The notes under the pieces: generated by a model | Told to the model about the DNA's origin: nothing | Database searches by the model: none | The model's input: the letters and a program-made list of their open reading frames with translations, nothing else | Program-made: the position numbers and the translations under genes | Assembly (NCBI GenBank): GCA_017441705.1 | Contig: JAFRWU010000044.1 | Span: 1-43,041, forward strand | Direction: 5' to 3' | Source: Clostridia bacterium | GTDB taxonomy: Bacteria > Bacillota > Clostridia > Oscillospirales > QAMX01 | DNA: 43,041 nt | Shown here: positions 1 through 43,041 of the stretch, piece by piece | How positions within the stretch are numbered: position 1 is the first letter of the stretch | How the letters are laid out: each line of letters opens with the position of its first letter

Positions 1-130
1 CTGAATGTCCTCCTTTTGCTGTTCCTGGTGCAGTTGGCAGACCGCACCTCTAGTATACAGCAAAAGGAGTTCTTTTTCTTCCTTATCGCTTAAGCTTTCC
101 TGAACCACTCGTCCAACGAGTGGTTTTACT
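1..130 (-). mobile_element. End of an IS200/IS605-family insertion sequence, with tnpA leader (partial)
   Basis: No coding sequence of the element is inside the window; the call rests on leader architecture. Read on the minus strand there is a short palindrome (103-112 pairs perfectly with 116-125, 3-nt loop), as found just inside the ends of IS200/IS605 elements. After it comes a perfect 12-bp inverted repeat (58-69 with 10-21) around a smaller GGTGC/GCACC hairpin. The inner arm of the 12-bp repeat contains an AAGGAGG ribosome site at 9-15, placed so that a start codon would fall just beyond position 1. Hiding the transposase ribosome site in a hairpin is a known IS200 feature. The outer edge lies within about 10 bp of the terminator at 135-170. 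The exact boundary is not determined. An alternative is an ordinary attenuator of an unrelated leftward gene. Confidence 0.55.
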
Positions 131-134
131 CTAC

Positions 135-170
135 AAAAAGCCCGTACGGCCTCGGCCGTACGGGCTTTTT
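135..170 (-). terminator. Bidirectional intrinsic terminator
   Basis: A perfect GC-rich stem (141-151 with 154-164) is extended by an A-run on the left and a T-run on the right, so either strand gives a hairpin followed by about five U. It closes the long leftward gene run that ends at 193. It also separates that run from the insertion-sequence end at 1-130. Confidence 0.85.
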
Positions 171-192
171 GCATGTGGTTTTGGTCCGGGTT

Positions 193-771
193 TTATTCTG
201 TGTCGATCAGGAATTCGGCGATCTGGCCTCCGCCCGCGCCGGAATTCGCGGTGAAAACGAGCCGGACGGCTTTGACCTTTCCTGCGTCTTCCGGAAGAAG
301 GATTTCGGTTTCATTCCCGTTCTCCCAATCCAGGATGTAATCCTTTTCGGATATCGCTTCGGTGAAAGCCGTACCGTCGGCCGAAATCGCCACCGAAAAC
401 CGCATGGTCCTCTTCCCCCAGATCTCGATGGGATTGAGACGGATCGTGATCCTTTTGACGGAACAGGCTTCGCTGAGAGCGACGTCGAAGGTCTGCGGAT
501 AGGCGCCGGTCCCTTCCCAGTACGTCTCGATATCGCCATCCACGGCAAAGGCCGGACTGTATCCGGACACCTGCGAGGAGGCGGACGCCGTCAGCCCGAT
601 CTCCGCCGGAGCGTTTCCTTCCTTCTCATAACCCGGTCCTCCCGCCGTATACGTATACCCCGCGTCCTTCATGCCTTTTCCGCCGCAGAGGAAAACATAT
701 CCCCACAGGAGCAGCGCCGCGGCAAGCGTGAGCGCGGCAAGGACCCAGAGAGCGATTCTGAGCGTTTTCAT
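193..771 (-). CDS. Membrane-anchored F5/8 type C (discoidin/CBM32-like) domain protein
   Basis: 192 residues. An N-terminal hydrophobic segment (about residues 5-29, no convincing lipobox) should anchor the protein outside the membrane. It is followed by one F5/8 type C fold of about 130 residues. Visible hallmarks are the early SASSQVSGYSPAFAVDGD segment with an aromatic-rich follow-up, and the closing strand where AVRLVF leads to AEFLID. Such domains bind sugars in many glycosidases and may act here as a stand-alone surface glycan-binding protein. Its ATG overlaps the stop of the upstream beta-helix gene by 4 bp (ATGA), so the two are probably translated together. The ligand cannot be told from the sequence. 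Confidence 0.7.
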   Translation of the reverse strand: MKTLRIALWVLAALTLAAALLLWGYVFLCGGKGMKDAGYTYTAGGPGYEKEGNAPAEIGLTASASSQVSGYSPAFAVDGDIETYWEGTGAYPQTFDVALSEACSVKRITIRLNPIEIWGKRTMRFSVAISADGTAFTEAISEKDYILDWENGNETEILLPEDAGKVKAVRLVFTANSGAGGGQIAEFLIDTE

Positions 772-2297
772 TTCGAGGCCTCCTTCCGGATCACCACGTG
801 CTCGGTGTTTTTGCCGTCCACGTTATACGTCAGAGCCTCCGCGCCTTTTCTGCCCATCACGTCGACGCCCGAAAAGACCACGTCCTTCACGAAATAGGTC
901 CTGCCGAACCCGGATACCTCCGCCGTCAGGTTTTTGTGTGCGGAGCGAAGCACCCGGAGCCCGTCGATCCTGACGTCCTCCACCGTGCCGCGTTCGTAGG
1001 TCGTGCTCCATCCGCTTTCCAGGATCTGGATCTCCACAAGACGGTTGGAAAAGGTCATGTCGGCATGTTCCACCACCGTATCCTCGTAAAGGATATGCCG
1101 GACGGCGCAGGAATCGCCGTTGTGTATCGAGATCACCGGCTTATGCAGATTAAAAAGAACCGTGTTACGGCGGAAGGTGATATTCTCGATGACCGCGTTT
1201 TCCCGGTATCCTTTGTTGGTCTCGTAGCCGATCTCCATGCTCTGCGCCAGATCGGTCCAGATCTGATTTCCCTCAAAGAGCAGGTTTTCGGTGTTGTCCG
1301 CATAATTCTTGACCACCAGAGAGTCGTCCCAGCTTCGGATGAAACAGTTTTTCACTGTGAAATTGCGGCAGGACTGCAGGGTCACTCCGTCGCCGTTGGC
1401 ACGCGAGGAAACGATGGCTACCCCGTCCACGGTCACGTCTTCCGAGGAATAGCCCTGAAGGACCCAGCCGTTGCTGTTGAGAAGCGTGACGCCTTCCACC
1501 GTCACGTTTTTCGATACCTCCAGATCGATCGGGATCCTGACGACGCGGTTTCCGGCGTCTCCGCCGTAGCGCGAGCCGTCCACGATCCCTCTCCCGCGGA
1601 TCGTCACGTTCTCCGCGTGATCCGCACGGACGTTCCCGTGCAGAACGGCGCCGCCTGCAAGATACAGCGTCTGACCGCTTTTGAGGTTCACCGTACCGGC
1701 GTCGTATTCGCCCGGCGCGAAATACAGAACGTTCCCGTCGCCGGCGTCCGGGATCTCCTTTTCGGGAAACCGGGTGAAAAGATGCACGGCCCTCTCCTCT
1801 TTGCCGTTGAAGACGACGGTATAGTTCCCCGGTTCGTCCAGAGTGAAGGATACGCCGTTTCCCCGGATCTCCGGAAGGACCTCCGCCGCAGACGGGAGGA
1901 CCTCCGCCTCTTCGACAGCAAATCCCACGTCCAGATCGATCCGCACCACGCCGTCGAAATCAAAGATCGCCACCGGCGTTCTCGACTGCGGCGGCATCGG
2001 AGCCGAATCCAGATGGGAATGGGACACGTTGGTTTCATAGACCGGCGCTTTTCTCCCGTTCACCGCGAGCGACACGGAGGGCGACAGCACCAGATCCATC
2101 GGACGGACCCGTTCGGTATTTGTCGACATATCCTCCGCCGTTCCGGTCCGCATGCTCGTCGGCGCATCCCAGATCAAAAGCCTGGTGGAACGGATCCTGT
2201 ATACTTCCTCGGCTTTTCCCGCTCCGAACGCGATCCCCACCGCTCCCAGTGCCAGAAGTACCGCCGGGAGAAGCCATCCGAGTATTCTGTTTTTCAT
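768..2297 (-). CDS. Exported right-handed beta-helix glycosidase related to GH28/GH49
   Basis: 509 residues from the ATG at 2297, which follows a strong AAGGAGG site; a longer open frame upstream lacks one. Residues 1-26 form a signal peptide or anchor. Residues about 30-185 look like a beta-sandwich domain, and about 186-500 a parallel beta-helix with repeated V-x-V/T-I-x-G/N turns. Candidate catalytic acids are Asp303 (NGDGVTL) and Asp324-Asp325 (SWDDSLVVK), matching the N-x-DG and DD sites of GH28. The GHG motif of classical polygalacturonases is replaced by a QSMEIGYE region. It probably hydrolyses an acidic or plant-type polysaccharide at the cell surface. It overlaps the discoidin gene by 4 bp, and the two may act as enzyme and binding partner. 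Exact family and substrate are uncertain. Confidence 0.7.
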   Translation of the reverse strand: MKNRILGWLLPAVLLALGAVGIAFGAGKAEEVYRIRSTRLLIWDAPTSMRTGTAEDMSTNTERVRPMDLVLSPSVSLAVNGRKAPVYETNVSHSHLDSAPMPPQSRTPVAIFDFDGVVRIDLDVGFAVEEAEVLPSAAEVLPEIRGNGVSFTLDEPGNYTVVFNGKEERAVHLFTRFPEKEIPDAGDGNVLYFAPGEYDAGTVNLKSGQTLYLAGGAVLHGNVRADHAENVTIRGRGIVDGSRYGGDAGNRVVRIPIDLEVSKNVTVEGVTLLNSNGWVLQGYSSEDVTVDGVAIVSSRANGDGVTLQSCRNFTVKNCFIRSWDDSLVVKNYADNTENLLFEGNQIWTDLAQSMEIGYETNKGYRENAVIENITFRRNTVLFNLHKPVISIHNGDSCAVRHILYEDTVVEHADMTFSNRLVEIQILESGWSTTYERGTVEDVRIDGLRVLRSAHKNLTAEVSGFGRTYFVKDVVFSGVDVMGRKGAEALTYNVDGKNTEHVVIRKEASK

Positions 2298-2331
2298 CGG
2301 CACGTCCTCCTTATGACGACATCGTTTCAAG

Positions 2332-3279
2332 TCAGAGCCAGCCAAAGGTTTTCAGAATGAATATTCCCAAAAACATCGTGAACAGAGAAAAGGTCGTGGT
2401 AAACACGACGAGCTGTCCCGCCAGTTCCCCGTCTCCGTTCATCTGCACCGCCATGGGATAAGAAGATATGGCTACCGGCGAGGCAAACGCCACGAAGAAC
2501 ACGGCCAGCTCCTCATGCCGGAATCCGAGCGCCACCGCCGCCGCCAGAGCAAGGAAGGGCACGATCAGATTGCGCATCGCGGTCCCGAAGAGGATATAGC
2601 GGAGCCGGCTTTTCACAGCCTTGAATTCAAACCCGCCGCCGAGCGCCAGGAGCGCGAGCGGCGTGGCCGTTTTGGCCAGAGTGGTCAGCGTGTTCCCTAT
2701 AAACGCCGGCACCGGGATGCCCGCGAGGCTCCATACGACCCCGATCAGCGATCCGATGATCAGAGGGTTCCTGACAATATTCAGCAGGAGTTTTCCGAAA
2801 CGGATCTTCTTTTCCCCGCCCGAAAACACCGACAGGATGATAACGGCGCTGGCGTTGAAAACGACGACCACGAAGGGGATCGCCACCGAAGCGACCGAAA
2901 CCCCCGATTCGCCGAAAAGGTTTTCGCAGATCGGGATCCCGATATAGACGAAATTCGATCTGACCGCGCATTGAAGGAGCACGCCCCTCTTTTTGGGGTC
3001 CCGCGCGAAAAGCAGGATCAGGACAAGGCTGACGGCGGCGACGCCGAGAAAGATCAGAAGCATCCACAGAAGCATCCTTCCCTTCAGCGCGTCCCGGACG
3101 CCTGCGGAAACGATGCTGTTGAAAATCGAGATCGGCAGGATCAGATTGAAGCAGAGCTTCGTCGCAATCCTGTTGAATCCTTCGTCGGTCACGCCCCATC
3201 TCTTCAGCAGATAGCCGAGAACGACGATCAGAAACAGGGGCACCACCACGTTGACCGACGTGATGAGATTCTCAGTCAT
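2332..3279 (-). CDS. AEC-family (auxin efflux carrier-like) permease
   Basis: 315 residues, almost entirely hydrophobic, with about ten predicted membrane segments in two halves and the family-typical N-terminus (VPLFLIVVLGYLLKRWG). Bacterial AEC proteins move small organic acids or related anions. Start at 3279 behind an AAGGAGG site. It lies 34 bp before the beta-helix glycosidase gene and 45 bp after the Gfo/Idh/MocA oxidoreductase gene. In this setting it may import or export an acidic breakdown product of the glycan handled by the operon, but the sequence does not identify the substrate. Confidence 0.8.
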   Translation of the reverse strand: MTENLITSVNVVVPLFLIVVLGYLLKRWGVTDEGFNRIATKLCFNLILPISIFNSIVSAGVRDALKGRMLLWMLLIFLGVAAVSLVLILLFARDPKKRGVLLQCAVRSNFVYIGIPICENLFGESGVSVASVAIPFVVVVFNASAVIILSVFSGGEKKIRFGKLLLNIVRNPLIIGSLIGVVWSLAGIPVPAFIGNTLTTLAKTATPLALLALGGGFEFKAVKSRLRYILFGTAMRNLIVPFLALAAAVALGFRHEELAVFFVAFASPVAISSYPMAVQMNGDGELAGQLVVFTTTFSLFTMFLGIFILKTFGWL

Positions 3280-3324
3280 GTTCCGTCCTCCTTATCGGTT
3301 GCTCCTTCCTGCGTTTTATCGTAC

Positions 3325-4473
3325 TCATACCGGCCAGGCGTCTCTTTCCGGAAGCGCCGCCTTTTCATACGCGTCCCGGAGCAGGCCGGCGAGGCCCCTG
3401 ACCGAAACCATTTCCGGGGTCCTCTCGATCGTCTCCGGCCTGAAGCGCGGCATATCGCTTCGATCCTTCCACATCTCCTCCAGGAGCAGTACGTGCTTCA
3501 GCGCGGCTTCGCCCGGGCAGAAATTCTCGCCGCCTTCGAAGCAGGCGAGCGCCGGCGCGAGCTTCTGGGCGAGACCGTTGTTGTCCGAATCGCCGTAATC
3601 GACCGTCCGGCCGTCGCCGTAATGCGCGAGAAGCGCCGTCGGGCGGTCCGGAAGCTCTCCGAAGGTGACGGTTGCCTTTTCAAAACGGTAGACGAAAACC
3701 GGGTCCTGTCTTTCTTCGTTTTTCACCGCGTGGGACGCGGCGAAGAAAAGGGGCACGCCTTTCTCTGTTTCAGCCTGCAGCGCGATCGTATCGAAGGTTT
3801 CGACGTCGTTTGCGCGCGCGGCAAAAAAGCCGGTCAGCCGCGCCTCGCTCGCCCCGTACCCGCGCCGCGCCATCCAAAGCATATTGAAAAGATAATGCGC
3901 CGCGGCGTTTGAGGCGATGCTGTCGAAGACGGCGGTGCCGTCCGGGGCGTACTTCGTCCCGGCCCAGCGGGTCCCCCGGTTGAAATAGGCGAAGTCCCGC
4001 GGCCACAAAACGAGCGCTTTCATGGAAAGAAGTCTTCCGAACAGGCCTTCGTCCGCATCCTTCTTCAGGCGGAGCATCTCCGGGTTGAAGCACCATTGGA
4101 ACCCGACTGTAAGCTTTCTTCCGGTTTCATCCCGCGTCCGGAGGATCGCTTCCGCATCCGCGGAGGATCCGGCGATCGGCTTTTCCAGGAGGAGATCGCT
4201 CCCATTCCGCATGACCTCCTCCGCCTGACGGCGGTGAAGCGGGATGGGTGTCGAAACGACGGCGACGTCCGCCCGGTTTTCGCGGTAATACGCCGGTACG
4301 TCCCGGTAAACGGGAATGCGGTTTTCCCGGATCAGGCCGCAAACGCGGCTCTGCTCCGCGTACGGATCGACGATCCCCGACAGCGCAAGCCCGAGCTTAT
4401 TCCCGCTTTTCAGAATCTCTTCGACGTAACCCGCGCCGTAACCGCCGCATCCGACAAGCAGCGCTTTTTTCAT
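3325..4473 (-). CDS. Gfo/Idh/MocA-family NAD(P)-dependent oxidoreductase
   Basis: 382 residues. The N-terminal Rossmann fold shows the glycine-rich loop (LLVGCGGYGAGYV, residues 6-18). The family EKP motif follows at the end of the nucleotide domain (LLLEKPIAGS), with the C-terminal alpha/beta substrate domain after it. Members oxidise, reduce or epimerise sugars, inositols and sugar acids at a hydroxyl carbon. The start ATG overlaps the stop of the MFS transporter gene by 4 bp, so transporter and enzyme are likely made together and may handle the same sugar. Substrate unknown. Confidence 0.85.
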   Translation of the reverse strand: MKKALLVGCGGYGAGYVEEILKSGNKLGLALSGIVDPYAEQSRVCGLIRENRIPVYRDVPAYYRENRADVAVVSTPIPLHRRQAEEVMRNGSDLLLEKPIAGSSADAEAILRTRDETGRKLTVGFQWCFNPEMLRLKKDADEGLFGRLLSMKALVLWPRDFAYFNRGTRWAGTKYAPDGTAVFDSIASNAAAHYLFNMLWMARRGYGASEARLTGFFAARANDVETFDTIALQAETEKGVPLFFAASHAVKNEERQDPVFVYRFEKATVTFGELPDRPTALLAHYGDGRTVDYGDSDNNGLAQKLAPALACFEGGENFCPGEAALKHVLLLEEMWKDRSDMPRFRPETIERTPEMVSVRGLAGLLRDAYEKAALPERDAWPV

Positions 4474-5690
4474 ACCCGTTCCCTCTCTTTTCTCATTTTG
4501 TGCTGACGCGCCAGAGTGCAGATCAAAAACATCAGGCAGCCTGCGGCCACGAAGCCGACGAAGGCGTGCATCATTTCCATGACTCCGCAGGTTTTGGAAA
4601 CGTATCCGCCCGCGAGATTCCCGAGGATCCCGGCAAGCCCTATGGTGACCGCGGCAAATACCGTCTGCGCGGTAAAGAGGATCTCCTTCTCCACGATCTC
4701 CGGCACGTACAAGACAAGGGCGCCGATAAAGATGCCGAAGGAGACGAACTGCAGAAGATAAGACGCCGCCACCAGCTCCGCCGTAGGCGCAAACGCGATC
4801 CCGGCCGCCCGGATCACCATGCCGATCAGCGCCATCCGCATCAGGGTCTCGGCGCTGAAACGGGCTTTCAGACGGTTTTGCAGAAGGAGCATCGGCACTT
4901 CGGAAATCGCCTGGAAAAACAGCGCGATCCCCAGAAGCGAGCTGCCGCCGCCCAGGATCTCGATCTTGCGGGCGGTGTAGTTATAGATCGGCAGATTGCC
5001 GATCTGGATGATGAAATACGAAACGAGAAAGATCATGTAGCGCGGATTCCGGACAAGCATCCCGATCGCGCGGAAAAACGGGACCGCTCCGCGCTTTCGT
5101 CCGCCGGCTTCCCTCTCCGCGGCAAGGCGGGCGGCGCATTCGTTCTCGTCGACCCAAAGCGCGACGAAGGCCGTCAAAAGAGCCGATACGAAAAAGATCG
5201 GCTCGATCACGTCCATGCCGAACCGGTCCAGCACGAATCCGAGGATCCCGGTGGCAACCGCATAGAAAAGCGAACCGAAGGAGCGGGAAAAGCCGTAATT
5301 GTACCGGATCCCCGTGCTGCTGATCCGCACGCTCCAGATATCGATGATATACTGCAGGGTCTGGATACAGGCGGACAACAGAAGAAAGGTCAGAACCAGA
5401 ACGACGAAACTCTTCTTGCCGACGTAAATCAGAAAGGATGCGGCGGCGCCCGTGAGGAACATGCCGATAAAGAGCGGTTTGATCCTGAGGAGCCTGTCGC
5501 AGACGCTTCCGATCAGGGGCTGCATCAGAAGGTTTGCCACCGTCACGCCGGTCAGGATCACGCCGCATTCGAAATCGTCATATCCGAAGGAAGCGCACAT
5601 CCTGACAAGAAACGGAAAAAGGACGCCGTAAGACATCCAGTAGGTCCCCTGCAGGAAACCGAATACCCAATTCATTCTGCGGCTCGTCAT
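4470..5690 (-). CDS. MFS transporter
   Basis: 406 residues with about twelve membrane segments. The first loop after helix two contains a basic/acidic MFS signature (GSVCDRLLRIKP). A hydrophilic central loop (about residues 190-205) separates the two halves. It resembles the MFS_1-like/sugar-symporter branch. The first in-frame ATG (5690) has its nearest ribosome-site-like sequence unusually far upstream, about 17 nt away inside the end of the HAD gene. Translation may therefore depend on coupling to that gene, which ends 7 bp before. It overlaps the downstream oxidoreductase by 4 bp, suggesting sugar uptake linked to its first oxidation step. Confidence 0.8.
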   Translation of the reverse strand: MTSRRMNWVFGFLQGTYWMSYGVLFPFLVRMCASFGYDDFECGVILTGVTVANLLMQPLIGSVCDRLLRIKPLFIGMFLTGAAASFLIYVGKKSFVVLVLTFLLLSACIQTLQYIIDIWSVRISSTGIRYNYGFSRSFGSLFYAVATGILGFVLDRFGMDVIEPIFFVSALLTAFVALWVDENECAARLAAEREAGGRKRGAVPFFRAIGMLVRNPRYMIFLVSYFIIQIGNLPIYNYTARKIEILGGGSSLLGIALFFQAISEVPMLLLQNRLKARFSAETLMRMALIGMVIRAAGIAFAPTAELVAASYLLQFVSFGIFIGALVLYVPEIVEKEILFTAQTVFAAVTIGLAGILGNLAGGYVSKTCGVMEMMHAFVGFVAAGCLMFLICTLARQHKMRKERERV

Positions 5691-5697
5691 AAAAGCT

Positions 5698-6339
5698 TTA
5701 TACGTCTCCTTCCAGGATCAGGGCGGAAAGCTCGTCCACCGTATGGACGATATAGCGCGCGGCGGTGGTCCCGGGCGAGACCGCGCGGAACTCGTCGAAA
5801 AAAAGCGCGTCGGCGCCGCCGCCCACTCCGGCCGCAGCGTCAAGCTCCCGGTCGCCCAGCATCAGCGCGTCGCCGGAAAAGCCGAATTTGTCCGCAAGAT
5901 ACCGCATGCCTGCGGGATCGGGCTTGGAAGGAAATCCGTAGGTGGAATCCACGATCCCGGTGAAGGATTCCCTCATCCCGTATTTTTCCAGATAAACCGT
6001 CGCGAGTCTGTCACGGTTGGTCAGAAGGTAATTCCTTCCGCCCACCTCCGTGATCCTCCGGAGAAGCTCCGGGATCCCCCGGTACGGAACCGTGACCGGC
6101 TCCGCCTCCAGCATGTTTTCATAGATACGGAAAGCGGCCTTTTCCTCGTCGGAAAGGCCGTATGTCCGGAAAGCGTGTCCGATCGAAACGCGGAGCGCCC
6201 GATAAAGCTCCTCCTCCGGTTCTTCCCTGCCGGCATCCCGCAGCGTTTTGTAAAGAGCGCGCGCCGTGTGCGGATAACTGTCGAAAAGCATCCCGTCGAA
6301 ATCCCAGACGAAATGTCTGTATTTTTCCATAAAACGCAT
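5698..6339 (-). CDS. HAD-superfamily phosphatase (subfamily IA, phosphoglycolate phosphatase-like)
   Basis: 213 residues. HAD motif I is WDFDGMLFD (Asp13 nucleophile, Asp15 acid/base) and motif II is LLTNRD. A lysine precedes motif IV, seen as ALMLGDRELDAAAG. The alpha-helical cap sits between motifs I and II. Family members remove phosphate from sugar phosphates, phosphoglycolate or similar small molecules. The start at 6339 has a GAGG-like site at good distance; the ATG three codons in does not. Gaps of 7 bp on each side tie it to the lipid kinase and MFS genes. Confidence 0.8.
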   Translation of the reverse strand: MRFMEKYRHFVWDFDGMLFDSYPHTARALYKTLRDAGREEPEEELYRALRVSIGHAFRTYGLSDEEKAAFRIYENMLEAEPVTVPYRGIPELLRRITEVGGRNYLLTNRDRLATVYLEKYGMRESFTGIVDSTYGFPSKPDPAGMRYLADKFGFSGDALMLGDRELDAAAGVGGGADALFFDEFRAVSPGTTAARYIVHTVDELSALILEGDV

Positions 6340-6346
6340 GTCGGCC

Positions 6347-7234
6347 TCACAATACCAGCGTCAGAGCGCCCCTGTGATTGACGATCTCGATTTCCCCGCC
6401 GCCCGCGTCGAATTCTCCGTCCAGCGTCCAGGGAATCTCCTCCTTTGAGGAAAAGGTCAGCGACGGCGCGTGAAGAAGCCTGATCGCATCGCAGGATAGG
6501 GTCCCGGTCCTGACGGCGTTCGCGATGCCGAGGAATTCCGCAAGGTTCTTCGGCGCGCGCACCAGCGCGATCTCAAAAAGCCCGTCGGAAAGATCCACGA
6601 GGCTTTCCTCCAGCTTGACGATGCCGGCGATGCTGCGCGAATTGCTGACCGACGCAAAGATCCAGTCGTCTTCGTAGGTTTTCCCGCCGATCCGGAAGGA
6701 TGCGCGGCGCGTCTTGAGATCTCCGATCGACGAAACGCCTTCCAGCATGTACGCCAGATGCCCGAGCGCGTTTTTCATAGCCTGCGGCGTGCTGTAGGAC
6801 GCTTCGGTAAAGGCGCCGAAGGACGCGACGTAGAGGAATTTTCTGCCGTTGAAGCTTCCCACGTCGATTTTCCGGCTTTCTCCCTTCAGGATTTTCCTGA
6901 CTGCCATGACCGGATCGCGCGGGATCGAAAGAGACGACGCGATGTCGTTGCAGGTGCCCGCGGGAAGATACCCGAGCGGCGCGCGCTTCCCGGGATCGAT
7001 CGCTTCCAGCCCGCTCGCAACCTCGTTGAGCGTGCCGTCTCCGCCCGAGCAGATCAGAAGGTCGCTTTTCGAAGCGTATTTTTTCGCGTACTCTTCCGCG
7101 TCTCCTTTCGCCCGGGTAAAGTACACGATCGTTTCGTATCCGGCGCTGCCGAGGACCCGGAGCGCTTCGTACATCCTTTTTTCCCGTTTTGCCGTCCCGG
7201 TGTGCGGATTGATGATGACGCGTACGGTTTTCAT
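6347..7234 (-). CDS. Diacylglycerol kinase family (YegS/DgkB-like) lipid kinase
   Basis: 295 residues. The N-terminal catalytic domain carries the diagnostic GGDGTLNEV motif (residues 64-72) and a PxGTCND loop (LPAGTCNDIA), which bind ATP. The C-terminal half is the beta-sandwich domain of the family. Members phosphorylate diacylglycerol or related lipids at the membrane, recycling lipid for phospholipid or teichoic-acid metabolism. The ATG at 7234 is preferred, because the TTG six codons upstream overlaps the GAGGAG ribosome site itself. Confidence 0.85.
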   Translation of the reverse strand: MKTVRVIINPHTGTAKREKRMYEALRVLGSAGYETIVYFTRAKGDAEEYAKKYASKSDLLICSGGDGTLNEVASGLEAIDPGKRAPLGYLPAGTCNDIASSLSIPRDPVMAVRKILKGESRKIDVGSFNGRKFLYVASFGAFTEASYSTPQAMKNALGHLAYMLEGVSSIGDLKTRRASFRIGGKTYEDDWIFASVSNSRSIAGIVKLEESLVDLSDGLFEIALVRAPKNLAEFLGIANAVRTGTLSCDAIRLLHAPSLTFSSKEEIPWTLDGEFDAGGGEIEIVNHRGALTLVL

Positions 7235-7364
7235 AGGTTTTCTTCTCCTCAAACAGAGTTTTCTGCAGCCGGGACGCCCTGTGCGTCTCCGTGCGGGACG
7301 CGTTCCGGCGTAAAGCTTTTCCCCTTTATCGGCCGTGATGAAAGGAGGCTGCGTTTTCCCGTCT

Positions 7365-7391
7365 GTAAAGCCGATCGCTTTACGGCTTTAC
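7365..7391 (-). repeat. Nested inverted repeats at the end of the sulfatase gene
   Basis: GTAAAGCCG at 7365-7373 pairs with 7383-7391 (9-nt loop), and a shorter partner at 7377-7383 can compete for the same left arm. The structure spans the sulfatase stop codon. No U-run follows on the minus strand, so it is not a standard terminator. It could stabilise or weaken the message between the sulfatase and lipid kinase genes. The remaining bases between 7235 and 7364 hold nothing else recognisable. Confidence 0.35.
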
Positions 7392-8867
7392 CTTCGGTTC
7401 TCTCTCCGCCTTCAGTTCCCCGGGATACCGCGCCTCCAGCCAGGCGGCGCCTTCTTCTCTTCCGGTTTCGCGCAGTCTTTTGACGTAGCCGGTGAGGTAT
7501 CCCCGCGAATGGTACGGTCCGCCCTCGCGCAGGACCGTCCACATGGGGTCGCGGTCGTCGTCGGCGGTCTTCATCATATCGTATTCCCAATCCAGGATCA
7601 GCTTGGATCCAAAGGCAGTGAGCTCCGGATGGAGCTCTGCGATATTGGTCGTTTCATGCGGATCGGCTTCCAGATCGAAAAGCATTTCCTCGTCGAACCG
7701 GTGATATCCGGTATGGGGACTCCTGATATACAGGTATTTGTCCCAGCGGGCCGATCTCTGCAGCACGTGTGCGCACTGCCCGATGATGACGTGATCCCGT
7801 CCCGCGCGTTTTCCTTCGAGCGCCGGCGCATAGCTCTCGCCGTCCCATCGCGGGCTTTTTTCGACGCCCAGAAGCTCCGCGGCGGTCGGCGCCAGATCGA
7901 TGTTCTGATGGAAGTCGCCGTCGCGGATCCCGGCGGGCTTTCCCGGCCACTTGACGATCATGGGGATGCGGCAGGTGATCTCATCTGCGGTGCCGTGTTC
8001 GGCGTAGATGCCGAGCTCGCCGATGTTTTCGCCGTGATCCGAGGTGATGATGATCGCGGTATCGCCGTAAAGGCCCTTTTCCTTCAGAAGGTCCAGAAGG
8101 ATCCTGACGTTGTCGTCGGTGTAGCGTACGCCGGTGTCGTAGTTGTCGATGAAGCGTTTCATCTCTTCCATCGTCAGAACGGCGCCCGGATGACGCGGCA
8201 GCGCCGGATTCTTCTGATCGTCCCACATATTGATTTCCCGCGCCGAGTGCGGCCCGACGTGATCCAGATGGGTCTTGAAAATCTCCGGCGTGATCCAGGG
8301 ATCTGCCAGAGGGACGTTTTCAAAGGGATTGCCGTAGCTCTGCGGAGTGCGGTACGGCGTGTGCGGATCCCAGTAATGGACGTGAAGGAGCCAGTCGTCG
8401 CGGTCCGCGTGCCTTTCGATCCAGTCCTTCGCCGCGGCGGTGACGACTTCCGCCGTCTCGTTGCCGCTTTTGCCCAGGTTAAAGGTCTCGTCAAAGCCTG
8501 CGTTGAACCACCATGCCGAATGCCTTTCGGCAAAGGAGGATACCGAAGCTGTGCGCCAGCCGGCTTTCTTGAAGACGAAGAAGAGGCTTGACAAACTGAA
8601 ATCGTCCTTGAACCCGCGGGTATATCCCTGAAGCTTCATATCCGCCGCGGTGCCGCCGTGGCCGACGACGCCGTTGTGGATGCCGTAGCGTCCGCTTACA
8701 AGCGCGGCGCGGGACGGAAGGCAGGGCGCGTTCGGCGTATAGTACCGGTCGAAAACACAGCCCTCACGCGCGACCTCGTCCATGGCGGGAGTCGTTTCGC
8801 GGCCGTAGCCGTAACATCCCATGTGATCGGGGCGCAGAGTATCGATGTCGATGAACAAAAGCTTCAT
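7380..8867 (-). CDS. Type I sulfatase (Cys-type)
   Basis: 495 residues. It begins with the metal-site motif (FIDIDTLRPDHMGCYG) and carries the sulfatase signature CLPSRAALVSGR starting at Cys49. That cysteine must be converted to formylglycine by a maturase that is not seen in the window. Further alkaline-phosphatase-fold motifs are TSDHGENIGELG and a C-terminal metal-ligand region. The enzyme removes sulfate esters from carbohydrates or other organic sulfates. No signal peptide is evident, so it may be cytoplasmic and act on imported fragments. It lies 59 bp downstream of the SpoU gene and starts the catabolic part of the operon. Confidence 0.92.
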   Translation of the reverse strand: MKLLFIDIDTLRPDHMGCYGYGRETTPAMDEVAREGCVFDRYYTPNAPCLPSRAALVSGRYGIHNGVVGHGGTAADMKLQGYTRGFKDDFSLSSLFFVFKKAGWRTASVSSFAERHSAWWFNAGFDETFNLGKSGNETAEVVTAAAKDWIERHADRDDWLLHVHYWDPHTPYRTPQSYGNPFENVPLADPWITPEIFKTHLDHVGPHSAREINMWDDQKNPALPRHPGAVLTMEEMKRFIDNYDTGVRYTDDNVRILLDLLKEKGLYGDTAIIITSDHGENIGELGIYAEHGTADEITCRIPMIVKWPGKPAGIRDGDFHQNIDLAPTAAELLGVEKSPRWDGESYAPALEGKRAGRDHVIIGQCAHVLQRSARWDKYLYIRSPHTGYHRFDEEMLFDLEADPHETTNIAELHPELTAFGSKLILDWEYDMMKTADDDRDPMWTVLREGGPYHSRGYLTGYVKRLRETGREEGAAWLEARYPGELKAEREPKVKP

Positions 8868-8926
8868 AACCAGTTTCCTCTCTCTGCGGTCCTTCCCGCA
8901 GCATATGGATCGGCGATTCTTCCGGC

Positions 8927-9649
8927 TTACCGGTCTTGCCGATACAAAAACGAATAAAGGCCGAGGGCGGCGCTGACGGCCAGATTATAGGAATCGACTT
9001 GATCCGTCATGGGGATCCTGACGGTTTGCCCGACCTCCCGGAAGGACGGCGGGAGTCCCGACGCTTCGCTGCCGAAGATGAGCGAGAAGCTCCCCTCCGG
9101 CTTCGGCGTCTCGCCCAAAAGGCGCGATCCTTCCAGCATAAATGGATACAAAGCGCGGTCGGGATAGGCTTTCCGGTACGCCTCAAAGCTTTCGAATACG
9201 GCGGTCCTGACCCGGAACAGTGCTCCCATGGAGGCGCGCACCGTCTTGGGATCGTACAGATCGGCGCATGGTGCGATCAGCGCCGCGTCCACTTCGCCGA
9301 GTCCCGCCGCCGTGCGGAGGATCGTGCCGATATTGCCCATATCCGATGGGTTCACCAGCACGACGTGACACCGGGAAACGAGCGGTTTATCCTCTCCCTT
9401 CCGGAAAACGCCCACCACGTAGACGTTTCCCTTGCCGCCGACCCGCGCGACGCTTTTCGCATCCTCCAGGCACGGGATCCCCCGTTCCGCGGCGGCCGCG
9501 CAAAGCTCCTTCGCGCCGGTATAGGCGGGGGAATAAAGGATCCTTTCGCAGCGTTCCGGAGCGGCTTTCAGAAGCTCGTAGGTCGGGAAGGAACCGAGCG
9601 TATAGGAATACGGATCCTCCCGCCTGTACCTCTTCAGGATTTCCGGCAT
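8927..9649 (-). CDS. SpoU/TrmH-family RNA 2'-O-methyltransferase
   Basis: 240 residues. An N-terminal substrate-binding domain (to about residue 90) is followed by the SPOUT knot with all three motifs: NPSDMGNIGTILRTA (100-114), LIFGSEASGLPP (190-201) and IPMTDQVDSYNLAVSAALGLY (212-232). It uses S-adenosylmethionine to methylate a ribose in rRNA or tRNA. ATG 9649 is chosen because the TTG eight codons upstream precedes the GAGGGGGAAGGA ribosome site. It is the first gene of the leftward run and is functionally unrelated to the catabolic genes after it. Confidence 0.88.
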   Translation of the reverse strand: MPEILKRYRREDPYSYTLGSFPTYELLKAAPERCERILYSPAYTGAKELCAAAAERGIPCLEDAKSVARVGGKGNVYVVGVFRKGEDKPLVSRCHVVLVNPSDMGNIGTILRTAAGLGEVDAALIAPCADLYDPKTVRASMGALFRVRTAVFESFEAYRKAYPDRALYPFMLEGSRLLGETPKPEGSFSLIFGSEASGLPPSFREVGQTVRIPMTDQVDSYNLAVSAALGLYSFLYRQDR

Positions 9650-9687
9650 TTTCCTTCCCCCTCGCACGTCCAACTGTCACCGGTACT

Positions 9688-9716
9688 ATTATATCACATT
9701 TTTCCTCCGGATGGAA
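9688..9716 (-). promoter_or_regulatory. Candidate sigma-A promoter for the leftward operon
   Basis: On the minus strand a perfect TATAAT (9693-9688) has only a weak -35 (TTCCAT, 9716-9711) at 17-bp spacing. It lies about 40 bp upstream of the SpoU start and is the only good -10 found before the nine-gene run. Confidence 0.5.
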
Positions 9717-9777
9717 GACGTCCGGTCTGGATCTTTCTTTGGATTTCTTCTTTTTTCACAGTTTTTTCCCGCAGAGA

Positions 9778-9806
9778 TTGCATCGGGTCCCGCTTTGTGG
9801 TATGAT
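9778..9806 (+). promoter_or_regulatory. Candidate sigma-A promoter for the E2-like gene
   Basis: TTGCAT at 9778-9783 and TATGAT at 9801-9806 are separated by exactly 17 bp. The ATG of the acyltransferase-like gene is 45 bp downstream. Confidence 0.65.
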
Positions 9807-9850
9807 ACAGGGTGTAGTTTTTGAATTTTACGGAAAGAGAGCGATACGAT

Positions 9851-10678
9851 ATGAGAAGAGACGGCAAACGCGTCAGGAGCGACGATCCTCTTTACGAGGT
9901 CATCCCGTATTTTCTGCCCTACCGCTACGACGCCATGAACATGATCACGCTGGATATTCCCATCGAGCCGATCCAGGAATACCGCATCCGGCAGAGACGC
10001 GAGGGAAAGGTCGTCAGCAGCATGGGCGTCCTGCTCGCTTCATGGCTCCGCACCGTTCGGGAATTCCCGCTTCTGAACCGCTTTATCGTCAACAAAAGGA
10101 TCTACCAGAGAAACGAATACTGCGTCGGTCTGGTGGTCCTGAAGGCCGGGAAAGAGGAAACCACCATGAACAAGGTGTTTTTCGATCCCGACGACAACAT
10201 CTTCCAGGTACAGAAAAAGATCGACGCCTACGTGACCGAAAACCGGAAGCTTTCGGAAAAGAACAGCACCGACAAGGTCGTAAAGCTCCTGCTTCGCATC
10301 CCCGGGCTCGCCGGTTCCGGCATCGGGCTTCTGCGTTTCATGGACAGGCACGGCCTGCTTCCCAAAAAGCTGATCGACGCCTCTCCCTTCCACGTCAGCC
10401 TCTGTATTTCCAATCTTGCCAGCATCCGAACCAATCATATCTATCATCACACCTATGATTTCGGCACCACCTCGCTTTTCATCACCATGGGCAACATGCG
10501 GGAGGTCGCCTTCCGCGAAAAAGGAAACGAGATCGTCTTCAAGCGCTGCCTGCCTCTGGGACTCGTGATGGACGAGCGCATCTGCTCCGGCCATTATTTC
10601 GCGCTGGCTTTCGAGCGCATGAAGGAATATCTGAACAATCCCGCCCTTCTCGAAGCCCCCTACGCCGGGAAAGCGTGA
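9851..10678 (+). CDS. CAT/E2 acyltransferase-fold protein with altered catalytic motif
   Basis: 275 residues. The overall pattern matches the catalytic domain shared by 2-oxoacid dehydrogenase E2 subunits and chloramphenicol acetyltransferases. There is no lipoyl domain and no peripheral-subunit-binding domain. The usual active-site HxxxDG becomes E242-R-I-C-S-G247, so both the catalytic histidine and the aspartate are absent. Neighbouring genes encode no E1 or E3 subunit. It may be a non-catalytic or re-purposed acyltransferase; its role is unknown. ATG 9851 is preferred to a TTG at 9821 that falls too close to the promoter. The next gene has its own promoter, so this is probably a single-gene unit. 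Confidence 0.65.
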   Translation: MRRDGKRVRSDDPLYEVIPYFLPYRYDAMNMITLDIPIEPIQEYRIRQRREGKVVSSMGVLLASWLRTVREFPLLNRFIVNKRIYQRNEYCVGLVVLKAGKEETTMNKVFFDPDDNIFQVQKKIDAYVTENRKLSEKNSTDKVVKLLLRIPGLAGSGIGLLRFMDRHGLLPKKLIDASPFHVSLCISNLASIRTNHIYHHTYDFGTTSLFITMGNMREVAFREKGNEIVFKRCLPLGLVMDERICSGHYFALAFERMKEYLNNPALLEAPYAGKA

Positions 10679-10771
10679 CGTTTTTCCCGGTTTTCCCTTC
10701 CGGTCCTCCGGGACGGAGACGCCGTCGATCCCCGAATTTCCGTCCGTGGCGTACAATTGTCCGTCCCATGT

Positions 10772-10790
10772 GTGAAATTCCCAATTTCAC
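10772..10790. promoter_or_regulatory. Palindrome upstream of serC promoter (possible operator)
   Basis: GTGAAATT and AATTTCAC form a perfect 8-bp inverted repeat around CCC. The centre lies about 45 bp upstream of the serC -35 box. Size and symmetry suit a dimeric repressor or activator, but no regulator is identified. Confidence 0.35.
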
Positions 10791-10825
10791 CGTCGATGCC
10801 GTCGAATCTTCTTTCATTTTCACAA

Positions 10826-10854
10826 TTGACGATTTTTTCCGTTCTGTATATAAT
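10826..10854 (+). promoter_or_regulatory. Sigma-A promoter of serC-serA
   Basis: TTGACG (10826-10831), 17-bp spacer, perfect TATAAT (10849-10854). The short leader to the start codon can form two small hairpins (10868-10873 with 10882-10887; 10889-10893 with 10898-10902) just before the GGAAAGG ribosome site. No known riboswitch was recognised. Confidence 0.85.
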
Positions 10855-10917
10855 AGTTAAAAAGGTAGCCGGTACCGAAAAACCGGCGGATCCAAACGGA
10901 TCGGAAAGGCAATGATT

Positions 10918-12000
10918 ATGAGCTACGGTCGCGTGTATAACTTCTCCGCGGGTCCTTCGATGCTTCCCGAGCCGGTTCTGGAAAGAGCCGCGGCGGAAAT
11001 GCTGAACTATCAGGGCTCCGGCATGTCGGTGATGGAAATGAGTCACCGTTCCAAGGTCTACGAAAGCATTATCGAGGGAGTCGAAGCCAAGCTCCGCAAG
11101 GTGATGAACATCCCCGACAATTATAGAGTCCTGTTCCTGCAGGGGGGCGCCACCGGTCAGTTTGCCGCGATCCCGATGAATCTGATGGTGAACCGGAAGA
11201 AAGCCGACTATATTCTCACCGGCCAGTTCTCCACCAAGGCCTCCAAGGAAGCCGCCAAATACGGCGAAGTGCATATCGCCGCCTCCTCCAAGGACAAAAC
11301 GTTCTCCTATATTCCGCGTCAGGACGCGCTGGATCTTTCGCCCGACGCCGATTACGTCTATATCTGCCACAACAACACCATTTACGGTTCCACCTGGGAC
11401 TATCTGCCCGAAACCGGCGATATTCCGCTGGTCGCCGACGTCTCCTCCTCGATCCTTTCCGCTCCCATCGACGTTTCGAGGTTCGGGCTTCTCTACGCCG
11501 GGGCGCAGAAAAACATGGGTCCCGCCGGCGTCACGGTCGTCATCGTCCGGGAGGATCTGATGGGCAAAGCCGATCCGCACACGCCCGACGTCTGGAATTA
11601 TCAGCTGATGAGCGACAACGGTTCCATGCTCAACACCCCGCCGACCTACGGCATCTATATGATCGGCCTCGTCCTCGACTGGGTCCTGGAAATGGGCGGC
11701 ACCGAGGGCATGGAAAAGATCAACCGGGAAAAAGCCGCGATCCTTTACGATTATATCGATTCCTCCAGTCTTTTCTCCAATCCGGTGGAAAAGATCTCCC
11801 GTTCGATCATGAACGTCACCTTCGTCACCGGAGACCCCGACAAGGACGCCGACTTTGTGAAAAAGGCCACCGCCGCGGGCTTCCTCAACGTCAAGGGTCA
11901 CCGTTCCGTCGGCGGGATGCGCGCCTCGATCTACAACGCCATGCCGCGTCAGGGCATCGTCGACCTCGTCGAATTCATGAAAAAATACGAAAAGGAATAA
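10918..12000 (+). CDS. serC: Phosphoserine aminotransferase
   Basis: 360 residues from ATG 10918 (ATG 10912 is also possible but sits only 2 nt from the GGAAAGG site). It is a class V aminotransferase that uses pyridoxal phosphate to convert 3-phosphohydroxypyruvate and glutamate to phosphoserine. The N-terminal YNFSAGP signature, the QGGATGQF phosphate-binding segment and the AGAQKNMGPAG site with the cofactor lysine (Lys198) are all present. Length matches the family. It is followed 8 bp later by serA, giving the first two steps of serine synthesis in one operon. No serB is present in the window. Confidence 0.97.
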   Translation: MSYGRVYNFSAGPSMLPEPVLERAAAEMLNYQGSGMSVMEMSHRSKVYESIIEGVEAKLRKVMNIPDNYRVLFLQGGATGQFAAIPMNLMVNRKKADYILTGQFSTKASKEAAKYGEVHIAASSKDKTFSYIPRQDALDLSPDADYVYICHNNTIYGSTWDYLPETGDIPLVADVSSSILSAPIDVSRFGLLYAGAQKNMGPAGVTVVIVREDLMGKADPHTPDVWNYQLMSDNGSMLNTPPTYGIYMIGLVLDWVLEMGGTEGMEKINREKAAILYDYIDSSSLFSNPVEKISRSIMNVTFVTGDPDKDADFVKKATAAGFLNVKGHRSVGGMRASIYNAMPRQGIVDLVEFMKKYEKE

Positions 12001-12008
12001 GAACAATC

Positions 12009-13175
12009 ATGTATCAGATCAAGCTTCTCAATAAGATTTCCAAAACCGGTCTCGCGACCTTCGACGCTTCGAAATTCAGCTTCGGCGAGGACGTCGCCTC
12101 CCCGGACGGTATTCTGGTTCGTTCCGCGGATATGCAGGAAGCGGTCTTTGAAAAGAATCTTCTCTGCATCGGCCGCGCCGGCGCAGGGGTCAACAACATT
12201 CCCGTGGACCGCTGCAGCGAGGAAGGCATCGTCGTTTTCAACACCCCCGGCGCCAACGCCAACGCCGTGAAGGAGATGGCCGTCTGCGCGCTGCTTCTCG
12301 CCTCCCGCAAGGTGGTTGATTCCATCAACTGGGTCTCCTCGATCGCCGATCAGGGCGATGAAATCCCGAAGCTTGTGGAAAAGAACAAATCCAAATTCGC
12401 CGGTCCCGAGCTCAAGGGTAAAACGCTCGGCGTCATCGGGCTCGGCGCCGTCGGCGCGCAGCTTGCAAACACCGCCGTCTCTCTGGGCATGGACGTCTAC
12501 GGTTACGACCCCTTCCTGACGGTGGATGCGGCGTGGAGGCTTTCCCGTTCGGTGCACCACGCCACCGCCGAAAAGGAGCTCTATGAAAAGTGCGATTATA
12601 TTTCGGTGCATATTCCGTATAATAAGGACACCAAGGGGCAGTTCAACGCATCGGTCTTCGCCGAGATGAAGGACGGCGTGCGCGTCATCAATCTGGCGCG
12701 CGGCGAGCTTTTCAACAACGCCGACCTGGTGGCGGCGCTGGAAAGCGGCAAGATCGCGTCTTACGTCACCGATTTCCCGAACGCCGACGTGATCAAGGCG
12801 CCGAACACCGTCTGCATCCCCCACCTTTCCGCCTCCACCCCGGAAAGCGAGGAGAACTGCGCCGTCATGGCGGTCAAAGAAGTGTCGGACTATATCGAAC
12901 GCGGGATCATCAAAAACTCGGTCAATTTCCCCGATATGGATCCCACGTACGACACCGGATCGGCTCTTCTCGTACTCCACAGGAACATCCCCAACATGAT
13001 CGCCAACGTCACGCAGGCCTTCTCGAGCCTCGGCATCAACATCGAAAGCCTGACCAACAAGTCCAAAAAGGATTACGCCGCCACCGTCGCGCAGATCAAC
13101 GGCGATATCCCCGACAGCGTATGTGAAAGGCTGTCCGGCATCGAAGGCATCATTCGGCTCCGCATTCTGAAATAA
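12009..13175 (+). CDS. serA: D-3-phosphoglycerate dehydrogenase
   Basis: 388 residues. The NAD-binding fold carries GLGAVG (144-149), the catalytic arginine is in NLARGE (Arg231) and the catalytic histidine in PHLSAST (His272). A C-terminal ACT domain (about 315-388) can bind serine or another amino acid for feedback control. It oxidises 3-phosphoglycerate to phosphohydroxypyruvate, the substrate of SerC. The position that normally holds the catalytic glutamate reads DFPNAD (256-261). The acid may therefore be supplied by Asp261, or the site may be altered. Short single-ACT form, as in many Clostridia. Confidence 0.95.
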   Translation: MYQIKLLNKISKTGLATFDASKFSFGEDVASPDGILVRSADMQEAVFEKNLLCIGRAGAGVNNIPVDRCSEEGIVVFNTPGANANAVKEMAVCALLLASRKVVDSINWVSSIADQGDEIPKLVEKNKSKFAGPELKGKTLGVIGLGAVGAQLANTAVSLGMDVYGYDPFLTVDAAWRLSRSVHHATAEKELYEKCDYISVHIPYNKDTKGQFNASVFAEMKDGVRVINLARGELFNNADLVAALESGKIASYVTDFPNADVIKAPNTVCIPHLSASTPESEENCAVMAVKEVSDYIERGIIKNSVNFPDMDPTYDTGSALLVLHRNIPNMIANVTQAFSSLGINIESLTNKSKKDYAATVAQINGDIPDSVCERLSGIEGIIRLRILK

Positions 13176-13223
13176 GCGCGCCGTCTTTCGATCCGATCCA
13201 TTTCTGACGAAGGAGAAACTGCC

Positions 13224-13937
13224 ATGAACGATCTTTCCGGTCTTCGCTTCCGCTCTTCGCTGAACGGCTTCCGCAAAAAGGACGTGTCGCAGTATATCGA
13301 CGCGCTTTCCCGGAATGCTGCGGCAGAAAAAGCCGGGCTGGAGGACGCGCTCGCCGAAGAAAAAGAGAAAAGCGCTCTTCTCGACGGAAAGCTTGCCGCA
13401 GCCGCGGAGGCTTCGGCTTCTCTGGAGAAGGAAGCGGCGGAGCTCCGCGCGGAACAGGAGCGGACGGCAAAAGAGCTGGAGGCCGCAAAGGAAGAGCTCT
13501 CCGCCCTCAGGAGCGAAGCCGAAAAGCTCTCGGAGGAGCTTGCGCTCGCGAAGGAAAGACTCTCTTCTCTCGAAAGCGAAAAGGCCGCGCTGGAAAACCG
13601 CGTAGCCGATTTCGAAGGCAAAGAGAAGGCGCTGGACAACGAGATGCGCGTGGTGACCGAGCTGGAGCTTGCCGCAAGGATCCGTGCCGAAGAGTCCGAA
13701 AACTCCGCCAAAGAACGGGCGGCCGCCATCATGGAAAAGTGCCGGCGGGATTTTGCCGACACCCGTTCGGTGGTGGATCATTACAAGGCGGACACCGACG
13801 TCATGATCGGTTCCGCCGAAAAGCATCTCTCCTCCCTGCAGTCTCTGATCGAGGACTTCAAGCGCGATATGGATTCCTCCAAAAAGGGGCTCGACGAGTT
13901 TTCGCTCGACGGCGGCGCCGGGACCGGAGAGGATTGA
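13224..13937 (+). CDS. DivIVA-like coiled-coil protein
   Basis: 237 residues. Residues 8-28 (FRSSLNGFRKKDVSQYIDAL region) resemble the N-terminal membrane-binding segment of DivIVA/GpsB proteins. Residues about 30-150 are a long, nearly uninterrupted Ala/Glu/Lys coiled coil, and a second helical stretch runs to about 225 before an acidic Gly-rich tail. DivIVA proteins mark curved membrane at the division site or cell pole. It starts behind AAGGAG, 48 bp after serA, and ends just before a strong terminator, so it may be cotranscribed with serC-serA. The assignment rests on the N-terminus and the coiled coil only. Confidence 0.65.
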   Translation: MNDLSGLRFRSSLNGFRKKDVSQYIDALSRNAAAEKAGLEDALAEEKEKSALLDGKLAAAAEASASLEKEAAELRAEQERTAKELEAAKEELSALRSEAEKLSEELALAKERLSSLESEKAALENRVADFEGKEKALDNEMRVVTELELAARIRAEESENSAKERAAAIMEKCRRDFADTRSVVDHYKADTDVMIGSAEKHLSSLQSLIEDFKRDMDSSKKGLDEFSLDGGAGTGED

Positions 13938-13967
13938 ATCCCCTCCCAAAAGCTTGTTCCCATACTT

Positions 13968-14002
13968 CCGGGAAACGGTTCGGCCGTTTCCCGGCTTTTT
14001 TT
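13968..14002 (+). terminator. Intrinsic terminator after the serC-serA-divIVA-like unit
   Basis: An 11-bp perfect stem (13968-13978 with 13984-13994) with a TTCGG loop is followed by seven T. Confidence 0.92.
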
Positions 14003-14086
14003 GCCCGGAGATTCCCTGCGCGCCCGAAATTCCGCGTTTCAGCCTTCTTTCGCCGTCTTTTGCGGGTTTTTGCCATTTCTCTCCCC

Positions 14087-14115
14087 TTGATTTTATGGCG
14101 AAACTGTGATATAGT
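14087..14115 (+). promoter_or_regulatory. Sigma-A promoter for the tandem CNNM genes
   Basis: TTGATT (14087-14092), 17-bp spacer, TATAGT (14110-14115), 44 bp before the start codon of the first gene. Confidence 0.7.
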
Positions 14116-14158
14116 TAAAATATCATATTATAAAACAAATTGGAGTTGATCGTATCCC

Positions 14159-15211
14159 ATGCCGGATGACAGTATCCCGCGAAGTATTGCGCTTGTTCTT
14201 TTGATCCTCGGAAGCGGCGTTTTTGCTTCCATGGAGACGGCGTACGCCTACGCAAACCGTCTTCACATGAAAACCCTTGCCGACGACGGCGACCGGACCG
14301 CCGCCCGCGTCGTCCGCATCTGGGACCGGTATGACGACGCCATCGTCGCCGTCCTGATCGTGATCAACGTGCTTCACGTCGCGGCGTCCCTGATCGGCAC
14401 CCTGCTTGCGGTCGACCTGATCCCGCTTCCCGAAGGCGCAGCCTCCGCGATCTCGGTCGCGGTTCTCACCATCATGGTTTTCGTTTTCAGCGAAATGCTG
14501 CCGAAAGCCATCGCAAAGGACAACGCCGACAAGCTCGCCAGGATCTATTCCCTCCCCCTTCTGATCCTGATTTACGTTCTGAAGCCTCTGGAGCTGTTTT
14601 TTTCTCTCTTCACCCTGCTCGCCAAGGCGATTGCCCGGCTTTTTGCCGGAAAAACCGCCGAGGAGCCCACCATCACCGAGGATGAATTCGCCGACATGGT
14701 GGAGACCGTCGAAGAACACGGCAATCTGGAGCCGGAGGAAACCGAGATCATCAAATCCGCCATCGAATTCGGCGACGCGGTGGTTTCGGACGTCATGGTC
14801 CCGCTGAAGGACGTCACCATGCTGGACGTCGACACCGATCGGGAGACCCTGAAGACCACTCTTCTGGAAAGCCGTTTTTCCCGTATCCCGCTCTACCGCG
14901 GAGAACGGGAAAACGTAGTCGGGATCCTGCAGATCCGCACGCTTTTGTGGGCGCTTCTTCACGAAAAAACCGTGGATCCCCTCGCCTACGCTTCGGAGCC
15001 TTACATGACCACGCCGGACAAGCGGCTCGACGTGCTCTTTGAGGACATGGGCCGGACGAAATCCATGATGGCCATTGTGATCGATCCCTTCGGGCACTCG
15101 GTCGGCATCATCACGCTGGAAGACATCCTGGAGGAAATCGTGGGCGAAATCTATGACGAGGACGACCCCGAAACCGTGCCGTCCGCCGACCGAAAGGAGG
15201 CGGAAGCATGA
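14159..15211 (+). CDS. CNNM/CBS-pair membrane protein (hemolysin/CorC family), short form
   Basis: 350 residues. The N-terminal CNNM transmembrane domain (about 1-165, three to four hydrophobic segments and the FSEMLPKAIA motif) is followed by a tandem CBS pair (about 200-330; RFSRIPLY and GIITLEDILEEIVGEI are typical). The C-terminal CorC/HlyC FAD-binding-like domain of full-length members is missing: the protein ends about 20 residues after the CBS pair. CNNM proteins are linked to Mg2+ efflux, with the CBS pair sensing nucleotides. It overlaps the next, full-length paralogue by 4 bp. The nearest GGAG is 13 nt from the ATG, slightly long. Confidence 0.88.
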   Translation: MPDDSIPRSIALVLLILGSGVFASMETAYAYANRLHMKTLADDGDRTAARVVRIWDRYDDAIVAVLIVINVLHVAASLIGTLLAVDLIPLPEGAASAISVAVLTIMVFVFSEMLPKAIAKDNADKLARIYSLPLLILIYVLKPLELFFSLFTLLAKAIARLFAGKTAEEPTITEDEFADMVETVEEHGNLEPEETEIIKSAIEFGDAVVSDVMVPLKDVTMLDVDTDRETLKTTLLESRFSRIPLYRGERENVVGILQIRTLLWALLHEKTVDPLAYASEPYMTTPDKRLDVLFEDMGRTKSMMAIVIDPFGHSVGIITLEDILEEIVGEIYDEDDPETVPSADRKEAEA

Positions 15212-16488
15212 ACGACGTCGTCAATATCGTTTATATCGTTCTGATCGTTCTTTCGATCCTCTGCTCCGCATTCTTCTCCGGCAGCGAGATCGCCTTTGCC
15301 TCCGCCAACAAATTCCGCCTGAAGAAAGCGGCCGAATCCGGGAGCCGACGCGCCCGGACCGCCGATTACGTGGCCGAGCATTTCTCGCTCTCCCTTTCCA
15401 CCATTCTGGTGGGCAACAATCTTGTCAACATCATCGCCACCTCCGCCGCGACCCTTTTGACCCTGCACTGGCTCCTTCCCTCCAGGGATATCTGGGTCAC
15501 CGCGGTCATGACGCTTCTGATCCTGATTTTCGGCGAGATCATTCCCAAAACCCTTTCGAACGAATACGCCGACGGATTTGCCCTTTTCTTCGCGCGTCCC
15601 CTTCGCTTCTGCATGATCCTCTTCTACCCCGTCGTCCGCGTCGTCACGTGGATGATCGACGGTCTCTCCCATATTTGGAAGCCGAAGGAAGAGCCGAATA
15701 TGACGCAGGACGAGCTATACACCGCGCTGGAGGAAATCGAAGAGGAAGGCGTCTTCACGGAAAGTGAAAGCGAACTGATCAAATCCGCCATTGAATTCAC
15801 CGATATCACGGCGCACGAGATCCTGATCCCCCGCGTGGACGTTGTGGCCTTCGACATTGAGGACGGTCTTGACGCCCTTCTGGAAAGCGAAGACCTTCTG
15901 CACTTCACCCGCTTCCCGGTATACCGGGAGACCATCGACAACATCATCGGCATCCTTTCCGTCAAGCGTCTGATGAAGGAGCTTGTGGAAAAAGGCCGTG
16001 AAAACATCGATCTGGAATCTCTTCTTTACGAACCGGTTTTCGTACACAAAACCATGGCGATCTCCGCCATCATCAAAAAATTCCGCCGCGCCCACGCCCA
16101 GATGGCGGTCGTTGTGGACGAATACGGCGGCACCATGGGCATCCTGACCATGGAGGACATCGTGGAGGAAATCGTCGGCGAGATCTACGACGAAAGCGAC
16201 CGTTCCACCGAAGAAGAAGCCGTCAAGCGCGCCGCAGATATCTTTGAAGTCGACGGCAGCATGAACGTGTACGATATGTTCGAGCTGGTCGGCTTCGATC
16301 CCGGCGACGATTTCGAAAGCGAATACAACACCGCCGGCGGCTGGGCGACCGAACGTCTTGACCGCTTTCCCGAACCCGGCGATACCTTTACCTACGAGAA
16401 TCTGCAGGTGGAGGTGCTGGAGGCTCAGTCCTTCCGGGTCGACAAGCTCCTGGTAACGGTGATCCCCGCTCCGGAAGACGAGGATTGA
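15208..16488 (+). CDS. CNNM/CBS/CorC-domain membrane protein, full length
   Basis: 426 residues with all three parts. These are the CNNM transmembrane domain (1-165, with FSGSEIAFASANKFRL and FGEIIPKTLSNEYAD), the CBS pair (about 200-330, HFTRFPVY and GILTMEDIVEEIVGEI) and the C-terminal CorC_HlyC domain (about 345-426). It is probably a Mg2+/cation efflux or homeostasis protein in the cytoplasmic membrane. The start overlaps the stop of the shorter paralogue by 4 bp, so the two are made together in fixed ratio and could form a heterodimer, since known CNNM proteins dimerise. Confidence 0.9.
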   Translation: MNDVVNIVYIVLIVLSILCSAFFSGSEIAFASANKFRLKKAAESGSRRARTADYVAEHFSLSLSTILVGNNLVNIIATSAATLLTLHWLLPSRDIWVTAVMTLLILIFGEIIPKTLSNEYADGFALFFARPLRFCMILFYPVVRVVTWMIDGLSHIWKPKEEPNMTQDELYTALEEIEEEGVFTESESELIKSAIEFTDITAHEILIPRVDVVAFDIEDGLDALLESEDLLHFTRFPVYRETIDNIIGILSVKRLMKELVEKGRENIDLESLLYEPVFVHKTMAISAIIKKFRRAHAQMAVVVDEYGGTMGILTMEDIVEEIVGEIYDESDRSTEEEAVKRAADIFEVDGSMNVYDMFELVGFDPGDDFESEYNTAGGWATERLDRFPEPGDTFTYENLQVEVLEAQSFRVDKLLVTVIPAPEDED

Positions 16489-16513
16489 CCGCAGCCGTTT
16501 CCCCGAACCGACG

Positions 16514-16545
16514 TACCCTGCGGATCCTTTCCGGTCCGCAGGGTA
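16514..16545 (+). other. Long perfect hairpin without U-run
   Basis: TACCCTGCGGA at 16514-16524 pairs perfectly with 16535-16545 across a 10-nt loop, 25 bp after the CNNM/CorC gene. It is followed by A-rich rather than T-rich sequence, so it is not a typical terminator. It may protect the message end or slow transcription before the next gene at 16621. Confidence 0.5.
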
Positions 16546-16620
16546 TCCGTAAAAGCCAAGCGTTTTCCCCTGCCGCATTCATGACTGCCCGGTTTTCCGG
16601 GAGATCGAAGGTATCATATC

Positions 16621-17247
16621 ATGGTCGTTCCCAAGCTTCCCCCCAACTATACGGTGCGCCGGAGTCTGAATCTGCGCAAGGGCAAGCTCTATGCGCCGCT
16701 CTCCGCGCTTCTGAACGTAATCCTGTTCCTTGCCGCGATCCTCGTTCTGCACCGTTTCGTGCCCTTTATCACGCTGTTTGACCGGGAGAACGGCGCTTTC
16801 GTGCTGACAGTGCCGCGCCTTCTCCTCAATTGCATGTGGATCCTGGTGGGTCTTCTGCTTTACGCCATTCTGTATCTCGCCCTGAAAGGCGCCGTCCTCG
16901 GCTTTTTCGGTGACGCGCGGCCGAAGTTCGGCATAAAGGGATTCTATACCTACGTCAGCAGCAGCGCGTATTTTTCCCGCAAGTTTTACGTGCTGGTTTA
17001 TCTGCTTCCCGATCTCATCATGGCCGCACTTCTTCTCGGGCTCGCTTTTGTTCTGCCCAAAAGCCTTTTCTGGCTGGCGGCTACCATCGGCGCTTTTCAT
17101 ATCTCCCGGCTCGGCACCTCTCTTCTTCTGACGATCCTGGTGCTCTGCCAGCCGAAAAGCGCCTTCTTCCGCAACAACGGTACCCTGACGGTGGTCTACA
17201 CGCCGCAGGAGGGAACCGAAGGCGAGCGGCAGAAGCCGGCCCGCTGA
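16621..17247 (+). CDS. DUF3267-like membrane protein without its metal motif
   Basis: 208 residues with four to five membrane segments (about 27-45, 62-90, 115-140, 142-160). The C-terminal half, from GIKGFYTYVSSSAYFSRKF through CQPKSAFFRNNG to VVYTP, follows the layout of DUF3267 proteins, which are putative membrane zincin peptidases. In those proteins an HExxH-type motif lies in the second helix. Here the corresponding stretch reads LALKGAVLGFF, with no His/Glu ligands. So it is probably a non-catalytic relative. Start behind GAAGG at 9 nt. Function unknown; the DUF3267 link is inferred from remembered family layout. Confidence 0.55.
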   Translation: MVVPKLPPNYTVRRSLNLRKGKLYAPLSALLNVILFLAAILVLHRFVPFITLFDRENGAFVLTVPRLLLNCMWILVGLLLYAILYLALKGAVLGFFGDARPKFGIKGFYTYVSSSAYFSRKFYVLVYLLPDLIMAALLLGLAFVLPKSLFWLAATIGAFHISRLGTSLLLTILVLCQPKSAFFRNNGTLTVVYTPQEGTEGERQKPAR

Positions 17248-17258
17248 TCCTGAACGTC

Positions 17259-17297
17259 AAACCGCCGGGCGTACCGTTTGGTACGCCCGGCGGTTTT
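17259..17297 (+). terminator. Bidirectional intrinsic terminator between converging genes
   Basis: A 17-bp stem (17259-17275 with 17280-17296) with a GTTT loop and A-run/T-run flanks serves the rightward DUF3267-like gene and the leftward beta-helix gene ending at 17378. Confidence 0.92.
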
Positions 17298-17377
17298 ATT
17301 CTTTTCATCCTCCCGTGCCGGCGCGGTCTTTTGCAGTCCTCCGGATCCGTTCCCGGACATGCGGGACGAGCGTCCGG

Positions 17378-18895
17378 TCATTCCCTGCTCCCGGCGGCGA
17401 AACAGGAAACGGCTTCCCGGTCGCCGACCGTACCGGCGATCTCCCGGTCCGAGCTTTCTAAATATGCCAGAACGGGCGGATCCCCGGCTTCGCAGGAGCC
17501 GAACTGTCCGAGGGGCAGTCCCAGGACCTGGATATACGTATTTCCGTTCAGGACGGGATAATCCTTCCCGCTTTTGCAGCAGAGGTGGAGAAGACGGTAC
17601 CGCGCGCGGTCAAAGACGTTCCCGCGGATCGAATAACGGCAGGCGGGGTTTTCGAAGTTCCAGCTTTTGACGTGGGCCGGCGTCCAGAAATTGTGCCGCT
17701 GCTGCCCCCATCCGTACCCGGAATAGCGCAGGAAGTTGTTTTCGATCGTCAGTCCGTCCATCCGGCTCCCGGTACCTTCCGTGCCCGAAAGAAAATACTC
17801 GATGGAATAAACGCAGCGTTCGATCAGGTTCCCGGCGTAACGGACGTCTTTCATCACGCAGGTCTCGCCGTTCTGCACGGTGTACTGATGCGTCAAGCCG
17901 GCATCGTAAACCTGATAGACGTAGTTGTTCTCACACAGGTAGTCCTCGCAGCCTCCGTAGATCTCGACGCCGTTTCCGTACCGTGTGACCGTTCCCCGCT
18001 TGCCCTCCGGATAATTGGGATCGGTCCCGAGGTAATGCTGCACGGTGCCTCCGATCCATCCGATCTCGCAGTTGGTGACGTGGAGACCGCGGACGTTTCT
18101 CCCTCCGGCGCTGATCGCGTGCGCTCCGCCGTAGCGGAGGCACAGGTTGTCGATATGAACGTCCGGCGCCTCGCCCGACCGGATCAGATGACGGCCGGGC
18201 AGCGCTTCGATGGACTCGAAAACGGATCCCGGATTGCCCCGGTCGCTCCGCAGATAGAGATCGCCGCGGTTTTCGGCGCGCATGTCCGGCACGGGCCGGC
18301 TTTCCCCATGGGACGGCGCCGTCGTCCAGAGCGCCCTGCAGTCACAGAAGAGATCCAGATCCTCCGTCATTTCCTCCCGCATCAGAAAAGGAACGTCAGG
18401 ACGATCCCGGCAGACGAATCTGCCGTCGATCCAGGAGGGGATCAGCTTTCGGGAATGTCTTTCTCCGTCGTTGAAAACCAGCGTTCCGCAGTCAGGGATC
18501 CTGTCTCTGAGACGATAGATACGCCGTTCACCGTCCCAAAGCTCCCAAAGCGCCGGATCCGCAAGGTTTCTTTCCCAGCCGTAGATCCGCGGCTTTTCCC
18601 CCTCTCCGAACGCCGCGTAGGTGACGCCCGGACGGCATACGACCTGTCCGCGGAAGACGTCTCCGCGGCGGAACCGGACGGCGTCCCCCGGCATCAGCGC
18701 CGCGCCCGTCACCCGGGCGAGGCTTTTCCACGGCTTTGCCGGGCTTGTCCCGTCGTTTCCGTCGTTTCCGTCGGAAGAAACGTAATACGCCGTTCCGGTC
18801 CATTCGGCCCGGTCCTCCGCCCGGCGGATCCGTTCCTTCCATTCTTCCGCTTTCCGGTCCAGTTCTTTCAGAAAAGCATCGTCGGCGATCTTCAT
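17378..18895 (-). CDS. Right-handed beta-helix carbohydrate-active protein (lyase/GH-like)
   Basis: 505 residues from ATG 18895, which follows a GGGGGAG site. After a charged N-terminal helix it opens with YYVSSDGNDGNDGTSPAKPW (about 37-56), the entry motif of parallel beta-helix polysaccharide lyases and DUF1565-type proteins. Repeated helix rungs (N-C-x-I, N-N-x-V/F) follow from about 250 to 450. No signal peptide is visible, so it appears cytoplasmic. It is the last gene of the leftward unit with the GH28-like and epimerase genes. Catalytic residues cannot be assigned; it could be a lyase or a hydrolase acting on pectic or related oligosaccharides. Confidence 0.6.
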   Translation of the reverse strand: MKIADDAFLKELDRKAEEWKERIRRAEDRAEWTGTAYYVSSDGNDGNDGTSPAKPWKSLARVTGAALMPGDAVRFRRGDVFRGQVVCRPGVTYAAFGEGEKPRIYGWERNLADPALWELWDGERRIYRLRDRIPDCGTLVFNDGERHSRKLIPSWIDGRFVCRDRPDVPFLMREEMTEDLDLFCDCRALWTTAPSHGESRPVPDMRAENRGDLYLRSDRGNPGSVFESIEALPGRHLIRSGEAPDVHIDNLCLRYGGAHAISAGGRNVRGLHVTNCEIGWIGGTVQHYLGTDPNYPEGKRGTVTRYGNGVEIYGGCEDYLCENNYVYQVYDAGLTHQYTVQNGETCVMKDVRYAGNLIERCVYSIEYFLSGTEGTGSRMDGLTIENNFLRYSGYGWGQQRHNFWTPAHVKSWNFENPACRYSIRGNVFDRARYRLLHLCCKSGKDYPVLNGNTYIQVLGLPLGQFGSCEAGDPPVLAYLESSDREIAGTVGDREAVSCFAAGSRE

Positions 18896-18961
18896 CCGTC
18901 TCTCCCCCGTTTCCCGTTCGTTATATCTTGGCATTCCGCCGAAAACCCGGCGTGTGCCGGA

Positions 18962-20233
18962 TCAGAAGGCGCATCCGACCTGCCGGAGATCCGTGTGTTC
19001 CGCGTCCAGGATCCTTTCCCACTGTGCGGCGGCCTCCGGCTCCATCCGGACCCGGACGCGCTCGAGATACAGGTCCTCTACGCCGTCGAAACGCAGGACA
19101 GAGGTCCCCCGGATCTTTTCGTCGCTCTCCCGGTACTCCGGATCGTACCGGACCAGGATCTCGACGTCCCGGAGGCTGAAGTCCCGGAAACTGCCTTTCA
19201 CGCCGGTCCGGAAACCGCTCCCGGCCACGGCGTCGCAGCGGATATTCTCCAAAGACACGCCCTCGACTTTCACGCCGCTCCCGGAATCGCCTCCGAAGGG
19301 CCTTTTGATGCCAGTCCCCGCGATGTGGTTGAAACTGATGTCTGAAAGCGGCGTCCGGGAGACGCTGCTCCATTCGACGCAGAGATCGATGAGCCGGTGT
19401 CCGCGGTGCGCCGTGATGTTCGACACCCTCAGGTGCCGGATCTCGCTGCGTCCGACGCCGATCCGGAAAACGTCCGAGCAGGAAGCGAGCACGCAGTTCG
19501 TGATCGTCACGTATTCGCAGGGTTTTCCGCTGTCCGAAAGACGATACGCCGATCCGCGCACGGCGATGGCGTCGTCCCCGGTATCTATGTCGCAGTCCGA
19601 GACCGTCACGTACGAACAGCAGTCGATGTCGATGCCGTCGCTGTTCGCCATCATCGGCCGGTTCCGGATCGTCAGTCCCCGGACGTGCACATGGTCGCAC
19701 CCGTGCAGGAAGAGCCCCCAGGACGGCGTGTCACGCAGCGTGAAGCCCTCCGCTCTCACATCCCGGCACTCGACGAAGGCGATGCACTGGCCCGGCCTTT
19801 TCGCCCGGAGGAACCCGCAGAACCAGCAGTATTTCCCGGCGATCTCCGGGACAGCGTCCCGTTCGGTCACGAAGGCTCCTGCGTTCCCGTCGATCGTGCC
19901 GGTCCCGCAGACCGCGACGTCTTCGCATTCATGGGCGACGATGAAGTGCCCTCCCGTCCACTCTTCGGCTGCGCAGCCTGTGTTCTGGGGGTAGGCGCCG
20001 TCGCCGTTGTAGTCTGCGAGATCCCCGCTGGCCCTGAAAACGGCCCCGTGTTCGAGATAGAGCTCGACGTGGCTCTTCAGCCAGACCGTTCCGCTGACGA
20101 ACACGCCTCCGGCCGGGATCACGACCCTGCCGCCGCCGTTCCGGGCGCACTCTTCGACCGCGCGGTTGACGGCACGGGTGTTGACGGTCACGCCGTCCGG
20201 GACCGCTCCGAAATCGGTAATATCGTACGTCAT
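18962..20233 (-). CDS. GH28-family polygalacturonase-like glycosidase
   Basis: 423 residues from ATG 20233 with a GGAGGAG site 7 nt upstream; the open frame continues upstream without a better start. It begins with the classical ITDFGAVPDG beta-helix entry. GH28 motifs are NSDGID (197-202, Asp199/Asp202) and GDDAIAV (219-225, Asp220/Asp221). The GHG motif is replaced by SCSDVFRIG (251-259), seen in non-canonical GH28 branches. It should hydrolyse galacturonic-acid-type or related linkages, possibly at chain ends. No signal peptide, so it acts on imported oligosaccharides. It lies 26 bp after the epimerase gene and 66 bp before the second beta-helix gene. Confidence 0.82.
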   Translation of the reverse strand: MTYDITDFGAVPDGVTVNTRAVNRAVEECARNGGGRVVIPAGGVFVSGTVWLKSHVELYLEHGAVFRASGDLADYNGDGAYPQNTGCAAEEWTGGHFIVAHECEDVAVCGTGTIDGNAGAFVTERDAVPEIAGKYCWFCGFLRAKRPGQCIAFVECRDVRAEGFTLRDTPSWGLFLHGCDHVHVRGLTIRNRPMMANSDGIDIDCCSYVTVSDCDIDTGDDAIAVRGSAYRLSDSGKPCEYVTITNCVLASCSDVFRIGVGRSEIRHLRVSNITAHRGHRLIDLCVEWSSVSRTPLSDISFNHIAGTGIKRPFGGDSGSGVKVEGVSLENIRCDAVAGSGFRTGVKGSFRDFSLRDVEILVRYDPEYRESDEKIRGTSVLRFDGVEDLYLERVRVRMEPEAAAQWERILDAEHTDLRQVGCAF

Positions 20234-20259
20234 TTTCTCACTCCTCCAGCCGGCTTCGT

Positions 20260-21456
20260 TCAGGATAACGCGTTTATCCGCTCGATCAGTTCGAGACACA
20301 TCCGGACGTTGTGATAGGGACAGATCCACATGTCGGCGCGGTTGACGGGACGAGGCGAGAGATCGTCGTAGATCCTCGGGATGTATCCGCCCTTTTCGTG
20401 ATCCCAGAACACCTCCCGAATGCCGTCGAGAACGCGTTCCGCGGCAGCGAGATACTCTTCTTTCCCGGAAAGCGTCCAGGCGTTGAAGGCGGCCACGACG
20501 GTCTCGTTCTGCTCCCACCAGGAATAGTTCGGCCGCATTTCACCGGTACGGGGATCGTATTCGGTGCGAAGGAATCCTTTTTCCGACATGCCTTCGGCAA
20601 GAGAAGCCTCCGTCATGGCGACCGCCAGTTCCTTCGCCTCCCGGATCGGTCCGGGATCACCGAGCACCTCGGCGGCTTCCAGTAGGAGCCACGAGCCTTC
20701 TATGTCATGCCCGTAGGAGGCGCGTCTGTCGGTGGGATGCCACGCGCGGTCGAAATACTGGAAGAAGTGCATGGTCCCGCGGTCCAGGATCGTGTCCGCG
20801 AAGAGGCGGAAGAGCGAGCGGAGGCGCTCCCGCGCCGCCGGATCCTCCGGTTCCAGGCGCGAAAAAGACGTCACGGCCTCGATCGCGTGCAGCGACGTGT
20901 TCATCGTCTTGACCTGGGACGGATCCTCGGCGCAGCCGAGCCTGCTCTCCCTGTCCCATGCCCCGTCGGGCGTCAGGACTTCGTAATACCCGCCGTATTC
21001 CGGATCCCTCGCCTTATCCTCCAGAAACGCGAACTGCCTTTCGGCCGCCGCCTTCGCCTCCGCGCTTCCCAGATCCCGCGCCGCCGCCGCAAGGCCGTAC
21101 AGCGCGAAGCAGTTGGCGTACGTCATCTTATCCGGCTGGGTCGGCACCCCTTCCGGGGAGATCTCCCGCCAGTATCCGCCCCGCGGATCGGCGAACGCCT
21201 TCCGGAAGTACCGTTCGTAATCCCCCGCCGCCGTGCGGTATTTTTCGTCTTTCAGGACCCTCGACGCCTCGGAAAGGGTCCACAGGATCCGGGCGCCGAG
21301 GATCAGCCCCCGGTTCGCCTCGGGATGCGGGACGTTGTTCTCGTCCACGGCTCCGTGGAATCCTCCCGGGAAGACGTCGTAAGTCAGCCACCAGGAAAGG
21401 ATCCTGCCTGCCAGATCCCGGGCCTTCCTCTCCATCCTGCTGCAGGTCTCGTTCAT
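20260..21456 (-). CDS. AGE-family epimerase, cellobiose 2-epimerase-like
   Basis: 398 residues from ATG 21456, 8 nt after AGGAGG. An (alpha/alpha)6-barrel enzyme of the N-acylglucosamine 2-epimerase superfamily. The motifs are closest to cellobiose 2-epimerases: MNTSLHAIEA (His190), GHDIEGSWLLLEA (His250), NYSWWEQNE and CPYHNVRMCLE (His382). Such enzymes invert C2 of the reducing-end sugar of disaccharides. In this locus, with a GH28-like and a beta-helix enzyme, the substrate may be a pectic disaccharide rather than cellobiose (inference). First gene of the leftward unit, with its own divergent promoter. Confidence 0.85.
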   Translation of the reverse strand: MNETCSRMERKARDLAGRILSWWLTYDVFPGGFHGAVDENNVPHPEANRGLILGARILWTLSEASRVLKDEKYRTAAGDYERYFRKAFADPRGGYWREISPEGVPTQPDKMTYANCFALYGLAAAARDLGSAEAKAAAERQFAFLEDKARDPEYGGYYEVLTPDGAWDRESRLGCAEDPSQVKTMNTSLHAIEAVTSFSRLEPEDPAARERLRSLFRLFADTILDRGTMHFFQYFDRAWHPTDRRASYGHDIEGSWLLLEAAEVLGDPGPIREAKELAVAMTEASLAEGMSEKGFLRTEYDPRTGEMRPNYSWWEQNETVVAAFNAWTLSGKEEYLAAAERVLDGIREVFWDHEKGGYIPRIYDDLSPRPVNRADMWICPYHNVRMCLELIERINALS

Positions 21457-21477
21457 AGCCCTCGCCTCCTTTTTTTC

Positions 21478-21506
21478 AGTATAGCAAAACGCCGTGCATT
21501 TGGAAA
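21478..21506 (-). promoter_or_regulatory. Promoter of the epimerase-GH28-beta-helix operon
   Basis: On the minus strand TTTCCA (21506-21501) and TATACT (21483-21478) are 17 bp apart. The start codon of the epimerase lies about 20 bp downstream, giving a very short leader. Confidence 0.55.
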
Positions 21507-21523
21507 GCCTTTTTTTCAAAGGC
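21507..21523. promoter_or_regulatory. Palindrome between divergent promoters (possible operator)
   Basis: GCCTTT (21507-21512) and AAAGGC (21518-21523) form a perfect 6-bp inverted repeat around a 5-nt spacer. It sits directly against the leftward -35 box and 17 bp upstream of the rightward -35 box. The position suits a single regulator controlling both carbohydrate operons. Confidence 0.35.
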
Positions 21524-21540
21524 AATCTCCTTTCGCAAGA

Positions 21541-21569
21541 TTGATTTTTCCCCCGGTTTCCTGTATACT
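21541..21569 (+). promoter_or_regulatory. Promoter of the DraG-FMN-GH140 operon
   Basis: TTGATT (21541-21546), 17-bp spacer, TATACT (21564-21569), 33 bp before the ATG at 21603. Confidence 0.75.
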
Positions 21570-21602
21570 GGGATCAGGACTATACGAAGGGAGTATCGGT
21601 TT

Positions 21603-22964
21603 ATGACGATCCGCGATTTTCAGGATCTTTCCTTTGCCCATTCCTGGGAGCTTTACGGGGAAAATATCCTGACGGAACTGGAACAGACTCTGGAGGAAGG
21701 GCGCGACGTCGAAACGTACCGCGCCGAGGCGGAGCGCATCGCCCGTCTTCCCCGCGGCCGTGAAAAAGAGGAGGCTGCCGACCTTCTGTTTGAAAAGCTG
21801 TACGCCGCGCCGATGCGCAGGAATTTCCCCTACGTCGAGCCTTCCGATCTTGCTTCGATCCGGAAAGAGCGTCCCGAAGACCGTCCCGCTTACGCCAAAC
21901 CCGCCGTGGACGACGCCCTCCGGGACAAGCTCACCGGCGCGTGGCTCGGCCGGGTGTGCGGATGCCTGCTCGGCAAGCCGGTCGAGGGGATGAAGCAGGC
22001 GGAGATCCTCCGCATCGCGCGGGACGAAGGGAACTACCCCATCCGCGACTACTTCGGCGGCAGGCCCGACGCCCTCCGCGCCGCGGGGCACAGTGAAAAG
22101 ACGCTGGAACGCCTCGCCTCCTGTTACCGCCGTGGCTTTATGCCGCCGGACGACGATACCAACTATACGGTCCTCGACGCCGTCAAGGTGATCGGCGAGT
22201 ACGGCCGCGATTTCACGCCCGACGACATGGCACGGGTCTGGCTCTCTTCCCAGCCGGTCACCGCCTACTGCACCGCCGAGCGCGTGGCCGTGATGAACTT
22301 CGTCACAAGCGTCAAGCCTCCCCTCTCCGCCGTCTACAAAAACCCCTTCCGCGAATGGATCGGCGCGCAGATCCGCGGCGATTATTTTGGCTACATCAAC
22401 CCCGGCGATCCGGAAGCTGCCGCTGATATGGCCTTCCGCGACGCCTCGATCTCCCACGTCAAGAACGGGATCTACGGAGAGATGCTTTTCTCGGCTGCCA
22501 TCGCCGCGGCCGCGGTGGAATCCGATCCCGGGAAGATCCTGCGCGCGGGTCTCGGCGAGATCCCGAAAGCCTCGCGCCTGGCCGAAGACGTGGAGACCGT
22601 GATCTCCTGGTTCCGTGACGGCGTGACGGCGGAGGACGCTATGAAGAGGATCCGCACCCGCTGGGACGAATCCAACCCCCATCACTGGTGCCACACGAAT
22701 TCCAACGCCATGATCGTGGCCGCCGCCCTGCTCTACGGCGGCATGGATTACGGGAAGAGCATCGCCATGGCGGTGGAAACCGGATTCGACACCGACTGCA
22801 ACGGTGCCACCGTCGGTTCGATCATCGGCATGGCGAAAGGCGCAGACGCCGTCGGCGATGTCTGGACCTCCGCCATCCGCGACACCGTCGACACCACCAT
22901 CATCGGCTGCGGCATGTTCCGCATCCAGGAGCTCGTAGACCTCACCATGAAGCACGCCGGCTGA
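21603..22964 (+). CDS. ADP-ribosylglycohydrolase (DraG) superfamily protein
   Basis: 453 residues. An extra N-terminal region (about 1-105) precedes the all-helical DraG core. Core motifs are GAWLGRVCGCLLGKPVEG (112-129), the metal ligands in DDDTNYT (183-189) and the second metal site GFDTDCNGATVGS (394-406). Family members cleave ADP-ribose-protein bonds, but many relatives act on small N- or O-glycosides. First gene of the rightward unit, 28 bp before an FMN enzyme and upstream of a GH140 glycosidase. That setting favours a sugar- or glycoside-related substrate over a protein one (inference). Confidence 0.8.
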   Translation: MTIRDFQDLSFAHSWELYGENILTELEQTLEEGRDVETYRAEAERIARLPRGREKEEAADLLFEKLYAAPMRRNFPYVEPSDLASIRKERPEDRPAYAKPAVDDALRDKLTGAWLGRVCGCLLGKPVEGMKQAEILRIARDEGNYPIRDYFGGRPDALRAAGHSEKTLERLASCYRRGFMPPDDDTNYTVLDAVKVIGEYGRDFTPDDMARVWLSSQPVTAYCTAERVAVMNFVTSVKPPLSAVYKNPFREWIGAQIRGDYFGYINPGDPEAAADMAFRDASISHVKNGIYGEMLFSAAIAAAAVESDPGKILRAGLGEIPKASRLAEDVETVISWFRDGVTAEDAMKRIRTRWDESNPHHWCHTNSNAMIVAAALLYGGMDYGKSIAMAVETGFDTDCNGATVGSIIGMAKGADAVGDVWTSAIRDTVDTTIIGCGMFRIQELVDLTMKHAG

Positions 22965-22992
22965 CCCGGCAGAACGGAGAAAGGACTTCCAC

Positions 22993-23904
22993 GTGAAAGA
23001 ATTCAATCCTGCAGACGCAAACCTGCTCGCCCGTCTCGCCTTTGACGAGATCCAGATCGAGGAACGGCTGATTTCCTCCGGGATCCCGACGCTCGCGATC
23101 TCTCTTTACGGCAAGACCTTTGAAACGCCGATCATGACGCCCGCCTTTTCCCATCTCCCGGTTTACGGCGAGGGAAGAAAAAACGGCCTCGTCGAATACG
23201 CCGAAGCCGCCAAGGCTCTCGGCGCGGTGAACTGGATCGGCATGTGCGAAAACGACGCGTATGAGGAGGTCGCCGCCGTCGGCGCCGAAACCGTCCGCAT
23301 CATCAAGCCTTACGCCGACCTGGACAAGATCCGGGATCAGATCCGCTTTGCCGAGGAACACGGCGCTCTCGCCGTGGGGATCGATATCGATCACAGCTTT
23401 TCCTCTGCAGGGAAAGCCGATCTCGTGGTCGGCGAGACCATGACCTGCCTCTCGGCGGAACAGATCGCGGACTTCGTCTCTTCCACCCGCCTGCCCTTTA
23501 TCCTGAAGGGCGTGCTGTCCTCACGCGACGCGAGGCTTGCGCTCGACGCGGGCTGCCGCGGCATCGTCGTCAGTCACCACCACGGCAGGCTCCCCTACGC
23601 CGTCGCGCCCGTCACGGTGCTCCCTTCGATCAAGAAAGAGGTCGGAGACGGCCTGAAGATCTTCGTCGACTGTTCGGTCGACCGCGGCGCGGACGCCTTC
23701 AAGGCGCTGGCGCTCGGCGCCGACGCGGTGTCGGTGGGAAGAGCCATGTGGCCCGCCCTCCAGGAGGGCGGCGTCCGGGGCCTCTGCGATTTCATCGAAA
23801 GGATGAACGACGAGCTCCGCATGTGCCTCGCCTTCACCGCCTGCCGGAAGCCCTCCGACGCCGAGCCCTCCATGCTCTGGAAAAACGGCCTTCCGATGGG
23901 CTGA
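22993..23904 (+). CDS. FMN-dependent alpha-hydroxy-acid oxidase/dehydrogenase family protein
   Basis: 303 residues starting with GTG 22993, 7 nt after an AAAGGA site. A TIM barrel of the LldD/glycolate oxidase family. FMN and active-site elements are ILKGV (Lys172), VVSHHHGR (194-199 region, catalytic His196 in the position of the usual NHGGR) and FVDCSVDRGADAFKALALGADAVSVGR (about 224-250). It is shorter than lactate oxidases by about 50 residues at the N-terminus. It should oxidise a 2-hydroxy acid, perhaps one from sugar-acid breakdown. It is placed between the DraG-family and GH140 genes in one operon (gaps of 28 and 19 bp). Confidence 0.75.
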   Translation: MKEFNPADANLLARLAFDEIQIEERLISSGIPTLAISLYGKTFETPIMTPAFSHLPVYGEGRKNGLVEYAEAAKALGAVNWIGMCENDAYEEVAAVGAETVRIIKPYADLDKIRDQIRFAEEHGALAVGIDIDHSFSSAGKADLVVGETMTCLSAEQIADFVSSTRLPFILKGVLSSRDARLALDAGCRGIVVSHHHGRLPYAVAPVTVLPSIKKEVGDGLKIFVDCSVDRGADAFKALALGADAVSVGRAMWPALQEGGVRGLCDFIERMNDELRMCLAFTACRKPSDAEPSMLWKNGLPMG

Positions 23905-23923
23905 ATCCCTCCGGAGGTGCAGA

Positions 23924-25228
23924 ATGAAGCTTCTTCGCGTTTCTTCCGATAACCGGCATCTGGAAACCGCGGACGGAAAAAGGTTCTACCTTCTGGGCGA
24001 CACGGCGTGGGAGCTTTTCCATGCGCTCGACCGGGAGGAGGCGGTTTCCTATCTCAGGACGCGCAGGGATCAGGGATTCAATATGATCCAGGCCGTCGTC
24101 CTCGCCGAGCTTTCCGGTCTGACCGTGCCGAACGCCTACGGACGCGTCCCCCTTCGCAGAAACGAGCGGGGAGAATTCGACCCGCTTCTCCCCGATCTGG
24201 AGGGCGGCTACTCCTATTTCGATCACGTGGATTTCATCGTATCCAAGGCCGAGGAGCTGGGGCTTTACGTCGGCATGCTACCCACCTGGGGCGACAAGTG
24301 GAACAAGCTCTGGGGCGAAGGCCCCGAGATCTTCACGCCCGAAAACGCTTTCGGGTACGGGAAATGGCTTGCCGAAAGGTTCTGCCGTCATTCAAACCTT
24401 CTCTGGATCCTCGGCGGCGACAGGCCGCTGACCGAGGACAGGCACTTCAGGATTCTCGATTCCATGGCGGCCGGCCTGAAAGCGGGAGACGGCGGCAGGT
24501 TTTTGACGACGCTTCACCCTTCCGGTTCCCGTTCCTCTGCCGAATTCGCCGCGGGACGCGGCTGGATCGATTTTCATATGAACCAGTCCGGGCACGGATT
24601 CCCCTCCAGGCCCTGTTACGAGCTGATGGCCGAAGCGCTCGCCGCCGACCGGAAGCCCGTGATGGACGGCGAGCCTTGCTACGAGGATCACGCGATCGAC
24701 TTCAAACCCGAAAACGGGTATTTCGATGCGGTCGACGTCAGGCTCGCCGCCTGGCGCAATCTCCTTTCCGGCGCGTGCGGGAATACGTACGGGCATTCCA
24801 GCGTCTGGTGCATGCGCCGCGACCCCACTCCGTACTGGCCGAACACCTGGGAAACGGCGCTCAAAAGGCCCGCCGCGGAAGCCCTGCGGATCTACCGCGA
24901 CTTCATCCGGGAACACGACCTCACCGGTTTTCAGCCGATCCAAAACGCCGTGAAGCACAATTCCCACGATGCGAATTTCGTCGCGGCCATGGCGTCGGAG
25001 CATGCGGCGTGGCTTTACGTCCCCTGCGGCGCGCCTGTGGAGATCGATTTTTCCGCGTTTTCTTTCTTCCCCCGCACGATGCGGCTCTTTGAGCCGACCG
25101 TCGGCACCCTCTCCGAACCGATGCCCTTCCCGAAGGACGGCCGGGTCGTCTTCCCCGCCCGAGGAAGCGGCAGAGGGATGGATTATCTTCTCCGGCTTTC
25201 GGATCCTTCCGGCCGATCGCCCGAATGA
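23924..25228 (+). CDS. GH140-family (DUF4038, apiosidase-like) glycoside hydrolase
   Basis: 434 residues. A TIM-barrel domain (about 1-340) is followed by a small C-terminal beta domain with strands of the PVEIDFSAF and PRTMRLFEPTVG type. WILGGDRP (Asp166) and VMDGEPCYED (Glu250) occupy the places of the acid/base and nucleophile of the characterised RG-II apiosidase. It should release apiose or a similar branched pentose from plant rhamnogalacturonan II side chains. No signal peptide, so it acts on imported fragments. Start at 23924 behind GGAGG. Confidence 0.8.
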   Translation: MKLLRVSSDNRHLETADGKRFYLLGDTAWELFHALDREEAVSYLRTRRDQGFNMIQAVVLAELSGLTVPNAYGRVPLRRNERGEFDPLLPDLEGGYSYFDHVDFIVSKAEELGLYVGMLPTWGDKWNKLWGEGPEIFTPENAFGYGKWLAERFCRHSNLLWILGGDRPLTEDRHFRILDSMAAGLKAGDGGRFLTTLHPSGSRSSAEFAAGRGWIDFHMNQSGHGFPSRPCYELMAEALAADRKPVMDGEPCYEDHAIDFKPENGYFDAVDVRLAAWRNLLSGACGNTYGHSSVWCMRRDPTPYWPNTWETALKRPAAEALRIYRDFIREHDLTGFQPIQNAVKHNSHDANFVAAMASEHAAWLYVPCGAPVEIDFSAFSFFPRTMRLFEPTVGTLSEPMPFPKDGRVVFPARGSGRGMDYLLRLSDPSGRSPE

Positions 25229-25243
25229 ATCGAGGTTTATTCG

Positions 25244-26527
25244 ATGGAACAGCTTTTTGACTTTATCGCCTCTTCTCCCACCGCCTATCATGCGGCGGTG
25301 CATATCGCCTCCCTCCTGGACGGGGCGGGTTTCGCCCGGCTGGAGGAAGGCGCTCCCTGGAAGCTTGAGAGCGGCAGCGGGTATTACGTCGTACGGAATT
25401 CCTCTTCCCTGATCGCCTTTCGCATACCCGACACGATCCTTCCGCCCGAAAGCGTGATGATCGCCGCGGCGCACCTGGATTCCCCCGCCCTGAAAATCAA
25501 GGAAAACGCGGTCCTGAAGGGTCCCGGCGCTTATCTTCGCCTGTCGGCCGAACGATACGGCGGCATGATCTATGCTTCCTGGTTCGACCGCCCGCTCTCG
25601 GTCGCCGGACGCGTGATGATCCGGAAAGACGGCGGCGTGCGCACGGCGCTGGCGGATCTCAGGGAGCCCTGCGCCCTGATCCCCCACGTGGCCATCCACA
25701 TGAACCGTTCGATCAACGACGGGTATTCCTGCAATCCCGCGGTGGATCTTCTGCCCATATGGGGCCTCGGCGGAAACGAAGGAGATTTCAGGGAGTCCGT
25801 CGCGAAGAGCGCGGGATGCCGTCCCGGCGATATTCTCGCTTCCGACCTCTTTCTCTATAACCCGGCAAGAGGATACGCCTGGAACGGCCTGATCTCCGCG
25901 CCGCGGCTGGACGATCTGGAATGCGCTTACGCCGTCCTTTCCGGCTTTCTGGAGGCCGGCTTCCCTCATGCGCTTCCCGTCGCCGCCTTCTTCGACAACG
26001 AAGAGGTGGGGAGCCAGACCAAGCAAGGCGCCGCGTCGCCCTTCCTTCTTGACACGCTCACCAGGGTCGCGGACGCGTTTTCACTCGATTTGAGAGGGCT
26101 TCTGGCCTCCGGGATGATGCTTTCCTGCGACAACGCCCACGGGATCCATCCGAATCACCCCGAATATGCCGACAAGAATCACACCGTTACGCTGAACGGC
26201 GGCGTCGTCGTCAAATACAACGCCAACCAGAAATACACCTCCGACGCCGTATCCGCCGCGCTTTTCAAGCTGATCTGCGAAGAAGCCGGCGTTCCGGTGC
26301 AGCTTTACGCCAACCGCGCCGATATCGCGGGCGGTTCCACCCTGGGAAATATCTCCACCACGCAGGTGGCGCTGAACACGGTGGATATCGGACTTGCGCA
26401 GCTCGCGATGCATTCCGCCTTTGAGACGGCCGGAGAAAAGGATCCGGATTACATGATCCGCGCTCTGACCGCTTTCTTCGGGAAAAGCCTTCGGGCCGAA
26501 GGAAACGGCGCATACTCCTTGCTTTGA
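25244..26527 (+). CDS. M18-family metallo-aminopeptidase
   Basis: 427 residues, full family length. Zinc ligands and catalytic residues are AAHLDSPALKIK (His77, Asp79), FDNEEVGSQTKQGA (the Glu pair) and SCDNAHGIHPNHPEY. The fold is a tetrahedral-assembly dinuclear zinc peptidase that removes acidic or neutral N-terminal residues from peptides in the cytoplasm. It is the last gene before a strong terminator, 15 bp after the GH140 gene, so it shares the carbohydrate operon though its job is general peptide turnover. Confidence 0.93.
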   Translation: MEQLFDFIASSPTAYHAAVHIASLLDGAGFARLEEGAPWKLESGSGYYVVRNSSSLIAFRIPDTILPPESVMIAAAHLDSPALKIKENAVLKGPGAYLRLSAERYGGMIYASWFDRPLSVAGRVMIRKDGGVRTALADLREPCALIPHVAIHMNRSINDGYSCNPAVDLLPIWGLGGNEGDFRESVAKSAGCRPGDILASDLFLYNPARGYAWNGLISAPRLDDLECAYAVLSGFLEAGFPHALPVAAFFDNEEVGSQTKQGAASPFLLDTLTRVADAFSLDLRGLLASGMMLSCDNAHGIHPNHPEYADKNHTVTLNGGVVVKYNANQKYTSDAVSAALFKLICEEAGVPVQLYANRADIAGGSTLGNISTTQVALNTVDIGLAQLAMHSAFETAGEKDPDYMIRALTAFFGKSLRAEGNGAYSLL

Positions 26528-26534
26528 ACAAAGG

Positions 26535-26571
26535 AAAGACGGCCGGGGCGGATCCCCCGGCCGTCTTTTTT
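26535..26571 (+). terminator. Bidirectional intrinsic terminator
   Basis: A 14-bp perfect stem (26535-26548 with 26555-26568) around a CGGATC loop, with A-run and T-run flanks, separates the aminopeptidase gene from the converging anti-sigma-like gene. Confidence 0.92.
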
Positions 26572-26579
26572 ATCCGGCG

Positions 26580-28085
26580 TTATGAAGTAAACTCAATTCC
26601 CTGAATGCTGAAGCGGAAGGATTCCACGTCCGCTCCCGGGATCGCCAGAGAAAGCCCGGTCTCGGAATGATCCATGGCGTACTTTTTGTTCCGGATCCAC
26701 GCCGCGACGGGATGCTTCCTTATCAGTTCTTCCCTGGTGAAGATCAGCTTTTCTCCTCCCTCCACCGTGATTTCCGCCTGGCGGAAATCCGGAATGCCTG
26801 CCTTTTCCGCAAGCTTCAAAAGCGGGATCCCGCCCGCAAAGATCGTTTCGATCCCTCCGGACGATTCGCCCGCATGCCGTCTGGATACCGTTACCGTAAG
26901 GATCTCGTCCCCGGTGAAATCATCCGCGGTAAACTCGAATCGTCTCTCCCCGCTTCCGTTCTTTACCGTCACGGGAAGGATCCAGTCCACCTCCTCCGCA
27001 AGGGTTTCCCGATGCGTTTCCGGTTCAATATCCGCGATCACCTTCTCTCCGTTCGGTTCGTCCTGCGGCAGGATACGATAACCGAAATCGGTGTTTACCA
27101 GGGAAGCGTAGTACTCCTCATAGCTTTTCATGACCTCTTCGCGGGAATCCTCGCTCCACATCGAAAGATCGGGCCAGACGAACAGTTCCAGTTCCGGTAC
27201 GATCCCGCGGTAATCCGGATCGTAGTACAGACTCTTGACGACGTATCTGCCGTCGTCGTCAAACTCATACCGGATTTCCAGGAGGCCGTCCTTGAGATAG
27301 TGTACGCCCGCCAGAGGATAGCTGAAATACAGCTGATTCAAATCCCAGAGCTTTTCGTTCTTTTCCTCAGCGGTATTTCCCTCCACCTGTTCGAAGGTCC
27401 GGAAATACGACCGGTAGACCGATGCGGTGGGATCGATCCTTTCCACCTTTTCAATGGGATCGCCGGCCTTCAGGCCTTCGAATTCCCGACGTTCATGCCA
27501 CGCCGTGAGGTACACGGGATACCCGTAAGGGTATCCGTTTTTATCGTAAAAGAGATAGTAACGCGCACCCTTTTCGGTCATATACATCACGTAATAATGC
27601 ACGTTCTCCCCGTTTTCCACCTTCCGTACGTTGGGCGTCGGATATGTCCCGAGCAGATAATAAACGCTTTCCGCACTGAAATTGGAAAAATTGTCCATGG
27701 TATTGATGTTCGGAGGATGATCCGCCAAAAGTTCGCCTTCGGGATATACCGTGACGACCGGATCCTGACCGGAAGGCAGAACGCGAGAATCCAGATACTG
27801 CTTTGGATGTATCCCCCCGTAATAGTCGTATCCCTCCACCTTATGGTGGATCTCGTAGGGCTCGGCGCGGCGGATCAGGGTCGACGCGGCGTAAGCCGCC
27901 GTCCCCAAAACGAGCAGCGCCGAAAGGATCAGCACGGGGATCAGCCATCTTTTTCTCCGGATCCCTGTTTCCCGCGCCTGTCTCCTGCCCGCTTCCTCGC
28001 GGAGAAGCGAAGCAAGCATTCTTTCTTTGGATTCCCGGGACAGTTCGATCCTTTCCCAGGAGGTCCTGATGCGATCATTCTTCAT
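26580..28085 (-). CDS. Single-pass membrane protein, probable anti-sigma factor of the adjacent ECF sigma
   Basis: 501 residues from ATG 28085, preceded by a GGAGGTGAT ribosome site; a GTG three codons earlier lies inside that site. Residues 1-45 are charged and cytoplasmic, 47-67 is one membrane segment, and the remaining 430 residues lie outside. The outer part is rich in Tyr and acidic residues (for example YYVMYMTEKGARYYLFYDK) and has no recognised domain. It overlaps the ECF sigma gene by 11 bp. Sigma gene followed by a one-pass protein is the usual sigma/anti-sigma layout. The short inner part does not show a clear ZAS motif, so the role is inferred from context. Confidence 0.6.
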   Translation of the reverse strand: MKNDRIRTSWERIELSRESKERMLASLLREEAGRRQARETGIRRKRWLIPVLILSALLVLGTAAYAASTLIRRAEPYEIHHKVEGYDYYGGIHPKQYLDSRVLPSGQDPVVTVYPEGELLADHPPNINTMDNFSNFSAESVYYLLGTYPTPNVRKVENGENVHYYVMYMTEKGARYYLFYDKNGYPYGYPVYLTAWHERREFEGLKAGDPIEKVERIDPTASVYRSYFRTFEQVEGNTAEEKNEKLWDLNQLYFSYPLAGVHYLKDGLLEIRYEFDDDGRYVVKSLYYDPDYRGIVPELELFVWPDLSMWSEDSREEVMKSYEEYYASLVNTDFGYRILPQDEPNGEKVIADIEPETHRETLAEEVDWILPVTVKNGSGERRFEFTADDFTGDEILTVTVSRRHAGESSGGIETIFAGGIPLLKLAEKAGIPDFRQAEITVEGGEKLIFTREELIRKHPVAAWIRNKKYAMDHSETGLSLAIPGADVESFRFSIQGIEFTS

Positions 28086-28566
28086 CCGGATCACCTCCCA
28101 GCTTTTCCTTCAGGAGCGCGCGCGCTTTTCTGAGCCGGTTTCGCACGGTGGATGAGGGGCTTTTGAGTATCGCGGCAATTTCCTCTCCCGAATAACCTTC
28201 ATAATACCGGAGGTAGACCACCGTTCTGTACGTCTCCGGAAGAGCGCGGATCGCTTCCATCACCTCGTCCGGACCGGTCTCGTCAGCGTCCGGAACCGCA
28301 TTCTCGTCTATTGCTTCCCTCTTTCTCCACCAATGCTTCAGAAAGTTTTTGGAAAGGTTCGACGTCGTGCGGATCAGCCACGCTTTTTCATGTTCCTCGT
28401 TTTCAAAGCGCGGAGCCTTGCGGATCAATTGCAGGAAAGCGGTCTGAGTAATATCTTCCGCATCGGCTGCGTTTTTCACGTAAGCACAGGCGATCCGGTA
28501 GACCATATCCGCCCGGCGGGCAAATATGTCCCCGATCTCACGCGACGAGTAGGACGGTTCCTGCAT
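28075..28566 (-). CDS. ECF-type RNA polymerase sigma factor
   Basis: 163 residues from ATG 28566 behind AAGGGGG. Region 2 (about 12-80) includes VYRIACAYVKNAADAEDITQ and the DNA-opening face up to the KHWWRKR linker. Region 4 (about 105-155) has YLRYYEGYSGEEIAAILK followed by the recognition helix SSTVRNRLRKARALL. It lacks region 3, as in all ECF factors. It likely directs polymerase to a small set of promoters and is held inactive by the membrane protein encoded downstream. No matching target promoter was identified. Confidence 0.9.
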   Translation of the reverse strand: MQEPSYSSREIGDIFARRADMVYRIACAYVKNAADAEDITQTAFLQLIRKAPRFENEEHEKAWLIRTTSNLSKNFLKHWWRKREAIDENAVPDADETGPDEVMEAIRALPETYRTVVYLRYYEGYSGEEIAAILKSPSSTVRNRLRKARALLKEKLGGDPDEE

Positions 28567-28639
28567 ATAGCTTTCCCCCTTTCGCTTATAATACAATCGG
28601 TCCGCGGAAAACGTCGCCGGGTTTCTGAAAAAAGCAAAA

Positions 28640-28847
28640 AAACAAAAAGCGCCCCCGCATCGCCGTGTGCCGCAGATACTAACCTGCACCATGCAGGTGG
28701 GTCTCCCCCCTGCCGTTTCTCGCTTCCAACGTCCGCGGACAAAGTCAACGCGGGAGGCCTGCAATCCTTCGGCGGGAGAAGGAGTCCCATATCTTGTTCT
28801 TTGAGGGTTAATAAATACGACAGCACGCGCGTAGCAGGAGACGCTTC
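28640..28847 (-). ncRNA. ssrS: 6S RNA
   Basis: About 208 nt on the minus strand. A TATACT -10 box (28859-28854, weak -35) precedes the 5' end. The first about 28 nt pair with the last about 35 nt to form a long interrupted closing stem that runs into a U-run (28648-28636). The middle is a large bubble topped by a second long stem (GGGACUCC near the 5' side with GGGGAGACCC near the 3' side). The 3' side of the bubble holds a small perfect hairpin (28698-28692 with 28688-28682, 3-nt loop), a feature of Firmicutes 6S RNAs. The sequence right after that hairpin (GGUUA, then CUGCGGC) resembles the same region of E. coli 6S. 6S RNA binds the housekeeping polymerase by mimicking an open promoter. 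Ends are approximate. Confidence 0.75.
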
Positions 28848-28912
28848 TTTTTCAGTATACGCAGACGGGAGCGGATTCAGTCTCGTTTTTCAAAAAATCC
28901 GGTCGCGAAGGA

Positions 28913-29224
28913 TCATTCTTCGTCGGCGGATTCGGCGCCGGCTTCTTCGTCTTCTTCATCCATCTCCAGGAATTTTTCAAAGACGGCGTCGAGCGTGTCC
29001 TCGTCGTCCACCGTAACGAGCATGTCTTCTCCGCTCTCCTCGTCTTCCTCCACCTTGAAGATCACGATTTCGGTTTCATCGCTCTCCTCTTCCGGATTCG
29101 CGGGAGTCATGGCCATGTAGACCTCGCCCTCGTAATCGATGGTGGCAAGATGTTCGAATTCTTCTTCCTTGCCCTCCTCGTCGGTCAGGACAAAATAATC
29201 GCTTCCGTACTGGTTTTCTTCCAT
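28913..29224 (-). CDS. DUF1292 (YrzB-like) acidic protein
   Basis: 103 residues from ATG 29224, with an AAAGGA site; a longer frame upstream is not supported. The core (YFVLTDEEGKEEEFEHLATIDYEGEVYMAM, two short strings here) and the downstream IVIFKVEEDE strand are typical of DUF1292 proteins of Bacillota. It has a very acidic C-terminal tail. Function unknown; members often lie near RNA-processing or alanyl-tRNA synthetase genes. It has its own promoter (29314-29286) and is divergent from infC. Confidence 0.85.
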   Translation of the reverse strand: MEENQYGSDYFVLTDEEGKEEEFEHLATIDYEGEVYMAMTPANPEEESDETEIVIFKVEEDEESGEDMLVTVDDEDTLDAVFEKFLEMDEEDEEAGAESADEE

Positions 29225-29285
29225 GTCAGTCGTTCCTTTCTGCCGGCCGCCCGGAGCGGCCATTTCGATTTCTTTGTACGAGGAT

Positions 29286-29314
29286 AGTATAACACGCTTT
29301 CACGGTTTTGTCTA
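29286..29314 (-). promoter_or_regulatory. Promoter of the DUF1292 gene
   Basis: On the minus strand TAGACA (29314-29309), 17-bp spacer, TATACT (29291-29286), 60 bp upstream of the start codon. Confidence 0.75.
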
Positions 29315-29369
29315 CCGCAAGTTTCGAAGGCGGAGACCGGTTTTCTTTTTGCTTTTTTGAAAAAAACGC

Positions 29370-29398
29370 TTGACAAACCGCATGGAAGCCTGTATAAT
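29370..29398 (+). promoter_or_regulatory. Consensus sigma-A promoter of infC-rpmI-rplT
   Basis: Perfect TTGACA (29370-29375) and perfect TATAAT (29393-29398) with 17-bp spacing, preceded by an A/T-rich stretch that may act as an UP element. It is the best promoter in the window, as expected for ribosomal genes. Confidence 0.95.
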
Positions 29399-29404
29399 AC
29401 CACA

Positions 29405-29573
29405 GGACAACAAAGAAGGAAGAAGAAATTCTGCCCTCACCTCGGAATGCGCTGTGCGTTCGGGTCAACACGGATTGAGTTTATGATCTACGTGTGTGCG
29501 GGCATTGATGTGTCCGCATTCTTTATTGTCTGATTACCGCAAACCGTTTTCGTTTCAATCAGGTTGGGGGTGT
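29405..29573 (+). promoter_or_regulatory. Structured leader of the infC operon (L20/IF3-type autoregulatory leader candidate)
   Basis: About 170 nt between predicted transcription start and the infC ATG. One hairpin pairs 29443-29450 with 29456-29462 (one bulged G). A second pairs 29497-29501 with 29514-29518 and is followed by a T-rich stretch (29519-29529), like a weak attenuator. In Bacillota this operon is often controlled by L20 binding to such a leader. The match to that family is by position and layout only. Confidence 0.45.
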
Positions 29574-30098
29574 ATGCACATAGCAACTACAAGTCATCAG
29601 ATCAACGAACAGATCCACGCTTCCGAGGTCCGCGTCATTGCTTCCGACGGGTCTCAGCTCGGCATCATGCCTCTTGCGGACGCCATGGCGCACGCGGAGG
29701 AAGAAGGGTTCGATCTTGTCATGATCGCGCCGAACGCCGCGCCGCCGGTCTGCCGCATCATGGATTACGGCAAATACCGTTTCGAACAGGCGAAGCGTGA
29801 AAAGCTCAATCGCAAGAGCCAGAAGATCGTTGAGACAAAAGAGATCTGGCTGTCGCCCGGCATCGGCGATCACGACATGGAATTCAAGGTCAAGAACGCC
29901 CTGGGATTCCTGGCCGACGGCGACAAGGTCAAGGTGACCGTCCGCTTCCGCGGGCGCGAGATGGCTCATACCGAGCTTGGCACCGTTCTGCTGAAGGATT
30001 TTGCGGAGAAGTGCGCCGAAACGGCCGTCGTGGAAAAACCGGCCAAGCTGGAAGGACGCCGCATGTCCATGTTTCTCGGTCCCAAACCCACCAAATGA
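29574..30098 (+). CDS. infC: Translation initiation factor IF-3
   Basis: 174 residues from ATG 29574 (GGGGGTG immediately upstream). The N-terminal domain (INEQIHASEVRVI to about residue 75, with PPVCRIMDYGKYRFEQAKREK) is followed by the basic linker and the C-terminal domain (KEIWLSPGIGDHDMEFKVKNA and VTVRFRGREMAH). It binds the 30S subunit, keeps subunits apart and checks start codons. First gene of the classical infC-rpmI-rplT operon. Confidence 0.97.
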   Translation: MHIATTSHQINEQIHASEVRVIASDGSQLGIMPLADAMAHAEEEGFDLVMIAPNAAPPVCRIMDYGKYRFEQAKREKLNRKSQKIVETKEIWLSPGIGDHDMEFKVKNALGFLADGDKVKVTVRFRGREMAHTELGTVLLKDFAEKCAETAVVEKPAKLEGRRMSMFLGPKPTK

Positions 30099-30139
30099 CG
30101 AAGACGAAAGACGGATAGATTTGAAAGGAGACGCAACCC

Positions 30140-30337
30140 ATGCCCAAGCTTAAAACGAGCAAAACTGCCGCGAAAAGATTCAGATTCACCAAAAACGGCA
30201 ACGTGAAAATGAAGCATTCCATGATGAACCATAATACCGGTCTCAAGAACACCAAGCTGAAGAGATCGCTTCGCAAGGCTGCTATCGCGGATCCGACCAA
30301 CGTCAAGGCCATCCGCAAGATGATGCCCTATTCCTGA
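30140..30337 (+). CDS. rpmI: Ribosomal protein bL35
   Basis: 65 residues, full length, very basic. It opens with the family motif MPKLKTSKTAAKRFRFTKNG and ends in the usual IRKMMPY region. A component of the large ribosomal subunit. AAAGGAGA lies upstream of the ATG; infC ends 41 bp before and rplT starts 48 bp after. Confidence 0.97.
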   Translation: MPKLKTSKTAAKRFRFTKNGNVKMKHSMMNHNTGLKNTKLKRSLRKAAIADPTNVKAIRKMMPYS

Positions 30338-30385
30338 TCGGGCACCGGTCTGATCCCCGATTTTACTATTTGGAGGTAATGCATA

Positions 30386-30739
30386 ATGGCACGTGTTAAG
30401 GGCGCGATGATGACGCGCAAGAGAAGAAATAAAACTCTCAGACTTGCGAAGGGTTACTGGGGCTCCCGCTCCAAGCATTTCAAGGTCGCCAATCAGGCGG
30501 TGTTCAAGGCTCTGCAGTACGGTTACGTCAGCCGCAGACTCCGCAAGAGAGATTTCCGCAAGCTCTGGATCACCCGTATCAGCGCCGCCGCCAAGATCAA
30601 CGGTCTGAACTATTCCCGTCTGATGTACGGTCTGAAGAAGGCCGGGATCGATCTCAACCGCAAGATGCTGGCTGAGATCGCCGTCACCGACGCCGCCGCC
30701 TTCACCGCTCTGTGCGACAAGGCCAAGGCCGCTCTGTAA
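30386..30739 (+). CDS. rplT: Ribosomal protein bL20
   Basis: 117 residues, full length. Typical features are the basic N-terminal extension ([18 protein letters not shown]), [15 protein letters not shown] and [20 protein letters not shown]. It is needed for early 50S assembly and in Bacillota is the repressor of its own operon through the leader RNA. GGAGG precedes the ATG. A terminator-like hairpin follows at 30751. Confidence 0.98.
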
Positions 30740-30750
30740 ATCCATATACA

Positions 30751-30779
30751 AAAGGAGAAAGGCCGGTCCTTTCTCCTTT
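30751..30779 (+). terminator. Terminator-like hairpin after rplT
   Basis: A perfect 12-bp stem (30751-30762 with 30768-30779) with a CCGGT loop. The descending arm is itself T-rich, but no separate U-run follows, so some read-through into the cupin gene is likely. Confidence 0.6.
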
Positions 30780-30816
30780 CCCATATCCCGGCAATCGATA
30801 TGAAAGGAGAACTCTT

Positions 30817-31140
30817 ATGTTTTTTGATCACGACGCGATCCTTTCCGAACCGGCGGGCTCCGGCGCCACGCGCAAGGTCCTTGCCCATGCGGAAAACCTG
30901 ATGATCGTCGAGGTCGCCTTTGAAAAGGGCGCCGACGGCGCGCCGCACAGCCATCCGCACGAACAGGCGAGCTACGTCGTCGAAGGCGAGATCCTCTTCC
31001 GTCTCAACGGAGAAGAGCGCCATATGAAAAAAGGAGATTCGGTTTACATCCCCGGAAACCTTCCCCACTGCCTCCGCGCTCTGACCGACGCGGTGGTGAT
31101 CGACGTCTTTACGCCGGAACGCAAAGACTTTCTGAAATGA
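30817..31140 (+). CDS. Cupin-domain protein
   Basis: 107 residues from ATG 30817, which follows AAAGGAGA; the frame extends upstream into the terminator-like hairpin, so the internal ATG is right. A single conserved beta-barrel with the metal-binding signatures HSHPHEQ (His44-Glu49 region), GEILFRLNGEE and GDSVYIPGNLPH (His84). Small cupins of this kind can be isomerases, dioxygenases or quercetinase-like; the activity cannot be told here. It has a strong terminator of its own and may be transcribed by read-through from rplT. Confidence 0.88.
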   Translation: MFFDHDAILSEPAGSGATRKVLAHAENLMIVEVAFEKGADGAPHSHPHEQASYVVEGEILFRLNGEERHMKKGDSVYIPGNLPHCLRALTDAVVIDVFTPERKDFLK

Positions 31141-31155
31141 TCCCCGTCTCCCCCT

Positions 31156-31182
31156 GCGGCGCCGCGCGGCGCCGCTTTTTTT
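31156..31182 (+). terminator. Intrinsic terminator after the cupin gene
   Basis: An 8-bp all-GC stem (31156-31163 with 31168-31175), GCGC loop, then seven T. The T-run directly touches the -35 box of the next promoter. Confidence 0.92.
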
Positions 31183-31183
31183 C

Positions 31184-31212
31184 TTGAATCGCCGGTGTTT
31201 TTATGCTACAAT
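31184..31212 (+). promoter_or_regulatory. Extended -10 promoter of the two-component operon
   Basis: TTGAAT (31184-31189), 17-bp spacer, TACAAT (31207-31212) preceded by TG at 31204-31205, which gives an extended -10. Confidence 0.78.
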
Positions 31213-31249
31213 GACGAAAAGAACCGAAAGGCAGGAAGTGCGGGCTTTT

Positions 31250-31918
31250 ATGAAGATCCTGATCGTTGACGATGAAAAAATGATCCGCGAGCTGGTGAAA
31301 AAATACGCTCTCTTCAGCGGACACCGGGTCGCCGAAGCCGCCGACGGCATGGAGGCGGTGGAATTGATGCGCCGCACGGGCGATATCGACGTGATCGTGA
31401 TGGACGTGATGATGCCGGAGCTCGACGGTTTCTCCGCCGTCCGGGAGATCCGCAGGTTTTCCGACGTGCCTGTGGTGATGCTTTCCGCCCGCGGCGAAGA
31501 ATACGACAGGATCCACGGCTTCGAGCTCGGCGTCGACGATTACGTGGTCAAGCCCTTCTCCCCCCGCGAACTGATCATGCGGCTGGAGGCGATCCAGCGC
31601 CGCGGAAAAACGGGCGGCGCCTCCCACGACGTGTTCACCGACGGCGGCCTTACGGTGGACTTTACCGCGCGGCTCGTCACCGTCGACGGGGAAAAGGTGG
31701 ATCTTTCCCCGAAGGAATACGACCTGCTTTTCTATATGGTGAAAAACCGCGGATTGGCTCTGACGCGGGAAAGACTGATCTCCGAGGTCTGGGGATACGA
31801 TTATTACGGCGACGACCGCACGCTGGATACGCATATCAAGCTCTTGCGCAAAAATCTCGGTCCGTACCAGGACAAGATCGTCACCCTGAGAGGAGTTGGA
31901 TACCGTTTTGAAGGCTGA
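31250..31918 (+). CDS. OmpR/PhoB-family response regulator
   Basis: 222 residues from ATG 31250. Receiver domain: acidic pocket in IVDDEK, phosphate-accepting Asp52 (VIVMDVMMPELDG), switch Ser79 region and Lys101 (VVKPFSP). C-terminal winged-helix DNA-binding domain (about 130-222) with LSPKEYDLLFYMVKN and LDTHIKLLRKNLG through LRGVGYRFE. Its start has an AGGAAG somewhat far upstream. The histidine kinase gene overlaps its end. Probably autoregulated through the promoter at 31184; the stimulus is unknown. Confidence 0.95.
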   Translation: MKILIVDDEKMIRELVKKYALFSGHRVAEAADGMEAVELMRRTGDIDVIVMDVMMPELDGFSAVREIRRFSDVPVVMLSARGEEYDRIHGFELGVDDYVVKPFSPRELIMRLEAIQRRGKTGGASHDVFTDGGLTVDFTARLVTVDGEKVDLSPKEYDLLFYMVKNRGLALTRERLISEVWGYDYYGDDRTLDTHIKLLRKNLGPYQDKIVTLRGVGYRFEG

Positions 31919-33332
31919 TCGTGCGCCCATGGGACTCGGCATGCGCATCTTTCTGATCTTCTTCGTTTTCACCCTGGCGATGCTGGCGATCCTCTGGCTT
32001 CTTGAAACGGTCTTTCTGGATTCGATCTACAGGGAGATCCGGATCCGGGAGATCCAGCGGGCGGAGAAGAATCTGGAAGTCATGCCGGACGACGAAGCGT
32101 TCTATCCGACGCTGGTAAAGGCCGCACGCAGCGGCAACTTCTGCGTGATCGTCGCCGAACGGGACAGCGTGCTCTATTCGGTCGACGTTCTTCCCTCCTG
32201 CGTCATCCACCGCATGTCCCATTATAACGTCGCATATTTCAGCGGTCTCGCCCGGAACAACGGCGGCGAGTATCTTCTTCGCGTCTCCTTCGATCAGGAA
32301 GGCGGCGGCGAATTCCGCGACCGCGGCATCACCGAAAGCATCATATACACCAAAATCGTGAATCGCGGCGGAAAGGAGCTTTGTCTCATCCTGAACGCCG
32401 AGGCCGAGCCGATCACGGCTACCGTGACGACTCTGCGGGCGCTTCTGATACTCGTGACCGTGATCTTTCTTCTGGTTTCCGCCCTGCTGGCCGCTTTTCT
32501 TTCCAGAAGTCTTTCCCGGCCTCTTGCCGTCCTGACCCGGAAATCCCGGTTCCTCGGCCATCCCGACGCCCCGGACTTCCGCACCGAGGGATACCGCGAA
32601 GTGGCGGAGCTCGGCGACACCCTGGAAAACGCGTCCCGTGAGCTTTCCAAAAACGATCGTCTGCAGAAGGAGCTCGTCGCCAACGTTTCCCACGATCTCA
32701 GAACCCCTTTGACCATGATCGCGGGATACGCCGAGATGATGCGCGACATTCCCGGCGAGAACACTCCGGAAAACGCGGGGATCATACTGGAGGAATCGCG
32801 CCGGCTTTCCACCATCGTGACCGACGCGCTGGACGTTTCGCGCATCCAGTCGGGGTCGGAGCCGATCGTCCCCGAAACCTTCGATCTGACGCGCGACACG
32901 CGGGATATCGTCGACCGCTTCTCCCGTCTGACCGAGCACGAAGGATACAATATCGTCTGTTCGATCCCGGAGAAGGAAGCTCTTGTCAACGCCGACCGCA
33001 TGATGATTTCCCGGGTGATCTACAACCTAATCAACAACGCCGTCACCCACGCGGGCGAAAACAGGCACGTCCTCGTCACCGAGGAGATCCGGCCCGGCGC
33101 GGTCAGGATCCTTGTAGAGGACGACGGGCCGGGGATCCCGGATCGGGAGCTGGATTCCATCTGGGACCGCTATTACAAGGTGGACAAATCCCACGCGCGC
33201 GCCGCCGTCGGATCGGGGCTCGGTCTGTCCATCGTCAAGACGATCCTTTCGCTGCATCACGCCACCTACGGCGTGGAAAGCGCTGTGGGCGCCGGATCGA
33301 TCTTCTGGTTTGAGCTGCCGCTTGTCAAATGA
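31908..33332 (+). CDS. Membrane sensor histidine kinase (HAMP-HisKA-HATPase)
   Basis: 474 residues if started at TTG 31908 (12 nt after AGGAG). ATG 31929 is an alternative and TTG 31896 is unlikely. Two membrane segments (about 14-36 and 177-199) enclose an outer sensor region of about 140 residues. HAMP follows with LSRSLSRPLAVL. HisKA carries the phosphorylated histidine (VSHDLRTPLTMI, about His262). HATPase_c has N-box INNAVTHA and G-boxes DDGPGIPD and GSGLGLSIVK. It phosphorylates the response regulator encoded just upstream. Confidence 0.92.
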   Translation: MKADRAPMGLGMRIFLIFFVFTLAMLAILWLLETVFLDSIYREIRIREIQRAEKNLEVMPDDEAFYPTLVKAARSGNFCVIVAERDSVLYSVDVLPSCVIHRMSHYNVAYFSGLARNNGGEYLLRVSFDQEGGGEFRDRGITESIIYTKIVNRGGKELCLILNAEAEPITATVTTLRALLILVTVIFLLVSALLAAFLSRSLSRPLAVLTRKSRFLGHPDAPDFRTEGYREVAELGDTLENASRELSKNDRLQKELVANVSHDLRTPLTMIAGYAEMMRDIPGENTPENAGIILEESRRLSTIVTDALDVSRIQSGSEPIVPETFDLTRDTRDIVDRFSRLTEHEGYNIVCSIPEKEALVNADRMMISRVIYNLINNAVTHAGENRHVLVTEEIRPGAVRILVEDDGPGIPDRELDSIWDRYYKVDKSHARAAVGSGLGLSIVKTILSLHHATYGVESAVGAGSIFWFELPLVK

Positions 33333-33430
33333 ACGTCCCGGCCCCGAAAGCGCGCCAATGAACAGGCCGGACGGTTTTTCCGTTTTCTTCCCTTGCCGGG
33401 AATACGCTGTAAACGACGGGAGGTAATCCT

Positions 33431-35668
33431 ATGTATTCATCCCTCTTGCGGGACATGCCTTACCTTTTGAACAAGTATCACAGAACCGACGAGCCGTTCG
33501 ACCCGTACCGCCGGATGGCTTATCACGGCGGCGAATACGACGAGTCGACGGGGCTTGACGACGCGGAGATGGACTGCGGTCTGAAAGCCCTTGCGGAAGA
33601 AGTATCCGCTCTTCCCCACCCCGTCGCAAAGGCGAAGCTCTTTGCCTATCTTCTGGAAAACGCCAGGATCGACGTGAACGAAAAGGACTGGTTCGTTGGA
33701 TTTTATAACTGGGGCAGACTCCTGAGCCGCTACACGACCGAAATCTGGTCCCGGGAGGTGTTTGCGGGGATCCCCGAAGTGCAGGAAAAGATCGATCTTC
33801 TGGGAGAGGTCGGCGCGGCGGCGATCTGGCCCGATTTCGACCACGTCATCCCGAACTGGGAAGCGCTTCTTACACTGGGCTTTCCGGGACTTCTCGACAG
33901 AGTCCGGTCCTTCCACCGGAAGCGGATCGGGGAAGGGATCACGCCCGAACAGGAGGCGTTTTTCCAGGGCATAGAGATCACCTACGAATCGATCATCAAG
34001 CTTCTGGACAGGTATTACCGGTACGCCTTGACAAAGGACACGGAAAAATCCGGGAAGCAAGCCGCCTGCCTCAAAAACCTCAGGGACGGAAGCCCTTCCG
34101 ATCTTTACGAGGCTCTGCAGGAGATCTATATCTACTTCATCCTCTGCGAATGCGTCGACAATTACCAGACGAGGAGCCTCGGCAACGGCATCGACAGCAC
34201 GCTTCTTCGCTTCTGGCGCAGGGATATCGATTCCGGAAAGTATACCCGGGAGGAGGAAAAGGAATTCCTCGCCTATTTTCTCATGCAGTTCTCCGCGATC
34301 GGCAACTATTGGGGACATCCCATGTATATGGGCGGCACCGGCCCCGACGGGGAAACGCGCTTCAACGAGGTTTCCCTCGCCGTTCTGGAGCTTTACGGAG
34401 AGCTGAAGCTCAGCAATCCCAAGGTACAGATCAAGGTCGCCGAAAACACCCCCAGAGAAATCCTGTACCGGGTGTTCGACCTTATCCGGAAGGGCGTTTC
34501 GCCCTTCGTCTTCTGCTGCGAGCCCGGCCACCGGAGAGCGATCATGGGCTACGGCGCCACCGCCGAGGAAGCGCGGGATTTCGAAATCAGCGGATGCTAC
34601 GAGACCAGAGTGCGAAGCGACGAATCCTCCACCAGCGTTTCGTATATCAACGCGGCGAAGGCGGTGGAATTCGCGCTTTCCAACGGCGCCGACTGGAAAA
34701 CCGGGAAAGAGGCCGGGCTGAAGACCGGCGACGCTTCGGGATTTCAAAGCTTTGACGATTTCTATCACGCCTTTATCCGGCAGTGGGAATACCTGATCGA
34801 GGAATCGATCCGGATCGGGAATTCCTACGAGGGCTTCCTGGCGTATATCAATCCGTCCAACGTCTATTCCGCCACGATCCGCCGTTCTCTGGAGAGAGCT
34901 GCGGACGGCTACGCTTTCGGCGTCAAATTCAACAATTCCGCCATCCTGAACTGCGGATTTGCAAGCGCCGTGGATTCTCTGATGGCTGTGAAAAAGCTCT
35001 GTTTCGAAAAGAAAGCCGTCTCTCTCCCCGAGCTTGCGCAGATCCTGAAAAACAACTGGGAGGGGCAGGAGATCCTTCGCCTGAAGGCTTTCAACCTTCC
35101 CTGCAAATACGGGAATTCCGATCCGGAGACCGATCTTCTGGCCGCCGGCATGGCCGATTATTTCAGCGGCAAAATCAACAACCGGCCGAACGCCCGCGGC
35201 GGCGTATATAAAGCCATCATGCATTCCGCCATGCAGTTCGTGTGGCAGGGGGCGAAGACAGGCGCCCTGCCGGACGGCAGAAAAGCCGGTGCGGAGCTTT
35301 CCAAAAACGCCTCCCCCGTGAACGGAGCCGACCGGAAGGGCGTCACCGCTCTGATCTTTTCGGCGCTGAAGCTCAATCCCTTCAATTATCACGAATCCTT
35401 CTGCGTGGATCTGATGCTTCATCCGTCCGCGGTGGAGGGCGAAAAAGGGCTGGAAGCGCTGTACGATCTCCTGATGACCTACCTGGAGGGCGGCGGGATG
35501 TCGATGCAGTTCAACATATTCGATGCGGATACGCTCCGGGACGCGCAGAAGCATCCCGAGAATTACCGGACCCTCCAGGTCCGGGTATGCGGATGGAACG
35601 CCCTGTGGAACGATCTCCCGACGGCCGAGCAGGACGCCTTTATCCTGAGAAGCGAAACCGTCCGATAG
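33431..35668 (+). CDS. Glycyl radical enzyme (PFL/glycerol dehydratase superfamily), specificity unknown
   Basis: 745 residues behind GGGAGGTAA. Both superfamily hallmarks are intact: the thiyl-radical cysteine loop ISGCYE (Cys389, Glu391) and the C-terminal glycyl radical site RVCGW (Gly721, 25 residues from the end). GC-x-E rather than Cys-Cys argues against pyruvate formate-lyase and for the dehydratase/lyase branch (diol dehydratase, choline lyase and relatives). Residues around the pocket do not match any characterised member known to me. An oxygen-sensitive radical-SAM activase is needed but none is encoded in the window. The upstream neighbour is a histidine kinase; downstream is a terminator. 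Confidence 0.85.
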   Translation: MYSSLLRDMPYLLNKYHRTDEPFDPYRRMAYHGGEYDESTGLDDAEMDCGLKALAEEVSALPHPVAKAKLFAYLLENARIDVNEKDWFVGFYNWGRLLSRYTTEIWSREVFAGIPEVQEKIDLLGEVGAAAIWPDFDHVIPNWEALLTLGFPGLLDRVRSFHRKRIGEGITPEQEAFFQGIEITYESIIKLLDRYYRYALTKDTEKSGKQAACLKNLRDGSPSDLYEALQEIYIYFILCECVDNYQTRSLGNGIDSTLLRFWRRDIDSGKYTREEEKEFLAYFLMQFSAIGNYWGHPMYMGGTGPDGETRFNEVSLAVLELYGELKLSNPKVQIKVAENTPREILYRVFDLIRKGVSPFVFCCEPGHRRAIMGYGATAEEARDFEISGCYETRVRSDESSTSVSYINAAKAVEFALSNGADWKTGKEAGLKTGDASGFQSFDDFYHAFIRQWEYLIEESIRIGNSYEGFLAYINPSNVYSATIRRSLERAADGYAFGVKFNNSAILNCGFASAVDSLMAVKKLCFEKKAVSLPELAQILKNNWEGQEILRLKAFNLPCKYGNSDPETDLLAAGMADYFSGKINNRPNARGGVYKAIMHSAMQFVWQGAKTGALPDGRKAGAELSKNASPVNGADRKGVTALIFSALKLNPFNYHESFCVDLMLHPSAVEGEKGLEALYDLLMTYLEGGGMSMQFNIFDADTLRDAQKHPENYRTLQVRVCGWNALWNDLPTAEQDAFILRSETVR

Positions 35669-35702
35669 GCGGCGCCTCTTTCCTGACACGCCCAGACCGC
35701 AA

Positions 35703-35747
35703 GGAAGCCCCGAAGAGCATATCGGCTCTCCGGGGCTTCCATCTTTT
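35703..35747 (+). terminator. Bidirectional intrinsic terminator
   Basis: A 10-bp stem (35703-35712 with 35731-35740) continues after one mismatch into 5 more pairs (35714-35718 with 35725-35729). T-rich sequence follows. It separates the glycyl radical enzyme gene from the converging GH43 gene. Confidence 0.85.
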
Positions 35748-35753
35748 CATTTT

Positions 35754-36695
35754 TCAGATGTGGTCGGCGTACCGTTCGGCGGTGATCGCGCCGTCTTCCA
35801 CCCGCATGCGACAGATCCTGGCGTTTCGCCGGTCTCCGGGCAAACCGTCCGCGATCCTGTCGCGGGCATGATAAACGGCATACCAGACGCCGTCGACTTT
35901 GATCATCGAGTGGTGTCCCGTTCCCTCTTCAAACTCATTCGCCGCCAGCACCGGCGCATAAGTCCTCTCGTCCGGGTACTTTTCGAATCTGATCTTCGTG
36001 AGGTCGGTTTCCCCGGTTTTCGCTCTGGCGTATCCCACGTAATAGGTCGGCTGCTGATAGCAGTTGCCGGAATACATCACGTACTGCCATTCGCCCTCCC
36101 GGAAATAGAAAGCGCCTTCGATGGTGTGCCAGTTTTCACCCTTCCGGTACCGGTCGCGCATGAAGATCTCCTCGTCCAGCGTCGCGGAGACGACGAGCTT
36201 CGGATCCCCCTCCGGCGTCCGGGGATCCTTCATCCGGTCCACCACGATACAGGTGCCGGGTCTTTCGGCGTCGTAACGGTTCGTGGAATAAAAGAGGAAC
36301 AGCCCCGCTTCGTTCCTGACGATATGCGAATCGATGGAGAAGGGCGGCAGGATCCTTTCCGCCTTTTCAAAGGGGCCGAGCGGGTTTTTGCTCTCCGCCA
36401 CGTGCATGGCCTGAATATGCCCCCGGCGGTCCGGTTCCAGCTCCGGGCACTCAAAAGAGCAATACATGTAGTAGGTCCCGTCCAGCTCGATCACCGACGG
36501 CGCCCAGTAATGCCGGTGGTCTCCGGAAGAGAACACCTTCCCCGCGCAGATCCATTCGCCGAGGAGAGCGTCCGATTCATAGGCGTACACCCCGTCGTCG
36601 CCGGTGGTATAGATATAGAATCTGCCGCGGCTTTCCAGGATATAGGGATCGGCCTGACCGATATAATGGTCCTTCTCGATTTTCAGAAGATGCAT
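35754..36695 (-). CDS. GH43-family glycosidase (arabinofuranosidase/xylosidase-like)
   Basis: 313 residues, a five-bladed beta-propeller. The three GH43 acids are in place: Asp16 (QADPYIL, base), Asp122 (SIDSHIV, pKa modulator) and Glu193 (TIEGAFYF, acid). No signal peptide and no carbohydrate-binding module, so it probably trims arabinose or xylose from imported oligosaccharides in the cytoplasm. It starts 10 bp after a sugar-isomerase-like gene, with which it forms a pair downstream of rpoD. Confidence 0.88.
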   Translation of the reverse strand: MHLLKIEKDHYIGQADPYILESRGRFYIYTTGDDGVYAYESDALLGEWICAGKVFSSGDHRHYWAPSVIELDGTYYMYCSFECPELEPDRRGHIQAMHVAESKNPLGPFEKAERILPPFSIDSHIVRNEAGLFLFYSTNRYDAERPGTCIVVDRMKDPRTPEGDPKLVVSATLDEEIFMRDRYRKGENWHTIEGAFYFREGEWQYVMYSGNCYQQPTYYVGYARAKTGETDLTKIRFEKYPDERTYAPVLAANEFEEGTGHHSMIKVDGVWYAVYHARDRIADGLPGDRRNARICRMRVEDGAITAERYADHI

Positions 36696-36705
36696 CTTTG
36701 TCTCC

Positions 36706-37566
36706 TCAGAGAGCCGCGATATAGCGCTTCAGGTTCGCGGCACAGATCTCTATGGCCTTCATCGGCGGTTCCATCCCTTCGAACTCGATGGAGACGAAGC
36801 CTTCGTACCCGCTTCTTTGAAGGAGCCCGAGGCACTGCGGCACCGGAACGTCGCCGTGGCCCAGGATCGTGCAGCGGATATAATTCCCGCCGCGGCTCCG
36901 GAACCATCCCTCGCCGGGATCGGGAAGCATGCCGCTCCGGAGGAACATATCCTTGACATGTACGTGGAAGAGATTCGGCAGGACCTTCGCGAAGGCGATG
37001 TCCGGTCTTTCGTCGGCGCAGGTGAAATTGCCCATATCGCCGAGCACGCCGTAATTGTCATGATCCACCGCCGTGACGATGGCGAGGACGCGGTCGCTGT
37101 CCTGCGCAAAAAAGCCGTGGTTTTCCATGCAGGTCTTCACACCGATGGACGAAGCGTATGCGGTCACCCGTCTCACGCCCTCCGCGATGCGCGGAAGGAC
37201 CGCCTCGAAGGTGCGCGCACCCTTCTTCCATTCCGGCAGACCGTAAGCCACGTCGTGCCGCATGACCGGCGCGCCGAGCAGCTTCGCCATGTCCGCCTGC
37301 CGGCAAAGCCTCTCGACTTCTCTGTCCGGATCGTCCGTGAGCATGTTGCCGCTCACCGTGTAGCACGGGATCGGAAGCCCGTTCTTCTCCGCCTCTTCGC
37401 GCACGCGAAGGAGGAAATCCGCAAGATCTCCTTCCGTCTTGAGACCTGCTTCGGCGATCTCAAAGCCCTCGAGGCCGAGCTCCTTCGTCTTCCGGATGGC
37501 GTCGAAAATCGTAAAGCCGTCGCGATACAGCGCCGAGAAGCTGTAGGATGAAATCGAAGTCTTCAT
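36706..37566 (-). CDS. Sugar phosphate isomerase/epimerase family TIM-barrel protein
   Basis: 286 residues from ATG 37566, 6 nt after AAGGAGA. An AP-endonuclease-2-like TIM barrel with metal-ligand motifs: ENHGFF (Glu), LGDMGNF (Asp), NLFHVHVKD (His) and a late IEFEG (Glu). Such enzymes isomerise or epimerise sugars or keto-acids, or decarboxylate some oxo-sugar acids. Its pairing with a GH43 enzyme suggests work on the released sugar. It follows rpoD by 34 bp with no terminator. Confidence 0.85.
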   Translation of the reverse strand: MKTSISSYSFSALYRDGFTIFDAIRKTKELGLEGFEIAEAGLKTEGDLADFLLRVREEAEKNGLPIPCYTVSGNMLTDDPDREVERLCRQADMAKLLGAPVMRHDVAYGLPEWKKGARTFEAVLPRIAEGVRRVTAYASSIGVKTCMENHGFFAQDSDRVLAIVTAVDHDNYGVLGDMGNFTCADERPDIAFAKVLPNLFHVHVKDMFLRSGMLPDPGEGWFRSRGGNYIRCTILGHGDVPVPQCLGLLQRSGYEGFVSIEFEGMEPPMKAIEICAANLKRYIAAL

Positions 37567-37600
37567 ATTCCGTCTCCTTTTCCGATCATTCAAAACGCTT

Positions 37601-38710
<1,110 letters not shown>

Positions 38711-38728
38711 GTTATCCTCTCCGTTTCT

Positions 38729-40477
38729 TTATGTGCGGCTCTGTTCTTTTTTCAGCTTCAAAAGTGCGGTCAGATCCTCGGTCGTACCGCCGCGCGCCTT
38801 TGCTTTCGCGGTCTCCATTTCCACCGCGGCGAGGTATTCGCCGAGCGTCTCTCTCGGCGGTCCGTCCGGCGTTTTCATCAGAAGCCCGGAAAGGAGCTTT
38901 CGCTCATCCGGGGAAAGGAGATCGCTCAAAAGGTCCGGGTTGACGGCCGTACCCGCCTTGATCGCTTTTTTTACGGCTTTCCAGATATGTATCAGGGCTT
39001 CCTCCCCGGGGGCCTCGTCCGCAAGACTGCTCTCCGCCTCCCGCAGGAGCTCCGGATTGGCCGCCACCAGCGAGATCACGCCTTCCACGGCCTGAGCCAG
39101 GCGGACGTTGCGGTAGCGGAGATTCCCCGCGGGCTTTTCGGCGATCCCCGCCGGGCGCAGCGTTTCGCGCATCTCGCGTCTTTCGGTCTGACGCCGCTTT
39201 CTCGTCTGCGCCTTCCGGATCTCGGTTTCAATGGTCTCTCTCCGGATGCCGGTGGTTTCCGCAAGCTTTCCCGCGAAAAGCTCGATTTCGATGGCGCTGC
39301 GGAAGCCGGACACCAGACCGACCGCTTCGTTCAGGAACGCAAGCTTCCCGTCGTCGTCGGAGAGATCGTATTTCGCCCGGATCTTTTCAAGCCGGTAGGC
39401 AGACGAATTCTCGCTCTCCTCCAGAAGAGCGCGGAAGGCGTCGGCTCCGTTTTTCTTGATGTATTCGTCCGGATCCTTCGCACCCTTCATGCGCAGGATG
39501 CGGATTTTCACGTCCCTCGCCCGCAGAAGCTCGATAGCCCGCTCGGTAGCCCTCTGGCCGGCCTCGTCACTGTCGTAACAGAGGATCACCTCGCCGGTCC
39601 TCTTTTTCAGCAGATCGCATTGCTCCTCGGTCAGAGCCGTTCCCAGAGACGCCACGGCGTTGGTGAATCCCGCCTGATGCAGCATCAGGACGTCCATATA
39701 CCCCTCGGCGATGATGTAATTGGGTTCGGTCGTATTCTTTGCCAGATTCAGCGCAAAGAGGTTGTCCGACTTGTGATATACGTAGCTTTCGGGTGAATTC
39801 AGATATTTGGGCTTGGAGTCGTCGAGGACTCTTCCGCCGAAAGCCAGCACGTTGCCGCTGACATCGATGATCGGAAAGATCAAACGGTTGCGGAACCGGT
39901 CGTAAATGCGGCCTTTTTCGTTTTTGACCGCAAGCCCCGCGTCGAGAAGATCCGCCTTGTCGTATCCTTTGTTTGCCATCGCCGTGATCAGCGCGTCCCA
40001 TTTGTCCGGCGCGTATCCGAGACCGAAGCGACTGACCATCCTCGGCGCAATGCGCCGTTCGGCCATGTATTCCTTCGCAGGCTGCGCCTGGTCTCCCGTA
40101 AGATTCTCATGAAAGAACCGCGCCGCCTCGCGGTTCAGATTGAGCATCCTTCCCCGCCGGCGGTATGCGGCCTGCTCCCGTTCGTCGGTGGGGACCTCCA
40201 TCCCCGCCATCCGGGCGAGCAGACTTACCGCGTCGGGAAATTCAAGCTTTTCGACCTTCTCCACGAAAGCGATCAGGCCTCCGCCCTCCCGGCATCCGAA
40301 GCAGTAAAAGACCTTCTTGTCCGGATCCACCGTAAAGGACGGCGTTTTTTCGTTGTGGAAGGGACAGCAGCCCCACCAGCGTCCGCTTTTCTTGTCCAGA
40401 TGAACATAGCGGGAAACCACGTCAATCATGTCGAGCCGGTTTGTCAGCTCGTCCAGAAACCGTTCGTCAATCGCCAA
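38729..40477 (-). CDS. dnaG: DNA primase
   Basis: 582 residues. The N-terminal CHC2 zinc finger has ligands Cys38, His41, Cys59 and Cys62. The catalytic core contains the TOPRIM domain (about 245-340) with AEGYMDVLML and YDSDEAGQRA, and a C-terminal helicase-binding region follows. It makes RNA primers at the replication fork together with DnaB. The gene sits between dgt (37 bp upstream) and rpoD (18 bp downstream). Confidence 0.98.
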   Translation of the reverse strand: MAIDERFLDELTNRLDMIDVVSRYVHLDKKSGRWWGCCPFHNEKTPSFTVDPDKKVFYCFGCREGGGLIAFVEKVEKLEFPDAVSLLARMAGMEVPTDEREQAAYRRRGRMLNLNREAARFFHENLTGDQAQPAKEYMAERRIAPRMVSRFGLGYAPDKWDALITAMANKGYDKADLLDAGLAVKNEKGRIYDRFRNRLIFPIIDVSGNVLAFGGRVLDDSKPKYLNSPESYVYHKSDNLFALNLAKNTTEPNYIIAEGYMDVLMLHQAGFTNAVASLGTALTEEQCDLLKKRTGEVILCYDSDEAGQRATERAIELLRARDVKIRILRMKGAKDPDEYIKKNGADAFRALLEESENSSAYRLEKIRAKYDLSDDDGKLAFLNEAVGLVSGFRSAIEIELFAGKLAETTGIRRETIETEIRKAQTRKRRQTERREMRETLRPAGIAEKPAGNLRYRNVRLAQAVEGVISLVAANPELLREAESSLADEAPGEEALIHIWKAVKKAIKAGTAVNPDLLSDLLSPDERKLLSGLLMKTPDGPPRETLGEYLAAVEMETAKAKARGGTTEDLTALLKLKKEQSRT

Positions 40478-40514
40478 AGCCGGCTCTCCTTTCAGCAGAA
40501 TTCCTTTTCCCGTC

Positions 40515-41522
40515 TCAGAGGACGGTCCAGTTTTTCGGGATATAGATATCTTTGAAACGGTCCAGAGCGAACCGGTCGGTCATGCTGGCCACGTAATCGC
40601 AGGCCGCGCGATTGATGCCTTCTCTCCGGGCGATCGTCCTGTATTCCTCCGGAAGCGCCGCTTCGTTCTGCGTATAGTAGCGGAAGAGGATCGCAAGCAT
40701 CTCCTGCGCCTTGCCCTCCTGCCCTTTCGCAACGGGATTCTTATAGACCTCGGCATACATGAATTCGTGGAATTCTTCCATGGTCCGCGCGATCTCCGGC
40801 GAAAAGCGGATATCGGTCAAATCACGGCTCGCCTCGATCAGATCCAGGACCGCCGTGTTGATGCGCATGGATTTCGATTCGCCGAGGACGTCGGCGATGG
40901 ACGACGGAAGCGCGTCGCGTGTCAGGATCCCCGCCCTGACCGCGTCGTCGAGATCGTGATTGACGTAGGCGATGCGATCTGCATGGCGCACGATGCGCCC
41001 TTCAAGCGATTCCGACCAGCCGACCCCCACGTGGTTCAGGATGCCGTCCCGGACCTCATAGGTCAGATTCAGTCCGCGGCCGGCCTTTTCCAAAAAATCC
41101 ACCATGCGCAGGCTTTGCTCATTGTGCTTGAACCCGCCTTCCACCAGTTCGTTCAGCAGGCGTTCGCCCGCATGCCCGAAGGGCGTATGACCGAGGTCGT
41201 GTCCCAGCGCGATGGATTCGGTCAGATCTTCGTTGAGAGCAAGCGCGCGCGCCACCGTCCGGGCGATCTGACTCACCTCCAGCGTATGGGTCATGCGGGT
41301 ACGGTAATGATCGCCTTCAGGCGCCAGAAACACCTGCGTTTTTTCTTTCAGGCGGCGAAAGCTGTTGGAGTGGATGATCCGGTCGCGGTCGCGCTGAAAA
41401 TCGGTGCGCACCGGACACTTTTCCTGATAGGCAAGGCGGCCCTGGCTCTCCGCCGCATGGCACGCTTCCTTCGCCAGATTTCTGTATTCGGCTTCTTCAA
41501 ATCGTTCGCGCAGGCAGCTCAT
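40515..41522 (-). CDS. dgt: dGTP triphosphohydrolase (deoxyguanosinetriphosphate triphosphohydrolase-like HD protein)
   Basis: 335 residues from ATG 41522, 10 nt after AAGGAA (a GTG one codon earlier is also open). It begins with the family RTDFQRDRDRIIHSNSFRRLKEKTQVF stretch (two short blocks), followed by the HD-domain metal ligands: His79 (MTHTLEV), His108-Asp109 (LGHDLGHTPFGH) and a later HADRIAYVNHDLDDA. It hydrolyses dNTPs to nucleoside and triphosphate and so tunes the dNTP pool. The dgt-dnaG-rpoD order is common in Clostridia. Confidence 0.95.
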   Translation of the reverse strand: MSCLRERFEEAEYRNLAKEACHAAESQGRLAYQEKCPVRTDFQRDRDRIIHSNSFRRLKEKTQVFLAPEGDHYRTRMTHTLEVSQIARTVARALALNEDLTESIALGHDLGHTPFGHAGERLLNELVEGGFKHNEQSLRMVDFLEKAGRGLNLTYEVRDGILNHVGVGWSESLEGRIVRHADRIAYVNHDLDDAVRAGILTRDALPSSIADVLGESKSMRINTAVLDLIEASRDLTDIRFSPEIARTMEEFHEFMYAEVYKNPVAKGQEGKAQEMLAILFRYYTQNEAALPEEYRTIARREGINRAACDYVASMTDRFALDRFKDIYIPKNWTVL

Positions 41523-41609
41523 CACGATCCCGTTCCTTCCCGATCATACATCTACTCATTAAATATCAGACGTCTTCCTTTTTTTCTTTTTTTTCAGAAA
41601 TAATTTACA

Positions 41610-41649
41610 GGATCCGCCCTCGTGTTCTCAGAGACACGCGGGCGGATCC
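41610..41649 (-). other. Large hairpin upstream of dgt
   Basis: A 10-bp perfect stem (41610-41619 with 41640-41649) extends through one mismatch by five further pairs (41621-41625 with 41634-41638). No clear U-run follows on either strand. Between it and dgt is A/T-rich DNA with a TATGAT-like -10 on the minus strand but no good -35, so the dgt operon promoter is not settled. Confidence 0.5.
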
Positions 41650-41672
41650 CGTCCTCTTTGCGGAGAATCTCA

Positions 41673-41697
41673 AAGCCGGCCGTTTCCCGGCCGGCTT
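41673..41697 (-). terminator. Terminator-like hairpin after the YigZ-family gene
   Basis: A perfect 10-bp stem (41673-41682 with 41688-41697) with a 5-nt loop starts 20 bp after the stop of the YigZ-family gene. The following U-run is short, so termination may be partial. Confidence 0.55.
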
Positions 41698-41716
41698 CGT
41701 GTCGATCCAAGCGCTT

Positions 41717-42373
41717 TTATTCCGGAGCGGTCTCCTCTTCCGGCACGGGAAGCCAGACCTCCCCCGTTTTTTCAATCAGAGCCTGTCCGGCGGTAAGATC
41801 GACGATATCCGCTTTTACCCCGTCTTCTCTTTCAGGCGGTACCGTCAGGAAAAAGCGCACCGACTCGGCATACTCCGGCGTTTCCGGCATCAGCCCCAGC
41901 CGCGAAAGACGCGACGAGGCTTTTCCGTAGAAATGATACGGCAGCGTGACCGCGAGCCTCGTCATCGGCGTCATGCGCGCTTTCCGCGCGTTTTCCACCG
42001 CGATCCGCGCGCCCTGGGCGTAGGCGCGGATCAGTCCGCCCGCTCCGAGCAGGATCCCGCCGAAGTACCGCACCACCACGCAGACCACGTCGACGAGTCC
42101 TTCTCTCTGCAGGACCTCCGTGACCGGCCGGCCCGCCGTGCCGGAGGGCTCGCCGTCGTCGCTGGCGCGCACGACGGCTCCGCCGCGCTGGATATAGCTC
42201 CAGACGTGATGATTTGCCTCAGGGTGAAGAAGCTTGACCGTCTCGATAAAGCCGCGCGCTTCGCTTTCTTCGCGCGCCGGCGCAATATAACCGATAAAGC
42301 GGGATTTTCGTTCGATAAACTCGCCGGAGCCCTCCCGCGCCACCGTGCGAAAGCCGTCATCCTTCCCTGACAT
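41717..42373 (-). CDS. yigZ: YigZ/IMPACT (UPF0029) family protein
   Basis: 218 residues from ATG 42373 (GAAGGG at 9 nt). The N-terminal UPF0029 domain carries ERKSRFIGYIAPARE, the HHVWSYI region, RASDDGEPSGTAGRPV and VVVRYFGGILLGAGGLIRAY; the C-terminal ferredoxin-like domain is DUF1949. The eukaryotic relative IMPACT inhibits Gcn2, while the bacterial role is unsettled, with links to translation. It overlaps the end of hflX by 17 bp. Confidence 0.9.
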   Translation of the reverse strand: MSGKDDGFRTVAREGSGEFIERKSRFIGYIAPAREESEARGFIETVKLLHPEANHHVWSYIQRGGAVVRASDDGEPSGTAGRPVTEVLQREGLVDVVCVVVRYFGGILLGAGGLIRAYAQGARIAVENARKARMTPMTRLAVTLPYHFYGKASSRLSRLGLMPETPEYAESVRFFLTVPPEREDGVKADIVDLTAGQALIEKTGEVWLPVPEEETAPE

Positions 42374-43041
42374 AATCCCGTACCCTTCCCAGATACCGTT
42401 CCCGGACGATCGCCGTGACTTCAACGCCGTTTTCCGTGTACGCAAGCTTTTCCACGATCGCTTTTCTCTTGAGGAAATCCAGCAGATCGCCGCGGCGGAA
42501 GGGCAAAAGCAGTTCAAGCTTCCGCGTGTTTTCTCCCACGGCCGCCGCAATGGCTTCCAGCAGGTTTTCGATCCCCTCTCCGGTCTTCGCGGAAATCAGG
42601 ATGCCCGCGTTGGGAAGATCCTCCGGCGGACAGACGTCGGCCTTGTTCATGACGAGGATCCTTTCCACCCCTTCCGGCGCCAGCTCGTCGCAGAGCTTTT
42701 CGGTCACACGCGCCTGCGCCATCCAGTCGGGATTTGAAATATCGATCACATGCAGGATCAGATCTGCATAGGAAAGCTCTTCCAGCGTCGCTTTAAACGC
42801 CTCGATCAGATGCGTCGGCAGTCTTCTGATGAATCCGACCGTGTCGGAGATGACGATCTCGGTGCGTTCTCCGATCACAAGTCTTCTCGTCGAGGTGTCA
42901 AGCGTATCGAAAAGGCGGTCGTTCGCTTCGATCGAGGAGCCGGTCAGGCGGTTGAGCAGCGTGGATTTCCCCGCGTTGGTGTATCCGACAATGGCGACCA
43001 CGGGGATCTCGTTTTTTTCACGGCGCCGTCTTTGCGTCGCA
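42357..43041 (-). CDS. hflX: GTPase HflX (5' part outside the window)
   Basis: Partial: the reading frame continues past the right edge, so only the C-terminal about 228 residues are seen. The basic linker (QRRRREKNEIPVVAIVGY region) leads into the G domain. G1 is GYTNAGKST, G3 lies in SDTVGFIRRLPTHLIEAF, which is diagnostic for HflX, and G4 is MNKAD. HflX binds ribosomes and splits or rescues them under heat and other stress. It is the most upstream gene of the leftward run seen here. Confidence 0.95.
   Translation of the reverse strand, partial: ATQRRRREKNEIPVVAIVGYTNAGKSTLLNRLTGSSIEANDRLFDTLDTSTRRLVIGERTEIVISDTVGFIRRLPTHLIEAFKATLEELSYADLILHVIDISNPDWMAQARVTEKLCDELAPEGVERILVMNKADVCPPEDLPNAGILISAKTGEGIENLLEAIAAAVGENTRKLELLLPFRRGDLLDFLKRKAIVEKLAYTENGVEVTAIVRERYLGRVRDYVREG

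Follow-up and report, generated by a model that had tools for sequence, protein, structure and literature searches.

A glycyl radical enzyme without a neighbouring activase falls in a separate clade of predicted eliminases

As judged from sequence, the glycyl radical enzyme (GRE) encoded in the window (the whole stretch of 43,041 nucleotides analysed, from a gut bacterium) belongs to a clade, here called GCYE/RVCGWN, that is a separate GRE subfamily and excludes all characterised GREs included in our tree. The data are best explained by an intact glycyl radical eliminase that would act on a polyhydroxy substrate of the plant cell wall and be activated in trans, a joint explanation to which we give about an even chance and within which we infer the elimination chemistry, the carbohydrate substrate, and the trans-activation. 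GREs catalyse reactions managed by few other enzymes, and new GRE substrates have repeatedly exposed gut pathways. Both a pocket signature and an activase clade are particular to this clade, which counts at least 390 relatives in species-level genomes, with no characterised member found among them. The larger point is that one genome holds 11 divergent GREs yet no canonical pyruvate formate-lyase.

The gene and its product

The GRE is a real gene and not a chance open reading frame (ORF), as evidenced by its structural model, its full-length fold, the identity of its relatives, and its dN/dS. The product matches the Pfam families PFL-like (296 bits) and Gly_radical (82 bits), the latter covering the RVxG loop in the C-terminal glycyl radical domain that is expected of the superfamily. 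Its AlphaFold model (pTM 0.92; input alignment of 38 sequences) contains the ten-stranded barrel with the Cys loop and superimposes on solved GREs over ~700 residues at 22 to 26% identity (Z 35 to 44), although this comparison yields no single eliminase as a clear favourite. An antisense ORF of similar size (33437-35689, minus strand) was not accepted as a gene, since it arises from GC-rich codon usage. The features of the gene are collected in Table 1; a shorter version of the hairpin was also listed.

Table 1. Coordinates of the GRE gene, its diagnostic codons, and adjoining DNA elements
Feature	Position	Strand	Basis
GRE ORF, 745 aa, ATG start, GCYE/RVCGWN clade	33431..35668	+	PF02901, PF01228, tree, model pLDDT 92.7
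GGGAGG ribosome-binding-like site, 7 nt 5' of the GRE ATG	33418..33423	+	Sequence inspection
His138 codon, equivalent to GD His164 and HypD His160; 38/38 in clade	33842..33844	+	Residue mapping
Gln246 codon, at the position of GD His281 and HypD Asp278; 37/38 in clade	34166..34168	+	Residue mapping
Cys loop GCYE (Gly388-Glu391) with catalytic Cys389 and Glu391	34592..34603	+	Motif and alignment
His598 codon, at the position of GD Tyr640; clade-invariant	35222..35224	+	Residue mapping
Gly loop RVCGW (718-722), glycyl-radical site Gly721	35582..35596	+	Motif and alignment
Hairpin GGAAGCCCCG...CGGGGCTTCC, then a T-rich tail; probable terminator immediately 3' of the GRE	35703..35740	+	Sequence inspection

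An earlier note on this DNA had placed the catalytic residues of a working-type GRE at Cys389, Glu391, and Gly721 and had assigned the enzyme to the GCxE branch. The positions are exact: in the motifs ISGCYET and RVCGWN, these residues align with C434, E436, and G765 of HypD and with C433, E435, and G763 of glycerol dehydratase (GD), and the branch assignment stands as well, with Cys-x-Glu present and the catalytic residues complete. The CxE motif marks GRE eliminases (PMC8473560, PMC7077986), which implies that the window GRE and its clade are predicted eliminases, elimination chemistry being assigned because of this motif (PMC8473560).

The reading frame also bears signs of constraint. Compared with its 64% identical relative L079, the window GRE shows a dN of ~0.28 against a dS of ~1.55. 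Among 38 aligned sequences it deviates at none of the otherwise clade-invariant columns and at one of the columns that are at least 90% conserved, which is among the lowest counts of the 38, and its GC3 is that of its neighbour genes, with the codon bias of its own genome. Since it matches all clade-invariant positions, the window GRE is, by these alignment data, not decaying.

Clade placement and the substrate pocket

The maximum-likelihood tree comprised GD, PD, a second PD (9rco), HypD, CutC, YbiW, PflD, Archaeoglobus fulgidus PFL2, and PflB as references, together with the other ten GREs of the window genome. The window GRE was placed in a clade of 44 rows (SH-aLRT 100) that contains none of the characterised references. 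A scan for the Gly-loop motif in 84,980 species genomes returned at least 390 relatives, of which the best 80 derive from herbivore-gut Clostridia, Lentisphaerae/Victivallales, Planctomycetes, Verrucomicrobia, and Oligosphaera ethanolica, a cultured strain carrying a clade GRE; among these best 80 of 390, the hosts are mostly Clostridia and Lentisphaerae. The closest relatives by identity among the matches listed are L080 (71%), L078 (70%), and L079 (64%). The L080 copy (L080:10001-12235, MAG UBA1734) carries one in-frame stop near residue 116 and may be a pseudogene or reflect a sequencing error.

The sequences RVCGW and ISGCYE had been flagged as unlike those of characterised types. The enzyme indeed lies outside all groups tested and its pocket differs, but the two motifs are no oddities. 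Because Tyr390, Cys720, and Trp722 do not vary among the 38 aligned clade members, RVCGW and GCYE are signatures of a large clade and not quirks of a single protein. Cys389-Tyr390-Glu391 is likewise found in 38 of 38, and the window GRE carries the complete set of clade features, namely GCYE, RVCGWN, a deleted beta2-beta3 segment, His598, and Gln246. We found no description of this clade in the literature searched, mostly open papers, and a published similarity network may already place it.

Pocket residues were mapped by sequence alignment, and the mapping is least certain around the deleted segment. The GD residue numbers were checked against the GD sequence. Roles of HypD residues, with comparisons to other eliminases, were taken from PMC7077986. 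The clade keeps the histidine of GD164/HypD160 (His138) in addition to Cys-x-Glu. At the position of GD Asp447 it has mostly small residues (Ser402 in the window GRE), and it has Gly295 at a position that is Phe or Tyr elsewhere. The beta2-beta3 segment, which holds Lys326 and Ser334 in HypD or Phe333 in GD, is deleted in all clade members aligned. By this mapping, the clade has a different substrate site from the characterised eliminases. Because eliminases share no strictly conserved sequence beyond the Cys and Gly loops (PMC7077986), the pocket differences would point to a different substrate without naming it.

Comparison with individual GREs is consistent with this. The diol dehydratases GD (1r8w) and PD (5i2a, 9rco) resemble the window GRE in fold (Z 37 to 40), in the Cys-x-Glu and Gly loops, and in the equivalent of the catalytic His164, but they are only ~25% identical, sit outside its clade (support 100), have RVAGY instead of RVCGW, and retain the Phe333 segment; GD His281, Ser282, Asp447, and Tyr640 are replaced by Gln246, Thr247, Ser402, and His598. 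Every NCBIfam GRE model scored far under its cut-off, the best equivalog being HypD (NF043068; 302.5 bits against 1100). Equivalents of HypD Cys434, Glu436, Gly765, His160, and Tyr450 are kept, whereas Asp278, Asp339, and Phe340 correspond to Gln246, Trp294, and Gly295, Thr645 is replaced, and both Ser334 and the Lys326 segment are deleted. YbiW and PflD (8id7, 8id0), whose structures were solved with 1,5-anhydrohexitol-6-phosphates according to the structure titles, share the fold and, as sugar-type GREs, are the nearest precedent for the substrate class we propose. In contrast to the window GRE, however, they group with GD/PD outside the clade, read GCIE/GCVE and RVAGY, and retain the long loop, and no phosphatase or PTS was seen as an operon partner at clade loci.

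The top VIA-align match to the model is A. fulgidus PFL2 (2f3o; Z 43.6), which also has Trp in its Gly loop (RVAGW) and Gln at the Gln246 position but is 26% identical, lies on a separate branch, reads GCVE, and has the long loop. CutC shares the fold and the CxE motif, but its pocket residues differ, it lies in a separate clade, and its model TIGR04394 gives 203.8 bits against a cut-off of 1050. The sulfopropanediol dehydratase models for HpsG/HpfG (NF048011/NF048009) give 238 and 237 bits against 1000, and that for pyruvate formate-lyase (TIGR01255) gives 76.5 against 994, the latter enzyme having an adjacent double cysteine instead of the single Cys of GCYE. For the isethionate sulfite-lyase IslA, the comparison covered the fold, which is similar. 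Clustering with a characterised group that shares the pocket residues, the outcome that would have spoken against a distinct type, was thus looked for by tree and residue mapping and did not occur.

Activases and activation in trans

At a typical clade locus, the GRE is flanked by a divergent AraC-type regulator and, directly downstream, by an activase; genes of the AraC type were found at 54 clade loci. In 58 of the 73 assessable loci (drawn from the best 80 of 390) a clade activase lies within 5 kb. It is adjacent in 47, of which 44 were recognised by motif scan and three (L119, L135, and L138) by homology, and non-adjacent in 11, leaving 15 loci with none in reach. L078, L080, and L079, the closest relatives among the matches listed, all carry an activase near the GRE. 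These partner activases form a clade of their own in the activase tree. The window GRE lacks such an adjacent partner, a common but not universal feature of the clade: the TIGR02494 genome scan detected no activase in positions 1-43041, and beside the gene, where only 85 bases separate its stop codon from a GH43 gene, no activase remnant was seen. The earlier remark that no activase is present here therefore holds for the window, but "orphan" describes only the local situation, given that 58 of 73 relatives have a clade-specific activase beside or close to the GRE, with none nearby in about one in five.

A search elsewhere in the genome, as had been suggested, returned six activases over the cut-off, none of them inside the clade of partner activases. 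The C6 activase, on a long branch near the base of that clade, is already paired with another GRE; the C36 activase is nearest by score to the clade type (48% identity in an own-genome search with a relative's activase). The lone activase on C19 was considered as the lost partner of the window GRE and rejected, as it groups with the partners of GCWE-type GREs. A GCWE/RVSGW-type GRE on C70 is itself an orphan, so that this pair appears to have been split within one genome. Overall, 11 GREs face six activases, five of which adjoin other GREs, and six of the 11 GREs have no adjacent activase.

Given that the window GRE appears not to be decaying, trans-activation is the simplest reading, and the enzyme is probably activated in trans by a shared activase. 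It would have split off from an ancestral AraC-GRE-activase operon and now be served by another activase of its own genome. The published view gives every GRE an activase of its own, which argues against free cross-activation (PMC8473560). Orphan copies such as this one make it testable whether every GRE needs its own activase.

Two other accounts of the missing activase deserve consideration. The GRE could be a decaying, non-functional relic whose activase has been lost, in line with a locus that has neither activase nor AraC regulator and with the in-frame stop in the GRE of the 71% relative L080. We consider this very improbable in view of the full-length ORF with every catalytic residue kept, the absence of deviations at otherwise invariant sites, the strong purifying signal, and the own-genome codon bias. 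Alternatively, the activase may be missing only apparently, owing to an assembly gap or to a region that varies between strains, with the enzyme otherwise as in our preferred explanation. The genome is a draft of 120 contigs (98.4% complete), and the nearest relatives among the matches listed do hold the activase in the operon. Yet the GRE sits far from the ends of its 108-kb contig and is flanked on either side by intact genes that are not activases, the own-genome search with a relative's activase found only the six others, and the 15 of 73 other clade members without an activase in reach show that the situation recurs, making this account unlikely.

The 11 divergent GREs of the window genome reside on contigs C54, C20, C98, C6, C97, C102, C70, C42, C74, C83, and C36, and none is a canonical pyruvate formate-lyase, the best match reaching 345 bits against 700 to 900 for the strongest matches in other genomes. 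Those on C54, C42, C83, and C36 lack the GCxE motif in a pattern search and may not be eliminases. In a first-look count, at least 11 GRE candidates were present in only five of 293 Clostridia genomes that were at least 90% complete, the window genome included, and relatives of the same genus or family (G001, G003, and G007) have 18 to 19 GRE matches. More tentatively, and with confidence well short of even, we propose that the GCYE/RVCGWN clade is a new functional GRE class for radical dehydration or C-O cleavage of a sugar, sugar acid, or lactone that comes from the plant cell wall and is not phosphorylated, and that GREs have multiplied in this genus (11 to 18+ per genome), some having lost their own activase and sharing a common one.

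Gene neighbourhoods and candidate substrates

In the window, GH43 and xylose-isomerase-like genes are convergent with the GRE, which is not co-directional with any sugar gene. At clade loci, the genes between GRE and activase, which probably share the GRE transcription unit, include SMP-30/gluconolactonases (L092, L098, L107, and L110), GDSL or SASA carbohydrate esterases (L082, L098, and L107), and EamA transporters (L078, L092, and L110). The L078 and L080 loci, those of the two nearest relatives among the matches listed, run on into L-rhamnose isomerase (RhaA) and a GDSL esterase, with DUF4867 and RhaM in addition at L078, and at L091 genes for an alpha-L-rhamnosidase and a BD-FAE esterase lie upstream of the GRE. 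Together with the window neighbours, these operon partners point to a plant cell-wall carbohydrate derivative. The partners vary, however, and the genomes are probably glycan rich, so that background may account for some of the link to carbohydrates. The earlier suggestion of a sugar acid or diol is plausible, with circumstantial support from the relatives' operon partners.

In the mechanism we envisage, an activase would place the radical on Gly721, from where it would move to Cys389, which in turn would abstract a hydrogen atom from a vicinal-diol-like substrate carbon. Glu391 with His138 would handle the substrate hydroxyl, and a neighbouring group, most likely water, would leave, yielding a deoxy carbonyl product. 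The substrate would most likely be a small polyhydroxy compound of plant cell-wall glycans, such as a deoxy-sugar, an aldonate or lactone, an anhydro-sugar, or a polyol.

The main specific rival substrate is 1,2-propanediol, for which the predicted pocket fit is poor. A non-canonical propanediol dehydratase would complete a route from rhamnose via lactaldehyde to propanediol, dehydrated outside a microcompartment, and RhaA in the GRE operons of the two closest relatives among the matches listed (one also with RhaM), the alpha-L-rhamnosidase near another, and the presence of RhaA in the window genome would suit it. The diol dehydratase pocket is mostly replaced, though (His281, Ser282, Asp447, Tyr640, and the aromatic at 333/339), the PD/GD clade is distant in the tree, no BMC shell gene was found in the window genome, and rhamnose genes were not seen near most clade members; we hold this route to be decidedly unlikely. 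Somewhat less improbable, but still doubtful, is a trans-activated GRE eliminase that cleaves C-N, C-S, or amino-acid-derived C-O bonds in a non-carbohydrate substrate. Known eliminases do include choline, hydroxyproline, and isethionate types among which the fold does not discriminate, and carboxymuconolactone-decarboxylase-like and amidohydrolase genes occur at some clade loci. Against this stand the lactonase and carbohydrate esterases between GRE and activase, the fact that no amino-acid or sulfonate pathway was recognised near clade GREs, and scores far under the CutC, HypD, and sulfopropanediol dehydratase cut-offs.

Some further genes were noted at these loci. A 649-aa protein is encoded between GRE and activase in both L078 (L078:13176-15122) and L080 (L080:12263-14209); it has no Pfam or PDB match, and the window genome holds only a 28% partial match. 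Within the window, the ORFs at 17381-18934 (minus strand, 518 aa) and 20707-21603 (plus strand, 299 aa) likewise have no Pfam match. An apiosidase-like gene (PF13204; 23924-25225, plus strand) lies 8 kb upstream of the GRE and suggests the use of apiose-containing pectin.
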